This document shows positions 1 to 64,000 of a stretch of DNA of 64,000 nucleotides, piece by piece; within the stretch, counting starts at the first letter, position 1; each line of letters begins with the position of its first letter. Source of the stretch: Novosphingobium sp. GTDB lineage: Bacteria; Pseudomonadota; Alphaproteobacteria; Sphingomonadales; Sphingomonadaceae. The translations under genes and the position numbers were made by a program. The notes below the pieces were generated by a model, which saw only the letters and a list, made by a program, of their open reading frames with translations, did not search any database and was not told where the DNA came from. The DNA lies in NCBI RefSeq assembly GCF_019748365.1, contig NZ_JAIEPN010000040.1, forward strand, positions 1 through 64,000, read 5' to 3'.

Positions 1-3
1 GGT

Positions 4-501
4 CTAGCAGGACTGGCCCATTTTTAATCCGGTGCTACCGGCCGATCCGTGGCCCCTTTTATTCCCGGTGTTCTCAATCGGGTTTTCAATCCCCTTGAAT
101 TTCAGGCCTGCGTTCAGCGCCCGTCCAACAACTTTAGCAGCCTTCGACCCCAGGATCGGATGGGTCGCGGCAAAGATAGCCGTGTCAATTTCAGAGGGGG
201 CATCAACGCCGTAGAGGCTGACGTAGATATATGCTTTCTCGTCATCGAAGAGCTGGGTGAGGATTTGACGTATCAGGAACGTCTTGCCGATACCCCAAGG
301 TCCGCGGATCATCACCGCGTAGCCTGGCGGACTCGTAAGGCTAAGGTAGTAGCGCAGATATTCTCGAATGTGGCGATTGGGATCAACCGCTCCAGGCATC
401 GTCACCATCGAGCCGGGAATGTCGAGCACAGAACCGGGCTTTTTCATCGGATGACTATTCGACACTGCCTTGAAGAGCCGGAATTTGGGTAGCCAATTCA
501 C
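4..501 (-). CDS. KAP-like P-loop NTPase, N-terminal portion only (truncated or frameshifted; ORF stops at the window edge)
   Basis: Walker A-like GPWGIGKTFLIRQ followed by YIYVSLYGVDAPSEIDTAIF, typical of the KAP NTPase N-terminus; only 165 aa. GTG start overlaps the stop of the upstream 76-aa ORF. Confidence 0.5.
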   Translation of the reverse strand: MNWLPKFRLFKAVSNSHPMKKPGSVLDIPGSMVTMPGAVDPNRHIREYLRYYLSLTSPPGYAVMIRGPWGIGKTFLIRQILTQLFDDEKAYIYVSLYGVDAPSEIDTAIFAATHPILGSKAAKVVGRALNAGLKFKGIENPIENTGNKRGHGSAGSTGLKMGQSC

Positions 502-728
502 TTGTATGCCCTTTCCACTGATCGATCGTTAACCAATTTCATATCTGTTTTCACTTGGCGTTTCAGCATGGGGGCGCATTCGTGGCCAATGCAGTTGATC
601 ATGCCACAAAACATGAGTCGCTGTGGACAATCCGGCAAGCTAGCGAACCTCTTCGAAGGATCGCCGTTGTCACATAAAGTGGCCCAGTAAAACTTGATGA
701 ACTTGCGGCAGCTTTCAGGCGCTCCCAA
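498..728 (-). CDS. small hypothetical protein overlapping the KAP-like ORF (GTGA overlap)
   Basis: 76-aa ORF with several Cys, translationally coupled position; no recognised family. Confidence 0.3.
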   Translation of the reverse strand: MGAPESCRKFIKFYWATLCDNGDPSKRFASLPDCPQRLMFCGMINCIGHECAPMLKRQVKTDMKLVNDRSVERAYK

Positions 729-888
729 TCGCCGAGAGAGCGTCCGCTGTATCGGCGCGTCCCGCCCTACGGACTGTTGCGACCCGAATGACTGCTATTG
801 TCTCGAGATGACGTTCGCGTTGGCCAATCTCAACGGCCGGGTCTGGTCGCAACCCGTCATCGCCCCACGCCCATCAAACCTCCTGGGT

Positions 889-908
889 GCAGGGGCGATG
901 GCCCCTGC
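889..908. repeat. perfect 8-bp stem / 4-nt loop hairpin GCAGGGGC-GATG-GCCCCTGC, possible terminator/REP-like element
   Basis: Read directly at 889-896 / 901-908. Confidence 0.5.
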
Positions 909-1057
909 TGTTCTGCCTTCCTTCCCGCCTCCTGAAGGCGCGCCCAGAAGCACGCGCGAGGTCGGTGTTGTGGGGCATCTCAGCACCCATCCGGTAAACC
1001 CCAAATGTTGCGCGGGACATCGCATCGCGGGGCGGTGGTAACGCGATCTTAACGGCT

Positions 1058-1747
1058 TTGGCAGCGATCTGGGGCATGAGGAGAGTGCCCCCTGTCATGC
1101 CGATTCCTGCCCATTTTGCAGACCTTCCGATCGATCCGCTTCGCCCGCGCGCGGTGCGGCGGCAGTTGCGGCTGGAGGCGGAGGGGGCGACGGCCTCTGG
1201 CCAGTCGGCGCGGGTGCTCATCCACAATGTGTCGACCACCGGGCTGCTGATCGAAAGCGGGGTCGCGCTGGCGGAGGAGGAGCGGATCGAGCTGGTCCTG
1301 CCGGACGTGGGCCAGGCCATGGCCCATGTCGTGTGGATGAGCGAGAGCTTCTATGGCTGCCGGTTCGAGATGCCGCTGCCGGCGAGCGCGCTCGATACGC
1401 TGGAGCTCTATTCGCGGGTGATCAGCCGTGCGCCTCCGGGCGAAGCGGCGGATACCCTGCCGGTGCGGATCGCGCGGCTGCGCAAGGAGCAGGGGCTGAC
1501 GCTCGACGCGCTGGCGGCGCTGGTGAACGTGAGCAAGCCGACGGTCTGGGCGTGGGAGCAGGGCAAATCGCGGCCGACTCCCGAACGGATCGCCGCGCTC
1601 GCCAAGCTGCTGGGGGTGGAGGAGGAGGAACTCCTCACCGGGCGCGATGGCCACGCGCTGGCCGAGGCGCTGGACCAGGCGCGCCGGGTGGTGGCGGAGG
1701 CGTTCGGCGTCGATCCGGGGCGGGTGAAGGTCTCGATCGAGCTTTAG
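1058..1747 (+). CDS. PilZ domain protein fused to C-terminal XRE-type helix-turn-helix (candidate c-di-GMP-responsive transcription factor)
   Basis: PilZ motifs RxxxR (RAVRR) and NxSxxG (NVSTTG); HTH_3-like IARLRKEQGLTLDALAALVNVSKPTVWAWEQGKSRPTPERIAALAKLLGV. True start may be internal (about 1097). Confidence 0.85.
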   Translation: MAAIWGMRRVPPVMPIPAHFADLPIDPLRPRAVRRQLRLEAEGATASGQSARVLIHNVSTTGLLIESGVALAEEERIELVLPDVGQAMAHVVWMSESFYGCRFEMPLPASALDTLELYSRVISRAPPGEAADTLPVRIARLRKEQGLTLDALAALVNVSKPTVWAWEQGKSRPTPERIAALAKLLGVEEEELLTGRDGHALAEALDQARRVVAEAFGVDPGRVKVSIEL

Positions 1748-2015
1748 AGCCTGTCCTGATGAGGTGGAGGCATCGTCATCGCGTCAGGAAGCTTCTCGGC
1801 AAGGAGCGCCGCGCAGTGCGGGCTGGTAGCCCGTGCCAGCGGCGCGACGCTGTCCGAGGGGCTTCCTGACGCGACCCCGAAGGGGCGGGCCGCTTTTGGC
1901 CCATCGCAGCGTTGATCGTCGGTCACTATGGGCCAGCATAGCTCCCTCCTCTCGCCTCGCGCTGGGCCAAAATCGGCTCCGTGCCGATGCCTCCACCTCA
2001 TCAGGACAGGCTCTA
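1745..2015. repeat. 271-bp MITE-like element with perfect 31-bp terminal inverted repeats and nested internal inverted repeats
   Basis: 1745-1775 tagagcctgtcctgatgaggtggaggcatcg is the exact reverse complement of 1985-2015; internal IR gcgtcaggaagc (1781-1792)/gcttcctgacgc (1861-1872). Confidence 0.85.
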
Positions 2016-2253
2016 GAAACAACACGGCCGCCGGAGAATCGCTTCACCCCGAATTAACCACTTTTCATCGTGGTGATTCGCTATTATCCCTTTGAAATAG
2101 CGGCCAAAAATTAGTCCTGTTAGCTAACTTGCCTAACTTTGGTCGCCCGCTCGGCAAGGGGCGGTTCATGGCGTGTGGCGATCGTTTCGTCCGGGCGGGT
2201 CAAGGGGTGCTTGGCGGCGCGGCCGGGGGGCGGTCCTGACGGGGCAAGGGTGC

Positions 2254-3177
2254 ATGCGGGCGGAATTCACGACGAGAGAGCGGTTGGCGGCCTATGGCCT
2301 GCTGGCCAACCGCTCGACCGATATCATCCTCAAGACCGATGGGCGGGGCTTTGTGCTCGCGGCCTCGCCGGCGCTGGAGGCGCTGGGGCTGGCGCCGGGG
2401 GCGATGCTGATCGGGCCGCATGTGCGCGACCTTGTCCACCCCGCCTGGCGCGCGCTGATCGAGGAGGAGCTCTCTCATGCGCTGGCGGGCGAGGGCAGCG
2501 AGGACTGGCTGGAGATCCGCACCGCGCACGAGGGGCGCCAGGGGCCGTGGTTCGAGTTTCAGGTGCGGCCGATGCCCGATCAGAGCGGGCAGATCGACGG
2601 CGCGCTGGTGGTGATGCGCTGCATTGCGAGGCGCAAGTCGCTGGAGGAGCGGCTGTTTGCGGCGGAGTATACCGATCCGCTGACGCGGCTGACCAACCGG
2701 ATCGCGTTTGTCGCGATGCTCGACCATCTGGTGGCGCGGCCGCATCGGGCGGCGCTGGCGTTGTTCGATATCGATCACTTCATGCGGCTGAACATGCGCT
2801 TTGGGCAGAATGCGGGGGACGACCTGCTGGTGGCCTTCGCCGGGCTGCTGCGGGCGATGACGCGCAGCGACGACATCATCTCGCGCGTGGGGGGCGAGCG
2901 CTTTGGCGTGATCATGCCGGGGCTGCTGCCGGAAGAGGCGGCGGCGGCCTGCATGCCGATCGTGGACACCTTTGCCGAAGCGGGGCGGGCGACGCTGGGC
3001 GGGACTTGTGCGGTTTCAACCAGCGTGGGGATCGCGGGGATCGCGCTATCGGCGGACAACACGGTCAGGCAGGCCGAGCTGGCGCTGTTTCTGGCGAAGG
3101 CCAAAGGGCGATCGCGGATCGAGACGAGCGCGAGGGGCGCGGGCGGCGGCGCCATGCGCAGTCTGCCGCCGGGCTGA
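2254..3177 (+). CDS. PAS-like sensor + degenerate GGDEF domain (GGERF) protein
   Basis: TDPLTRLTNR...LFDIDHFMRLN...MTRSDDIISRVGGERFGVIMPG; N-terminal PAS-like region. Start at ATG 2254 preferred within the longer ORF. Confidence 0.85.
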   Translation: MRAEFTTRERLAAYGLLANRSTDIILKTDGRGFVLAASPALEALGLAPGAMLIGPHVRDLVHPAWRALIEEELSHALAGEGSEDWLEIRTAHEGRQGPWFEFQVRPMPDQSGQIDGALVVMRCIARRKSLEERLFAAEYTDPLTRLTNRIAFVAMLDHLVARPHRAALALFDIDHFMRLNMRFGQNAGDDLLVAFAGLLRAMTRSDDIISRVGGERFGVIMPGLLPEEAAAACMPIVDTFAEAGRATLGGTCAVSTSVGIAGIALSADNTVRQAELALFLAKAKGRSRIETSARGAGGGAMRSLPPG

Positions 3178-3419
3178 GGCGCGCCGGTCCAGACCCCGCA
3201 GGATGGGGCCTCGGGCCCGTCCGGCGAGGGCTGGCGCATTATTTTTCATTGCCACCGCGCGGCGCCCGCTCCCTCCGGCCGCAGAAATCCGCGGCCTGCG
3301 GCGCGGCGGCATAAAGGGCAGCGGATATTCCGGGAAACAGCGCTCGACAGGGTGGGTCCGATGTGGTGTTTTTGCGCTAACGACTCGTAAACATTTGCGA
3401 GCGTTGGGAGATTTTCGCC

Positions 3420-4313
3420 ATGGGACGGGCGGCAAGGGTTGCGATGCCGGTGGTTGACCGGAGAGGGCTGGAGAGGTTGGAGACGCATTTCGTCTCACCC
3501 GAAGTCTATCGCCGGGATGATGTGGCCGTGCGCCAGGCGCGGCTGGCCGAGGTGGTGGCGGAGCGGATCATTCCGCAGCTGCTGCGGCTCCATAGCGATA
3601 TCCTGCCCGATGCCCCGCCGGTCGAACTGGTAGTCGAAGCACTGGCGCCGAGCAGTGCGGATATCTCGGGCCTGGCGCATATCGTGCTGGGGAGCGACCT
3701 TGAAGCGGCGGTTTCCTACGTGCTGGTGCTGCGCGACCGCGGGCTTTCGCTGGAAACGCTGTTCGTCGAACTGCTCGAACCTGCCGCGCGCTATCTGGGC
3801 CAGCTGTGGGACAAGGATGAATGCGATTTCATCGACGTGACCTTGGGCGTGGCGCGGCTGCAGAAGCTGCTGGCGACGTTCAACGGATCGCACATGCTGC
3901 CCGGTCTCGACAATCGGCGGCAGGTGCTGATGGCGATGACGCCGGGGGACCAGCACTCGTTCGGCGCGAGCATGGTGCGGCGCTTTCTGGAAGGCGCGGG
4001 CTGGGACGTGACATCCGCGTTCGACCGCAGCGCCGCCGAAATCGCCAAGGCAGCCAGCGCGCAGTGGTATGCCGTGGCAGGGCTTACAGTCGGCTCTGAG
4101 CGCTCGCTCCCCGCGCTGGAGGAGACGATCCGGCTGATCCGCCGGGAATCGCGCAACCAGATGATCGGCGTGATGGTGGGCGGCCCGGTGTTCACCGCCA
4201 ACCCCGCGCTGGCGCTGGAAGTGGGCGCCGATGGCACGGCGGCCAATGCGCCGACAGCGGTGCTGATGGCGCAGAAGCTGTTCGACGAGATTGCGCTGAA
4301 GATCGCGGACTGA
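3420..4313 (+). CDS. cobalamin (B12)-binding domain regulatory protein, PpaA/AerR-like
   Basis: ETLFVELLEPAARYLGQLWDKDECDFIDVTLGVARLQ plus DxHxxG motif (GDQHSFG) and VMVGGPVFTANPALALEVGADG. Confidence 0.8.
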   Translation: MGRAARVAMPVVDRRGLERLETHFVSPEVYRRDDVAVRQARLAEVVAERIIPQLLRLHSDILPDAPPVELVVEALAPSSADISGLAHIVLGSDLEAAVSYVLVLRDRGLSLETLFVELLEPAARYLGQLWDKDECDFIDVTLGVARLQKLLATFNGSHMLPGLDNRRQVLMAMTPGDQHSFGASMVRRFLEGAGWDVTSAFDRSAAEIAKAASAQWYAVAGLTVGSERSLPALEETIRLIRRESRNQMIGVMVGGPVFTANPALALEVGADGTAANAPTAVLMAQKLFDEIALKIAD

Positions 4314-4363
4314 GGTCAGTTCGCAGCATTCGGACTGCTGGCCTGCAGCAAGATGGGCCGATG

Positions 4364-4726
4364 TCAGGCTGCTCTGATCAGTGCCAGAATGTTGAGCGCT
4401 ACGGACACTCCTAAAAGTGCGGTAAGCGAAATCAACCACTTCTGGTGAATGGCCACGCGCTGGGCAGCTGCGGTATGCGACGCCGTCAGTTCTTCGATCA
4501 GACCGGCGATCTGGGAGATGTTCTCCCCATTCTTGAGAATATCGGTTTCGATCCGGGCAAGTCTAGCAACGTCATCGCCGTCACCGTTTGCTGTCGTGAC
4601 GAGAGCCTTTGCGTTCTGTGGCCCCCTGATGGACCGAACCAGGCTTGATGCGCTCCTTGCAAGCTTTGGAGCCTGCTCCAGAACCTTTGCCCAAGGAACG
4701 GATGCCAAAGCTGCGGTCCACGCCAT
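4364..4726 (-). CDS. small hypothetical protein with C-terminal transmembrane segment
   Basis: 120 aa; coiled-coil-like middle and C-terminal WLISLTALLGVSVALNILALI. Confidence 0.5.
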   Translation of the reverse strand: MAWTAALASVPWAKVLEQAPKLARSASSLVRSIRGPQNAKALVTTANGDGDDVARLARIETDILKNGENISQIAGLIEELTASHTAAAQRVAIHQKWLISLTALLGVSVALNILALIRAA

Positions 4727-4866
4727 TCATAAAGTCCTATCAGGTTGCGCGCCTAGCTAACTCAGCCCTCGCGCGCAAATCCAGTCCTGACCAGAGATAA
4801 ACTTGGGTCATTGTCCCTGCTATACCGATCCAAAGTTCGCAGGTTGCGAGTTTGAGGGTGCGGAGC

Positions 4867-5265
4867 TCAGTTCGCGGTGCCCAGCATCGCCTCGCGGATG
4901 TCCAGCAGATCGGTGCGGATCGTTTCCAGCTGGGGCGCATCGAAGCGCAGGGCGTTGTCGAGGATGCTGCGGCGCGCGGCCTGATAGAGCTGGAGCAGCG
5001 GGGCGCCGACGGGGTTGGTGGAATCGACGCCGAGTTCGAGCGCGGTGATCGCGGCGACGGCACGGGTGAGCGCGGCGCTCTTGGCGGCGTTGTCGCCATG
5101 CTCCTGCGCATAGATCGCGCGGCCAAGCGAGCCTGCGGCCTGTTCGAGGCAGAGCGCGACCAGCTGCAGCGAGCTGGCGCCCTTGACGCGCGCATCGAAA
5201 TCGACGCGGCGGTAGGTTTCTCCGGGATCGCGGCGCAGCAGCATCAGTTGTTCTTCCCGTTCCAT
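4867..5265 (-). CDS. fliS: flagellar export chaperone FliS
   Basis: FliS-like helical sequence, gene overlaps fliD. Confidence 0.85.
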   Translation of the reverse strand: MEREEQLMLLRRDPGETYRRVDFDARVKGASSLQLVALCLEQAAGSLGRAIYAQEHGDNAAKSAALTRAVAAITALELGVDSTNPVGAPLLQLYQAARRSILDNALRFDAPQLETIRTDLLDIREAMLGTAN

Positions 5266-6683
5266 GCATCAATCTGGGCCTGCAGGAACGACAGCGTCGA
5301 TTTCGAGCCGCTGATGTTCGTATCGAGCTTGGCGAAGCGCGAGACGAGACGCTGGCGCAAGTCTTCTTGCTTGGTCTCCATCGTGGTCCTCTGCGTGCCG
5401 AGCGTGGTCTGCAGCTTGGTGAGCCGGGCGATCGTTCCGCCGAGCGAGGATGGGTCGCTGCTCGACGAGACGCTGCGGGCCATTTTGTCGAAGGTGGCGT
5501 AGACGCCGAAGAGCCCGGTGGTGAACATGGCGCCGGTGCCGATCGGATCGCGCTTCACCGTGGCGGCGAGCCGCTCGGCATCGAGCGTGAACGTGCCGTC
5601 GCGATTGGTCCTGAGGCCGAGGTCGGCCAGCGTGGTGGGGGCGCCGGTGGTGTTGGCGGGCATAACCTGCGCGCTGGCCAGCGTGGTCAGCTGGCGGCGC
5701 AACGCGCGCGCGCCGGGATCGTTGCTGAGCGCGCCGGTGGTGGGGTTGGTATCCTTGTTGAGTTCGGAGACCATCTCGTTGAGCGCGGAGGTGAGGTCCT
5801 GCATCGCGCTGGTGATGGCGGCGCCCGGATCGCTGTAGCTGATCGTGGTGGGGGCGCCGGGATTGGTGCCGGTGAGCTTGAGCGAGAGGCCGGGCGCGGC
5901 ATCGGTGATGGTGTTGGTCTTCGAGGTGCGCGCAACGCCATCGAGGATATAGGCCGCATCGGTGGCGGGCGTCTTGAGCCGGGTGAGGTTGGTTGCCGGA
6001 TCCCACGCCAGTGCTGCAAGCCCTGGGTTTGCGGGATCTTCGGTGGCTTCCAGCTTGAAGCCGTTGGCGGCGCCATCCTCGCCCTTCAGCACGAGCTGCG
6101 GGCCGCTGGCGCCGGGGGCAACATAGGCGGTGACGCCGGTGCCTCTGGCGTTGATCGCACTGGCGACGTCATCGAGCGTGGCGCCGGCGGCAATGGTGAT
6201 ATCGACCTGCGCGCGCGATGCATCTGCCGTGAAGGTGTTGCCCACGACGGTGCCGAAGCGCAGCGTGAGCGTGCCCGCGCCGACCGGTGTGGTCTCGCTG
6301 GCGAGCGCGGGGGAGACCAGTGTCTGTGCCTTGGCCAGCGAGGTGACTTCGAGGGTGCTGGTGCCGCGACCGGTAGCGGCGCCCTTGCTGACTTGCGCGA
6401 TGCTGGCGTTCGTGATCTGCGGCGTGGCGGCAAGATCGCCGGTGCGCACGCGGTCACCGAGCGAGGAGGCGAGGCTGGAGATCATGCTCCTGAGCGTGGA
6501 GGCCGAGGAGATCTGGCTGGTGATCCTGTCAGACTTCGCGGTGATCTGATCGAGCCGCGCGGCAAATTGTGCGGCGGCGAGCTGTTCCGCCAGCTGCGAC
6601 ATGTTGATGCCGCTGCCCGCGCCAAGCGTCGACACCAGATTGGCGGTGGCCGAAGTCGAAGAGGTGGCGGAGGTGCTGGCCAT
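5244..6683 (-). CDS. fliD: flagellar filament cap protein FliD (HAP2)
   Basis: VSTLGAGSGINMSQLAEQLAAAQFAARLDQI N-terminus, Ser/Thr-rich middle, C-terminal coiled coil. Confidence 0.9.
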   Translation of the reverse strand: MASTSATSSTSATANLVSTLGAGSGINMSQLAEQLAAAQFAARLDQITAKSDRITSQISSASTLRSMISSLASSLGDRVRTGDLAATPQITNASIAQVSKGAATGRGTSTLEVTSLAKAQTLVSPALASETTPVGAGTLTLRFGTVVGNTFTADASRAQVDITIAAGATLDDVASAINARGTGVTAYVAPGASGPQLVLKGEDGAANGFKLEATEDPANPGLAALAWDPATNLTRLKTPATDAAYILDGVARTSKTNTITDAAPGLSLKLTGTNPGAPTTISYSDPGAAITSAMQDLTSALNEMVSELNKDTNPTTGALSNDPGARALRRQLTTLASAQVMPANTTGAPTTLADLGLRTNRDGTFTLDAERLAATVKRDPIGTGAMFTTGLFGVYATFDKMARSVSSSSDPSSLGGTIARLTKLQTTLGTQRTTMETKQEDLRQRLVSRFAKLDTNISGSKSTLSFLQAQIDAWNGKNN

Positions 6684-6690
6684 GCTTTCC

Positions 6691-6717
6691 AGAACGGCGG
6701 ATTCTCAGCGGGGTTTA
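6691..6717 (-). promoter_or_regulatory. candidate sigma-28 promoter of fliD (TAAA-N15-GCCGTTCT)
   Basis: Minus strand: CCTAAACCCCGCTGAGAATCCGCCGTTCT immediately upstream of fliD. Confidence 0.5.
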
Positions 6718-6794
6718 GGGGCGGCTGTACCAGTTCTCGACTTTTGTCCCTCGACTTCGCTCGGGACGAACGGGGGAAGGCGGAGCGATCGGAA

Positions 6795-7928
6795 TCACGC
6801 TGCCTCGGGCCGACCTTCGGCGTCGAAACGCAGTTCGAGCGGGACATCGACTTGCGGCTGCGGCGGGGTATCGCCGCGCTTCAGCGCCAGAACGAAGGCG
6901 AGCACGGCGGCGACGGCGGCATAGAGCTCCTCGCGGATCATCTGGTTCTCGCGCGTGGTGAAGTAGACCGAGCGGGCGAGCGCGGGGGAGGAGAGCGTGG
7001 GGACGGCCATTTCGGCGGCCATTTCGCGCATTGCGAGCGCCTTTTCGCCACGGCCCTTGGCAAGCACCACGGGGGCGGGGGCCTCTTCCGGATCGTAGGC
7101 GAGCGCGACGGAATAGTGCGTCGGGTTGGTGATGACGAACTGGGCTTCCTTCATGGCGGAGGCGAGGCCGCCCATGGCGATCTGGCGCTGGCGCTGGCGG
7201 ATCGCGGCCTTGCGTTCCGGCGAGCCTTCGCTTTCCTTGTTCTCGTCCTTGAGGTCCTGCAGCGACATCCTGAGGCGCATCATGCGGCGCAAGTACTGCA
7301 CGGGGTAATCGGCGAGCGCGATGACGACGAGCCCGCCGCCGAGTGCATAGAGCAGCGCGAGCAGTGCGTCCCAGCTGTAGGCAAGCTGGCCGCGCAGTTC
7401 TCCGCCGCCAAGGCCGACGATTTCGGCGAGGCGCCCCTTGACCCAGACGTATGCAATGGTGCCGAGAAGCAGCAGCTTGGCGAGGCCCTTGGCGAGCTCG
7501 ATCCAGCCTTGCGGGCCGAACATGCGCTTGAGGCCGGAGAGCGGATTGAGGCGCGAAGCCTTGGGTGCGAGGTTGTCGCCGACCCAGCGGCCCTCGCCGA
7601 GGCCGAGCTGGGAGATCAGCGCAGCGGCCATGAGCAGGCCGCCGAGAGTGAGCACGGGCGGCAGCGCGGTGAGCAGTGCGGCGTAGATGAGGGGGGCGGC
7701 ATCGAAGCGGTCGAGGCTGGCGCGGTCCCACGTCAGGCCGGTGCGCGCGGTGCGGCCGAGGCTGTCGAGCAGCCAGGGGCCGGCGAACTGCAGCCATGCC
7801 GCGCCGCCGAGCACACTGATCGCAATGCCGAGTTCGCGCGGGCGCAGGACATCGCCGTTCTTCGCGGCGTCCTTGCGGCGCTTTTCGGTGGGGGCGAAGG
7901 TCTTTTCGCCCGGAGTTTCCTCAGCCAC
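6795..7928 (-). CDS. flhB: flagellar export switch protein FlhB
   Basis: NPTHYSVAL autocleavage motif; KTFAPTEKRRKDAAKNGDVLRPRELG N-terminus. Confidence 0.95.
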   Translation of the reverse strand: MAEETPGEKTFAPTEKRRKDAAKNGDVLRPRELGIAISVLGGAAWLQFAGPWLLDSLGRTARTGLTWDRASLDRFDAAPLIYAALLTALPPVLTLGGLLMAAALISQLGLGEGRWVGDNLAPKASRLNPLSGLKRMFGPQGWIELAKGLAKLLLLGTIAYVWVKGRLAEIVGLGGGELRGQLAYSWDALLALLYALGGGLVVIALADYPVQYLRRMMRLRMSLQDLKDENKESEGSPERKAAIRQRQRQIAMGGLASAMKEAQFVITNPTHYSVALAYDPEEAPAPVVLAKGRGEKALAMREMAAEMAVPTLSSPALARSVYFTTRENQMIREELYAAVAAVLAFVLALKRGDTPPQPQVDVPLELRFDAEGRPEAA

Positions 7929-8712
7929 TTGCGGGCCTTACGAGCTGGGCGGCCTGCGACACGGCGGCGAGCGAGATGTCGCTGAGCTTGTCGGTGAGCA
8001 AGGGCGCGGTGAGGATCAGTGCGGCGATCCCGGCAAGGACGCCCGCGGGGAGGCCGAGCGCGAAGAGATTGAGGCTGGGGGCGGAGCGGCTGATCACGCC
8101 GGTCATCACTTGCACGAGCAGCAGGAGCAGCGTGACGGGGAGCGCGATGGCGATGGCGGCGGTGAACATCTGCGTGCCGAACCCGGCGACCAGCATCATG
8201 CGATCGGGCGTGAACCACGCGGCGCCGGGCGGGAAGGCGCTGTAGCTTTCGACGATCAGCGCGAACCAGGTGAGGTGCGCGCCGAGGCCGAGGAACAGCA
8301 CCGTGAGCAGCACCGAGAAATACTGTCCCATCACCGGCGAATGCGCGCCGCTGACGGGATCGGCGGTGGCGGCGATGCTCATGCCCATCGAGCCGCCGAT
8401 GACCTCGGCAGCCATGAGCGGGGCCGCGAAGCTCCATTGCAGGACGAACCCGAGCGACAGGCCGATGAGGATCTCCTGCGCGGTGATGAGCAGGCCCGAA
8501 AGCGTGAACAGCGCAGGGGGAGCGGCGACCGGGGTCCAGGCGCAGATCATGATGGCGACCGCGCCCGCGAGGCTGACGCGCAGCTGCATGGGTACGGAAT
8601 TCGCGCCGAACAGTGGGGCGGCAAGCAGCGCGGCGCCGATGCGCGTCATGACGAAAAGCATGCGCCAGAACTCGGCCTCCAGCGCGCCGAAGCCGAAGTG
8701 GAGGGCGATCAT
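7921..8712 (-). CDS. fliR: flagellar export protein FliR
   Basis: Hydrophobic FliR family pattern, order fliP-Q-R-flhB. Confidence 0.93.
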   Translation of the reverse strand: MIALHFGFGALEAEFWRMLFVMTRIGAALLAAPLFGANSVPMQLRVSLAGAVAIMICAWTPVAAPPALFTLSGLLITAQEILIGLSLGFVLQWSFAAPLMAAEVIGGSMGMSIAATADPVSGAHSPVMGQYFSVLLTVLFLGLGAHLTWFALIVESYSAFPPGAAWFTPDRMMLVAGFGTQMFTAAIAIALPVTLLLLLVQVMTGVISRSAPSLNLFALGLPAGVLAGIAALILTAPLLTDKLSDISLAAVSQAAQLVRPASG

Positions 8713-8722
8713 GGCGCGGTCC

Positions 8723-8995
8723 TCATTTCCCCGTCTGTGCGATCTGGGCGAAGATTTCGACGAGGAAATCGCCGATCAGACCCATCATCGCGCCGCCCAG
8801 CAGCACCAGCACGAGCGCGATGGCGGCGAGCTTGGGGACGAAGGTGAGCGTCTGCTCGTTGATCGAGGTGGCGGCCTGCACCACGCCGACGACAAGGCCG
8901 ACGGCAAGGCTGGCGAGCAGGACCGGCGCGGCGACCAGCGCGGTGACCCAGAGCATGCGATCAGCCAGCGCGAGGAGGGCGGAGGTATCGTTCAT
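8723..8995 (-). CDS. fliQ: flagellar export protein FliQ
   Basis: 90 aa, two TM segments, VGVVQAATSINEQTLTFVPK. Confidence 0.95.
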   Translation of the reverse strand: MNDTSALLALADRMLWVTALVAAPVLLASLAVGLVVGVVQAATSINEQTLTFVPKLAAIALVLVLLGGAMMGLIGDFLVEIFAQIAQTGK

Positions 8996-9807
8996 CAGCC
9001 GAAACTCGCGGCAAGACTGCCCATCAGGAGCGCCCAGCCATCGACGAGGACGAAGAGCAGCAGCTTGAACGGCAGCGAGACTATCGTGGGGGACATCATC
9101 ATCATGCCGAGGCTCATCAGCACCGAGGAGACGACGAGATCGATCACCAGGAACGGCAGGAACAGCATGAAGCCGATCTGGAACGCGGTCTTGAGTTCGC
9201 TCGTCACGAAGGCGGGAAGGAGTATCGAGAAGGGGACGTCCGCCGTGCGGGCGAACTTGGGGGCTTTGGCCATCGTGGCGAACATCTGGAGATCATGCTC
9301 GCGCGTCTGGCGGATCATGAAGGCATGGAATTCGGTGCCGGCAGACGCGATGGCCTGCTCGGCATTGATCGTGCCGGCGGAATAGGGCGCAATCGCGTTG
9401 GCGTTCACCTTGTCGAGCGTGGGGGCCATGATGAACAGCGAGAGGAACAGCGAGAGGCCGATCAGCACCTGATTGGGCGGCGACTGCTGGAGCCCGAGTG
9501 CCTGCCGCAGGATCGCGAGGACGACGAGAATGCGGGTGAAGCTCGTCATCATCAGCACGAGGCTGGGGAGGATGGTGAGCAGCCCCATGATGAGGAGCAG
9601 CTGGAGCGAGAGCGAGAGCGAGCCGTTCGACTGCGCACCGGCGATCTGGCCGAAGGCGCGGTCGAGCGCGCCGGGGATGGCGGTACCGGTGGGGGCGGCG
9701 GCGGGGGCGAGATCGGCGGCGTGGGCGGGCAGCGCGATGGCCAGCGCCAGGAATCCGGCAATGGCGAGGAGGGGTTTGAGCTTCACCGGATCAGTCCTCG
9801 GCACCAA
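8995..9807 (-). CDS. fliP: flagellar export protein FliP
   Basis: LVLMMTSFTRILVVLAILRQALGLQQSPPNQVLIGLSLFLSLFIM signature. Confidence 0.97.
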   Translation of the reverse strand: MVPRTDPVKLKPLLAIAGFLALAIALPAHAADLAPAAAPTGTAIPGALDRAFGQIAGAQSNGSLSLSLQLLLIMGLLTILPSLVLMMTSFTRILVVLAILRQALGLQQSPPNQVLIGLSLFLSLFIMAPTLDKVNANAIAPYSAGTINAEQAIASAGTEFHAFMIRQTREHDLQMFATMAKAPKFARTADVPFSILLPAFVTSELKTAFQIGFMLFLPFLVIDLVVSSVLMSLGMMMMSPTIVSLPFKLLLFVLVDGWALLMGSLAASFG

Positions 9808-10060
9808 CGCGGGCGGGCACTTCGGCGAGGCGGACGAGGCCCTGCCTGGTGGCCGAGACGAGGATCTCGCGGCCGCGGAATTCGAGCACCGCGATACGCT
9901 GGCCGGGGCCGAGCCACTGCGTTTCGATGATCTTCACCGACTTTACACCGCCAGTGGGGCTGAAGCGCTTTTCCATCCGCTTCGCGAACCTGAGGCTGGC
10001 CCAGGCAAGGCCTGCGATCAGCGGCAGGACGACGGCGAGCTTGAGCAGGTACCAGAGCAT
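9791..10060 (-). CDS. fliO: flagellar protein FliO
   Basis: 89 aa, N-terminal TM, LGPGQRIAVLEFRGREILVSATRQ; between fliN and fliP. Confidence 0.85.
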   Translation of the reverse strand: MLWYLLKLAVVLPLIAGLAWASLRFAKRMEKRFSPTGGVKSVKIIETQWLGPGQRIAVLEFRGREILVSATRQGLVRLAEVPARVGAED

Positions 10061-10320
10061 CAGCCCTGCCCTTCCTGCCCGACGAGCTCGACGATGCGCA
10101 GGCCGAAGCGCTCGCCCTGCGCCACGACTTCGCCGCGCGCGATGAGCTTGCCGTTGACCATGACGTCGAGCAGCTCGTCGGTCAGCCGGTCGAGTATGAC
10201 GACGCTTTCCTCGGTGAGCGAGAGCACGTCCTTGAGCTTCATTTCGGTGCGGCCAAGTTCGACAGTGAGGCGCACGTCGACATCCTTGAGGAATTCGAGG
10301 CCGCGGGTCTGGAAAGTCAT
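10060..10320 (-). CDS. fliN: flagellar motor switch protein FliN
   Basis: SpoA domain: VDVRLTVELGRTEMKLKDVLSL...VNGKLIARGEVVAQGERFGLRIVELV. Confidence 0.95.
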   Translation of the reverse strand: MTFQTRGLEFLKDVDVRLTVELGRTEMKLKDVLSLTEESVVILDRLTDELLDVMVNGKLIARGEVVAQGERFGLRIVELVGQEGQG

Positions 10321-10347
10321 GTTGGCATCCTGGGATGGGCCGCCGGA

Positions 10348-11232
10348 TCAGGCGAGCTGGGTGAGTTGAAGGGCGACGCGATCATCCACCGCGCCGACGC
10401 TGCCGTGGCCGACGAGCGCTTCGCCGATGCGCAAGGGCACGCTGCGCGCGACGGGGACGGCGAGGACTTGCCCGACTTCGAGCGCCGAAAGCGTGGCGAG
10501 CGGAAGCGGCACATCGACGAGCACGGCGCGCACGCGAAGCGGCATGTCGGCGAAGGGGGGCGTGCGCGGATCGGCGGGCGTTGCTGCGCGGACCGGTTTG
10601 GGCGCGGGGCGCGCGGCGCCGACAAGTTCGGCGAGCGCGGCCAGAGGAAAGCCGAGCCGCAGGGTCCATGCCGGCCGCGCGCCTTCGCGGATCGTGAAGC
10701 TGAGCGCGGCGAGCTGGGTGTTTTCGGTCAGAGCGGCCAGTTCGGCCATCGAGGCGGCGCGGCGCAGCGCGCGGATCGGGCCATCGAGGCCAAGCGCGGC
10801 GGCAAGCGGCGGGCCGACCAGCATTTCGATGCGCTGGACCATGAGTTCGGCGGACAGCGGCAGTTCACGCGGGAGCGGGGAGGGTGCTTCGCCCGGGCCG
10901 CCGAAGGCGCGGTCCAGCAGACGCAGCACAGTCTCGCCCTCGACGCAGGCCAGCAGCGGCTGGGCATCGGCATTGGCCGAGAGGAGGCTGATCGAGACGA
11001 GGCCGGGCGGTGCGAACTTCGCCGCAGTCAATTCTTCCGGCGCACCGCACTCGACCATCGCCGCCTCGCCGCCGTGGACTGGTGCCAGCGCGAGGCGCAG
11101 CTTGCGCGCCAGTTGCTCGCCCGCGCGCGCGAGTACAGGCAGCAGCTCGGCCGCGGCGGGGGCCGGGCGGAGCAGCGCCGCGCTGTGGCGGGCGAGCGGC
11201 CTTTGGGCGATGAGGGAGCGCTCGGGCTTCAT
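10348..11232 (-). CDS. fliM: flagellar motor switch protein FliM, lacking the N-terminal CheY-binding EIDxLL-type motif
   Basis: Position between fliL and fliN; C-terminal SpoA-like LSALEVGQVLAVPVARSVPLRIGEALVGHGSVGAVDDRVALQLTQLA. Confidence 0.8.
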   Translation of the reverse strand: MKPERSLIAQRPLARHSAALLRPAPAAAELLPVLARAGEQLARKLRLALAPVHGGEAAMVECGAPEELTAAKFAPPGLVSISLLSANADAQPLLACVEGETVLRLLDRAFGGPGEAPSPLPRELPLSAELMVQRIEMLVGPPLAAALGLDGPIRALRRAASMAELAALTENTQLAALSFTIREGARPAWTLRLGFPLAALAELVGAARPAPKPVRAATPADPRTPPFADMPLRVRAVLVDVPLPLATLSALEVGQVLAVPVARSVPLRIGEALVGHGSVGAVDDRVALQLTQLA

Positions 11233-11240
11233 CGGGTGGC

Positions 11241-11846
11241 TTACTGGACGATGAAGGTCTTGAAATAGACGGCATCCACCCCGCCAAAGCCTTCGGAATC
11301 GGTGAGCACCTTGTTGATCGTGGCAACGAGGCGCTTCTGCAGGCGGGTCTTGCCCTCGGCGGACTGAACTTCCTCACCCGGCGTATCGGCGATGGCGGTG
11401 AGCAAGGCGGAGCGAATGGCAAGCTCGTGCTTCTGCAGCCACATGATCACGCGGTAATCGCGGTGGGTGGAGCAGGCGAGGCTGACCTGCACCAGCAGGT
11501 CCGAATCCTTGAGATTCGAGGTGAAGTCTTCCGAGAAGCTGAAATAGGCCGTGCGGTATTCGCTGCCGCCCTCGCCATCGACTTCATGACCGCCGCCGCC
11601 TTCCTCGCCGTGGCCGCCTTCCTTGGGGGCGGGAGCGTAAGGGTCCTCCTCGCCCTTCCTGATGAGCTTGGGGTTCTTGTCCTCATGGCCTTCGCCGTGC
11701 GCGCCGCCGCCGATGATCCCGGCAGCAACAAGGCCATAGGCCCCGCCGCCACCGACGCCGAGCAGCGCGGCCGCCGCGCCGATCTTGAGCAGCATGCCGC
11801 CGCCCTTCTTCTTGGGCTTGGCGTCCTTGTCCTTCTTGTCGCTCAT
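11241..11846 (-). CDS. fliL: flagellar basal body-associated protein FliL
   Basis: N-terminal TM, C-terminal KTRLQKRLVATINKVLTDSEGFGGVDAVYFKTFIVQ. Confidence 0.9.
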   Translation of the reverse strand: MSDKKDKDAKPKKKGGGMLLKIGAAAALLGVGGGGAYGLVAAGIIGGGAHGEGHEDKNPKLIRKGEEDPYAPAPKEGGHGEEGGGGHEVDGEGGSEYRTAYFSFSEDFTSNLKDSDLLVQVSLACSTHRDYRVIMWLQKHELAIRSALLTAIADTPGEEVQSAEGKTRLQKRLVATINKVLTDSEGFGGVDAVYFKTFIVQ

Positions 11847-11876
11847 CGGGGGTCCTTACGGGTCTCGAAAATGGGG

Positions 11877-13193
11877 TCAGGCGAAGATGCCGCCGCGGCG
11901 CTCGTCAGCGGGCGCGGACGGGCGGGCCGGGTTGGCGGCGGGCTGGGAAGCGGGTGCGGCGGCGCCGTGGCGCTGCTGGCCGGTGCCGGGCTGGCTCTGG
12001 CCCTGACTTTGGGCTTGCGCGGAGCTTTGGCCTGGCGTTTCGGGAGCAGGGGCCATGCGTGCGGGTTCCGAGGTCGCGGCGGCGTGTGCCGCAGCGACGG
12101 CAGGGGCGAAGGTCGGATCGGGGCTCGCCATCGCGACCGAAAGGCCGGCGGCATCGCCTTCGATGCGCAGCGAGATGCGGCCGAATTCCGCGTGATGCAT
12201 GGCGACGGAAACCGGGCCGGCGGGTTCCAGCCCATCGCGCGCGCGGGCGATGGAATCGACGAGCTGATCGAAGCTGATCGGCTGCGGTGCAGGCGCAGCG
12301 GAGGCTGTTGCGGCTGGCGTGGTCGCGGGGGCGAGGGACTGCTGGGCCTGCCCGAGCGCACCGGCTGTTTCGGGAACCGGCAGCGCGGCGCCGTTCGCGG
12401 CGGAGAGCGTGCGATCAGCCTCGACGCGGAGCTTGCGCGGGGCGGCACGATCAGCGGTGGGCGTGCCGGTCAGCGCGGCGAGCGTGGAAGGCTGCGCGCG
12501 GGCGGCGGTCTGCGTGGCGGTATCGGGCGCGACTGCCTCGGGCGTGGCGGTCGGCGCCGCGGGTTCGGCTGCCGCCTCGCGTTCGAGTACGAGCGCGGCG
12601 ACGGCGAAAGCGGCGGGGTGCGCGGTCTGCACGGCGGGCGCAGCGGCTTCGGGCGCGCGCGGCGTGGCGGGCCCTGTCGTGGGAGCGGGTGTGGGAGAGC
12701 TGGGCGCCCCGGTCCGCGCGGTGGTGGCGGTGGGCGCAGGCAAGGGCAACGTGGCGCCGCTGGGCAGGGATAGCGCAACCAGCGCGATGGCCGCCTCGGG
12801 CTCCCCATCGGCGGGGGTCACGGCAGGTGCGGCAGTTTCATCGTGCTCGCTGCCGGCGTCATTCACGGCCTGCGCGATGGCCAGCGCGAGAAGGGCGGCA
12901 GGCGTTGCGGCAGACTTTTGCCGGTGGGGCGGCAAGGTCTTGCCGGTATCGGCAGCGGCTTCTGGCGCATCGGTGGCGACAGGTGCGGCATCAGGTTTGG
13001 CCGAGGGCGCGGCTTGCGGGGTTTGCGGATCACGCGGAGCCTCGTCCGCGCTGGGGGCTTCCCGCGCGAGATGGGCCGCAAATCCGGGGGTATCGGATGC
13101 GCGCGGGCCATTCGCCGCCGGTGCAGGCGCGGCATCGCGCGTCCGATCGGGCGCGGCGGTGCGGGGGAGCAGGGCGGGGGCAGGCGCGGTCAT
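11877..13193 (-). CDS. fliK: flagellar hook-length control protein FliK
   Basis: Ala/Pro-rich, FliK C-terminal-like VAMHHAEFGRISLRIEGDAAGLSVAM; operon position. Confidence 0.8.
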   Translation of the reverse strand: MTAPAPALLPRTAAPDRTRDAAPAPAANGPRASDTPGFAAHLAREAPSADEAPRDPQTPQAAPSAKPDAAPVATDAPEAAADTGKTLPPHRQKSAATPAALLALAIAQAVNDAGSEHDETAAPAVTPADGEPEAAIALVALSLPSGATLPLPAPTATTARTGAPSSPTPAPTTGPATPRAPEAAAPAVQTAHPAAFAVAALVLEREAAAEPAAPTATPEAVAPDTATQTAARAQPSTLAALTGTPTADRAAPRKLRVEADRTLSAANGAALPVPETAGALGQAQQSLAPATTPAATASAAPAPQPISFDQLVDSIARARDGLEPAGPVSVAMHHAEFGRISLRIEGDAAGLSVAMASPDPTFAPAVAAAHAAATSEPARMAPAPETPGQSSAQAQSQGQSQPGTGQQRHGAAAPASQPAANPARPSAPADERRGGIFA

Positions 13194-13235
13194 GGCAGGC
13201 AGCGGTCCTTGGCGGGCAGGTGTGGTTAACGGCTG

Positions 13236-13667
13236 CTATTCAAGAGGCGTGCCAAGCGGGCTCGATGGTTTTGCCGGATGCGTATTTTCTGCGGCTTTGC
13301 GGGCGATGCGCTGCTGCGCGGCCTCGATCCGCTCGTCCACTGCGGCGCGGCGGCGTTCGGCCTCGGCAGCTTCGGCGGCTCGGGCATCGGCGGCCTGGCG
13401 CGCGCGGACGAGATCGGCGGCGGTCTGGTCGGCGATGCGGGTAAGGCCGGAAACGAACTGCCGGGTCTGGCGCAGGTCCGCTCCGGTGTGGGCATCCCGG
13501 CGCAGGCGATAGGCTTCGATGAGGGCGGCAGTGCGGGCTTCGAGATTGGCGACCTGTGCAAGGGTCTGCTCGGCGCGGGCGGCTTCGGCGAGCGCGGTCT
13601 GGCGGGCGATTCCGCGCAGGCGCTCGAGGCGGCGCAGGCGCTTGAGCTTGGTCTTGTCCGTGCTCAT
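13236..13667 (-). CDS. fliJ: flagellar export protein FliJ
   Basis: Coiled-coil rich 143 aa immediately downstream of fliI. Confidence 0.75.
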   Translation of the reverse strand: MSTDKTKLKRLRRLERLRGIARQTALAEAARAEQTLAQVANLEARTAALIEAYRLRRDAHTGADLRQTRQFVSGLTRIADQTAADLVRARQAADARAAEAAEAERRRAAVDERIEAAQQRIARKAAENTHPAKPSSPLGTPLE

Positions 13668-15019
13668 GCAGCCATCAGCGCGGCGAGTTCAGCAATGCTG
13701 CGGTCCATCGGCACGACTTCGCGCTGGGGCTGGCTGAGGAACTGCGTGAGCGCGCCGTGCATGGCGATGGCGCGGTCGAGCTGCGGATCGGCGCCGGCGC
13801 GGTAGGCGCCCATGAGGACGAGATCGCGGTTGGCTTCGTAATTGGCGATGAGCGCGCGGAAGGCGCGGGCGTCGGCCTGGTGGAGCGGATCGACGATATC
13901 GTTCATCACGCGGCTGAGGCTCGCGGCGATGTCGATCGCGGGATATTGGCCGCGCTGGGCGAGATCGCGGCTGAGCACGATATGGCCATCAAGGATGGCG
14001 CGGGCGGTATCGACGACGGGGTCGTCCTGATTGTCGCCGTCGGCCAGCACGGTGTAGAGCCCGGTGACCGAGCCGCCGCTGGCCGCCGAATTGCCCGCGC
14101 GTTCGACCAGCTTGGTGATCGTGGCGAGCGCGGAGGGCGGATAGCCGCGTGCCGCGCCGGGTTCGCCGAGCAGGAGCGCGATCTCGCGCCCGGCGTGGGC
14201 GACGCGGGTGAGGCTGTCCATGATCAGCAGGACCTGATGCCCGGCGGCGCGGAAGTATTCGGCCATGGAGGTGGCGAGCATCGCGCCGCGAATGCGCAAG
14301 TTGGGGGCGTGATCGGCGGGGACGGCGACCACCACGGAGCGCGCGCGGCGGGGCCCGGACATGTGCTTCTCGACGAAATCGGAGACTTCGCGCGCGCGTT
14401 CGCCGATCAGGCCGACAATGACGATTTCGGCTTCGGTGCCGTGGGCGATCATGTCGAGCAGCACCGACTTGCCGACGCCCGAGCCCGCCATCACGCCGAT
14501 GCGCTGGCCGACGCCGAAGGTGGTGAGCGCGTTGAGCGCGCGCACGCCGACGTCGAAGGGTTCGCGCACGGGGGCGCGGTCGAGCGCGCTGCCGCGAATG
14601 CCGCCCGAAGGCCATTCAGCGCGGGCGGCGATGGGCGGGCCGCCATCGATGGGGAGGCCCTCGCCATCGACCGCGCGGCCAAGGAAAGCCTCGCCGACGG
14701 GGAGCATGCCGGGCTTGCCTTCGGGGCGGACGCGCGCGCCGGGGCGGAGGAGCACGGTATCGCCGAGCAGCATCATCAGCATGCGCCCGGCGCGAAAGCC
14801 GATGGTTTCGGCGAGCAATGAGCCTGAGCCATGGGCGATGCGGCACTGCGCGCCGATGGGGAGCGAAAGGCCGCTGACTTCAAGCAGGCCGCCATCGCAG
14901 GCGGTGACGAGGCCATAGCGGCGCGGGGCGAAATCGGGTTGGGCATCCTCGCAGCGGGCGAGGAGGGGGATCGCGGTGTTCAGCATGCCGAGAGTGCATC
15001 GCTGAGGGCGCGTTGCCAT
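13664..15019 (-). CDS. fliI: flagellar export ATPase FliI
   Basis: GQRIGVMAGSGVGKSVLLDMIAHGTEAEIVIVGLIGERAREV; SLTRVAHAGREIALLLGEP. Confidence 0.97.
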   Translation of the reverse strand: MATRPQRCTLGMLNTAIPLLARCEDAQPDFAPRRYGLVTACDGGLLEVSGLSLPIGAQCRIAHGSGSLLAETIGFRAGRMLMMLLGDTVLLRPGARVRPEGKPGMLPVGEAFLGRAVDGEGLPIDGGPPIAARAEWPSGGIRGSALDRAPVREPFDVGVRALNALTTFGVGQRIGVMAGSGVGKSVLLDMIAHGTEAEIVIVGLIGERAREVSDFVEKHMSGPRRARSVVVAVPADHAPNLRIRGAMLATSMAEYFRAAGHQVLLIMDSLTRVAHAGREIALLLGEPGAARGYPPSALATITKLVERAGNSAASGGSVTGLYTVLADGDNQDDPVVDTARAILDGHIVLSRDLAQRGQYPAIDIAASLSRVMNDIVDPLHQADARAFRALIANYEANRDLVLMGAYRAGADPQLDRAIAMHGALTQFLSQPQREVVPMDRSIAELAALMAA

Positions 15020-15582
15020 GTGCCGGGGCCATCCTCGACGCCGCCGGCGGTGCCTTCGATGCGCAGGGCGCCGCGTTCGAGGGCGGGGTCGGGTTCGAAG
15101 TGCCAGTCTTCAGGGAGACGGGCAGCGAGAAGTGCGAGGTCTTCGGGGTGGAGGCGGATCACGCGTTCGTCGCCTGCGCGGGCGAGCATGGCGGCGGCGA
15201 TGCGGACGCGGGCGGCGAGGGCTTCCGGATCGGCGGCGTATTCGGCGAGCAGCGGGGCGCAGAGCGCGAGGACAGTATCGCGAAGGCGCGCTTCGAGTTC
15301 GCGGGTGAGGTCGGCGTCGAGGCGTCCGAAGGCAAGTTCGAGTTTGGTGCGGGCGGCGTCCTGGGCGGCGATGGCTTCGGAGAAGGCGGCTTCGGCATCG
15401 GCGGCGCCCTGTGCGTAGCCGGCGGCAAAGGCGCGAGTCTCGGGGGCTTCCTCCGGCTCGGCGGGGGGGACTTCGGGTGCTGGATCGATAAATGGGGACT
15501 GTCCCCATTTATCGCGGCGGGTGAAGCCGGTGCTGCCGCCTCCGAGTTCGGCGAGCGAGAGCGCGCGGATGGGCTCAGACAT
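14980..15582 (-). CDS. fliH: flagellar export regulator FliH
   Basis: Operon position; FliH-like C-terminus. Confidence 0.75.
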   Translation of the reverse strand: MSEPIRALSLAELGGGSTGFTRRDKWGQSPFIDPAPEVPPAEPEEAPETRAFAAGYAQGAADAEAAFSEAIAAQDAARTKLELAFGRLDADLTRELEARLRDTVLALCAPLLAEYAADPEALAARVRIAAAMLARAGDERVIRLHPEDLALLAARLPEDWHFEPDPALERGALRIEGTAGGVEDGPGTWQRALSDALSAC

Positions 15583-16591
15583 AGTCGTCGTCGCCCGCGC
15601 CGAACACGATCACGCCTTCCGCGGCGAGGCGGCGGGCGGCGGTGACCACGGCCTTCTGCGCCTCTACCACTTCGGCCATCTTCATGCGGCCGCGCGACTC
15701 GATCTCGTCGCGCACGCCTTCCGCCGCGCGGCTCGACATGGCGCTGAAGAAGCATTCGCGGGCGTCGGGCGCGATGCCCTTGAGCGCGGCGATGAGCGTA
15801 TCGGAATCGACTTCGCGCAGAAGCGAGCCCATCGATTTGGAGTCTAGCACGAAGAGGTGCTCGAACTTGAACATCTCGTTCTCGATGGCCTTGGCGAGTT
15901 GTTTGTCCTGCTTGGCGATCTCGGGCATGACGCGCTTCTCGACCGCGCGGACCGAGGCGTTGATGATATCGGCCGCCTCGCGCGGGCCGCCCATGGTGAG
16001 CGCGGCGCTACCGTGGCATTCGGTGATGCGCTGGGCGAGGAGGTCTTCCAGCATGGCGATGGCTTCGGGCGCGACGGGGCCCAAGGTGGCGATGCGCTGG
16101 ATGACTTGCGGCTGGAGCGCATCGGGCAGGGCATGGAGCACGCCTGCGGCGACATCGGGATCGAGCTGGACAAGCAGCACGGCAAGCGCCTGCGGATGCT
16201 CGCCCTGCACCAGCGGGACCAGCGCATGCGGGGTGAGCCAGCGCGCGAGTTCGAGGCTGGAGCCGGGGCGCGGCGCATCGGGGGCGATGCGCTGCATGAG
16301 GTTGTCCGCCTTGAAATCGCCCACCGCGTGGGTCATCAGATGGCGCACCTGCACGACCCGGTCATTGGCGCCGATGGTGACGGCCGCGGCGTTGTCGACG
16401 AAGCCCTGCAGGGCCTGCGTGATCGCTTCGGCATCGATCTCGCCGATCTCGCACATCTTCGCGCCGAGCAGGCGCAGCTCGGCGGGTTCGAGCTGCGAAA
16501 GAAGCGCGGCGGCGTGGTCGTCGTCGAGCAGCATCATCATGACGGCGGCGCGGATGGGGCCGCTGATTTCCGGTGGAGCCTCGGTGGTCAT
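15575..16591 (-). CDS. fliG: flagellar motor switch protein FliG
   Basis: FKFEHLFVLDSKSMGSLLREVDSDTLIAALKGIAPDARECFFSAMSSRAAEGVRDEIESRG. Confidence 0.96.
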   Translation of the reverse strand: MTTEAPPEISGPIRAAVMMMLLDDDHAAALLSQLEPAELRLLGAKMCEIGEIDAEAITQALQGFVDNAAAVTIGANDRVVQVRHLMTHAVGDFKADNLMQRIAPDAPRPGSSLELARWLTPHALVPLVQGEHPQALAVLLVQLDPDVAAGVLHALPDALQPQVIQRIATLGPVAPEAIAMLEDLLAQRITECHGSAALTMGGPREAADIINASVRAVEKRVMPEIAKQDKQLAKAIENEMFKFEHLFVLDSKSMGSLLREVDSDTLIAALKGIAPDARECFFSAMSSRAAEGVRDEIESRGRMKMAEVVEAQKAVVTAARRLAAEGVIVFGAGDDDYV

Positions 16592-18321
16592 TCCGTTCCC
16601 TCGGGCGCGGGTTCGTTGAGGAGCTGGCGCAGGGCGTTGAGCGCGCTGTCGGGCTGTTCGACGACGATGCGCTGGGCAACACCGACCTGGCGGTTGAGCG
16701 CATCGGGATCGATCTCGCCGGTTTCAGGATCGATGATCGGCTCGATGCGCTGGATCTTCTTGCGCCGGCGGCGGACGGGGCCTTCGGCGCCATCCTCGCC
16801 TTCTTCGAGAGCTTCGTCATCCTCTGCGGCCGAGGCGGCTTCATTGGTCGCCGCGACAGCGGGCGCCGGATCGCGCTTCAGCGCCTTGATCAGCGGACGC
16901 ACGCCGAGGAGCAGGGTGAGGAGCACGGCAATCAGCGCGACGGCATTGCGCACGATCATCGCGAACCACGGGGTTTCCCAGAAGGCGGGCGGGGTGACCG
17001 CGACGGGGCTGAAATTGCGCACGACAACTGCAACCTGATCGCCGCGCGCGGTATCGGCACCGACTGCGGCGGCGACGAGCTGCTTGATCTGGTCGATCTC
17101 GGCGGGCTTGGCCTTGGCCATGATCGCGCCGGACAGCGCGACAGCCACGGAAAGCCGCTTGATCTTGCCGGGGGTCTGGTTGGTGACGGCGACCTCGCGG
17201 CCGAGTTCGTAAGTGCGCGCGGAGGAGCTTTCGCCGGTGGTGGTCGGCGTGGCGGCAGGGCTGGGCGTGGCGCCGGGGGTGGGCTGGGCACCGGGGGTGG
17301 GCTGGGCACCGGGGGCGCCGGGCTGCGCGGTGGTGGGGGGCGGCGGGGTGTTGGAAAGGACGCCGGGGACACCCACGGCGCTGCCGGGGCCGGTCCCTTG
17401 CGAGGCGGACTGGGTTTCGCTGCGGACGACGCCCTGCTTGTCATAGCTTTCGCGCGCGGAGGTGAGCTGGTCCATATCGAGATCGACCTGGATCTCGCTG
17501 GAGAAATTGCCCTCGCCAAGCATGGGTGTGAGCAGCTGGGAGACCTGGCTGCGCAGTTTTTCCTCCATGCGCGATTGCAGATCGAGCCGGTCGGTATCGC
17601 CGGGGCGCGCGGAGGAAAGCAGGCGGCCGTGCTGGTCGATCACCTTGACCGCATCGACGGAAAGCGACGGGACCGAGCCGGCGACGAGATTGACGATGGC
17701 GCTGACCTGGCTGTCTGCCAGCTGCCGCCCGCGCGCGAGCTTGACCATGACCGAGGCGGTAGGGGCGGCATTCTCGCGCACGAAGACGGACTTTTCCGGC
17801 TCGGCGAGGTGGACCCGCACGGCCTCGACGCCGTCGATTTGCATGATCGTCAGTTCGAGTTCGCGCTCGCGTGCGGCGAGGAGGCGTGTCCCCTCGAGCG
17901 TGCGGCTGGCGCCCATCGGCAGCTTGTCGAGCATCTCCGCGCCGGTTTCCGGCGTGGCGAGTGCGCCATCGGAGGCAGCGACCATGCGGGCCTTGTAGAG
18001 ATCGTTCTCGCCCACGGTGACGGCACCGGTGGCGTTGTCGATGGTGTAGCTGATCGAGGCCTTGTCGAGCGCGGCGACGACTTCGGCGCGCTCGCTGTCG
18101 CTGAGGTCGCTGTAGAGAATGCGCTGCGGGGCGGGGGCCATGGCGAGATAGAGCAGCGCTGTGAGGCCCGCTGCAGAAACGCCCGCGAACCACGGCAGCG
18201 CGCGGCGCACCGGGGGCTGAGCGATGAACGCGCCCGTCCGTGCGAGCAGGCTGCCGCCCGCGGCATCGGTGAGCGGAGCGAAGATGGAAAGGCTGGGCGC
18301 AGGAGCAGCAGGATCAGCCAT
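16588..18321 (-). CDS. fliF: flagellar MS-ring protein FliF
   Basis: RTLEGTRLLAARERELELTIMQIDGVEAVRVHLAEPEKSVFVRENAAPTASVMVKL. Confidence 0.97.
   Translation of the reverse strand: MADPAAPAPSLSIFAPLTDAAGGSLLARTGAFIAQPPVRRALPWFAGVSAAGLTALLYLAMAPAPQRILYSDLSDSERAEVVAALDKASISYTIDNATGAVTVGENDLYKARMVAASDGALATPETGAEMLDKLPMGASRTLEGTRLLAARERELELTIMQIDGVEAVRVHLAEPEKSVFVRENAAPTASVMVKLARGRQLADSQVSAIVNLVAGSVPSLSVDAVKVIDQHGRLLSSARPGDTDRLDLQSRMEEKLRSQVSQLLTPMLGEGNFSSEIQVDLDMDQLTSARESYDKQGVVRSETQSASQGTGPGSAVGVPGVLSNTPPPPTTAQPGAPGAQPTPGAQPTPGATPSPAATPTTTGESSSARTYELGREVAVTNQTPGKIKRLSVAVALSGAIMAKAKPAEIDQIKQLVAAAVGADTARGDQVAVVVRNFSPVAVTPPAFWETPWFAMIVRNAVALIAVLLTLLLGVRPLIKALKRDPAPAVAATNEAASAAEDDEALEEGEDGAEGPVRRRRKKIQRIEPIIDPETGEIDPDALNRQVGVAQRIVVEQPDSALNALRQLLNEPAPEGTE
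17275..17315. repeat. 18-bp in-frame tandem repeat (2 full copies + 5 nt) within fliF
   Basis: gggggtgggctgggcacc at 17275-17292 and 17293-17310, then ggggg; encodes repeated PTPGAQ. Confidence 0.9.
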
Positions 18322-18324
18322 TTA

Positions 18325-18693
18325 TCAGACCTCCATCCTCATGATGTCCTGGTAGGCAGTGAGCAGCTTGTTGCGCACCTGCAGCGTGGCTTCGAACGCG
18401 ACGCCGGCTTCCTGCCGGGCGAGCATGACCTTGGCGATGTCGGTAACCTCGCCCTTGTCGTAGCCTTCGCTCAGCTTCGAGGCGTTTTCCTGCACCGCGT
18501 TCACATTATCGAGCGCGGACTTGAGCGCGCTGGTGAAGCCGCCTGCAGGCGCTTCGGGCGTGGCTTCGGCTGCGCCCGAAGCGGGCGTGCGGACCTGCTG
18601 GAGCAGCTGCGAGCGATCGATGATCTGCTGGCGCAGCGCCATGATCTGCTGGAGGCCGCCTGCGCCGCCTCCGATGCCCCCGATCCCGCTCAT
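18325..18693 (-). CDS. fliE: flagellar hook-basal body protein FliE
   Basis: GYDKGEVTDIAKVMLARQEAGVAFEATLQVRNKLLTAYQDIMRMEV. Confidence 0.95.
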   Translation of the reverse strand: MSGIGGIGGGAGGLQQIMALRQQIIDRSQLLQQVRTPASGAAEATPEAPAGGFTSALKSALDNVNAVQENASKLSEGYDKGEVTDIAKVMLARQEAGVAFEATLQVRNKLLTAYQDIMRMEV

Positions 18694-19977
18694 CGCCGGC
18701 TACCGGCCACGGCGATGCCGTTCTCGCGGAATTCGGCGAGGCGGTAGCGCAAGGTGCGTTCGGAAATGCCGAGCTTGCGCGCGGCGGCGACGCGGCTGCC
18801 ACCGCAGCTGTCGAGCGCGGCAAGGATGGCGCGGGTTTCGGATAGCTGGACGATGTTGGAGAGCTTGCCGCCGGGGATTGTCGTCATGCTGACAGCGGGA
18901 TCGGCGGCGACGGTTTCGCCCGCGGCGCGCACCGGACGATCGAACACGACATGCTGCAAGCCGATCTCGGGCGCATCGCCTGCGAGGAGCAGCGCGCGGC
19001 GCATCACGTTTTCAAGCTCGCGCACATTGCCCGGCCAGGCGTGGGCTTCGAGCATGGCGAGCGCGGCCTCGCCGATCCACGGCACGGCGCGGCCTTGCGG
19101 CACGTGGCGCAGCACCATGGCGAAGGCGAGCGGGGCGATGTCTGCCGGGCGATCGCGCAGCGCGGCGAGTTCGAGCGGGAAGACGTTGAGGCGGTAATAG
19201 AGGTCGGCGCGGAAGCGGCCTTCCTCGACTTCGCTGGGGAGGTCGCGGTTGGCGCAGGCGATGACACGGACATCGACCTTGACCGGCTTGGTGGCGCCGA
19301 TCGGCATGACTTCGCCTTCCTGCAGCACGCGCAGCAGTTTGGCCTGAAGCGCGAGCGGCATTTCGGCGATCTCGTCGAGCAGCAGGGTGCCGCCATGCGC
19401 CGCGCGGAAGAAGCCTTCGGATGCGGCATTGGCGCCGGTGAACGCGCCCTTCTGGTGGCCGAACAGCATGGCCTCGAGCATGGTTTCGGGCATCGCAGCG
19501 CAGTTGATCGCGATGAACGGCGCCTCGGCGCGCGGCGAGCGCATGTGGATGAAGCGGGAGAGGACTTCCTTGCCGGTGCCGGTGGGGCCGTTGATGAGGA
19601 CGGGGATTTCGGCCGCAGCGAGGCGTTCGGCCAGCGCGAGGACGGAAAGCGTTTCGGGATCGGCGGCAACAGGGCTGCCGGCAGGCGCGGCGCAGGCGAC
19701 CAGTGCGGCGAGCACGGCAGGATCGGCGCTGTCGGCATAGGACAGATCGTGGCGACCGCCATGGCTGCGGGCGATGGCATTGGTGGCGGCGCGGGACAGC
19801 AGCACGGTGCGATCAAACAGGCCGGGCGCAGCCGGCTCTTCCGCGCCGCGCAAGGTGTAGGTTCCGGCGGGGGTGAAGCCACCCAGAACAGAGCGGGCCC
19901 TTGCGAGCAAGGCCGCATGCGGCGAGGCGGGGGTGGCGGCGCTTCCTCCCATTGTGCGCACTGCCTGATCCGTGTTC
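18690..19977 (-). CDS. sigma-54-dependent flagellar transcriptional activator (FlbD/FleQ-type) without a recognisable receiver domain
   Basis: AAA+ [35 protein letters not shown]-terminal Fis-type [39 protein letters not shown] extends to 20087; ATG at 19977 preferred. Confidence 0.9.
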
Positions 19978-20113
19978 ATAATGTTTTGCCCTGTCTTAAC
20001 CATCGAGACAGGCTGTTTTTCGCGCGAAAACGTCAAGCGTGCCGAAACTTTAAGCTCCGTGTACACCCTAAGGGCTAATACGTGCATGCGGCAGATCGCT
20101 GCCGACCCCCCCC

Positions 20114-20140
20114 TTAAACCCGGCAGGCTTTTGCCGGTCT
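20114..20140 (+). promoter_or_regulatory. candidate sigma-28 promoter of flagellin (TTAAA-N14-GCCGGTCT) overlapped by near-palindrome CCGGCAGGCTTTTGCCGG (20120-20137)
   Basis: Read directly upstream of flagellin; preceded by an 8-C homopolymer. Confidence 0.45.
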
Positions 20141-20211
20141 TTGCCGTGGCTGCCGCGTCGATCCCCGACCGGCGTCAACCGGGGAACGACCCCTCTCACT
20201 GGAGACAAACC

Positions 20212-21093
20212 ATGGCGGTTATCAATACCAACATCGGCGCCATCAAGGCGGCCAATGCTTCAAACTCCGCAGCGAAGATGGCGAGCCAGGCAATGGAACG
20301 CCTCTCGACCGGCAAGCGTATCAACGGCGCGAAGGACGACGCGGCAGGCCTCGCCATTGCAACGACGATGACCTCGCAGATCAAGGGCATGAGCCAGGGC
20401 GTGCGTAACGCCAACGACGGCATCAGCCTTGCGCAGACCGCGGAAGGCGCGCTGAACGAAGTGACCAACATGCTGCAGCGCGTCCGCGAACTGGCCGTGC
20501 AGTCGAAGTCGGGCACCTACCAGCAGTCCGACCGCGACGCGATGCAGTCGGAAGTGGGCAACCTCAATGCCCAGATCTCGGACGTGCTCAACAACACCAA
20601 GTTCAACGGCAACGCGGTGTTCGGCGTCGTCGGCGCTGCGCCGGCGGCTGACGGTTCGGACGACGTCAAGTTCTCGATCCAGACCGGTGCGAACACCGGC
20701 GACACCGTTGACATCGTGTCGAAGGCCTTCGACGGCACCAAGCTGTTCGGTGGCACCGACACGGCCTACGATGCCGCTTCGACGACGCAGGCGCTTGACG
20801 TCACCGACGCGTCCAAGGCTTCGACCACGATCGACAACGTCGATGCCGCGCTTGCCAACGTCAACTCGACCCGTGCGACGCTCGGTGCCGGCCAGAACCG
20901 TCTGGAATCGGCCGTCAACAACCTGAACGACAACATCACCAACCTGTCGGACGCCCGTTCGCGCATTCAGGACACCGACTACTCGGCTGAAACGACCGCG
21001 ATGGCCAAGGCCCAGATCCTGAGCCAGGCTTCGACCGCGATGATCGCGCAGGCCAACCAGAGCCAGCAGAACGTGCTCTCGCTGCTGCGCTAA
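20212..21093 (+). CDS. fliC: flagellin
   Basis: [18 protein letters not shown]...[23 protein letters not shown]-terminal [47 protein letters not shown] 20212 chosen over the track start 19972. Confidence 0.98.
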
Positions 21094-21140
21094 GTTCGAG
21101 CTCCCCCTGCAGCCCGCTCTCCACCGGGCTGGCACCACTG

Positions 21141-21174
21141 CCCGGCGATCCATCCACGGATCGCCGGGTTTTTG
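21141..21174 (+). terminator. Rho-independent terminator after flagellin
   Basis: Perfect 11-bp stem cccggcgatcc/ggatcgccggg followed by tttttgg. Confidence 0.85.
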
Positions 21175-21177
21175 GTT

Positions 21178-22449
21178 TCAGCGCGGTTTCAGCACGTGGG
21201 GCAGCGCGGCGCCGAGCACGGCGAGCATTTCGGGTGCGTAGGCGCTGGAGTTGGCTTCGAATTCGGCCTGGGTGATCCGGTCCCCGCCCTGCGCACCGAA
21301 CAGGACGACCTCGTCATCGAGGCGCGCGTCGCGGTGATCGGTGACGTCGACCATCAGGGTGTTCATGGTGACACGGCCGATAACGGGCACGCGGCGGCCG
21401 CGGATGAGGACTTCGGTGCGGTTTTTGCTTTCGGCCGGAAATTCGGGGCGGTTGGCATGGCTGAAGCCGCGGCGCACGCCGTCCGAATAGCCGATGGGCA
21501 CGTTCGCCAGCCAGCTCTCGCGCTCCAGCCGGAAGGTGCGGTCGTAGGCCACCGTCTGCCCGGCAGGGTAGTGGTTCACCGCCGCGACGCGCGACTTGAT
21601 CGTGGGGACGGGGATGAAGGCGCTGGTCTTGACCGAGCCGGGATCGCCATAGAGTGCGCCGCCGACGCGGACCATGTCGAGCCGGGTTTCAGCTTGCGTG
21701 AGGGTGGCGAAGGTATTGGCGGTGTGGCGGGTGACGCCGTCCATCTTGAGCCCTTCGCCCTGCAGCCAGGCGAGATCCGCCTTGTAGCGCGCCAGCTGGC
21801 CGAGAATGTCGGGTGCCTCCTCGCTGGGGTAGTGCGTCATCGCGCCGGCGATGCGCAGGCCCTTCAGCGCCAGCATCGCGCGGGCATCGGCCTTGCCGTA
21901 GTCGGTCGAAAGCTCGACCCCGTTGCGCGACATGCCGCCTGCGTTGAGCGCGAGGTGGACGGGGCGGGGGAAGCGCGGGCGGCGCTTGAGCCACTGTGCC
22001 TCGAGCCGGGCAGCGGCTTCGGGATTGCCGATCAGTTCGACCAGGCCGGTGCCCATGGCGTCTTCCATTTCCTCAGGCGCGGCGAGCCGGATGCGGTAGA
22101 GCCTGCCGCGATAGCCCAGCTGGCGGGCGACGCGGGCTTCGTCGTTGGAGGTGATCGCGACATCGGTGATCCCGGCCTTGATGACCGAGGGAATGAGCAG
22201 CGCGATGCCGTTGCCATAGGCGTCTGCCTTCATCACCGCGCAGATGCGCGAGGGCGTGACCATCTGGCGCAGCGTGGCGATATTGGCCTCGAACGCGGCG
22301 GCATCGACTTCGATCCAGCCGTTGCGGCGCTGTGCCTGCGCAAGGGTGAGGCCGAAATTGGTGGCGGAGAGGATGGGAGCGGCAGCAGCACGGGCGGCGG
22401 CGAGCGCGGTCCCAGCAGCGCCAGCGGCAAGGAACGTGCGGCGGTGCAT
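21178..22449 (-). CDS. alanine racemase family protein with predicted twin-arginine/Sec leader (exported)
   Basis: MHRRTFLAAGAAGTALAAA leader; VMKADAYGNGI PLP-lysine motif; HYPSEE, NVPIGYSDGVRRGFSHA, RVTMNTLMVDVT. Confidence 0.9.
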   Translation of the reverse strand: MHRRTFLAAGAAGTALAAARAAAAPILSATNFGLTLAQAQRRNGWIEVDAAAFEANIATLRQMVTPSRICAVMKADAYGNGIALLIPSVIKAGITDVAITSNDEARVARQLGYRGRLYRIRLAAPEEMEDAMGTGLVELIGNPEAAARLEAQWLKRRPRFPRPVHLALNAGGMSRNGVELSTDYGKADARAMLALKGLRIAGAMTHYPSEEAPDILGQLARYKADLAWLQGEGLKMDGVTRHTANTFATLTQAETRLDMVRVGGALYGDPGSVKTSAFIPVPTIKSRVAAVNHYPAGQTVAYDRTFRLERESWLANVPIGYSDGVRRGFSHANRPEFPAESKNRTEVLIRGRRVPVIGRVTMNTLMVDVTDHRDARLDDEVVLFGAQGGDRITQAEFEANSSAYAPEMLAVLGAALPHVLKPR

Positions 22450-23969
22450 CAAGGTTCTCCGCGCTTGAGGAAGCGGCCAGGCCAGGTGCCGGTGGGCTTG
22501 CCATCGGCGTAAACAAGCGCGCCGCTGACAAACACGCGCGAGACGCCGGTGGCGAGCGCGGCGGAATCGCCGACCTTGGCGTGATCGGTGATCGTCACCG
22601 GATCGAACAGCACGAGATCGGCCTTGTAGCCCGGCTTGATCAGGCCATGCCCGGCAAGGCCGAGCTGCGCGGCGGTCTGCCCGGTCATCTTGTGGATGGC
22701 CTCGGGCAAGGTCAGCACATGCTGCTCGCGCACATAGTAGCGCAGGATCTTGGCCATGGCGCCCGCGCCGCGCGGGTGGCGCGAGCCGATCATGCCGTCC
22801 GAGCAGACCACAGTGTGCTTCCAGGCGAGGAAATCGGCGATGTCTGCCGGGGCCATCGCGGTGCCGATCACGGATTCGCCGCCGCGGGCATCGGGGTGCG
22901 CTTTCTCCCAATCGAGCGCGCGGTTGATCAGCCAGAGGTAGGTGACGGCGGGCTCCTCCTGCCGCGCGGCGGCGATCCGGGCGATGGTCTGGCCCTCGAA
23001 CGCGGGTTCGGGCGCGTAGTAATCAAGCAGCATGCCTTCGGGCGGAGTCATGTGCGCCAGCGCGAAGCGGGAGGCGGCGAGATCGGTGAAATCGCGTTTG
23101 GGGAAATTCACCGTCAGCGTGGAGTGCCAGTATTCGTATGGGTAGATATCGGCGGTGACATCGATGCCGCGCGCGCGGGCGGCATCGAGCCTGGCGATCA
23201 CGGCCTTGGCCTCGCCCCAGCGGTCAGCGATGCCGAGCTTGATGTGCGAGATCTGCACCGGCAGCTTCGCCTTCTCGCCGATATCGAGCAGTTCATCGAG
23301 CGCGGCATCGAAGGCGACATCCTCGCTGCGCATGTGGCTGATGTAGCGCCCGCCGCCCGCCGCCGCGGTGCGGGCAAGATCGACGAGTTCGGCGTGATCG
23401 GAATAGATGCCGGGATCGTATTCGAGGCCGCTGGAAAGCCCGAGTGAGCCTGCCTTCATGTCGGCGGCGAGGAGCGCCTGCATCTTCGCGAGTTCAGCCG
23501 GGGTGGAGACGCGCTTGTAATCCGCACCCATGGCGGAATCGCGCAGCCAGCCGTGGCCGGTATAGGCCGCGACGTTGATCGCGGCGGGGCGGGCGGCGTA
23601 CTTCGCGGCGAGTTCGGCGAAGGGGCCGTGGCTGCCGCCGTCCTGCCCGACGACGATGGTGGTGACGCCCTGCGCGAGGAGCAGCGGCATGCTGCGATCC
23701 TTGTAGTCCCCGACATCGTGGTGGCTGTGCGCATCGATGAAGCCGGGGGCGAGGACGAGGCCCTTTGCCGCGATGACGGTCTCGCCCTTGCGCGGCTTCA
23801 GCGTGCCGATGGCCTGGATATGATCGCCCTCGATACGGACGGCAATCTTGGTGGCAGGGGCGCCAGTGCCATCATAGACCTCGGCGTCGGTGATGAGCGT
23901 GGAGGCCGCAGCGGGCACGGTGAGCGCTAGTGAGGCCGCGACCGCCAATCCTGCAAGACTTGTCCGCAT
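22449..23969 (-). CDS. D-aminoacylase / N-acyl-D-amino-acid deacylase family amidohydrolase, exported
   Basis: KGLVLAPGFIDAHSHHDVGDY, GLSSGLEYDPGIYSDHAELVDLARTAAAGGGRYISHMRSE; signal peptide; 1-nt overlap with the racemase start. Confidence 0.88.
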   Translation of the reverse strand: MRTSLAGLAVAASLALTVPAAASTLITDAEVYDGTGAPATKIAVRIEGDHIQAIGTLKPRKGETVIAAKGLVLAPGFIDAHSHHDVGDYKDRSMPLLLAQGVTTIVVGQDGGSHGPFAELAAKYAARPAAINVAAYTGHGWLRDSAMGADYKRVSTPAELAKMQALLAADMKAGSLGLSSGLEYDPGIYSDHAELVDLARTAAAGGGRYISHMRSEDVAFDAALDELLDIGEKAKLPVQISHIKLGIADRWGEAKAVIARLDAARARGIDVTADIYPYEYWHSTLTVNFPKRDFTDLAASRFALAHMTPPEGMLLDYYAPEPAFEGQTIARIAAARQEEPAVTYLWLINRALDWEKAHPDARGGESVIGTAMAPADIADFLAWKHTVVCSDGMIGSRHPRGAGAMAKILRYYVREQHVLTLPEAIHKMTGQTAAQLGLAGHGLIKPGYKADLVLFDPVTITDHAKVGDSAALATGVSRVFVSGALVYADGKPTGTWPGRFLKRGEP

Positions 23970-24188
23970 TGCCCTGTTCCCCCCTTGCTGATCCCCGGCG
24001 CAGGCTAGGCGGGGTGAGGGCAGGGGTGCAAGGGGTTTGGGGGCCGAAACGCAATGGCGGTTCTTGGGGGGCAGGAGATGCTCTAGTATGGCAGCAGTTC
24101 GCTGGATTTCTGCTATTCGATTGGCGGCATTCCTGCGTGGCAAATGACTATTCGGCGATAGCGCCGATTGCCAAATGCGGTTTCCACC

Positions 24189-24749
24189 TCAAAGCATCGC
24201 CGTGAAACTCGCGGCAACGGCTGCAAACACCGCGTCGCTGCGGCTGGTGCGAGCCAGACTGCGGGCGCCTTCGAGTGCGGCAATCAGCGCCTGTGCCAGC
24301 GTTTGCGGTTGGGCGATGCCGCAGGCACTCAGATGGTTCGTCACGGCACTCACCCACGTCTCGAACCCGTCCTGCAGCAGCGGGGTCAGGTGCGGGTCAT
24401 CCGGTGCGCGCTCTCCGGCAATGTTCTGCAAGGCGCAGCCAAGGGTGTAGTCGGAACGCCGCATTTCGGCTGCGATGCCAGCGCACAGCAATTCGATGAA
24501 ACCGGCAGCATCGCCCGGCGTGGCCCGCGCCGCCGCAGCGATTCCTGCCAATCCGCGCGCACTGAAGCTGGCGATGATCTCTGCTGCGAGCTGATCCTTT
24601 CCGCCGGGGAAGTGAAAATAGAACGAGCCCTTGGGCGCGCTGCTTTCAGCGATGATCTGCGCCAGCCCGGTGGCCGCGAAGCCTTGGCGGCGGAAGAGGG
24701 TCTCGGCGGTAGCAAGGGCCTTGCCCCGGGCGTCGGATGTGCGTGCCAT
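24189..24749 (-). CDS. TetR/AcrR family transcriptional regulator
   Basis: ALATAETLFRRQGFAATGLAQIIAESSAPKGSFYFHFPGGKDQLAAEII. Confidence 0.93.
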   Translation of the reverse strand: MARTSDARGKALATAETLFRRQGFAATGLAQIIAESSAPKGSFYFHFPGGKDQLAAEIIASFSARGLAGIAAAARATPGDAAGFIELLCAGIAAEMRRSDYTLGCALQNIAGERAPDDPHLTPLLQDGFETWVSAVTNHLSACGIAQPQTLAQALIAALEGARSLARTSRSDAVFAAVAASFTAML

Positions 24750-24771
24750 AGGCCCCTCTAACAGATCGCGC

Positions 24772-24816
24772 TTGACATATCTATGGCAATCGACATAGTA
24801 TGGTGATCGCCATACT
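24772..24816 (+). promoter_or_regulatory. promoter/operator between divergent tetR and tautomerase genes
   Basis: TTGACA (24772-24777), N18, TAGTAT; inverted repeats AGTATGG-N6-CCATACT (24797-24816) and CTATG-N8-CATAG (24781-24798). Confidence 0.6.
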
Positions 24817-24847
24817 AAAGTGGCGCTCTCATGAAAGGTACCCAGAC

Positions 24848-25072
24848 ATGCCGCTAGTCCAGATCTCGATCCCCGAAGGATCTCTCTCCCCCGAACAGAA
24901 GGCGCTGATGGTTGCAAAGGTGACCGATGCCTGTGTCGAGGCTGAAGGCGTTCCGGCGGTGCGCCAGTTCACCTGGGTGCACATCAACGAAGTGCCCGAC
25001 GGCGGATGGGGCATGGCTGGCCGGGCGCTCACGCTCGAACATATGAAGGCAGCCATGGCTCCGCAGCGCTGA
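24848..25072 (+). CDS. tautomerase (4-oxalocrotonate tautomerase) family protein
   Basis: MPLVQISIPEGSLSPEQKALMVAKVTDA with Pro1 following Met; ends MKAAMAPQR. Confidence 0.85.
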   Translation: MPLVQISIPEGSLSPEQKALMVAKVTDACVEAEGVPAVRQFTWVHINEVPDGGWGMAGRALTLEHMKAAMAPQR

Positions 25073-25077
25073 TGGCC

Positions 25078-25200
25078 ATGCGGCAGCACGTGCATGTGTC
25101 TCGTCGCGCCATGCTCGCCAGCAGCGCAGCGGCCTTGGCCCCTGAGCTGCCGGCGGGCGCCGTTGGGCAGGCACGTCGGTCATGCCCGGTCATCGTCTAG
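25078..25200 (+). pseudogene. possible remnant of a leader-bearing exported protein
   Basis: MRQHVHVSRRAMLASSAAALAPELPAG looks like a twin-arginine-type leader but the frame closes within about 20 codons. Confidence 0.35.
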
Positions 25201-25314
25201 CTGTCGTGGAGGATGGCGAGGCCAAGCCCGGCTTGCGTCATCGCTTGATCGCCGCTGCTCCCGCAGTGGCTGCCGGATCCGGATCGGACATCCGGTCTAG
25301 AGGGGTTTTTGCAG

Positions 25315-26352
25315 ATGCGTGAACTGGTGTTCCTGTCACCCGGAAAGCTGGAATGGCGGCAAGCCGCCGAACCGCGGATCCAACTGCCGAGCGATGCGAT
25401 CGTGAGGCCGGTTGCGGCCACGACCTGCGATCTCGACCGTCTGATCGTTCGCGGCGAGGCACCGTTTGCCGGGCCCTTCGCCATCGGTCATGAATGTGTG
25501 GCCGAGGTGGTCGACGTGGGCGAGGACGTTACCCGGTTCCGGCGCGGCGATCTTGTGGTGGTGAACTGGCACATCTCCTGCGCGCATTGCGATCACTGCG
25601 CAGGTGGCCGTCCGAATGCCTGCCGCAGCCACCCGCCGGGCGCGATGTATGGGCTGCCAGGACTGGGCGATTGGGGCGGCACGTTTTCGGATCTTTTGCG
25701 GGTGGTGCAGGCCGATTTTGCCCTGACAGCCGTGCCCGAAGGGATCGATCCTGCGCTGGTCGCAAGCGCAGCCGACAACCTGCCCTTCGGGTGGGAGTTC
25801 ACCGTACCGTATCTGGAACAATCGCCCGGAGCCGACGTGCTGGTCATGGGAGGCTGCGGATCAATTGCGCTTTATGCCGTCATGTTTGCGGCTGCGGCGG
25901 GGGCATCACGGGTCCAGTATCACGACTCGGACCGCAGCAGGCTGACAATTGCAGAGCGTCTCGGCGCGCATGCCGTAGAAGGGCCGCCTCCGAGGCGGGC
26001 CGGGGAGTTCCCGATCGTCATTGATGCGAGCGCCAATCAGGCCTCGCTGCTGTGCGCCTTGCGGTCCGTAGCTCCGGAGGGCATCGTTTCCTCCGTGGGC
26101 GGGCACTTTGTCGACGTCGCCTTGCCGCTGTTCGAGATGTATCGGCGCGGCGTCCGGTTTTACACGGGGCGCGGGCGCGGCGGCCCCAATGTGGCGGCAG
26201 CTTTGGCGTGGGTGGCGGATGGACGAGTCGATCCGGCGCCCGTTAACTCGTGCATTGCCCCTTTCGACGATGCTCCATCCGTCGTTGCGGAAGCGTCGTT
26301 GAAGCCGGTTCTGGTCCGCCCCCAGGAGTTTCGGCCCGAAGTCAGCTGGTAG
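25315..26352 (+). CDS. zinc-type medium-chain alcohol dehydrogenase family protein
   Basis: GHECVAEVVDVGEDVTRFRRGDLVVVNWHISCAHCDHCAGGRPNAC; VLVMGGCGSIALYAV cofactor-binding region. Confidence 0.9.
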   Translation: MRELVFLSPGKLEWRQAAEPRIQLPSDAIVRPVAATTCDLDRLIVRGEAPFAGPFAIGHECVAEVVDVGEDVTRFRRGDLVVVNWHISCAHCDHCAGGRPNACRSHPPGAMYGLPGLGDWGGTFSDLLRVVQADFALTAVPEGIDPALVASAADNLPFGWEFTVPYLEQSPGADVLVMGGCGSIALYAVMFAAAAGASRVQYHDSDRSRLTIAERLGAHAVEGPPPRRAGEFPIVIDASANQASLLCALRSVAPEGIVSSVGGHFVDVALPLFEMYRRGVRFYTGRGRGGPNVAAALAWVADGRVDPAPVNSCIAPFDDAPSVVAEASLKPVLVRPQEFRPEVSW

Positions 26353-26523
26353 CGCATTCACCTCCAGCGTTCGTTCCGTTCCTTTGGCCGCGTGGGGGTC
26401 GTCTTCGGAAGAGTTGCTCTCGTCCCAATCCGGCGCTCAGCTATCATTCCAACCGCAGCCGCCGCATGGAACCCTCCACCACTGCTCCGCGGCGGTTCCC
26501 CCCCCCGTTTCGGGGGAGGAGCC

Positions 26524-27363
26524 TCAGTTCATCAAAAGAATGCTCATCCGCCGGTTGCGCGGGTCCGTCGGGCTGTCCGCAATCAGCGGTTCCTGATCGG
26601 CGACGCCTTCGATGCGGCGGAAGCGGCCTTCGGCGACGCCGCTGCGCATCAGGGCGAGGCGGGTGGCTTCGGCGCGGCCGGCGCTGAGGGACCAATTGTT
26701 GGCCGGGTCTCCCGGGCGCCATTGCAGCGCATCGGTGTGGCCGCGCACGGTGAGGCCCGAGGCATCGGGGCCGATCGCCTGGCCGATGGCGCGGACGAGT
26801 TCTGCGGCCTCGGGGGTGAGGATCGTGGTGCCGAGGCGGAACATCGAGAACTTGGCGTCGTCCATGAGATCAAGCCGGATGCCCTCGGGCGTCTGCGTTA
26901 CGCGGACCTGCCGGGCGAGTTTGCGCAAGGTCTCGGTCTTGGCGAACCTTTCCTGCAGACGCCGCTGCAGGCTGGCGGTGCGCTTGGCCTTGCTCCCGCC
27001 ATCCTTGGCCCCGCCGGTGGCATCGCGCGGGATTGTCAGCGTCTTGGTGCCGGTCTGCCCGGCGCGGTACTGGTAGCTGTCGGTATCGGTGAGCGAGGAG
27101 CCGCCGAGGAGGCCATAGGAGCCGGCGCTGCCTTCCTTCATTTTGACCAGCGTGGGGGTGAAATAGTCCGCAATGCCCTTGCGCTGCTTTTCGGTGGTCG
27201 CGCCGAGCAGCCACATGAGCAGGAAGAACGCCATCATCGCGGTCACGAAGTCGGCATAGGCGACCTTCCACGCGCCGCCGTGGTGGCCGCCTTCGACGAC
27301 GGTGACTTTCTTGACGATGATCGGGCGGACGGGTTCGTTCTTGCCCTTTGGAGACTTGGCCAA
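26524..27363 (-). CDS. motB: flagellar stator protein MotB (OmpA-like domain)
   Basis: WKVAYADFVTAMMAFFLLMWLLGATT TM with Asp; OmpA-like LTVRGHTDALQWRPGDPANNWSLSAGRAEATRLALMRSGV. Confidence 0.95.
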   Translation of the reverse strand: MAKSPKGKNEPVRPIIVKKVTVVEGGHHGGAWKVAYADFVTAMMAFFLLMWLLGATTEKQRKGIADYFTPTLVKMKEGSAGSYGLLGGSSLTDTDSYQYRAGQTGTKTLTIPRDATGGAKDGGSKAKRTASLQRRLQERFAKTETLRKLARQVRVTQTPEGIRLDLMDDAKFSMFRLGTTILTPEAAELVRAIGQAIGPDASGLTVRGHTDALQWRPGDPANNWSLSAGRAEATRLALMRSGVAEGRFRRIEGVADQEPLIADSPTDPRNRRMSILLMN

Positions 27364-27365
27364 GC

Positions 27366-28229
27366 CTACCTCCCGCGCAAGGCGTCAAGGAGTTCCGAGA
27401 GACCCGGACGGAACGAGTGGCCAAGGCCCGAACGCGCGCTTTCGACGACGAGGGGCTGCGGCCAGCCGTGGAGGCTCGCGATGATCACCTGCTTGACCGC
27501 CTGGAAGATCATCTCGTCCTGATCGAGCACTTGCTTGAGGCGGCCCGCCAAGGGCGCGACGATGCCATAGGCAAGCAGCACGCCCATGAACGTGCCGACG
27601 AGCGCCGAGCCGATCATCGCGCCGAGGATCGCGGGCGGCTTGTCGATCGAGCCCATGGTCTTCACCACGCCGAGCACCGCCGCGACGATGCCGAGCGCGG
27701 GGAGCGCGTCCGCAAGGTTCTGGAGCGCGTGCTGGGGCTCGCTCATTTCGTGGAAATGGGTCTTCATCGCGTGGTCCATCACGTCCTCGACGGCGTGGAC
27801 TTCGAGCGTGCCGGAGGAGACGACGATGAGGGTGAGCGTATCGCAGATCAGCGCGACGAGCGGCTTGTTGGCGAGGATCCTGGGAAACTCGGCAAAGATC
27901 GGCGAATTGGCGGGATCGGTGACATGGCTTTCCAGGGCGACCGGGCCATCGCTGCGCAGGATCTTCATGAGGCGCGTGCACAGCACGATGGCATCGACAT
28001 GATCCTGCTTGGTGTGCCTCGGCCCCTTGAAGACTTTTCCGAGCCCGCCGCCGATGGCCTTGATCTCATGCAGCGAATTGCCGGTGACGACGGCGCCCAG
28101 CGCGGCCCCGCCGATGATCAGCATTTCGTGCGGGATGGCCTCCATGACCGGGCCGAGCGCGCCGCCGGTGATGGCGAAGCCCCCGAACACCATGACGAGG
28201 AGAATGACGATACCGATGGCAGCATACAT
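27366..28229 (-). CDS. motA: flagellar stator protein MotA
   Basis: AIGIVILLVMVFGGFAITGG...ALPALGIVAAVLGVVKTMGSIDKPPAILGAMIGSALVGTFMGVLLAYGIVAPLA. Confidence 0.96.
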   Translation of the reverse strand: MYAAIGIVILLVMVFGGFAITGGALGPVMEAIPHEMLIIGGAALGAVVTGNSLHEIKAIGGGLGKVFKGPRHTKQDHVDAIVLCTRLMKILRSDGPVALESHVTDPANSPIFAEFPRILANKPLVALICDTLTLIVVSSGTLEVHAVEDVMDHAMKTHFHEMSEPQHALQNLADALPALGIVAAVLGVVKTMGSIDKPPAILGAMIGSALVGTFMGVLLAYGIVAPLAGRLKQVLDQDEMIFQAVKQVIIASLHGWPQPLVVESARSGLGHSFRPGLSELLDALRGR

Positions 28230-28250
28230 GGTGAGGAGTATCCCGGAGGG

Positions 28251-29174
28251 TCAGCGCAGGAAATCGAACAGCGAGAGATTGGCGAGCTTGGTGAAGCTGG
28301 CCTGGCTCGCTTCGAGCACGGTGGAAAGCTGCTGCAGGCGGGCCAGCGCGGAGCCCAGTTCGGGCGCGCCGATATCCTCCTGCTGCGAGGCGCGGGCCTC
28401 GCTCATCGTCTGCTGGCGCTCGGTCGAAAGATCGATCCAGCTGAGCCGCGAGCCAACCACGGTCTGCGCGGTGGTGATGGCGTCTAGCCCGTTGGCGAGC
28501 GTGCCAAGCGCGGCCTGCGCGGTGGCGGCGGTGCTGGCGGCGCCGGAGGCGAGCGCATCGGACAGCGATTTGATGACCGTCATCAGATCGGTCTGGTTGC
28601 CGGCCGGGTCCTTGAACGAGAGGAATTCGGGGCCGGTCAGGCTGCGGCTGACGGTCTGGCCGTCGCCCAGGGACAGCTGCCCGGCGCTGCCGCTGCCGAT
28701 GTACTGCGCCTGCCCCGAGGCGCTGATCTGGTAAGCATCGCCGGGGCTGTCACCGCCGAACAGGGCGTGGCCGGCGCTGTCGCGCGTGTTGGCAAGGCCG
28801 ACAAGGCCCTGGTGGATCTGCGCGAGTTCCGACGCGATGCTGGCGCGCTGCGCGGGGGGCAGCAGCGTGGAGGCAGCCTGCGTCGTGAGTTCCTGCGCGC
28901 GGGAGACGTAAGTCGCGAACTGGCCCAGCGCGGTGTCGGTCAGGTTGAGATCGACCATGGCGCGGTTGGTTGCGTCGATGTCGATCGCGCCGATGCTTTC
29001 GGCACGCGCCAGCGCGCGCAGCTGCGAGGCGGCGAGCGGATCGTCGGACGACTTGGTGATCTTGCTGTTCGAGCTGATCTGATTCTGCAGCTCCTCCGCC
29101 TGCCCGCGCAGCGCCGAAAGGTTCTGCGTCGAGCGTTCGTAGAAGGCCGAAGTGCTGGTGGCGAAGATGCTCAT
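28251..29174 (-). CDS. flgL: flagellar hook-filament junction protein FlgL (HAP3)
   Basis: Flagellin-like N/C termini; downstream of flgK. Confidence 0.9.
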   Translation of the reverse strand: MSIFATSTSAFYERSTQNLSALRGQAEELQNQISSNSKITKSSDDPLAASQLRALARAESIGAIDIDATNRAMVDLNLTDTALGQFATYVSRAQELTTQAASTLLPPAQRASIASELAQIHQGLVGLANTRDSAGHALFGGDSPGDAYQISASGQAQYIGSGSAGQLSLGDGQTVSRSLTGPEFLSFKDPAGNQTDLMTVIKSLSDALASGAASTAATAQAALGTLANGLDAITTAQTVVGSRLSWIDLSTERQQTMSEARASQQEDIGAPELGSALARLQQLSTVLEASQASFTKLANLSLFDFLR

Positions 29175-29181
29175 GACATGC

Positions 29182-30522
29182 CTACCGGATCTGGAGCAGC
29201 GAATCGAAGATCGACGCGGCTACCTGCATGACCCGGCCCGAGGCCTGGAACGCCTGCTGGTAGCGGACGAGATTGACGCCTTCGGCATCGAGATTGACGC
29301 CGGTCTGGGCGGCGAGCGCGGTCCTTGCCGCGTCCGAGATCGTGGCGAGCGCATCGCGGGTGACGGTGCGGCCCGAAACAGAGGCCGAGATATCGAACAG
29401 GATCGCGTCCATCTTGCCGGCGGGATCGGCGGTGGAAAGTGCGCTGCGCAGGGCTTCGAGGTTTCCGGCGTCGCGGCTGTTCTTCGGCGCACCGGAGGGG
29501 GCGGTGGCGATCTTCGCGGGGTCGCTGGTGGCAAGCGCGATGGTCGCCGCGGTGTTGCCCGAAAGGAGCGCCGTGCCGGCGGCGCCATCGCGGTCGGTGC
29601 CGCCGCCTTGTGCGGTGTTGACCGTGGTGACGATGGTGCCGGCAAGACCATCGAGATCGTCCTGCAGCTGGGCGAGCTTGCCGAGCGCGAGTTGCTGGCC
29701 GGCGAGCGAGCCGCCTGACAAGGCCAGCGCGTTGCCACCGAGCGTGTAATCCACCGTGCCATCTGCGGCGGTCGTCATCGCCAGCGTGGCGGTGCTGCCG
29801 CCGTTAACGAGCGTCGTGGCAGGCGCAGTGCTGCCGAGCGTGACGGTGACGCTGCCGTCCTGCGCCAGCGTGGTGCCGATATCGCCGTACTGGCTGAGAT
29901 CGGCGAGGAGCTTGTCGCGCTGGTCGAGAAGGGCGGTCTGGTCGGAGCTGGCATCTGCCGCGCGGGCGAGGCGCAAGTTGGTGCGCGCGAGTTCGCCGGC
30001 GATGCGATTGATCTGGGTGACGCCGCTGGAGGCTTCGAACTGCAGGCCCTTGCCGACCGCGTCCATTTCCTTGGAGGCGATCTGGAAGGTGGCCGTCATC
30101 GTGCGCGCGGCTTCGATCACCGAGGCGCGCAGCGAGGTATCGACCGGGTCTTCCTTCAGCTTGTGCAGCGCGGATTCGAAGCCGGTGATCGCAGGGTATA
30201 CGCCCGATTGTTCGAGCGCGGATTCGATGTAACCGAGGCCCCTCACTTCGGTATCGGCGCGCGCCGAGTCGGAGCCGGTGCGGCGCACTTCGCTCTGGCG
30301 GAAAGCATCGGCGTTGCGCACGACCTTTTCCACCCGCACGCCCGAAAGCGAAACATCGCGCACGCTCTGGTTGTAGCCGGTGGAGGCGACTTCGGTGAGG
30401 CCGATGGTGCGGCGGACATAGCCGTCGGTCGCCGCGTTCGAGATGTTCTGCGCAGTGACATCCAGCCCGATGCGGGCCGCCTTGGCGCCGGAGAGGCCGA
30501 TGGAGAGGAGATCGGAAGCCAT
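29182..30522 (-). CDS. flgK: flagellar hook-associated protein FlgK (HAP1)
   Basis: GLSGAKAARIGLDVTAQNISNAATDGYVRRTI; C-terminal EGVNLVRYQQAFQASGRVMQVAASIFDSLLQI. Confidence 0.95.
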   Translation of the reverse strand: MASDLLSIGLSGAKAARIGLDVTAQNISNAATDGYVRRTIGLTEVASTGYNQSVRDVSLSGVRVEKVVRNADAFRQSEVRRTGSDSARADTEVRGLGYIESALEQSGVYPAITGFESALHKLKEDPVDTSLRASVIEAARTMTATFQIASKEMDAVGKGLQFEASSGVTQINRIAGELARTNLRLARAADASSDQTALLDQRDKLLADLSQYGDIGTTLAQDGSVTVTLGSTAPATTLVNGGSTATLAMTTAADGTVDYTLGGNALALSGGSLAGQQLALGKLAQLQDDLDGLAGTIVTTVNTAQGGGTDRDGAAGTALLSGNTAATIALATSDPAKIATAPSGAPKNSRDAGNLEALRSALSTADPAGKMDAILFDISASVSGRTVTRDALATISDAARTALAAQTGVNLDAEGVNLVRYQQAFQASGRVMQVAASIFDSLLQIR

Positions 30523-30525
30523 GGC

Positions 30526-30855
30526 TTATCCCTCCTTTGCAGCAGCGGGCGGCGCGGCGGGCAGCAGTTTTGCGAACTGCGCTTCAAGCTGCTTCGCCAG
30601 CCCGAAGGTGCCCGCTTCGGCGGCGATGTCCGCGAAGCGTTCATCGCGCATCTGGGTGAAGGTTTGCTGCGCCTGGCCGCCGAAGATCGGATCATCGCCG
30701 GCAAGGCTCGTGGCGCGCGCGGCGGCGAGCATCTGGCGCACGAAGATCGCCTCGAAGCCCTGCGCCGCCTTCTTGAGCGCGGCGCGGTCAGCGGCGGAGG
30801 GGGCCTGCGGGCTGGTTGCCAGCATGGGCACAGCGGAGGACGTGAGCGGGCTCAT
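30526..30855 (-). CDS. flgJ: rod-binding protein FlgJ, N-terminal domain only (no peptidoglycan hydrolase domain)
   Basis: AAQGFEAIFVRQMLAAARATSLAGDDPIFGGQAQQTFTQMRDERFADIAA. Confidence 0.9.
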   Translation of the reverse strand: MSPLTSSAVPMLATSPQAPSAADRAALKKAAQGFEAIFVRQMLAAARATSLAGDDPIFGGQAQQTFTQMRDERFADIAAEAGTFGLAKQLEAQFAKLLPAAPPAAAKEG

Positions 30856-31961
30856 ATGATCTCCATCTCCGCACGCAGAGCGCCGGCCTGCTTGAGCGCT
30901 TCGAGAATGGCGACGAGATCGGACGGGGTGACGCCGAGCTTGTTGAGCGCATCGACGAGGCTGGAGAGCGAGGCGCCGGGCTTGAACAGCGCGACATGGG
31001 CCTGGCCTTCCTCGGCGCTGATCTGGCTCGCCGGAGTGACCACGGTCTGCCCGCGGCTGAACGCGCCGGGCTGCGAGACCTGCGGCTTCTCGTCGATCTT
31101 CACGACAAGCTTGCCGTGGCTGATTGCCGCGGGCGAGAGGCGCACGGCGCTGTTGATGACGACGGTGCCAGTGCGGCTGTTGACGATGACCTTGGCGGCG
31201 GTTTCGGCCGGGGTGACTTCGATCATCTCGATCGAAGCCATCATCGTGGCGCGCGTGTCGGTCGCGGCGGGCAGGCGGATCGCAAGGGTGATGCCGTCTT
31301 CCACCGTCGCGGCGCCGGGAAAGCGGACGTTGACGGCATCGCGGACGCGGCTGGCGGTGAGGAAATCAGCCTTGAACAGGTTCCAGCGCAGCACTTCGCT
31401 GCTGTCGAAACCGGTGGCGACCGCGCGCTCGACGCTGGCGCCTTCGGCAATGCGGCCAACGGTGGGGACGTTGACGGTGAGCTGGCTGCCATCCCTGCCG
31501 GTGATGCCGAGCCCGCCGACGGCGAGATTGCCCTGCGCCATCGCATAGATCTGCCCGTCCGCGCCATAGAGCGGGGCGAGGATGAGCGCGCCGCCGCGCA
31601 GGGACTTGGCCTTGCCGATAGTCGAGACGGTAACGTCGATGCGCTGGCCGGGCTTGGCGAAGGCGGGGAGATCGGCGGTGATGAGCACGGCGGCAGCGTT
31701 CTTGAGCCCCGGCGCGATGCCCTGCGGCAGCTGCACGCCGAGACGGCCCGAAACGCCGCGCATCGCCTGCGTGATGTATTCGAGGTTGTCGTCACCCGTG
31801 CCGGGGAGGCCGACGACGACGCCGTAGCCCGTGAGCTGGTTGGTGCGCACGCCCTGGAACGCGCCGAGATCGCGCACGCGGTCGGCATGCGCGGGGGTGG
31901 GTGTGAGGGCCAGCGCCGCGAGAAGGGCCATGAGGCCGCGCAGGAGGGGAGTGCGGGCCAT
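30852..31961 (-). CDS. flgI: flagellar P-ring protein FlgI
   Basis: VRDLGAFQGVRTNQLTGYGVVVGLPGTGDD; ORF extends upstream but the signal-peptide ATG is at 31961. Confidence 0.96.
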   Translation of the reverse strand: MARTPLLRGLMALLAALALTPTPAHADRVRDLGAFQGVRTNQLTGYGVVVGLPGTGDDNLEYITQAMRGVSGRLGVQLPQGIAPGLKNAAAVLITADLPAFAKPGQRIDVTVSTIGKAKSLRGGALILAPLYGADGQIYAMAQGNLAVGGLGITGRDGSQLTVNVPTVGRIAEGASVERAVATGFDSSEVLRWNLFKADFLTASRVRDAVNVRFPGAATVEDGITLAIRLPAATDTRATMMASIEMIEVTPAETAAKVIVNSRTGTVVINSAVRLSPAAISHGKLVVKIDEKPQVSQPGAFSRGQTVVTPASQISAEEGQAHVALFKPGASLSSLVDALNKLGVTPSDLVAILEALKQAGALRAEMEII

Positions 31962-31963
31962 GG

Positions 31964-32713
31964 TCAGAACGGGGTGATCATGCTGAAGAACTTCGAGAGC
32001 CAGCCTTCGCGGCTGGCGCGGCCGATCGAACCGTTGCCGGTGTAGTTGATGCGCGCATCGGCAACCTGCGTGGAACGCACGCGGTTGTCCGCATCGATAT
32101 CGCCGAGGCGGACGATGCCGGAAAACTGCACCCATTCCTGGCCCTGGCTCAGCAGCAAGCGCTTTTCTCCTACGACGAGCGCCGTGCCATTTGGGCGCAC
32201 TTCGGCAATGGTGACGGAAACCTCGCCGCCGAGCGTGCTCGTCTGCGTGGCATTCCCCTGTCCGTTGAACGACGATCCGCCCGAAGCTTTAAGGGCGTTG
32301 GGATCGAGGAAGGAGAGCGGCCCGGCGGTGGGCGGCACAATGTTGAAGCCGCCGTCCTTCTGCGTTCTGGAAGCCGCTGTCTTCGAGGAATTGAGGTTTT
32401 CGGTGAGGATGATCGTCAGCGGATCGCCCACCGCATGCGCGCGGCGGCCTTCGGCGAGGCCGATGTAGCCGGTCGAGGCGTTGAAGATCGCGCCGTCTGC
32501 GGGGCGCGGTGCAGGAGCAGGCGGCAGCGCTGCGCCGAAGCCTTGCTCAGGACGCGTGGGGCGGCCATGCGCGTGGCTGGCGGGTACAATGGCGGCGAGG
32601 ACCACGGCGGGCGGCACAAGCAGGCAGACGAGCAGCTTGAGGCCGAGCGGCCTGCCGTCGATCGGGCCGTTTGCGGAAGCGCGGAAGCCGGCTTCGAAGG
32701 GGGAATCCATCAT
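31964..32713 (-). CDS. flgH: flagellar L-ring protein FlgH
   Basis: GDPLTIILTENLNSSKTAASRTQKDGGFNIV...GEVSVTIAEVRPNGTALVVGEKRLLLSQGQEWVQFSGIVRLGDI. Confidence 0.95.
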   Translation of the reverse strand: MMDSPFEAGFRASANGPIDGRPLGLKLLVCLLVPPAVVLAAIVPASHAHGRPTRPEQGFGAALPPAPAPRPADGAIFNASTGYIGLAEGRRAHAVGDPLTIILTENLNSSKTAASRTQKDGGFNIVPPTAGPLSFLDPNALKASGGSSFNGQGNATQTSTLGGEVSVTIAEVRPNGTALVVGEKRLLLSQGQEWVQFSGIVRLGDIDADNRVRSTQVADARINYTGNGSIGRASREGWLSKFFSMITPF

Positions 32714-32727
32714 GGGGTGGGCTTCCG

Positions 32728-33516
32728 TCAAAGAGTCTGGTTGGCGTTCTTGAGCATTTCGTCGACCGCCGAAATCATCTTGGAATTGACCTCGTAGGCG
32801 CGCTGGGTCTCGATCATGTCGACGAGTTCCTCGACGACATTGACGTTCGAGCTTTCGAGGAAGCCCTGCCGGATGCGCCCGCGCCCGAGTTCGCCCGCGA
32901 TGCCGATCTGCGCGGCGCCGCTGGCGGCGGTTTCGGTGAGGAAGTTGTCCCCGCCCGCCGCAAGGCCCGCCGGATTTGCGAAGCTGGCGATGGTGATCTG
33001 GCCAAGCTGCGCTGGCTCGGCCGTTGCGGGGAGCGTGGCAGAGACAGTGCCATCGGGCGCGATGGTGATCGAGGTTGCGCCTTCGGGGATGACGACCGGT
33101 GGCTGGACGACGAAGCCCTGGGCCGTGACGAGCTGACCTTCCGCCGAGCGGCTGAAATTGCCCGCGCGGGTATAGGCGAGCTGGCCTCCGGGCAGTGTGA
33201 CCTGGAAATAGCCGTCGCCATCGAGCGCGAGATCGAGCGCGTTGCTGGTGGTCTGCATCGGCCCCTGCGTGGTGATCCGCGTGGTCGACTGGATGCCGAC
33301 GCCCGTGCCGAGGTTGAGCCCGGTGGCATAAGCGGTTTCGCCCGAGGACTGCTGCCCTGCTGTGCGCGCATCCTGATAGGCCATGGTCGCGAAGTTGGCG
33401 CGATCCCGCTTGAAGCCGGTGGTGCCGACGTTGGCGAGATTGTTGGCGATCACGCGCATCCGCGTGTCCTGTGCTTCGAGACCGGTGCGGGCGACGTGAA
33501 GGGCGGAAGAGGGCAT
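32728..33516 (-). CDS. flgG: flagellar distal rod protein FlgG
   Basis: NLANVGTTGFKRDRANFATMAYQ; C-terminal VVEELVDMIETQRAYEVNSKMISAVDEMLKNANQTL. Confidence 0.96.
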   Translation of the reverse strand: MPSSALHVARTGLEAQDTRMRVIANNLANVGTTGFKRDRANFATMAYQDARTAGQQSSGETAYATGLNLGTGVGIQSTTRITTQGPMQTTSNALDLALDGDGYFQVTLPGGQLAYTRAGNFSRSAEGQLVTAQGFVVQPPVVIPEGATSITIAPDGTVSATLPATAEPAQLGQITIASFANPAGLAAGGDNFLTETAASGAAQIGIAGELGRGRIRQGFLESSNVNVVEELVDMIETQRAYEVNSKMISAVDEMLKNANQTL

Positions 33517-33548
33517 GGGGATCAGGTCCTTGGCAAAATGGGGTCAGA

Positions 33549-34289
33549 TCAGGTGAGGCGCATGAGACCGGAGCCGCCTTCGTCGAGCTCCTTCGCGGTC
33601 GAGATGAGCTTGGTGCGCATGTCGAACAGGCGCTGGGCCTCGACCATTTCAACGAGCACGCGGGTTGGCTCGACATTGGATTGCTCAAGGCTGCCGGGCT
33701 GGAGCCGGGCTTCCTCGTCAGCGGGCAGCGCGCCGCCTCCGGCCACGCGGAACAGACCGTCGAGCCCTTTCTGGATGGCAGAGCCGGCGGTGCTGACGAG
33801 TTTGATCCGGCCGACTTCCTGCGGCGGCTGGTCCGGATTCTCCGGCGCGGCGGCGAGCACGCGGCCATCGGGGGCGATGGTGATCCTCGCGCCGGGGGGC
33901 ACCGTGACCGGCCCGGCATCGCCGACGACCGGCCGGCCATCGCCATTGGTGAGCAACCCCGTCGCATCGACCGACAAGTCGCCGCGCCGGGTATAGGCTT
34001 CTTCGCCGTCCGCGCCCTGCACGGCCAGCATGGTTCGCCCGCTCAGCGCAATGTCGAGCGGATTGCCCGTTTCGATCAGGGTGCCCTGCTTCATGTTGGC
34101 ACCGCGCACTTCGCCGCGCGTCATCGCACGCGCTTCGATGCTGGGGCCTTTCAAGGTCATCGGATCGGCGTTCAGCATCTCGGCGCGAAAACCGATGGTC
34201 TGCGCGTTGGCCATGTTGCTCGCGATCACCTGCTGGGTGACCATCGAGCCGGTGAGGCCGGAGTAGGCGGTGTAGATCAGGCGGTCCAT
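33549..34289 (-). CDS. flgF: flagellar proximal rod protein FlgF
   Basis: MDRLIYTAYSGLTGSMVTQQVIASNMANAQTIGFRAEM. Confidence 0.95.
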   Translation of the reverse strand: MDRLIYTAYSGLTGSMVTQQVIASNMANAQTIGFRAEMLNADPMTLKGPSIEARAMTRGEVRGANMKQGTLIETGNPLDIALSGRTMLAVQGADGEEAYTRRGDLSVDATGLLTNGDGRPVVGDAGPVTVPPGARITIAPDGRVLAAAPENPDQPPQEVGRIKLVSTAGSAIQKGLDGLFRVAGGGALPADEEARLQPGSLEQSNVEPTRVLVEMVEAQRLFDMRTKLISTAKELDEGGSGLMRLT

Positions 34290-34319
34290 GGCGGGATGTC
34301 AGCCTCAGGTTAAGGTGGC

Positions 34320-35129
34320 TCAGGTGCGCAGGTTGATGATGGTCTGCGAGATCTGCGTGGCGGTATCGATAGCCTTGGCATTGGCCTGGAAATTGCGCTG
34401 CGCGGTGATCAGGCCGACCATTTCCTCTGAGAGATCGACGTTCGAGCGTTCGAGCGCGCCAGAGAGGATGCTGCCGTAGTAGCCTTCGTCGGGCTGGCCA
34501 TATGTGGCGACGCCAGAGAGGCCGGTGGCGCTCCAGTTGGCCGAGCCTTCCTGGCGCAGACCGCCGGGGGCGATGAACGTGGCGAGTGCGACCATGCCGA
34601 TCGCCGTATTGGTGCCATCGGCATAGGAGGCGGTGATCACGCCGTTCTTGCCAACCGTGACCCCGGCGAACTGCGCCCCGGCGGCATTGGTCGCCGGAAC
34701 TTGGGCGGATTGCGGCGTGGTGCCTGACACAACGCCGGTTGCATCGGTGGGGAAGACCTGCAGGCGATTGCCGCCGCGCATGAGATAGCCGTTATCGTCG
34801 ATCTCGAAGGCGCCGTTGCGGGTGTAGAGCGTATCGCCGGTGACCGCCGAACGCGTGGTGAAGAAGCCGTCTCCGTTGACCACAAGATCAAGCGCATTGC
34901 CGGTCTGCTCGACCGGGCCCTGCTTGAAGTTCTGGTTCACGGCCTCGACCGTGGAGCCGATGCCGATGAGAAGCTTGGGATTGGTGAAGGCGCTGCCCGC
35001 GACGATATCGGAGAAGGCCACGGTGCTCTTCTTGAACCCGTTGGTTTCGGCGTTGGCGATGTTGTTGCTGATCACGCCAAGGTCGGTCTGGGCGTTCTTG
35101 AGGCCGTTGAGCGAAGTGTAGAACGACAT
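34320..35129 (-). CDS. flgE: flagellar hook protein FlgE (short, 269 aa)
   Basis: MSFYTSLNGLKNAQTDLGVISNNIANAETNGFKKSTVAFSDIV; C-terminal NVDLSEEMVGLITAQRNFQANAKAIDTATQISQTIINLRT. Confidence 0.93.
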   Translation of the reverse strand: MSFYTSLNGLKNAQTDLGVISNNIANAETNGFKKSTVAFSDIVAGSAFTNPKLLIGIGSTVEAVNQNFKQGPVEQTGNALDLVVNGDGFFTTRSAVTGDTLYTRNGAFEIDDNGYLMRGGNRLQVFPTDATGVVSGTTPQSAQVPATNAAGAQFAGVTVGKNGVITASYADGTNTAIGMVALATFIAPGGLRQEGSANWSATGLSGVATYGQPDEGYYGSILSGALERSNVDLSEEMVGLITAQRNFQANAKAIDTATQISQTIINLRT

Positions 35130-35145
35130 GTCTGGGGGTCCTTTC

Positions 35146-35439
35146 TCAGATATTCAGGCCGGTGAGCTTATCGAGCTTGGCCTCGATCGATTTCAGCGTG
35201 TCCGAGGTGCTGTTCGCCGCCGACAGGCTGGAGAACTGGGCGAGCTGGGCGATCATCTGGCTGTTGTCGACCGGCTCGGTCGGGTCCTGATTCTGCAGCT
35301 GCGCGGTGAGCAGCTTGATGAAATCGTTGGCGCCCAAGGAACCCCACGCGCTCTTCGCGGTGGACGTGACAGCCTTGGCAGCGGAGGAGGCGGTCGAGAC
35401 GGCAGCCGCCGCCGAGTTGGGATTGATCGGGATCATCAC
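35146..35439 (-). CDS. flgD: hook scaffolding protein FlgD, minimal (97 aa)
   Basis: [38 protein letters not shown] matches the conserved FlgD N-terminal core. Confidence 0.92.
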
Positions 35440-35855
35440 TTCATCCTCATCGTTTCGAGCATCAGTTGCTTGGCGGTCTGCATCGCTTCGACCACGTTCT
35501 GGTACTGGCGGGCGCTTTCCATCATCTCGACCAGCTCGGCGTTCTCATCGACCGGGGCCTCCCAGATATCGCCGTTGGCATCGGCGAGCGGGTGATCGGG
35601 ATCGTGCATGCGCACCGGCGCTGCCTCGCTGCGATAGACTCCGGCGACGCGCACAGTGGCGAGGCCGGAGGTGCGATCGAGCTCTTCTGCAAAGACCGGG
35701 CGCAAGGGGCGGTAGGCGGCGTCCTTGCTGGCGGCGATGTTGCCGGCATTGGCAAGGTTGGAAGCCGAGGCGTTCATCCGCACCAGCTGCGCCGACATGG
35801 CGCGCGCGGTAACGTCGAACAGCGAGAGGGGTTGATTGCCGCCAGCCATGCTCAT
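35436..35855 (-). CDS. flgC: flagellar rod protein FlgC
   Basis: [63 protein letters not shown]. Confidence 0.95.
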
Positions 35856-36199
35856 TCGCCCTTGATCGCGCGGGTGAGCGTTTCGACCCGGCCGCGGATG
35901 AACGAAAGCGTGGCGGAATAGCCCACGGCGTTTTCGGCGAAGGCGGTCTGCTCGGTCGCCATCTCGACGGTGTTGCCATCGAGGCTGGGCATGACCGGCA
36001 TGCGGTAGCGTGTGGCAGCAGACATCGCCTGGGCCTCGCTCGCACCGGCAGTGCGGGCCTTGAGGGCGGCGGCGAAATCGATGTCCTTCGCCTTGTAGCC
36101 CGGCGTGCCTGCATTCGCGAGGTTGGAGGCGAGCAGGCCCATGCGCTGCGATCGCAGTTCGAGTGCCGCGCCGTGGATGCCGAAAAGAGAGTCACTCAT
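35852..36199 (-). CDS. flgB: flagellar rod protein FlgB
   Basis: [38 protein letters not shown]. Confidence 0.95.
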   Translation of the reverse strand: MSDSLFGIHGAALELRSQRMGLLASNLANAGTPGYKAKDIDFAAALKARTAGASEAQAMSAATRYRMPVMPSLDGNTVEMATEQTAFAENAVGYSATLSFIRGRVETLTRAIKGE

Positions 36200-36240
36200 G
36201 GATCGTGGCCTTGAAAGACGGTTTTTCCTGCCTTGTGATC

Positions 36241-36256
36241 AGCAAGGGGCGTGCCA
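36241..36256 (-). promoter_or_regulatory. sigma-54 (-24/-12) promoter of the flgB operon
   Basis: Minus strand TGGCACGCCCCTTGCT, full match to TGGCACG-N4-TTGCW, about 40 nt upstream of flgB. Confidence 0.88.
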
Positions 36257-36299
36257 AGCGCTGAAATGCGGGGGATTGCAGTCCACGGCCGGGTTTCGT

Positions 36300-36317
36300 C
36301 CGGCAAGCGCTTGCCGG
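36300..36317. promoter_or_regulatory. perfect 18-bp palindrome, candidate activator site
   Basis: CCGGCAAGCGCTTGCCGG, in the divergent flgB / 36402 intergenic region. Confidence 0.6.
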
Positions 36318-36401
36318 GTCGCGGCAAATTCCTTCCGCCGCCTCTGAAGGTTGCTTGCATGCTGCCGTTCTTAGGAGGTCAGAGAGCGAGGCACTGCAGC
36401 G

Positions 36402-37070
36402 ATGGACTTTGCACGCATGTTCGACCCGATTGCGGCGAGCATTGTCATCAGTGGAACCCTGGGCGCTACGGCGCTGCGCAGCGGCTTGGCGGACTGCGGC
36501 GCTGCGCTGGGTGCCTTGGTGCAGCGCCGGTTTCGCGCGGACCAAGTGCGCGGCGCGCTGGCACCGATGGTCGCGCAGGCCGAACGCGAGGGACTGTTGC
36601 GGGCAAACCTTCGCCCGAGCGGCGATGCTACCATCGACTCCGCCCTCGGTGTCCTGATCCAGACCCGCAGCCTCGCCGCCTTTGTCAACAGCGACGATGC
36701 TGCCCGCGAAGCGCGCGTTTCCCGTTCCGTGCGTGCAGTGCGCACGCTGGCGCTGGGGGCGGAACTCTCGCCGGTGTTCGGGCTTGCGGGCACGCTCATT
36801 TCGCTGAGCCAGTTGCCGGTAGAGGGTCTTGCGCGCGGGGCCTTCATGGGGGCCATTTCGATGGCGGTGCTGACGACGCTTTATGGCCTGCTCCTTGGCA
36901 ACCTGATTCTGGCGCCGCTCTCGCGCGCGGTCGAACGGCGCGTAGAGGCAGAGGAAGCGGCAAGGCGGGAAATCGCCGATTGGTTGATCGCCAAGCTGGG
37001 GCCGGTCTGTCCGCCGGTGCAGGCGGCGGGAAGCGCGGTTCGCCGCGCCTACTTGCGCGAGGTGCCATGA
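36402..37070 (+). CDS. MotA/TolQ/ExbB-family proton channel-like protein, distinct from motA
   Basis: VIQTRSLAAFVNSDDA...LGAELSPVFGLAGTLISLSQLP...GAFMGAISMAVLTTLYGLLLGNLILAPLSRAVERR. Confidence 0.8.
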   Translation: MDFARMFDPIAASIVISGTLGATALRSGLADCGAALGALVQRRFRADQVRGALAPMVAQAEREGLLRANLRPSGDATIDSALGVLIQTRSLAAFVNSDDAAREARVSRSVRAVRTLALGAELSPVFGLAGTLISLSQLPVEGLARGAFMGAISMAVLTTLYGLLLGNLILAPLSRAVERRVEAEEAARREIADWLIAKLGPVCPPVQAAGSAVRRAYLREVP

Positions 37071-37498
37071 GCGTTCCGCCACACGGTCTCTATGGTGCGC
37101 CGATTGCCATGCCTTGGCAGACAATTCTCGCCGACCTCGCACTGATCCTGTTCCTGATGACAGCTGCCGCACTCGCCTCGGCGCCGAATGGCCCATTGCT
37201 GCCGAGCGCACCGAAGGCTCCGCCGCAAGCGCCCTCCGCGCGAGGTGAGCCGGTCGGAGTCTGGCGCGAAGGGCCGGGCATGCCCAAGCTGGCCGAATGG
37301 CTGGCCCAGCAGGCGCGCGACCCGCGGCTGAGGGTCTCGATCCTGGTGCGTCATGTGCAAGGCCATGAAGCCGCCGCATTCGCCCGCACGCAGGCATTGG
37401 TGGCAGCGGCCGGACCGCGCGGCGCGTCTGCCCGGATCGTGATCGAGCCGGGGCGGGAGGATGCCGCGAGCGTCGTCCTTGCCTATGACGCCGAGTGA
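37067..37498 (+). CDS. short ExbD/TolR/MotB-like partner (143 aa; single N-terminal TM with Asp)
   Basis: ATGA overlap with the ExbB-like gene; TM MPWQTILADLALILFLMTAAALASA; C-terminus VSILVRHVQGHEAAAFARTQALVAAAGPRGASARIVIEPG. ATG 37067 inside the longer ORF 36251-37498. Confidence 0.7.
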   Translation: MSVPPHGLYGAPIAMPWQTILADLALILFLMTAAALASAPNGPLLPSAPKAPPQAPSARGEPVGVWREGPGMPKLAEWLAQQARDPRLRVSILVRHVQGHEAAAFARTQALVAAAGPRGASARIVIEPGREDAASVVLAYDAE

Positions 37499-37500
37499 GG

Positions 37501-37516
37501 TGGCACAATGATTGCA
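37501..37516 (+). promoter_or_regulatory. sigma-54 (-24/-12) promoter of flgA
   Basis: TGGCACAATGATTGCA, correct GG/GC spacing, about 38 nt upstream of the flgA ATG. Confidence 0.85.
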
Positions 37517-37553
37517 GTGCGGCGGTTGCCTCCTTTTACGAAAGCGCTGTGCC

Positions 37554-38060
37554 ATGCCTGCTTTTCGCCACTATCTCTCTCTTGCGCTGTCGCTCGCCCC
37601 GCTGCCGGCCTTTGCCGCGCCGCTCACCGATCTGGCCGCGATCGACCGCGCCGTAGCGGCCTTCACCGGGCAGCAGATCGGCGTGCCGGGCGGCGCAGCG
37701 CAGCCGGTGGATCGGCGGCTCCGCCTTGTGGCCTGCAATGCCCCGCTGGCGCTTTCCTGGTATGGCAATGCGCAGACGAGCGTGCTGGTGCGCTGCCCCG
37801 ATGCGGGCGGCTGGCGCGTGTTCGTGCCGGTGAGTGCGGAGCGGGCCGTGCCAACAGTCGCTCCCGCCGTGATGGCCGTGGCGCGCGGCGAGGGCGTGAC
37901 GGTCATGGTCTCGGGCGCAGGCTTCTCGGTCTCGCAGCCGGGCGAAGCGCTCGATGCAGGAGCGGTGGGCGCGTGGATCCGCGTGAAGACCGCCGCGAAG
38001 GCCGATCCGCTGCGCGCCCGCGTGGTGCGCCCCGGACTGGTCGAATTGCCGGTGGACTAG
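37554..38060 (+). CDS. flgA: flagellar P-ring assembly chaperone FlgA
   Basis: Signal peptide; C-terminal SAF-like GVTVMVSGAGFSVSQPGEALDAGAVGAWIRVKT...RARVVRPGLVELPVD. Confidence 0.85.
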   Translation: MPAFRHYLSLALSLAPLPAFAAPLTDLAAIDRAVAAFTGQQIGVPGGAAQPVDRRLRLVACNAPLALSWYGNAQTSVLVRCPDAGGWRVFVPVSAERAVPTVAPAVMAVARGEGVTVMVSGAGFSVSQPGEALDAGAVGAWIRVKTAAKADPLRARVVRPGLVELPVD

Positions 38061-38103
38061 AGCCTGTCCTGATGAGGTGGAGGCCTCATCAGGACAGGCT
38101 CTA
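38058..38103. repeat. 46-bp perfect palindrome built from the terminal repeat seen at 1745-2015
   Basis: tagagcctgtcctgatgagg-tggagg-cctcatcaggacaggctcta (20-bp arms, 6-nt loop). Confidence 0.95.
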
Positions 38104-38112
38104 AGGCCGCAA

Positions 38113-38160
38113 CCGGCAAATCCTTGCGGCCTGCTGCCGTTTGCGGCAAATTATTTCCGC
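38113..38160 (+). promoter_or_regulatory. candidate regulatory motifs upstream of flgM (CCGGCAAATCCTTGCGG and GCGGCAAATTATTTCCGC)
   Basis: Same pair type occurs at 36300-36340. Confidence 0.4.
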
Positions 38161-38221
38161 CCCCGCTTAAACTCCGTCTGCATACACCGTACTAGTTTGC
38201 AGGAAACGCGAGGAGCGGACC

Positions 38222-38527
38222 ATGTCATCCTTTGAAATCGGTGCACCACGCCCGGTCAGCGCGGTGCAGGTCACTACAGTTGGGACCGGCAGCAAGCCTG
38301 TCCAGACCGAAACCACGTCTGAAACGCAGAAGGCTCCGGCCCAGGCTGCTGCTGCCGCGCCGCAGGTGGAAACCAGCGATGCGGTGAAGGCAGGCGCCGC
38401 CCCGGTCGATCAGGAGCGGGTCCAGACGATCCGCCACGCCATCGAAAAAGGCACATACCCCGTGCTTCCGACCAAGATCGCCGATGCGATGATCGCGGCC
38501 GGGATGCTGCTGAGGACCCCCAAGTGA
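38222..38527 (+). CDS. flgM: anti-sigma-28 factor FlgM
   Basis: VDQERVQTIRHAIEKGTYPVLPTKIADAMIAAGMLL. Confidence 0.9.
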   Translation: MSSFEIGAPRPVSAVQVTTVGTGSKPVQTETTSETQKAPAQAAAAAPQVETSDAVKAGAAPVDQERVQTIRHAIEKGTYPVLPTKIADAMIAAGMLLRTPK

Positions 38528-38889
38528 GCGCTGCCATGAACACCGTCGAGCCGATCCGCCGCCCCACGCAGCTGCGCGATACCTTGCGGCAGATGCTGGC
38601 CGTTCTGGAAGACGAGCGGCAGGCGCTTGCCGGGCTCGACGTCGACGCGATCATGGGCTGCGCGGTGGACAAGAATGCCCTGTGCGGCCGGCTCGATACG
38701 ACTGCGCCCGAAGCCATCGACGAGGAATGCCGCGGGCTTTTGGAGGCCGCGCGCCGTGTGAACGAGGCAAATCGCCGCGTGCGCAACCTGATTGCGGCCA
38801 ATGTCTCCGCGCGTCTCGATGCGCTGACCGGCCAGCCGGCGCTCTACCGGGCGCAGGCCCCGCATGCCCGGATCGGCCGCGCGCGCTGA
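38524..38889 (+). CDS. flgN: flagellar chaperone FlgN
   Basis: LRDTLRQMLAVLEDERQALAGLDVDAIMGCAVDKNALCGRL; follows flgM. Confidence 0.75.
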   Translation: MSAAMNTVEPIRRPTQLRDTLRQMLAVLEDERQALAGLDVDAIMGCAVDKNALCGRLDTTAPEAIDEECRGLLEAARRVNEANRRVRNLIAANVSARLDALTGQPALYRAQAPHARIGRAR

Positions 38890-38891
38890 TT

Positions 38892-38907
38892 TGGCACGCT
38901 GCTTGCT
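38892..38907 (+). promoter_or_regulatory. sigma-54 (-24/-12) promoter upstream of the transglycosylase-flhA-fliA genes
   Basis: TGGCACGCTGCTTGCT, full match to TGGCACG-N4-TTGCW. Confidence 0.9.
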
Positions 38908-38954
38908 GATGCCCTTCTGGCCCCCGCTTGGCGGAGGCTTGGAAAGGGACCCAA

Positions 38955-39761
38955 GTGAGCGAACCTGCAACGATTGCTGCATCGCCAGTACCGCGCCCCG
39001 CGCCCGATGTGCGGGGCGCGATTGCGCGTGCGGCGGCGGCGACCGGCACCGACTTTTCGTATCTGATGGCGCAGGCGCGGCTGGAATCCGGTCTGAACCC
39101 GCAGGCACGTGCAGCGACTTCGAGCGCGACGGGGCTCTATCAGTTTACCGGGCAGACCTGGCTTTCGATGCTGGACAAGCATGGCGCGGCCTATGGGCTT
39201 CCCGGCGGGAGCGACGCTGCCTCGCGCGGGCAGCTCCTCGCGCTGCGGTCGGACCCGGAGCTGTCCGCGCTGATGGCCGGGGAACTGGCGAACGACAACC
39301 GCGATTTCCTTTCCGGCATTCTCGGGCGCGATCCCGATCCGAGCGAACTCTACCTCGCGCACTTTCTGGGTGCGGAAGGGGCCGGTCGCTTCCTTGGCGC
39401 GCTCGGCAGCAATCCGGCGCAAAGCGCAGCAGCCTTGCTGCCCAAGGCGGCGGCGGCCAATCGCGGCGTGTTTTTTGGCGCTGGCGGTGCGCGCTCGGTG
39501 GGTGAGGTGATGGAGCTGCTGCGCGGGCGGATGGCGAGCGCCATGAACGCGCCGGATGCGCCGCTGCCGACTTATGCTGCGGCAACGCCGCAGGGAGGGC
39601 CGATCCAGCAGGCGTTCAACGCGGCGGCGAATGCGCCCGATGCACCGCCCGCGCGCTCGATGGCCGATACCTTGCGTGATGCCTTTGCGCTCGGCCAGCC
39701 CGGCGCCGCCCCGGCGCATGTCCGCGCGGCTTATGGCCAGCTGCGGGCACTGGGGGTCTGA
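38955..39761 (+). CDS. flagellum-associated lytic transglycosylase (SLT fold)
   Basis: DFSYLMAQARLESGLNPQARAATSSATGLYQFTGQTWLSMLDKHG; GTG 38955 preferred (ggaaaggg upstream) to TTG 38928. Confidence 0.88.
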   Translation: MSEPATIAASPVPRPAPDVRGAIARAAAATGTDFSYLMAQARLESGLNPQARAATSSATGLYQFTGQTWLSMLDKHGAAYGLPGGSDAASRGQLLALRSDPELSALMAGELANDNRDFLSGILGRDPDPSELYLAHFLGAEGAGRFLGALGSNPAQSAAALLPKAAAANRGVFFGAGGARSVGEVMELLRGRMASAMNAPDAPLPTYAAATPQGGPIQQAFNAAANAPDAPPARSMADTLRDAFALGQPGAAPAHVRAAYGQLRALGV

Positions 39762-39767
39762 CGCGCC

Positions 39768-41861
39768 ATGCTGAAACGCTTCGGCTCTCCCGGCGCATTG
39801 GCGCTGCCCGGCGGCATCCTGATCCTGATCGCGCTGATGATCATGCCGATCCCGGCGTTTCTGCTCGACGGGTTCTTCGTCCTCAATATCGCGCTTTCGG
39901 TCGCGATCCTGATGGCGGCGATGAATGCGCTGAAGCCGCTCGATTTCTCCTCGTTCCCTTCGGTGCTGCTCTTCGCCACCCTGCTGCGGCTGGCGCTCAA
40001 CGTGGCTTCCACGCGCATCGTGCTGGTCAATGGCCACGAAGGCGGCGCGGCGGCGGGGCATGTGATCGAAAGCTTCGGCGAATTCCTGATCGGCGGCAAT
40101 TTCGCGGTCGGCCTGTTTGTCTTCATGATCCTGATGATCATCAACCTGATGGTCGTGACCAAGGGCGCGGGGCGCGTTTCGGAAGTTTCGGCGCGCTTCA
40201 CCCTTGATGCCTTGCCGGGCAAGCAGATGGCCATCGACGCGGACTTGGCGGCGGGCCTGCTGACGGCGGACGAAGCCAAGGCGCGGCGCCGCGAAGTGGC
40301 GACCGAGGCCGATTTCTACGGCTCGATGGATGGTGCCAGCAAGTTCGTGAAGGGCGACGCGGTCGCTGCGCTGCTGATCCTTGGCGTCAATATCATCGCC
40401 GGTTTCTGCCTTGGCATGCTGAGCCATGGGCTGACCGCGCAGGAATCGGCGAGCCGCTACATCACGCTGGCGGTGGGCGATGCGCTGGTGGCGCAAGTGC
40501 CTTCGCTGCTGCTTTCGATTGCAGCGGCGGTGATCGTGACCCGCGTTTCGGATACCCGCGACCTTGCGGGGCAGATCGGCGGGCAGTTTGCCTCCCCCGG
40601 CACGTGGCTGCCGGTGGCGGTGATCCTCGGCGTGATCGGGATGATCCCGGCCATGCCGCAGATGGTGTTCATGCCCGCTGCCGCCATGGCCGGGTGGATC
40701 TGGTGGAGCCTGAGAAAGCGCGAGGCCCGGCTTGCCGTGCCGCCGCCAGTGGTGGTGGAGCAGGTCGATCCGGCGAAGATCACGCTGGAGGAGGTTTCCG
40801 ACCACACGCTCGTGACCATCGAACTGGGCTATGGTCTGGTGCATCTCGTCGACGAGAAGCGCGGGGCGCCGCTGGTTGCGCGGATCACCGGCGTGCGCAA
40901 GCAGCTTTCGCAGAGCTTCGGCTTCGTGGTGCCGCAGTTCCGCGTGCGCGACAGTCTGGACCTGATGCCCGATGCCTATCGCATCGTGCTGGGCGGCGTG
41001 GCGCTGGGCGGGGCGAGCATCAAGGCAGAGAAAGTGCTCGCCATCGATGCGGGCGAGGCCAACCCGGATCATTCCCTGCGCGGCGAGGCGACCGTGGACC
41101 CGAGCTTCGGCTGCCCGGCGATCTGGATCGAACCGGGGCAGCGCGACCATGCGATTGCCGAAGGGTTCCTGACTGTGGACGCCTCCACGGTTGTCGCCAC
41201 CCATCTCAACCAGGTGCTCGGCGAACGGCCGCAGGCGCTGCTTGGCCCGGATGAAGTCCGCGCGATCCTTGATGGCGTGCGGGATCGTGCGCCGGGGCTG
41301 GTGGAGACCGTCCATCCGCAGCCGATCACGCTGGGCGCGATGACGCGGCTGTTCCACGCGCTGCTGGAAGACGGGGTGAGCATCGCGCATCCGCTGCCGA
41401 TCCTTTCCGCGCTGGCCGAAGCGGTGCTGCAGACCAATGACCACGACAAGCTGGTCGATCTGGTGCGCGCGTCGCTCGGCGGGCTGCTGGTTTCGCGCAT
41501 CTGCGGGCCGAATGAACGGCTGGCGGTGCTGACGCTGGATGGCGCCCTGGAGCAGATGATCGTGGGCGGGATGCACGATCCCGTGACCGGACAGCCGGTG
41601 ATCGAGCCCGATCTCGCGCGTTCCATCGGCGAGCGGATTGCCGCGATCATTGCCGAGCGCGGGCCTGCCGCTGCCCCGGTTGCCCTCATCGTCCAGCCGC
41701 GCGCCCGCCGCGCCCTTGCCGCGCTGCTGCGCCAGCGTGCGCCGCAATGCGCGGTGCTTTCGATTTCCGAACTGCCGCCCAGCCAGCCGATCGAAGTGAT
41801 CGAGGTGGTGGGCGGAAACCCTGACCAGATGGACTCCGGCCCACAGGATCTTGCCGCATGA
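39768..41861 (+). CDS. flhA: flagellar export protein FlhA
   Basis: FVLNIALSVAILMAAMNALKPLDFSSFPSVLLFATLLRLALNVASTRIVLVNGHEG; KGDAVAALLILGVNIIAGF. Confidence 0.97.
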   Translation: MLKRFGSPGALALPGGILILIALMIMPIPAFLLDGFFVLNIALSVAILMAAMNALKPLDFSSFPSVLLFATLLRLALNVASTRIVLVNGHEGGAAAGHVIESFGEFLIGGNFAVGLFVFMILMIINLMVVTKGAGRVSEVSARFTLDALPGKQMAIDADLAAGLLTADEAKARRREVATEADFYGSMDGASKFVKGDAVAALLILGVNIIAGFCLGMLSHGLTAQESASRYITLAVGDALVAQVPSLLLSIAAAVIVTRVSDTRDLAGQIGGQFASPGTWLPVAVILGVIGMIPAMPQMVFMPAAAMAGWIWWSLRKREARLAVPPPVVVEQVDPAKITLEEVSDHTLVTIELGYGLVHLVDEKRGAPLVARITGVRKQLSQSFGFVVPQFRVRDSLDLMPDAYRIVLGGVALGGASIKAEKVLAIDAGEANPDHSLRGEATVDPSFGCPAIWIEPGQRDHAIAEGFLTVDASTVVATHLNQVLGERPQALLGPDEVRAILDGVRDRAPGLVETVHPQPITLGAMTRLFHALLEDGVSIAHPLPILSALAEAVLQTNDHDKLVDLVRASLGGLLVSRICGPNERLAVLTLDGALEQMIVGGMHDPVTGQPVIEPDLARSIGERIAAIIAERGPAAAPVALIVQPRARRALAALLRQRAPQCAVLSISELPPSQPIEVIEVVGGNPDQMDSGPQDLAA

Positions 41862-42589
41862 ACCATGATCACCGCAGCTTTGCCGCCGCGCGCGCCTATC
41901 AGGGCGGGACGGCGGACCGCATCCGCCGCTTCCTGCCGATGGTGCGCCGCCTTGCCTGGCACGTCCACGGATCGGGCCGGGCGGGCATCGAAGTCGAAGA
42001 CCTCGTGCAGGCCGGGCTCGTCGCGCTCACCGAATGCGCGCAGAAGCACAATGCGCCGACCGAGGACGGCTTTGCCGCCTATGCCAAGCTGCGCGTGCGC
42101 GGCGCGATGGTCGATCTGGTGCGGCGCTCCACCCCGCTATCGCGCAGCGCGAGCGACCGGCGCAAGCTGCTGGCGGGCGCGGCGCAGACCCTCACCGCCA
42201 CGCTGGGCCGCGCGCCGAGCGAGGACGAACTCGCCGAAGCGATGGGCATGACCACCGCCGGCTTAAGCGAACTGCGCGCCTCGAGCGAGCCGATGCGCTT
42301 CGAGCCCATCGACGATACCTATTCGGACAGCGACATGGCCTTCGCCGACGACCGGCCGGACAGCTTCGAACTGCTGGCCGACGAGCAATCGCGGACGCAA
42401 GTGGTGGCGGCGATTGCCGGCCTGCCGGAGCGGCTGCAGCGGGTGATCCAGCTCTATTTCGTGGAGGAACTGAACCTGGCGGAAATCGCCGAAGTGCTGT
42501 CGGTCAGCGTGCCGCGTGTGCACCAGCTGAAGGCGCAGGCATTGGACAAACTGCGCAGCGCGCTTGGGGATGAGTTTGATGTGCTTTAG
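41858..42589 (+). CDS. fliA: RNA polymerase sigma factor FliA (sigma-28)
   Basis: RFLPMVRRLAWHVHGSGRAGIEVEDLVQAGLVALTECAQ; C-terminal LPERLQRVIQLYFVEELNLAEIAEVLSVSVPRVHQLKAQALDKLRSAL. Confidence 0.95.
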   Translation: MNHDHRSFAAARAYQGGTADRIRRFLPMVRRLAWHVHGSGRAGIEVEDLVQAGLVALTECAQKHNAPTEDGFAAYAKLRVRGAMVDLVRRSTPLSRSASDRRKLLAGAAQTLTATLGRAPSEDELAEAMGMTTAGLSELRASSEPMRFEPIDDTYSDSDMAFADDRPDSFELLADEQSRTQVVAAIAGLPERLQRVIQLYFVEELNLAEIAEVLSVSVPRVHQLKAQALDKLRSALGDEFDVL

Positions 42590-42692
42590 GGGGGTGAGGG
42601 CTGCTTTTGGTGGACTGCCAAACTAGGTTCAACGACCGAGATCGGGGGGAACGGAAAGTCCGGATGCACCTACACCGTTATCCGTTTCACTA

Positions 42693-43139
42693 TCAACGCG
42701 TGGCCAATAGCGAACCTATCGCTAGCAGTATGACCCAAAGCGCAATAAGTGCCGACGGCATTCCATGCGCGAACCAGTACTTCACGCCATCCTCCGTCGG
42801 ATAGTCGCCGTAATATATTTTGTACACGGGGTCATGAAGCAAATAATTGCTTTTTAGGCGCTTGATGCCTTGCACTATCCTGCGAGTGTAGGTGATGAAA
42901 ACGAGCCCAAGGCATAACCCAAAGAATGCAATTATCGGCGGAATGAACCGCATAATTTCATCTGGTGGAGCTTGAGTGATTCTAGAAGAGAGAAAGTAAC
43001 CGCCTCCTAGGATAGCGTTGAAGGCCATGAAGCCTTGAAGGCGGGAGTGCAGTAGCGCATCCGCGTCCTTGTGGATGTCCCAAGCCCAACGAATCGTATC
43101 GTTTGTTGAACCCGCTTCCGGTTCAGGCACTTCCGTCAT
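42693..43139 (-). CDS. hypothetical membrane protein (about 3 TM)
   Basis: 148 aa with three hydrophobic segments, in a visibly AT-richer patch. Confidence 0.6.
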   Translation of the reverse strand: MTEVPEPEAGSTNDTIRWAWDIHKDADALLHSRLQGFMAFNAILGGGYFLSSRITQAPPDEIMRFIPPIIAFFGLCLGLVFITYTRRIVQGIKRLKSNYLLHDPVYKIYYGDYPTEDGVKYWFAHGMPSALIALWVILLAIGSLLATR

Positions 43140-43421
43140 GACCCCTCCCTCACAGTCGACAGCGGGGACATTCTTGGTGATCTAGCACCTTTGTGTCAAA
43201 TTCTGTCGGTGAAGTGGGCTCAATGGCGGGTATTGAGTTGATCGCCGATATTCCGCTTTCACCGACTAATGCTGAGTAGCTGCCAAAATTACAGCGGATC
43301 CGATGGGTTCTCCCAAGTCCCTCGCCAAATCCGGGATGAGCTGCGACAAAGGCCTTTAGCATTTGTGCCACTTGCACCCGATCCTCCTCCGGCTTAATCG
43401 CGCGGTTAAAGGAGAGATGCC

Positions 43422-44207
43422 ATGAAGATCGAACAGGGTATGGCGGCCGTGGTGACCGGCGCGGCTTCGGGGCTGGGGCGGGCGACGGCTTATGCGCTCG
43501 CGGCGGCGGGGGCGAAGGTTGCGATTTTCGATGTGAATGATGAGGCGGGCGAGGAAGTCGCCAAGGCGATTGGCGGGCTGTTCTGCCATGTCGATATCAC
43601 CAGCGAGGAGTCGGTGGTCGAGGGCTTTGCCAAGGCGCGCGCCGCCCATGGGCAGGAGCGGATCACCGTCCACTGCGCGGTGGTGCACCGCAAGGGCAAG
43701 ACCGTGGGCCGCAACAAGGAGACGGGCGAGTTCACCCGGCTTTCGACCGAGGACTATGCCTTCGCCGCGAACGGCGTGCTGATCGCGAGCTACCGCGTGG
43801 CGAGCCTTTCGGCGCTGGGCATGGCGCATGCCGAGCCGCTTGAGGAAGATGGCGAACGCGGGACGATCATCCTGACGGGTTCGGTCGCGGCGCAGGATGC
43901 GCAGATCGGGCAGGTGGCTTATGGCTCGCTGAAGGCGGGCGTGGTTGGCCTCGTGCTGCCGATGGCGCGCGATCTGATGGACCTTGGCATCCGCGTGAAT
44001 GCGATCCTGCCGGGCATCTTCGATACGCCGCTGCTGGGCCGCGTGCCGGAAAAGGTGCGCGCGGGGCTGAACGCCTCGGTGCCGTTCCCCAAGCGGCTAG
44101 GGCTGCCGGAAGAGTTTGCCAGCCTGGCGATGGAACTGGTGCGTAATTCCTATTTCAATGCGCAGGCGATCCGGCTGGATGGCGGGATTCGGATGGCGCC
44201 GCGTTGA
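43422..44207 (+). CDS. short-chain dehydrogenase/reductase (SDR) family protein
   Basis: AAVVTGAASGLGRATAYALAAAGAKVAIFDVND; YGSLKAGVVGLVLPMARDL. Confidence 0.93.
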   Translation: MKIEQGMAAVVTGAASGLGRATAYALAAAGAKVAIFDVNDEAGEEVAKAIGGLFCHVDITSEESVVEGFAKARAAHGQERITVHCAVVHRKGKTVGRNKETGEFTRLSTEDYAFAANGVLIASYRVASLSALGMAHAEPLEEDGERGTIILTGSVAAQDAQIGQVAYGSLKAGVVGLVLPMARDLMDLGIRVNAILPGIFDTPLLGRVPEKVRAGLNASVPFPKRLGLPEEFASLAMELVRNSYFNAQAIRLDGGIRMAPR

Positions 44208-44212
44208 GGCAT

Positions 44213-44303
44213 CGTCGGCCCGTGCTTGACACGGGCCTTGGCTTTTCTTTGTTGGCGCTGCGCTGGGAGAAAAGCCTAGCCCCGTGTCAAGCACGGGGCG
44301 ACG
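44213..44303. repeat. nested inverted repeat between convergent genes (34-nt arms; each arm contains CCCGTG-CTTGA-CACGGG hairpin), likely bidirectional terminator
   Basis: Left 44213-44246 cgtcggcccgtgcttgacacgggccttggctttt; right 44270-44303 is its near-exact reverse complement. Confidence 0.8.
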
Positions 44304-44330
44304 TGTAGGGGGCGTTGGGGTTGTGAGTGC

Positions 44331-44939
44331 CTAGCCGGTCTTGATCGCGAGGAACGAGGCGGCGACGCCGAGCATGACCACGGCGAAGCCCCGGCGCACC
44401 CACTTGGTGCGGGCGGGGTCTGCCAGCCAGGCTTGCGCGCGGCTGCCGGCGAGCACGATGGCGAGGTGGATTGCGGTGGCAATGGCGGTGCTGACAAGCG
44501 CGAGGGTGAGCGCTTCGGTGAGGCCCAGCGTGCGGCCACCCAGAAACTCCGGCGCGACGACCACGAAGAACAGGTAGGCCTTCGGGTTCAAGAGGTTGAG
44601 CAGCGCGCCGGTGGCGAAGGCGCGGCGGGTGGCGGTGGGCGGCGGGGCCTTTTCCGCGCCGCGCCATGCCTCGATGGCGAGCCAGACCATCATCGCGGCG
44701 CCCGCAAGGCGCAGGCCATGGAGCAGCGCGGGCATGGCGGTCAGCAGGGTGGCAAGGCCGAGCGCGGCGAGCACGCCGTTGGCCAGCAGGCCAAGCGCTA
44801 CGCCGGCGACGGCGGAGAGGCCGCTGCGCTTGCCTTCGGTGGCGGCGAGGCCTGCGAGCCAGGCCATGTTCGGCCCGGGCGTCAGCTCGATCAGCAGGAC
44901 CGCGAGGGCAAAGCCGGTGAGGTTGAGTTCGCCTGCCAC
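44331..44939 (-). CDS. LysE family translocator
   Basis: ELTPGPNMAWLAGLAATEGKRSGLSAVAGVALGLL; LLNLLNPKAYLFFVVV. Confidence 0.92.
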   Translation of the reverse strand: MAGELNLTGFALAVLLIELTPGPNMAWLAGLAATEGKRSGLSAVAGVALGLLANGVLAALGLATLLTAMPALLHGLRLAGAAMMVWLAIEAWRGAEKAPPPTATRRAFATGALLNLLNPKAYLFFVVVAPEFLGGRTLGLTEALTLALVSTAIATAIHLAIVLAGSRAQAWLADPARTKWVRRGFAVVMLGVAASFLAIKTG

Positions 44940-45632
44940 CTAGACGGCGGTTCCCACCATGCGGCCGATGCCAGCGGTGATTGCCATGGCCAGCGCTCCC
45001 CAGACGACGACGCGCAGCACCGGCTTGCCCATCGCCGCGCCGCCCGCGCGTGCACCGAAGGCGCCGAGGAGGGCGAGGAAGAGGATCGAGCCGACCGCCG
45101 TGCCGGTCACCATGAGCCCCAGCGGCAGGAAGGCGGCCAGCAGCAGCGGCAGGAACGCGCCGCCGGTGAACATGGCGGCGGAGGCCATCGCGGCGAGGAC
45201 AGGCTGGGCGGCGGTCGTTTCGTTGAGGTGCAGCTCGTCGCGCGCGTGGGCGGCCAGCGCATCCTTGGCCATCATCTGGCGGGCGACTTCCTTGGCCGTC
45301 ACCGGATCGACGCCGCGTTCCTCGTAGATCGCGGCGAGCTCCGCGGCTTCGTGGACCGGATCGGCAGCGAGTTCGGCGCGTTCGCGCGCGAGGTCGGCGG
45401 CTTCGGTATCGGACTGGCTGGAGACCGAGACATATTCGCCCGCCGCCATCGACATCGCGCCCGCGACAAGGCCCGCCGCGCCCGCGACGAGCAGGGCCTG
45501 ACGCTCCGCGCCCGAGGCGGCGACGCCGAGGATCAGGCTGGCGGTGGAGACGATCCCGTCGTTCGCGCCGAGGACCGCAGCGCGCAGCCAGCCGATGCGG
45601 CTGACGAGGTGGCGTTCATCGTGGGGTCGCAT
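44940..45632 (-). CDS. VIT1/CCC1 family transporter
   Basis: LRAAVLGANDGIVSTASLILGVA; AGAMSMAAGEYVSVSSQSDTE. Confidence 0.95.
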   Translation of the reverse strand: MRPHDERHLVSRIGWLRAAVLGANDGIVSTASLILGVAASGAERQALLVAGAAGLVAGAMSMAAGEYVSVSSQSDTEAADLARERAELAADPVHEAAELAAIYEERGVDPVTAKEVARQMMAKDALAAHARDELHLNETTAAQPVLAAMASAAMFTGGAFLPLLLAAFLPLGLMVTGTAVGSILFLALLGAFGARAGGAAMGKPVLRVVVWGALAMAITAGIGRMVGTAV

Positions 45633-45699
45633 CCGGTGTTCTCCTCATCCCGTCCATGGGCTTCATGGCACGCGCGGGACAGCGGAAAAACGATCCAGA

Positions 45700-46434
45700 T
45701 CAAGAATCCTGCTGGGCGAGGACGGCGGGGCCGGTGGGTGCGGGGGCGTGGTTCTCGATGATCGGCTGGCCCACGCCGAGGCGCTTGCCATCGGTGACGA
45801 TCACCTTGTCGCCCAGGCTGGCGACGCCGAACAGGCGCTTGGCAAACTCGTCCGGCACGCCGATGCAGCCGTTGGTGGCATAGCCGCGCTCCACCTTGCT
45901 GCCATGGATCGAGACGCCATCATTGGTGAGGCGCAGCATCCAGGGCATCGGTGCATCGTAGATGTTGGAGACGTGGTCGGCGTCCTTCTGGCTGATCGGG
46001 AACATGCCGGTGGGGGTGGGCTTGCTGCCATAGCCCTTGAGGATGGCGGCGGCGCCGATCTCGTGCCCGTCGCGGAAGACCGAGATGGTGCGGGCTTCGA
46101 GATCGACCGTCACGACGATGGGGCCGGTTGCGGCGGCGCTTTCGTCCCAGAAGAACTGGCCGAACTTGATGGGTTCATCGATCTTGAGGATCGACTTGAC
46201 GACAAAGGGGCTGTTGGCGGGAGGCGCGGGCGGTGTGAGCGTGGCAGGCTTGGCGAGCGGCTTGATGGCGGGGGCGACATGGGCTTCGGCCTGCGAACCG
46301 CCGAACAGGACTTGCGCGACATCCTTGCCGACGTTGAACGCCAGCAGACAGCCGAGCGACATGGCGATGAAGCCGAGCGGCGCGGTGACCCAGCGGGAGC
46401 GGACAAGATCGAGGGGGGACTTGAGGCCGGACAT
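45700..46434 (-). CDS. L,D-transpeptidase (YkuD) family protein
   Basis: TPTGMFPISQKDADH...VSIHGSKVERGYATNGCIGVPDEFAKRLF; N-terminal TM. Confidence 0.85.
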   Translation of the reverse strand: MSGLKSPLDLVRSRWVTAPLGFIAMSLGCLLAFNVGKDVAQVLFGGSQAEAHVAPAIKPLAKPATLTPPAPPANSPFVVKSILKIDEPIKFGQFFWDESAAATGPIVVTVDLEARTISVFRDGHEIGAAAILKGYGSKPTPTGMFPISQKDADHVSNIYDAPMPWMLRLTNDGVSIHGSKVERGYATNGCIGVPDEFAKRLFGVASLGDKVIVTDGKRLGVGQPIIENHAPAPTGPAVLAQQDS

Positions 46435-46569
46435 GGCGATTCTGGACGCTCCTTTCGCTTGCAGAGTAGCGTAAACGAAAGGGTTGGCGAGCGGCATTCG
46501 GGCCGCGTCCCGGCAAGGGACGGGGCGGGCTCCGATCCTTAAGCCGGATGGTTAATGCGGGTGCTGAGC

Positions 46570-47364
46570 TCAGGCGACTTCGTGTACCTCGATCGCCAGC
46601 TCGCGCAGGTCGGCCTGGCCAAAGCTGGTCAGGAAACTGGTGTCTGCCGCATCGCGGCCCACCGCGATCCGCGCAAACGAGGCAGCATCAGCCATGCCGG
46701 TCGCATCGACAATATGCCAGCCACCCACGCCCTCGGCACTCGTCAGCCACACTTCGGCCACCGCATGGAAATCCTGCGGATGGACTTTGGCGCCGTAGCC
46801 GCTGGCAAACCGCGCGGGGATCGCGGCGGCGCGGGCAAAGCAGATCAGCGTGTGCGCATAATCGCGGCAGACGCCGCGGCGTTCGACAAAGCTGTCGATC
46901 GCGGTGGTCGAGGCATCGCTTACTCCGGGCACATAGCGATAGTGCGCCGCGATCCAGTCTCGCATTGCCGCCACTTTTGCGCCGCCTTCGAACGCGGCAA
47001 ATTCCTCGTCGACAAAGGGCGAGAAGCGGTTGGCGGGGCAATAATGCGAATCCATCAGATAGGGCACCGTCTCGCCCGGCAGGCGGTGCGGCGGCAGTGC
47101 GGCGAGGGTTTCGAGCGGCTCTGTCCGGCCAAGCACCTCGACTTGCGCCGCATAAGTAACCGCGCAATCGCCTTCCTGATGCAGCCAGATCCGTTCGCCA
47201 ATCCCGTCCTGCGCGGGTACTCGCGTGAAATGGCCCGAAGGTGTGCTATCGAGCGCGCTGGTCAGGAGCCGCTGGCCTCCCGTTGCCGCGACTTCGATCT
47301 GGAGGAGGATGTCGGTCGGCTCGGCACAGTGCCAGACCAGACGGGTCGTGATGGAAAGGTGCAT
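46570..47364 (-). CDS. transglutaminase-like protein
   Basis: FVERRGVCRDYAHTLICFARAAAIPARFASGYGAKVHPQDFHAVAEVWL. Confidence 0.93.
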   Translation of the reverse strand: MHLSITTRLVWHCAEPTDILLQIEVAATGGQRLLTSALDSTPSGHFTRVPAQDGIGERIWLHQEGDCAVTYAAQVEVLGRTEPLETLAALPPHRLPGETVPYLMDSHYCPANRFSPFVDEEFAAFEGGAKVAAMRDWIAAHYRYVPGVSDASTTAIDSFVERRGVCRDYAHTLICFARAAAIPARFASGYGAKVHPQDFHAVAEVWLTSAEGVGGWHIVDATGMADAASFARIAVGRDAADTSFLTSFGQADLRELAIEVHEVA

Positions 47365-47460
47365 GGTTTGCCCGGGGCGGAGGCCGTGATGGCCGCTGCG
47401 CAATGGTGGATAGGACGGGTTTCAGCACGATGAAAGGTTCGCGTGGCTAGAGGGTCGCTC

Positions 47461-48144
47461 ATGACGCAGATCTATACCTGGCTGGAAAGCGGCGCCCCGT
47501 GGCTGGGGCAGCTTTCGCCGCTGTTTGCCGCGACGTGTCTGGCGCTGCTGCTGGTGGTCATCGGCGGCGCGCTGGCGGGGCGCGGGCGGCGGTCCGGGGG
47601 TGCGGTGCGGTTTGCCGGGAACCTGCTGATGCTGGCGGTGTTCGGCCTTGCGGTCCTGCGTTTCGTGCGGATGGACCCGAGTTTCGATGCGGCGCTCCAC
47701 AGCCTTGGCGGCCCGGCGCAGACCGTTTCGGGCGGGGAGACGCGCATTCCGCTGGCCGCCGACGGACACTATTGGATCAAGGCAAGGCTCAACGGGGTGC
47801 CGCTGCGGCTGATGGTCGATACCGGCGCAACGGTGACGGCGCTATCGGGCGACGTGGCGCAGGCAGCCGGGGTGGAACCTGATGGCATGCGGCCGGACGC
47901 CACGGTCGAGACCGCGAATGGCAGCGTGTCGGCGGTTCCGGCGCGGATCGACGAACTGCGCTTCGGATCGGTGGTGGCGCGCGATCTCGATGCGATCGTG
48001 CTGCCTGCGGAGGGTGGGCCCAACGTGCTTGGGATGAATTTCCTGACCCGCCTCAAGGGCTGGCGGGTGGAAGATGGCGTGCTGATCCTTACACCGCACC
48101 GTCCGCAAGTGGAGGCGGCAAGCGGGGAACTCCCAGCCAGGTGA
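47461..48144 (+). CDS. membrane-anchored retropepsin-like aspartic protease
   Basis: LRLMVDTGATVTALSGDVAQAAGV; NVLGMNFLTRLKGWRVEDGVLIL; N-terminal TMs. Confidence 0.88.
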   Translation: MTQIYTWLESGAPWLGQLSPLFAATCLALLLVVIGGALAGRGRRSGGAVRFAGNLLMLAVFGLAVLRFVRMDPSFDAALHSLGGPAQTVSGGETRIPLAADGHYWIKARLNGVPLRLMVDTGATVTALSGDVAQAAGVEPDGMRPDATVETANGSVSAVPARIDELRFGSVVARDLDAIVLPAEGGPNVLGMNFLTRLKGWRVEDGVLILTPHRPQVEAASGELPAR

Positions 48145-49348
48145 GCCTTCGCCACAGGGCTTCGAGCGGGCCCTGACCGAAGCGGGCGAGCCACCAGCGC
48201 GGCCAGGCCAGCATCAGTGCCCATCCGCCAAGGACGACGAGCGGAAGCGCGGCGCGGGGCAGCACCCCGCCAAGGCTGAGGCCCCAGCCGGCGAAGAGTG
48301 CGATCATCACGACAGTGGTGCCGAGATAGTTGGTGAAGGCGCAGCGCCCGGCAGCGGCCAGATGCGTGCCTAAGGGACTGCCTTGCAGGCGTGGCCAGAG
48401 CAGCAGCAGCGCGGCCAGATAGCCGAGCGTCATGGCGAGGTGCGGGATCGCGGCGAGCGAACCCATGACCGCGAACATCGCCCCGGGCGGGAACCGGTGC
48501 AGCGCCGCCCAGCCGATCAGCGCGGCGCTCATCGCGCCGCCGGCGGCGATGCCGATCCACGCGATGCGGCGCAGGGTTGCAGGCTCCCACTCGCCGGTGA
48601 ACAGCCCCATCCGCAGCAGCGCCATGCCGAGCAGCATGAGCGGAAAGGTCTCGAAGAAGGTCGCGCCGAGGGTTTCGAGCGGGAGCAGGGGCGCGGTGGT
48701 CAGGCGGATCCGGACGGCTTCGAGGAAGGGGGCGTGGAGCACCCGGCTGTCGGCTGCGATGGAGGCGGCGATGCGGCCCATCATGGCGGTCTGTTCGGCG
48801 GCTTCGGCGGGAGTGCCGTGTCCGGCGAGCACGCGGCTTTCGGTGGCGATGGCGGCGAGATCTCCGATCATTTCAAGGCCATGGCTGGCAAGGAAGAGCA
48901 GCAGCGCGGCAGCGGCGAGTGGTTCGGGCGCGAGGCGGCGCAGGGCGAAGGCGAGCATGCCGCAGACGGCGTAAGGGAAGAGAATGTCGCCCCACCACAG
49001 CAGCGCGTAGTGCGCATAGCCGAACAGCATCAGCAGGAGCAGGCGGCGCACTTGCATGAGGTCTGCATTGGCGCCGCGCCGCTCGGCCGCATCGGCGAAC
49101 AGCATCATGCTTGCTCCGAACAGGAGCGTGAAAAGGCCGCGCATCTTGCCTTCGAACAGGACGTAGGCGGCGGCGAACCACAGCGCGCCGCCCAAATCCG
49201 GGCCGGATTCGAGGCGGGGCAGCGCGGGGCTGAAGGTGGCGAGCAGCGGCCCCCAGAACCCGGTCACGTTGATCGCTAGAATGCCGAGCACGGCAACCCC
49301 GCGCACGAAATCAAGCGCGCCGATGCGTTCCGGCTTGGGGGCGGACAT
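48089..49348 (-). CDS. DUF418 / YeiB-like membrane protein
   Basis: RIGALDFVRGVAVLGILAINVTGFWGP; FTNYLGTTVVMIALFAGWGLSL. Confidence 0.88.
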   Translation of the reverse strand: MSAPKPERIGALDFVRGVAVLGILAINVTGFWGPLLATFSPALPRLESGPDLGGALWFAAAYVLFEGKMRGLFTLLFGASMMLFADAAERRGANADLMQVRRLLLLMLFGYAHYALLWWGDILFPYAVCGMLAFALRRLAPEPLAAAALLLFLASHGLEMIGDLAAIATESRVLAGHGTPAEAAEQTAMMGRIAASIAADSRVLHAPFLEAVRIRLTTAPLLPLETLGATFFETFPLMLLGMALLRMGLFTGEWEPATLRRIAWIGIAAGGAMSAALIGWAALHRFPPGAMFAVMGSLAAIPHLAMTLGYLAALLLLWPRLQGSPLGTHLAAAGRCAFTNYLGTTVVMIALFAGWGLSLGGVLPRAALPLVVLGGWALMLAWPRWWLARFGQGPLEALWRRLTWLGVPRLPPPLADGAV

Positions 49349-49354
49349 GTGACG

Positions 49355-50470
49355 TCAGGGCGCCACCACGAGGCAGGCCAGGCCCCCGGCCTTGAGCGCG
49401 GCGCAGGCGCGCTGCGCGCCGTCCTGCGAATAGCCTGTGGCAAACAGACGCGTGACGGTGCCGGGCACATCCTGCCGGGCATGACCGGCGATTTCGGGCC
49501 GGGAACGCACGCGCGCCCAGAGCGCATCGGCATTGGCTTTTACGCCGAACGCGCCGAGCTGGATGCGATAGGCCCCGCTGCGGCTGGTCGTCGCCACGGC
49601 AGTGGGAGCCGGGGCCGCTTTGGGCGGAGCGGGCTTGGGCGTGGCAGGCTTCACCGGCACCGGTTTCGGTTTGGGCGGGGCAGGAGGGTTCATCGGCGGC
49701 TGATAGGCCACGGCGGGTTCGGACGGGCCGGATGGCGGCAGATCGACTTTCTCGAGCGCGCCCGGCGGCGTTCTGGCCGTTGCAGCGGTCGGCACCGGCG
49801 CGCCTTGCCCGCCAAGGTCTGCCGCAGCCAGTTCCCGGCCGCGGGCTTCGGCGGCTTTCTGGTCCAGTTCGCTGGCGAGGCTGACGCCCATCTGGCGCTG
49901 CGCGAGCGGGATTGTCTGGTTCATCGTGGCGAGGCTGCCGGTCGCCTGCGGGAGGCCTGCGGCGGCGGCGCGCGTGATCAGGGCATAGGCGCGCACCCAA
50001 TCCTTGGGCGTATAATCGCCGTTGTAGGATGCGATCCCCAGCACATACATCGCGCGCGGCTCGCCCCGGTCGGCGGCGGATTGCAGCCAGGGCATCGCGG
50101 CCTGCTGGCGATTGGTCTGGAACAGCAGGATGCCGTAATTGTCTGCCGCCGCGATATGGCCGAGCCGGGCGGCCTTGCCAAAGTAGGCTTCGGCGTTGAC
50201 GAGATCCTTGGGGACGCCGCGGCCGAGCTTGTAGGCCTGGCCAAGGTTGAACAGCGCATCGGCATCGCCTTTGGCCGCAGGGGCCTGCCACGCCTTGACC
50301 GCGGCCTCGTAGTTTCCGGCGGACCACGCATCGACCCCGGTTCGCACTGCGGCGGCGGTCGCCGCATCGGGAGGTGTGGGTACGCCTTGCGCGCCGGGCG
50401 CGGCCGAAACCGGCTGCGTGATGCCCGAAACGCCGAGCGACGCCGCCACAAGGAGAGCAAGTCCGCGCAT
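49355..50470 (-). CDS. Sel1-like repeat + SPOR domain protein, exported
   Basis: DADALFNLGQAYKLGRGVPKDLVNAEAYFGKAA; C-terminal YRIQLGAFGVKANADALWARV...LFATGYSQDGAQRACAALKAGGLACLVV. Confidence 0.88.
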   Translation of the reverse strand: MRGLALLVAASLGVSGITQPVSAAPGAQGVPTPPDAATAAAVRTGVDAWSAGNYEAAVKAWQAPAAKGDADALFNLGQAYKLGRGVPKDLVNAEAYFGKAARLGHIAAADNYGILLFQTNRQQAAMPWLQSAADRGEPRAMYVLGIASYNGDYTPKDWVRAYALITRAAAAGLPQATGSLATMNQTIPLAQRQMGVSLASELDQKAAEARGRELAAADLGGQGAPVPTAATARTPPGALEKVDLPPSGPSEPAVAYQPPMNPPAPPKPKPVPVKPATPKPAPPKAAPAPTAVATTSRSGAYRIQLGAFGVKANADALWARVRSRPEIAGHARQDVPGTVTRLFATGYSQDGAQRACAALKAGGLACLVVAP

Positions 50471-50763
50471 GTCCGGTCGATTCTCCTGTGGAACCCATTG
50501 CCTGAAAAGCAGGGTTAACCCTGCCGTGCTGCACTGCAGTGCGCAAGGACATCTGCGCATGCCCAATGCGCCTCACAAGCTCCAAGGTGATTAGCGCAGA
50601 TGGTTAATGCCGAAAAGACAGGATCTTGGCGCGGGGTTCAGACCCCCATTGCGCAAAATCACCTGCACCGGACGCGTGGATGTTAACCAAAATTTGAGGG
50701 TCTTCTGCGATCCCCCTGCAAGACACCATTCGGTTTTTTCGTCTCGCCCATAGGGGGGTTACT

Positions 50764-51492
50764 TTGCGCGTACTGGCTTTGGCATCGCAGAAGGGAGGGT
50801 CCGGCAAGACGACCTTGTCCGGTCACCTTGCCGTTCAGGCGCAGCGCGCGGGCGCCGGCCCGGTCGTTCTCATCGACATCGACCCGCAAGGTTCGCTGTC
50901 CGACTGGTGGAACGAGCGCGAGGCGGAATACCCGGCTTTTGCGCAGACCACCGTGGCGCGCCTTGCCAGCGATCTCGCCATCCTGCGCCAGCAGGGCTTC
51001 AAGCTGGCCGTGATCGATACCCCGCCCGCGATCACCATGGCGATCCAGTCGGTGATCTCGGTCGCCGAACTCATTGTCGTGCCGACGCGTCCGAGCCCGC
51101 ATGACCTGCGCGCCGTGGGTGCCACGGTCGATCTGTGCGAGCGCGCGGGCAAGCCGTTGATCTTCGTGGTCAATGCCGCGACGCCCAAGGCGCGGATCAC
51201 CTCCGAAGCCGCGGTTGCGCTTTCGCAGCACGGCACCGTCGCGCCGATCACGCTGCACCACCGCACCGATTTTGCCGCATCGATGATCGATGGCCGCACG
51301 GTGATGGAAGTCGATCCCTCGAGCAAGTCCGCTGCCGAAGTTGCGGCGCTGTGGACCTATGTTTCCGAGCGGCTCGAGAAGAATTTCCGCCGCACCGTGT
51401 TCGCGGTGCCGCAGCCCGGCCATGCCGTGCCCTCCATGCCCGGCGCACCGCGCGGCGCAGGCGGCTTCGGCCGCCGCGTGATCGGCTCCTGA
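50764..51492 (+). CDS. ParA-family ATPase (TTG start)
   Basis: LASQKGGSGKTTLSGHLAVQAQ; VVLIDIDPQGSLSDWW; LAVIDTPP. Confidence 0.92.
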   Translation: MRVLALASQKGGSGKTTLSGHLAVQAQRAGAGPVVLIDIDPQGSLSDWWNEREAEYPAFAQTTVARLASDLAILRQQGFKLAVIDTPPAITMAIQSVISVAELIVVPTRPSPHDLRAVGATVDLCERAGKPLIFVVNAATPKARITSEAAVALSQHGTVAPITLHHRTDFAASMIDGRTVMEVDPSSKSAAEVAALWTYVSERLEKNFRRTVFAVPQPGHAVPSMPGAPRGAGGFGRRVIGS

Positions 51493-51505
51493 GCGAAGGA
51501 CGCCG

Positions 51506-52030
51506 ATGATGAGCGAACCCAAGCCTTTCGCCTCGCTGAGCCCGAGCCTGCTCGCCCGCAAGGGTGCGGCCCGTCCGGCGATGCGCCCGCAACTGATCCC
51601 CCTGACCGCCGAAGACCGCCAGCGCATGGGCTTTGGCCCGGCCGTCGATGCCGATGACCTCGGCTGGAACGACCATGGCGAAGACCTGGCTCAGGCGGCG
51701 CCTGCTGCCGATGTCATCGCGATTGCGGCGGACCCGCTGCCCGAACCGGCCCAGCCGGAAGTGCTGCGGCAGATCGAATCGCTGGCCGATGTGCTCAAGG
51801 TCCCGGCCCCGGCCGCGTCGCTGAACCGCCGCGAGCGGGGCACCGCGCTCAAGGAAGGGCGCAAGGCGGCCTTCACGCTCCGTCTGGACTCGTCGCGCCA
51901 TCTGCGCCTGCGCCTTGCCTGCACGCTCGACAACCGCAGCGCCCAACAACTCGTGGTCGAAGCTCTCGACCGTTTCCTCGAAGCGAGGCCCGGTCTCGAC
52001 GACCTTGCTCGCCGCGCCCTTCGCTCCTGA
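51506..52030 (+). CDS. protein with C-terminal ribbon-helix-helix-like segment, putative ParA partner
   Basis: KAAFTLRLDSSRHLRLRLACTLDNRSAQQLVVEALDRFLEA resembles CopG/RHH pattern; 13 nt after parA. Confidence 0.65.
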   Translation: MMSEPKPFASLSPSLLARKGAARPAMRPQLIPLTAEDRQRMGFGPAVDADDLGWNDHGEDLAQAAPAADVIAIAADPLPEPAQPEVLRQIESLADVLKVPAPAASLNRRERGTALKEGRKAAFTLRLDSSRHLRLRLACTLDNRSAQQLVVEALDRFLEARPGLDDLARRALRS

Positions 52031-53412
52031 TGCAAGCCTATCAACCGGGACTTCATGCCATGACCACCGCACTCGACAGCAAGACTGACCGGAAAGCCGC
52101 CTACCGGCTCGCCCGGATCTGCCTGACCACCGCGCTGGCGGCCGGTCTTCTCTCCGGTTGCGCTGCGGGCGGGCCGAACCATGCCAAGTTCGCCTCCAAT
52201 GCGCAGACAGCGCTTGGCAAGGGCAGCCCGGACAAGGCGATCGCGCTGGCGGAGCAGGCTGTGCTCGCCAGCCCCCGCAATGCCGCATACCGCACGCTGC
52301 TCGGCTCGGCCTATTTGCGCGCAGGCCGCTTCGAAGCGGCGCGTCAGGCGTTCGATGAGGCGATGCAGCTTGGCGAGGACGGCGGAAAGGCCGCGCTGAG
52401 CCTCGCGCTTGCCGATATCGCGCTCGGGCATGGCAACGCAGCGATCGATACGCTCAACACCTATCGCGACAGCATTCCCGCTTCGGACTACGGCCTGGCC
52501 ATGGCGATGGCTGGACAGACCCAGACCGGCATCGCCGCACTGACCGACGCGCTGCGGGGTGGCGAAAACACCCCCAAAGTGCGCCAGAACCTCGCCTATG
52601 CCTATGCGCTTGATGGCAGCTGGAGCGAAGCCAAGCTGATGGCGCAGCAGGATGTCCCGGCGGACAAGCTGGCCGAGCGCCTGCAGACCTGGGCATTCAT
52701 GGCGCGGCCCGAAGACACCCGCCGCCGCGTTGCGAGCCTGCTCGGCGCGCCGGCCAATGCCGATGGCGGCCAGCCGACCGCGCTGGCGCTGGCGAACTTC
52801 CCCGCACCGGCGCAGCTGGCAGAGGAAGCGGTGGCCATGTCCGCCACGCAGCAGGCAGCCAGCGGCGACGCGGCGGAACTCGCCAAGGCGGCCGCAACGG
52901 CCATGCCTGCCCCCCAGACCGATGCCGCAGCACCCCAGCCGGCGCTGGCCGATGCTTCCAGCGCGCCGACCGAGGCGAAGATCGCCGCGATCGACGTGGC
53001 GCCTTCGGCTGCTGCCGCTCCCGCTCCGGCAGTGCAAGCGATGGTTTCACAGCCGGTCGTCCAGCCGGTGCGTGGTGCGCGCAGCGCGCAGCCTGCGGCT
53101 GCGGCCGGTGTGCGCGGCAACCATGTCGTCCAGCTCGGCTCGTTTGCCTCGAACGAGGGCGCACAGCGCGCCTGGCGGCACTTCACCGCGCGCAACCGCA
53201 GCCTTGCCGGCTATCACAGCCAGATCACGCAAGTTGCGGTGAACGGCCGCCAGTTCTGGCGCGTTCAGGCCATGGGCTTCAACGGCTTCGCTTCGGCGCG
53301 GCAGATGTGCCGGTCGGTCAAGGCCAAGGGCGGCGTCTGCCTCGTGATGGCCGATCCGGCGATGACAAGCCCGCAGGGTCGCCCGATGCCGACGCGCATG
53401 GCGCAGCGCTGA
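52030..53412 (+). CDS. TPR-like + SPOR domain lipoprotein/exported protein
   Basis: AAGLLSGCAAGG lipobox-like; TPR-like helices; C-terminal HVVQLGSFASNEGAQRAWRHF...RVQAMGFNGFASARQMCRSVKAKGGVCLVM. ATG 52060 also possible. Confidence 0.85.
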   Translation: MQAYQPGLHAMTTALDSKTDRKAAYRLARICLTTALAAGLLSGCAAGGPNHAKFASNAQTALGKGSPDKAIALAEQAVLASPRNAAYRTLLGSAYLRAGRFEAARQAFDEAMQLGEDGGKAALSLALADIALGHGNAAIDTLNTYRDSIPASDYGLAMAMAGQTQTGIAALTDALRGGENTPKVRQNLAYAYALDGSWSEAKLMAQQDVPADKLAERLQTWAFMARPEDTRRRVASLLGAPANADGGQPTALALANFPAPAQLAEEAVAMSATQQAASGDAAELAKAAATAMPAPQTDAAAPQPALADASSAPTEAKIAAIDVAPSAAAAPAPAVQAMVSQPVVQPVRGARSAQPAAAAGVRGNHVVQLGSFASNEGAQRAWRHFTARNRSLAGYHSQITQVAVNGRQFWRVQAMGFNGFASARQMCRSVKAKGGVCLVMADPAMTSPQGRPMPTRMAQR

Positions 53413-53436
53413 TCTTCAGGCCTTTGCGTTGATGCT

Positions 53437-53465
53437 GGCCCGCTTCCCTCGGGGGGAGGCGGGCC
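53437..53465. terminator. stem-loop between convergent genes
   Basis: ggcccgc (53437-53443) / gcgggcc (53459-53465). Confidence 0.55.
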
Positions 53466-53474
53466 GGTCTCGTT

Positions 53475-54704
53475 TCAGGCGATGCGGCTGCCGCCCTTGA
53501 ACAGGGCGGTGACGCGGCCTTCGACCGGGCGGCGATCGAACGGGGTGTTGCCCGCTGTGGCCGCCATCTTGCTGCGATCGACGATCCATGGCCGTTCCGG
53601 CTCGACCAGCGCAAGATCGGCTTCGAGGCCCACTTCGAGCCGCCCGGCGGGGACGCCGAGCAGCGCGGCAGGATTGCCCGCGAGGAGTGCGAAAGCGCGG
53701 GCCAGATCGATGCGGCCATCGCGCACGAGGGTGAGCGTCAGCGGCAGCAGCGTTTCCGCGCCCGCCATGCCCGGCTCGGCATCGGCGAAAGGCAGGCGCT
53801 TGTCTTCCGCGCCGCGCGGATCGTGGCCCGAGGCGATCACGTCGATCGTGCCATCGGCGATGGCGGCGATCACCGCCTGCCGGTCCGCATCGCTGCGCAA
53901 GGGCGGCGAAAGGCGGCAGAACGTGCGGAAATGCGCGAGTTCCAGATCGGAGAGCATGAAGTGCGCGGGGGTGACGCCGGCGGTCACGCGCACCCCGCGT
54001 GCCTTGGCCGCGCGGACGCACGCGAGCGCGGTGGCGGTCGTTACTTGCCGGAAATGCAGGCGGCAGCCGGTCAGTTCGGCGAGCGCGATATCGCGCTGGA
54101 CGGCAAGCGCTTCGGCCTCGGCGGGCGCGGAGGGGAGGCCCAGCCGGGTCGCCATCTCACCGGCGGTGGCGACGGCGCTGCCTGCAATCCCGGCATCCTC
54201 GGCATGGGTGACGAGCACGAGGCCGAGCATCGCGCAGTAGCTCATCAGGCGGTGCATCACGCCCGAATCGGCGATCCAGCGGCGGCCCGTTGCGACGGCC
54301 TTGGCTCCGGCATCGCGCATCAGGGCGATTTCGGCGAGTTCCGCACCCTCCAGCCCGCGCGTGGCGGCGGCGAGGGGGTGGACCCACATGTCCGGCTTGC
54401 CCGATTGCGCGGCGAATCGGACGCGCGCCGGGTGATCGAGCGGCGGGCCTTGATCGGGCATCAGCGCGGCGCGGGTGATCCCACCGAAGTGGAACGCGGG
54501 CTTGTCGATGGCGAAGACGCCGAGATCGACGAGGCCCGGGGTGATCAGCGCGCCTTTGGCATCGAGCACATCATCGCCCGGTTCGGGGCTGACGTCACCC
54601 AGCGCGGCGATGCGGCCATCGGCGACGCGCAGCGCGCCTGCCTGCGGGGTGCCTGCGGGCAGAACCAGCCTGCCGCCGGTGATTGTGAGCGGACGCGGGG
54701 TCAT
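53475..54704 (-). CDS. pyrC: dihydroorotase-like protein (PyrC'), probably non-catalytic
   Basis: Amidohydrolase fold overlapping pyrB; HxH metal motif replaced ([15 protein letters not shown]). Confidence 0.85.
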
Positions 54705-55741
54705 GCCGCGGCTCCTTCCGCTGCCGCCCAGCCGGGCACGCCGCGCGCGCGGCGGGTGAGGACGTCAAGGCAGGCCATGCGGATCGCAACGCCGCTTTCG
54801 ACCTGACGGGTGATCAGGCTCCGCGCCGGGTGATCAGCGACCTGACTGTCGATCTCGATGCCCCGGTTCATTGGGCCTGGATGCATGACGAGCACGTTCG
54901 GCGGCAGTTTGCCGAAGCGCTCCAGCGTCAGCCCGTAGAGGTGGCGGTACTCGCGCGGTGAGGGGATGAACTGGCCGGACATGCGCTCCAATTGGAGGCG
55001 CAGCATCATGACCACATCCGCGCCCTGAAGCGCCGCGTCGAAATCATGGCTTGGCGTCACGCCCATCGCTTCGATCTCGGCAGGCATCAGCGCGGGCGGG
55101 GCGCAGACGGTGACATCGGCCCCCAGCGCGGTCAGCGAGAGGATGTTGGAGCGCGCGACGCGGCTGTGGAGGATATCGCCGCAGATCGTGACCTTGAGGC
55201 CGTTGAGATCGCTGCCGGGTGCGAGCCCCAGCGCGTGGCGGATGGTGAGCGCATCGAGCAGCGCCTGCGTCGGGTGCTCGTGGCTGCCATCGCCCGCATT
55301 GAGCACCGGGCAATCGACCTTGTCGGCAATCAGCTGCACCGCGCCCGAACTGGCGTGGCGGATCACTATGGCATCGGCGCGCATGGCATTGAGCGTCATC
55401 GCGGTGTCGATCAGCGTCTCGCCCTTCTTCACGCTGCTGGTGGCGGCATGCATGTTGACGACATCGGCGCCGAGGCGCTTGCCCGCGATTTCGAACGAGA
55501 GCAGCGTGCGGGTCGAGTTCTCGAAGAAGGCGTTGATGATGGTGAGGCCCGAGAGCACTTCGGCGCGCTTGTGGCGCTGGCGGTTGAGCGCGAGCCACTG
55601 CTCCGCCTCGTCCAGCAGGTAGAGAATCTCGTGCCGCGCAAGGTGCGCAATGCCGGTGAGATCGCGGTGCGGGAAGGCGAGGCCGCCTTCGGGGTATCGG
55701 CCAGATGGTGTGCTGGCGGCTCCAAGGTTCGATTCTGTCAT
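54701..55741 (-). CDS. pyrB: aspartate carbamoyltransferase catalytic subunit PyrB
   Basis: [64 protein letters not shown]. Confidence 0.96.
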
Positions 55742-55825
55742 CGAAACCATGCCCCTAGAGCGCCTCTTTGGGCGGCTCAAGTGTTTCGGCTGGCATCGTC
55801 GGCCGGCGAGACCTAGATATCCCCC

Positions 55826-57727
55826 ATGAAATTTGCCCGCTCGGTCTGGAAGATCCTCGTCGCCATCAAGGACGGCCTCGTGCTGCTCCTCCTGCTCCTG
55901 TTCTTCGGCGGGCTCTACGCCTTGCTGGCGCTGCGGCCCGCGCCAGGGACGGTGCAGGCAGGCGCGCTCTATATCGCGCTGGAAGGACCGGTGGTGGAAG
56001 AGCGCGCGCGGGTGCGGCCCGCGCAGCTGCTTTCGGGCGGTGGGCCGTCCAAATCGGTGCAGGAGCGCGATCTGGTGCGCGCCATCGAAGCAGCCGCGAC
56101 GGACGAGCGCATGAAGGCGGTCGTGCTCGATCTCGAAGGCTTTGGCGGCGGCAGCCAGGTGGCGATGACGCGGATCGGCGCGGCGATGGACAAAGTGCGC
56201 GCGGTGAAGAAGCCGGTGCTGGTCCGCGCCAGGCTCTACACCGACGACAGCGTGCAGATCGCGGCCCACGCCAGCGAAGTCTGGGTCGATCCGCTGGGCG
56301 GCGCGGTGGTCGCGGGGCCGGGGGGCACGAACCTCTATTTCAAGGCGTTGCTCGATCGGCTGAAGGTCAAGGCGCACGTGTTCAAGGTGGGCACCTACAA
56401 GAGCGCGGTCGAGCCCTTCATCCGCGAGAACGCTTCGCCGGAATCGAAGGAAGCGCTGGGCGCGGTCTATGCGGCGCTGTGGGATGCCTGGCAGGCCGAT
56501 GTGAAGAAAGCGCGGCCCAAGGCCAATATCGCGCTGGTGACGGGCGATCCGGTGAAGTGGATCGCGGCTTCGGGCGGTGACGCGGCCGAGGCGGCGGTGG
56601 CGGCGGGGCTGGTCGACCGGATCGGCGACAAGGTGGCGTTCGGCAAGCGCGTTGGCGAGATCGTCGGCGCCGATCCGAAGGGCGGCGAGGGCGCGTTCAA
56701 GGGCACGGCGCTGGCCACGTATCTGGCCGACCGTGCGCCGTCGGCCGAGGGCAAGGCGATCGCGGTGGTGACGGTGGCGGGCGAGATCGTCGATGGCGAT
56801 GCCGGCCCCGGCAGCGCTGGAGGCGACCGGATCGCGGAGCTTGTCGACAAGGCAGCGGCGAGCGGGGACTACGCCGCGCTTGTCGTCCGGGTCGATTCGC
56901 CCGGCGGATCGGTGACCGGGGCCGAGCGCATCCGGGCGGCGATCGCGCGGATGAAGGCGAAGAAAATTCCGGTCGCGGTTTCGATGGCGGGGCTCGCGGC
57001 GAGCGGCGGCTACTGGGTTTCGACGCCGGCAGACCGCGTGTTTGCCGAACCGGCGACGATCACCGGCTCAATCGGCATCTTCGCGATCATCCCGAGCTTC
57101 GAGGAAGCGCTGGCGAAAGTCGGGGTCGGGACCGATGGCGTCCGGACCACGGCGCTTTCGGGCCAGCCCGATGTGTTCGGCGGGTTTTCGCCGACCGCAG
57201 AGGCGATGATCCAGCAGCAGATCGAATCGGGCTATGCGCGCTTCATCGGGCTGGTGGCTGAAGCGCGGCACAAGACTCCGGCGGAGATCGACAAGATTGC
57301 GCAAGGGCGCGTGTGGGATGGCGGCACCGCGCGGCAATTGGGGCTTGTCGACGAGTTTGGCGGGATCGATGCGGCGCTGGCCTGGGCGGCAAAGGCGGCG
57401 GGGGCCAAGACCTGGCATCCGGTCTACCTCGGCGCGGATGCGGATCCGTTTGGCGCGCTGCTGAGCCAGCTCGCGGATAGCGAGAGCAGCGCGGATGCCG
57501 CGCATGTGCTTGGCGCGCAAGGCGCGGCCAGCGATTTTGCGGCGCTTGCGGCGCAGCGGCAGGGAGCGCTGGCGCAGCAGCTCGTCGGCGATCTGTCGCG
57601 CCTGCTCGGCGGGTCAGGAGCGCAGGTCTACTGCCTCGAATGCGCGGGGCTGACACCGCCAGCGGAGCCCGCGAAGGCCGCCGAAGCGAGCACATGGCTG
57701 GCGCTGCTCGCACGGATCACCGGATAG
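55826..57727 (+). CDS. sppA: signal peptide peptidase SppA, 67K type
   Basis: [67 protein letters not shown]. Confidence 0.96.
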
Positions 57728-57802
57728 GGACGTCACCCCTTTTGGCAAGGCTTGCCCTTTGCCCGGCGCTGCGATAGGGGCGGCGCTCGCTTTTCGCCGG
57801 AC

Positions 57803-57887
57803 GCGGGCGTGGCGGAACTGGTAGACGCGCTGGATTTAGGTTCCAGTATCGCAAGATGTGGGGGTTCGAGTCCCTTCGCCCGCACCA
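57803..57887 (+). tRNA. tRNA-Leu (anticodon TAG), CCA encoded
   Basis: Acceptor gcgggcg/cgcccgc, anticodon arm ctgga-tttaggt-tccag, T-arm gggggttcgagtccc, long variable arm, ACCA end. Confidence 0.95.
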
Positions 57888-58000
57888 GACCCGCCCGGCC
57901 CGACCGGGAGCTTGGCCGTGCCATTTCCCATGGTGCGGCCAGAATTGTTGATGCCGCCCGCATGGGCACCACGACGTCGTACGAGAAAGTTGGATCACAG

Positions 58001-59584
58001 ATGCAGATCGTCGAAACCAGCAACGAGGGCCTGAAGCGCGCCTATGCCCTGACCATCGCCGCGAACGATATCGCCGCGCTTGTCGAGGGCGAGGTCAAGA
58101 AGATCACGCCGCAGGTCCGCATGCCCGGCTTCCGCCCCGGCAAGGTGCCCGCCAACCTTGTGCGCAAGATGCACGGCCCCGCGCTGCACCAGCAGGCGCT
58201 GGAAACTTCGATCCGCAACGCGATGGACAAGCTCGTCGCCGAAAAGGGCCTGCGCCCCGCGACGCAGCCCGATGTCTCGCTCGCCGATGGCTACGAGGAA
58301 GGCAAGGACGCCGAGCTGACCGTGGCGCTGGAAGTGCTGCCCGAGATCACCGCGCCCGCCATCGACGGGATCAAGCTGGAACGCCTGATCGTCGAAGTGA
58401 GCGATGCCGAAGTGGATGAGGCCGTCAGCCGCATCGCGCAGGGCCAGAAGCGCTACAACGATGCGCCCGAAGGCACCGTGGCCGCCGATGGCGACCAGCT
58501 GATCATCGATTTCGCCGGCTCGATCGACGGCGTTGCCTTCGATGGCGGCACGGCGGAAGACCAGCCGCTCGAACTGGGCTCGGGCCGCTTCATCCCCGGC
58601 TTCGAGGAACAGCTTGTCGGCGTGAAGGCGGGCGACGAGCGCACCATCACCGTGACCTTCCCGGCGGACTATCCGGCCGAGAACCTTGCCGGCAAGGACG
58701 CCCAGTTTGCGTGCAAGGTGAAGGCCGTGAAGCAGGCTGCCGATTTCGTCGCGGACGACGATTTCGCCAAGTCGCTCGGCCTTGAGAGCATCGAGCAGCT
58801 GCGCGGTCTGATCAAGGGCCAGATCGAGCAGGAAAACGGCGGCCTCACGCGCACGGCGATGAAGCGCTCGCTGCTTGATCAGCTGGCCGCCGGCCACGAT
58901 TTCGCGGTGCCGCCCTCGATGGTCGAGGCCGAGTTCGCGCAGATCTGGCAGCAGCTGACCAGCGAAGCCGCCAAGGAAGAAGATCCCGCAGCCGCGATGG
59001 CCGAGATCGAAGGCGAGAAGGACGACTACCGCAAGATCGCCGAGCGCCGCGTGCGTCTGGGCCTGCTGCTTTCGGAAATCGGCCAGGCCAACGGCGTGCA
59101 AGTCACTGCGAACGAAATGGAAATGCTGATGCGCCAGGCCGCGCAGCAGTACCGCGAGCAGGACCGCCAGCGCTTCATCGACTACATCCGTTCGGATGCA
59201 CTCGCCGCCGCCCAGCTGCGCGCGCCGCTCTATGAGGACAAGGTCGTCGATTTCCTGTTCGACAAGGCCGAAGTGACCGAGCGCAGCGTGACCCGCGAGG
59301 AACTGCAGGCGGTGATCGAAGCCGACGAGACCGGCAAGCCGGCTGAGGTCAAGCCCGCCAAGGCTGAAAAGGCCGCTGCGCCGAAGAAGGCTGCGAAGAA
59401 GGCGAAGGAAGAGGCTCCCGCCGAGGAAGCGGCGCCTGCCGAAGCCGAAGCGAAGCCTGCCAAGAAGGCTCCGGCGAAGAAGAAGGCGGCTGAGGAAGCC
59501 CCTGCTGCCGAAGCCGCTCCGGCCGAGGAAGCGCCTGCTCCGAAGAAGAAGGCCGCGCCCAAGAAGAAGGCCGCTGACGCCTGA
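58001..59584 (+). CDS. tig: trigger factor with extended Ala/Lys/Pro/Glu-rich C-terminal tail
   Basis: VRMPGFRPGKVPANLVRKMHG; PPIase region; tail APKKAAKKAKEEAPAEE...APKKKAAPKKKAADA. ATG 58001. Confidence 0.96.
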   Translation: MQIVETSNEGLKRAYALTIAANDIAALVEGEVKKITPQVRMPGFRPGKVPANLVRKMHGPALHQQALETSIRNAMDKLVAEKGLRPATQPDVSLADGYEEGKDAELTVALEVLPEITAPAIDGIKLERLIVEVSDAEVDEAVSRIAQGQKRYNDAPEGTVAADGDQLIIDFAGSIDGVAFDGGTAEDQPLELGSGRFIPGFEEQLVGVKAGDERTITVTFPADYPAENLAGKDAQFACKVKAVKQAADFVADDDFAKSLGLESIEQLRGLIKGQIEQENGGLTRTAMKRSLLDQLAAGHDFAVPPSMVEAEFAQIWQQLTSEAAKEEDPAAAMAEIEGEKDDYRKIAERRVRLGLLLSEIGQANGVQVTANEMEMLMRQAAQQYREQDRQRFIDYIRSDALAAAQLRAPLYEDKVVDFLFDKAEVTERSVTREELQAVIEADETGKPAEVKPAKAEKAAAPKKAAKKAKEEAPAEEAAPAEAEAKPAKKAPAKKKAAEEAPAAEAAPAEEAPAPKKKAAPKKKAADA

Positions 59585-59611
59585 TCTTCGCCGCAAGGCA
59601 TTGAAAACACG

Positions 59612-59645
59612 GAAGGGCGCTCCAGCAATGGGGCGCCCTTCTTGC
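59612..59645 (+). terminator. Rho-independent-like terminator after tig
   Basis: 9-bp perfect stem gaagggcgc (59612-59620)/gcgcccttc (59633-59641) then ttg. Confidence 0.7.
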
Positions 59646-59736
59646 ATCTGGGCGGCATCCGTATTCGCCCGCAATTGACCCCGCGAATCGGGGCATGAGA
59701 GATTCGGGCAGGCTCGGCTCCTGGGAGGGACACCCG

Positions 59737-60612
59737 ATGCATACCGTTCGCAATCGCCTCGCTTCGCGGCCTCCGGCTGCCATGCCCCACGCGGCTGGCA
59801 ACAGGGCGCCGAACCACGCCGCCATGCGGCACGAATTGGCTTACATCCAGCGCGGCTCGATGGCCGTGCCGCTGGTCATTCCGGATGAAAGTGGCCTGAT
59901 CGAAGAGCGTCCGCAGAAGCGGCGCAATGCCAAGGGCAAGAAGGCACGCAAGGCCGCTGCCCGGCTCGCCGCGGCCCGGGCAGCGCCGACACCCGGGGCA
60001 GCCGCTTGCGATGCCCGCGAGGCACCGCCGCGCGCCAAGCCGGTCGGGAAGAAGGGCAAAGTGAAGTCCAAGGCCCGCGCCAAAGTTGGTCGAAGCGCGG
60101 CCGCGAGACCCGAGCAGCTTCCCGCGATCCCGGCAGCGAGCCCGGTGATGGGGACCTATAGCCCCCCGGCCAAGCGGATCGCCGCACCGGCTGTGTCCGC
60201 ACTACCCCTTCCGGTCTGCCCAGAACCGCTGGTCGAGGAAGCGCCCGCACCGATCGCACCGATGGAGGCGGCAAAGCCGGTGCTGCTGCTCCCCGCGCCA
60301 GAGCCGCTGATCGAGGCACCAGTGCTTCCTGCCGAGCCCGAAGCTGCCCCGGCGCCCGATCCGGAACCCGCAACGGCGTCCGCCGATGCACCGCTGCCCC
60401 GCATGCGCGCGCTGGTTCCGGCGCGGCGGCAGGGGCTGATTGATGTGATCGCCTTCTTTCTGCGCGATTCCGGGCGGCGACTGGCGCGCTGGTCGGCGCG
60501 GCGGCACAAGACCCGCGAGGAGCAGGCCAAGCTGCGGCGGGCCGAAGCGCGGCAGATCAATCTGCAACGGGAGCTGGAAGCGCTCGACGCGCTGCGGCGC
60601 GCGAAGGGCTGA
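59737..60612 (+). CDS. hypothetical Lys/Ala/Pro-rich low-complexity protein
   Basis: gggaggga RBS before ATG 59737; basic N-half, Pro/Ala/Glu middle, basic coiled-coil C-terminus. Confidence 0.65.
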   Translation: MHTVRNRLASRPPAAMPHAAGNRAPNHAAMRHELAYIQRGSMAVPLVIPDESGLIEERPQKRRNAKGKKARKAAARLAAARAAPTPGAAACDAREAPPRAKPVGKKGKVKSKARAKVGRSAAARPEQLPAIPAASPVMGTYSPPAKRIAAPAVSALPLPVCPEPLVEEAPAPIAPMEAAKPVLLLPAPEPLIEAPVLPAEPEAAPAPDPEPATASADAPLPRMRALVPARRQGLIDVIAFFLRDSGRRLARWSARRHKTREEQAKLRRAEARQINLQRELEALDALRRAKG

Positions 60613-60613
60613 C

Positions 60614-62110
60614 TTACTCGCCCCAACGCTTCAGCGAGGGCTTGGGCACGAGCACAGTGCGCGCGCGTTCGTATGCGGCCCCGGCTTCGAGCACGCGCTT
60701 GTCATCCCACTTGGTGCCCATGAACGAGAGACCCATCGGCAGGCCTTCCACGGCGCCCATCGGCACGGTGAGGTGCGGATACCCGGCAATCGCGGCCATG
60801 CTGCCCATGCCGACGTCGATGGAGTGATCGCCCGTCACGAGGTCGATCGCCCAAGCTGGAGGCGCGGTGGGCGCGATCAGGAACGAGACCCGGCTCTCCG
60901 CCAGCAGCTTGTCGATCCCGTCCACACCCGCCAGCCGAAGCGAGTTTGCGCGCGCCTTCTGATAGACTGCGGTGTCGGTCATCGCTTCGGCTTCCTCGAA
61001 GCTGTCCTGCCCGAACCACTTGAGCTCCTCGGGGTGCGCCTTGTTGAAGGCAATGGCGTCCGCCAGCGTGCGGGCAGGCGGAATGCCCTTGAACGACGAT
61101 GCGGGAACCGACTGGAGATAGGCGGCGAGATCGGTGCGCAATTCGTAGAGCAGCACGGTATATTCATCGCGGCCCATCTCTTCGGGCGGGCTGTAGTCGA
61201 TATCGACCAGCACCGCGCCCGCGGCCTTCAAGTCAGCGAGCGCCCTGTCGAACAGCGCGATCACCTTGGGGTTGCTGCCCACAGCCTTGCGCAGCACGCC
61301 GAGGCGCACGCCCTTGAGGCTCGCTGCGGCAAGTCCGGCGGCAAAATCGGTCTTGTGCGCATCCGCCTCGGCGGTGGCGGCATCGGCAGGGTCGCTGCCG
61401 GCCATCGCGGTGAGCATCAGTGCGGCATCACGCACGCTCGTCGTCATCGGGCCGACAGTGTCCTGGCTGTGGCTGATCGGCACGACATGGGTGCGGCTGA
61501 TCATGCCGACAGTGGGCTTGAAGCCGACAATGCCGTTGAGAGAGGCGGGGCAGGTGATCGAGCCATCGGTCTCGCTGCCGATCGCGCCCCACGCCATGCC
61601 GGCGGCGATCGCCGCGCCGCTGCCCGAGGAGGAGCCGCAGGGCGAGCGATCGAGCGCATGGGGATTGCGGGTCTGCCCGCCCACCCCGCTCCAGCCGCTG
61701 GAGGACTGGCCGGAGCGCATGTTGGCCCATTCGGAGAGGTTCGTCTTGCCCAGCACGACGACGCCGGCCGCGCGCAGACCCAGCATGAAGGGCGCATCGC
61801 GGCCGGCAAAGTTGTCCTTGAGCAGCAGGCTGCCGGCCGTCGTCGGCATCCGGTCGGCAGTTTCGACGTTGTCCTTGACGAGGATGACCTTCCCCGCGAG
61901 CGGCCCGGTTACCGCCTTGGCGGCGGCTTCGGCCTTGGCGGCATCGGGATTGAGTGCGATCACCGCATTGATCTTCGGCCCCGCCTTGTCGAGTGCCTTG
62001 ATCCGCGAAAGGTAGGTGGCGACGCTTTCCTGCGCATGTGCGCCCGTGCCGGCGAGCGCGCTGGCGGCAAGCAGAATGGCGGAAATGGTCTTTGTGGCAC
62101 GGCTGGACAT
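60614..62110 (-). CDS. amidase signature family protein, exported
   Basis: LVKDNVETADRMPTTAGSLLL; GSSSGSGAAIAAGMAWGAIGSETDGSITCPASLNGIVGFKPT; signal peptide. Confidence 0.95.
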   Translation of the reverse strand: MSSRATKTISAILLAASALAGTGAHAQESVATYLSRIKALDKAGPKINAVIALNPDAAKAEAAAKAVTGPLAGKVILVKDNVETADRMPTTAGSLLLKDNFAGRDAPFMLGLRAAGVVVLGKTNLSEWANMRSGQSSSGWSGVGGQTRNPHALDRSPCGSSSGSGAAIAAGMAWGAIGSETDGSITCPASLNGIVGFKPTVGMISRTHVVPISHSQDTVGPMTTSVRDAALMLTAMAGSDPADAATAEADAHKTDFAAGLAAASLKGVRLGVLRKAVGSNPKVIALFDRALADLKAAGAVLVDIDYSPPEEMGRDEYTVLLYELRTDLAAYLQSVPASSFKGIPPARTLADAIAFNKAHPEELKWFGQDSFEEAEAMTDTAVYQKARANSLRLAGVDGIDKLLAESRVSFLIAPTAPPAWAIDLVTGDHSIDVGMGSMAAIAGYPHLTVPMGAVEGLPMGLSFMGTKWDDKRVLEAGAAYERARTVLVPKPSLKRWGE

Positions 62111-62302
62111 GGATCCCCCCTCAATGAATTGCGCGGAAGCTGCGGAAAACTGGGGCGCTGTGCAAGCGCGTCGAGGGGCAAAGCTGGCGGAATCAAGCGA
62201 TCCTGCCCGACTTTTGCCGGTGTTTGCACCGATTGGCGGTTAACGCCCTTGAACATCCCGCCGTGGCACGCGACATAGCGGAGGCACATTCAAGAGGACT
62301 CT

Positions 62303-63013
62303 ATGCTCGATCTATACGGCGGCCACGGCACATCGGTTTACGGCAATCAGGGCAGATTCACGCAGGACCCCGTCACCGGGGCACTTGTCCCGGTGGTGGT
62401 CGAGCAGACCAGCCGCGGCGAACGCAGCTTCGACATCTTCTCGCGCCTGCTGCGCGAACGCATCGTTTTTGTGACGGGCGAGATCGAGGACAACATGGCC
62501 TCGCTGATCGTGGCGCAGCTCCTGTTCCTCGAGAGCGAGAACCCCTCGAAGGACATCGCGATGTACATCAACTCGCCCGGCGGCGTGGTGACGGCGGGTC
62601 TCGCGATCTACGACACCATGCAGTACATCCGCCCGCGCGTTTTGACCGTGTGCATCGGCCAGGCTGCCTCGATGGGCAGCTTCCTGCTCGCCGCCGGTGA
62701 GCCGGGCATGCGCATCGCGCTCCCCAATGCGCGCATCATGGTGCACCAGCCCTCGGGCGGTGCGCGTGGCATGGCCTCCGATATCGAGATCCAAGCGCGC
62801 GAGATCCTGCGCATGCGCTCGCGGATGAACGACCTCTATGTCAAGTTCACCGGCCGCACGCTCGAGGAGATCGAGAAGGCGATGGACCGTGACACGTTCC
62901 TTGAAGCCGACGAAGCGCTGAAGTTCGGACTCGTCGACAAGGTGTACGAATCGCGACCGGCGGGTGACCAGATCGGTGGCGAAGAAGGTTCGGGCGGCGC
63001 CCCCTCGGCATGA
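62303..63013 (+). CDS. clpP: ATP-dependent Clp protease proteolytic subunit ClpP
   Basis: [57 protein letters not shown]. Confidence 0.97.
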
Positions 63014-63160
63014 TTTCGGCCTGATTCCGGTATTTTGCCTAAAAATGACAGGGTGCCGGATCAGGGTTTGTTCGCTATTTTTGTGTCCGGTTGATTAATG
63101 CCCTCCGGGTAGTAGGATAACCGGGTCCGCCTCTCGTGGAGGGGCGTCTGGGATGTAAGA

Positions 63161-64000
63161 ATGACCAAGCTTTCCGGATCGGATACCAAGAGCACGCTGT
63201 ACTGCAGTTTCTGCGGCAAATCGCAGCACGAGGTGCGCAAGCTCATCGCCGGCCCCACCGTGTTCATCTGCGATGAATGCGTCGAGCTGTGCAACGACAT
63301 CATCCGTGAGGAGACCAAGGCTGGTCTCGCCGGTAAGAAGGATGGCGGCGTTCCGACCCCGCGCGATATCTTCGTGACACTGAACGACTACGTGATCGGT
63401 CAGGACCGTGCGAAGCGCGTGCTCTCGGTGGCGGTGCACAACCACTACAAGCGCCTCAAACACAGCGGCAAGGGCGGCGACGTCGAGCTGTCGAAGTCGA
63501 ACATCCTGCTCGTCGGGCCGACCGGCTCGGGCAAGACGCTGCTCGCGCAGACCTTGGCCAAGACCTTCGACGTGCCCTTCACCATGGCCGACGCGACGAC
63601 GCTGACCGAAGCGGGCTATGTGGGCGAGGACGTCGAGAACATCATCCTCAAGCTGCTGCAGGCGAGCGACTACAACGTCGAGAAGGCGCAGCACGGCATC
63701 GTCTACATCGACGAGATCGACAAGATCAGCCGCAAGGCCGAGAACCCCTCGATCACGCGCGACGTTTCGGGCGAAGGCGTGCAGCAGGCGCTGCTGAAGC
63801 TGATGGAAGGCACGACCGCGAGCGTGCCGCCGCAGGGCGGGCGCAAGCATCCGCAGCAGGAATTCCTGCAGGTGGACACGACCAACATACTGTTCATCTG
63901 CGGCGGCGCCTTTGCCGGCCTTGAAAAGATCATCTCGGACCGCCTGCAGAAGCGCTCGATCGGCTTTGGCGCGCATGTCGCCGATCCGGACAAGCGCAAG
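63161..64000 (+). CDS. clpX: ATP-dependent Clp protease ATP-binding subunit ClpX (truncated by window end)
   Basis: [48 protein letters not shown] zinc-binding domain; [22 protein letters not shown]; read directly, not in ORF track because there is no in-window stop. Confidence 0.97.

Follow-up and report, generated by a model that had tools for sequence, protein, structure and literature searches.

A TM1-less PomA-type subunit and a compact MotB-like partner encoded between flgB and flgA in sphingomonads: a possible accessory ion motor of the flagellum

Stator-type cores are not confined to flagella: in SiiAB, AglRQS and other stator-derived, non-flagellar motors such a core has been reused with a small periplasmic domain, and these systems are not tied to flagellar genes. 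A flagellar stator is recognised by its four-TM fold, its rotor interface and its full peptidoglycan-binding domain, and a 2025 survey of stator evolution describes flagellar stators by a four-TM square fold, a torque interface, a plug and an OmpA-type domain (PMC12505986); its main text makes no mention of sphingomonads or of truncated forms. The closest described relatives of the gene pair reported here (A and B) are the PomAB and TGI4 stators, with which it shares homology of the A subunit, the channel prolines, a threonine triad, the Asp in the TM helix of B, an OmpA-like domain and the adjacency of the two genes. It differs from them in that TM1 is absent, the rotor-contact charges are lost in most members, the model of the window's B shows no plug helix, the periplasmic domain is tiny (B has 143 aa against ~315) and a canonical MotAB coexists. 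Several hallmarks of a stator have been lost in A-B and the ion path kept. No description of the pair was found in the open-access literature searched.

The pair is located in the window (the whole 64,000-nucleotide stretch of Novosphingobium DNA that was analysed) between the divergent genes flgB and flgA, with flagellar genes on both sides. The genes relevant to the comparison are the following:

36402-37070, + strand: A subunit gene (222 aa); Pfam MotA_ExbB match; predicted 3-TM, TM1-less stator subunit of the PomA/MotA type
37067-37498, + strand: B subunit gene (143 aa); invariant Asp23; AF2 model; HHalign chain to canonical MotB
37067-37070, + strand: ATGA stop/start overlap, coupling A and B; read from the sequence
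37554-38060, + strand: flgA (P-ring chaperone); ChapFlgA match of 41.9 bits
35852-36199, - strand: flgB, the divergent neighbour; Flg_bb_rod match
27366-28229, - strand: canonical motA, part of the coexisting main stator; profile matches to MotA_N and MotA_ExbB
26524-27363, - strand: canonical motB with a full OmpA domain; profile matches to MotB_plug and OmpA

The reading frames, coordinates and ATGA overlap given by an earlier sequence-only reading of this DNA were exact on re-checking, and its calls of flgA, flgB and the canonical motA and motB were confirmed by domain matches in the window. A gap of 55 bp separates B from flgA, the gene that follows it, and A, B and flgA, which read in the same direction, probably form an operon. 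Across the loci compared, A and B overlap in most cases by ATGA or GTGA at -4, the remainder being spaced within a few bases, and B lies 3' of A in 40 of the 41 loci of the first set.

The A protein matches Pfam MotA_ExbB with 33.5 bits (cut-off 22.9). A profile built from 40 A proteins found PomA in the PDB at an E-value of 2e-47, in an alignment that starts at PomA residue 26, while TolQ and ExbB were reached only at 5.5e-4 to 7e-3; the homology covers PomA 26-225. The AF2 model of A (pLDDT 92.5) has three TM segments and keeps the cytoplasmic helices and domain size, and its best Foldseek match is PomA (8brd, TM 0.78), with ExbB at ~0.5. Only seven residues precede the column of PomA D31 in the window's A, where PomA types have a mean of 32 and canonical MotA one of 36, and the reading frames upstream of A are either too short to hold TM1 or of low hydropathy; for these reasons we conclude that A has lost this helix. 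As to the traits by which flagellar ion transporter (FIT) stators are recognised (PMC12505986), the four-helix square fold is therefore absent in A, TM1 being missing, but the affinity with PomA/MotA over ExbB/TolQ is present. In a tree built without an ExbB/TolQ outgroup, the TM1-less A proteins fall on one side of a branch with SH-aLRT 92, which is below the tool's mark of 95 and not conclusive, and canonical MotA stands apart from them with support of 100. When seven other families of the order were compared, the best relatives of A proved to be ~255-aa, 4-TM PomA types encoded beside flhA. Profile, model and tree together indicate that A descends from PomA-type stators and has since lost TM1. 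The sequence-only reading had described A as MotA/ExbB-like, with MotA/TolQ/ExbB-type membrane segments; the segments are three and not four, and the type is that of PomA rather than a generic one.

The canonical MotAB of the window (26524-28229) shares with A-B the superfamily, the TM Asp and a location among flagellar genes, but belongs to a separate subfamily, with a tree support of 100; MotA_N is missing from A, and canonical MotA lacks the threonine triad discussed below. A BLASTP comparison of canonical MotA with A gives a match of only 2e-4. A recent duplication of motAB was ruled out as the origin of the pair, the subfamilies being different.

B alone has no match in Pfam or NCBIfam. 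Among its 40 aligned orthologues, 16 match MotB_plug and 16 match OmpA; in the half of the family to which the window does not belong, B has the form of a compact MotB. HHalign connects window-clade B to other-clade B at 94%, and other-clade B to canonical MotB at 97% over the TM segment and the OmpA domain; it is by way of these bridging relatives that B is tied to canonical MotB. A B-family profile finds MotB1/PomB at 1.7e-9 to 5e-8, and no ExbD or TolR is among its 50 matches. As in the MotB/PomB family, B has a single TM segment with an ion-binding Asp; this residue (D23), to which the sequence-only reading had drawn attention, is invariant (40/40) and stands in the W-x4-ADL context of MotB/PomB.

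In the AF2 model of B (pLDDT 87), the TM helix at 17-37 is followed by a Pro-rich linker, with coil at 38-61 in the place of the plug and no plug helix, and by a beta-alpha-beta-alpha-beta-beta domain in OmpA-like order. The plug, linker and expanded peptidoglycan-binding domain of OmpA type that mark FIT stators are thus not all found in the window's B. The domain had been taken for the second half of an OmpA-like fold; it is indeed reduced and OmpA-like, but in the model it is a whole minimal domain. Foldseek gave no significant match for the B model, its weak neighbours including Helicobacter MotB and SiiA periplasmic domains. At the peptidoglycan-contact positions, Asp is mostly lost and Arg kept in 11 of 21 in the window clade, and the other clade has Arg in 19/19 and Asp in 8/19.

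These comparisons bear on the reading of A-B as an ordinary ExbBD/TolQR pair that lies in the flagellar cluster by chance, which the three TM segments, the approximate ExbD size of B and the database label 'MotA/TolQ/ExbB proton channel family protein' might suggest. We consider it highly improbable, because profile, fold and tree place the pair with PomA and MotB, because its site is linked to flagellar genes and because the window's genome has three other ExbB/TolQ-like genes besides A. The 3-TM topology of A and the small B are shared with ExbBD/TolQR, having been reached secondarily in A-B, but TolQ and ExbB are distant from A (5e-4 and 7e-3), B is unlike ExbD or TolR, and the linkage is flagellar; on profile, fold and B-subunit comparison this identity was rejected. 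Two further candidates were set aside: Zorya ZorAB (no PADLOC match) and a SiiAB-like secretion energiser (a type I secretion locus was not seen, and the neighbours were flagellar in the loci surveyed).

The residues of the ion path are conserved in A. P151, T158 and P199 are kept in 39 of 39 proteins, and position 186 is T or S in all of them. The triad of Thr158, T/S185 and T/S186 is found in 20/20 of the window clade and 14/19 of the other clade (34/39 A in total), as well as in 49/49 4-TM PomA types, but in none of 21 canonical MotA, which carry Ala/Gly/Thr in its place. Conservation of this triad is a published feature of stators driven by sodium (PMC10374538), and from these three threonines only we infer an ion site of the Na+ type in A-B, so that the cell may possess a unit of the Na+ type in addition to one of the H+ type.

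Vibrio PomA cannot support motility without R88, E96 and D114. R/K88 and D/E114 occur together in 49/49 of the 4-TM relatives but in only 6/39 A, and the window's A has E61, N69 and Q87 at the positions of R88, E96 and D114. Of the expanded torque interface of FIT stators, the helices are retained in the model of A and the charge pair in those six proteins. Other positions, specific to A, are conserved in their stead (R105 in 37/39; R67, D75, R89 and S90 in 17-20 of 20 window-clade A), so the cytoplasmic surface may have been re-specified and not simply released from constraint.

Dual-stator systems (MotAB/MotCD, MotAB/PomAB) provide the model for a rival explanation, in which A-B would be an auxiliary torque-generating stator, brought into contact with FliG only in particular circumstances (Na+, load or a surface). 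This would fit the PomA ancestry and fold, the kept cytoplasmic helices, the location with flagellar genes, the OmpA domain kept by other-clade B, and a Na+-type triad that complements an H+-type canonical MotA. The sequence-only reading had named an auxiliary stator among its options, and the loss of the rotor-contact charges, with the R88/D114 pair present in only 6/39, weakens it. Also against it, TM1 is lost, the window's B model has no plug helix, the peptidoglycan-binding positions are degenerate and no intact genome has A-B as sole stator. We regard this explanation as unlikely, if still worth keeping in mind.

Within the family, 92 of the 200 genomes searched gave a match to A. Four of these are non-members: G007, G053 and G057 have a full-length 4-TM PomA beside flhA, and G131 is spurious. 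The pair is accordingly carried by ~88 of the 200, of which 79 were inspected individually: A was confirmed to lie between divergent flgB and flgA in the window and in 78 of 80 further genomes, and the other nine have a B match beside A. In a search of named genomes with the profile of a close A subset, the best 80 matches, mostly from Novosphingobium, had the flgB/flgA site in all or nearly all cases. In the genomes sampled elsewhere in the order and class the TM1-less pair was not found, only full 4-TM PomA types. The proposal of a second flagellum-linked pair of ion-driven type, in which the TM Asp is conserved and the OmpA-like domain reduced, is supported, its position being conserved in flagellated relatives. 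None of the results that the sequence-only reading had named as counter-evidence was obtained: B has homologues, its TM Asp and the site are conserved, and the profiles do not point to TolQR/ExbBD. G053 and G057 (loci L137 and L138) have a different flagellar gene arrangement, with the 4-TM PomA-type gene near flhA. In Qipengyuania citrea, a large flagellar cluster that includes motAB and an A-B pair is borne on a 270-kb plasmid (L166, NZ_CP098495.1); the public label of A there is 'MotA/TolQ/ExbB proton channel family protein' and that of B 'hypothetical protein'. Our results suggest that in many sphingomonads the genes so labelled encode part of the flagellum.

Compared with close Novosphingobium relatives, dN/dS was 0.10-0.16 for A, 0.09-0.12 for B and 0.14-0.18 for flgA. 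A and B are on this ground real genes under strong purifying selection, and a pseudogene was ruled out. That the pair is a functionless, decaying remnant of a second stator could be argued from the loss of motifs and from one lineage (G019, locus L096) in which B is gone and A is degenerate, without its conserved GT and TLYG motifs. It seems to us barely credible, with dN/dS of ~0.1 for both genes and constraint no weaker than that on flgA, with the Asp and the prolines invariant and with the pair retained in 88 of 200 family genomes. The decay of A motifs in L096, where B has been lost, fits A and B working together. Within that one genus, G019 has the decayed A without B and G106 (L133) has neither, and both retain the flagellar genes and motA.

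Canonical MotA_N is also present in all of the 88 genomes but two, G037, in which it is missing and the flagellar genes look broken, and G144, a fragmented assembly. The idea that A-B is the sole stator of some lineages was dropped in view of the state of these two, and no intact genome among those surveyed has A-B alone. Conversely, FlhA and MotA_N occur together in 124 genomes, and ~39 of these do without the pair, so any role it has is not essential for having a flagellum; in the pair-less genomes inspected that have this type of cluster, flgA abuts flgB.

The same genomes weigh against another explanation, that A-B is an envelope energiser in which ion flow like that of ExbBD/TolQR helps the P and L rings or the rod through the peptidoglycan together with FlgA. 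The ExbB-like 3-TM topology and ExbD-like size (reached secondarily), the loss of the rotor-contact charges and the common direction and probable operon with flgA are in line with it. No TonB- or TolA-like partner was seen among the neighbours, however, and the neighbourhood is its sole specific evidence: the P/L-ring option of the sequence-only reading derives from the apparent operon with flgA. With ~39 flagellated relatives lacking A-B, and flgA beside flgB where inspected, we find it rather improbable.

The explanation that we prefer, with a probability of roughly one half, is that A-B is a stator-derived accessory ion motor dedicated to the flagellum and not its principal source of torque. 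It builds on the PomA-type descent, the loss of TM1, the smaller periplasmic domain, the retained ion path, the missing canonical rotor charges and the strict flgB/flgA linkage, all of which comparison of sequences and structures shows. An accessory role is favoured over that of main torque generator by the replacement of R88, D114 and E96 together with the conservation of other A-specific residues, by the nearly constant presence of MotAB, by the weak peptidoglycan domain and by the lack of a plug helix. Against it, the cytoplasmic domain of A keeps its size and helices, which would also fit rotor contact, and 6/39 A proteins keep R88 and D114. In the mechanism we propose, A and B would form a reduced 5:2 ion-driven unit of the PomAB type, in which, by homology, five A subunits would surround a B dimer; ions would pass via Asp23 of B and, by the mechanism of PomAB, make A rotate against B, and the unit would probably act on the basal body, either by modulating the main stators or through another partner in the basal body or envelope. 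A-B would then be a natural test of which stator parts are needed for ion-driven rotation and which for torque on FliG.

Putative regulatory sites occupy the flgB-A intergenic region:

36241-36257, - strand: sigma54 -24/-12-like site TTGGCACGCCCCTTGCT, near-perfect, reading towards flgB
36301-36316, no strand assigned: palindrome CGGCAA-N4-TTGCCG upstream of A; motif match
36344-36371, + strand: sigma28-like promoter CTGAAGGTTGCTTGCATGCTGCCGTTCT, a candidate for the A-B-flgA unit; motif match

A reverse-strand sigma54-like match is found in 32 of 41 loci, and a second near-perfect -24/-12 site of the window stands at 38891 (+), before lytic transglycosylase and flhA genes. The palindrome, a putative ftr/FlbD-like site by its resemblance to the ftr consensus, recurs within one mismatch in 38/41 flgB-A intergenic regions, with 0.0 perfect matches expected in the shuffled window; near-matches lie by flagellar genes at 12908, 12930, 20121, 36301, 38114, 38144 and 38617. 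FlbD binds ftr sites in Caulobacter (PMC3930126), and the sigma54 activator gene at 18693-20087 (minus strand) may encode an FlbD-like regulator. The sigma28-like pattern, CT(A/G)AA-N-GCCGTTCT, has two matches in the 64 kb (expected 0.0), at 6691 (-) near fliD and at 36344 (+) before A, and 11/21 of the window's clade have a loose form of it. After flhA comes, at 41858-42589, a gene for a sigma factor of the sigma-70 family.

At 1747-2013 the window has an element of ~267 bp bounded by the terminal inverted repeats GAGCCTGTCCTGATGAGG, and four more copies of ~265 bp are found on other contigs. Directly after flgA, at 38060-38101, these terminal repeats stand alone and back to back. The repeats are a MITE-like family, of which the copy after flgA is internally deleted.
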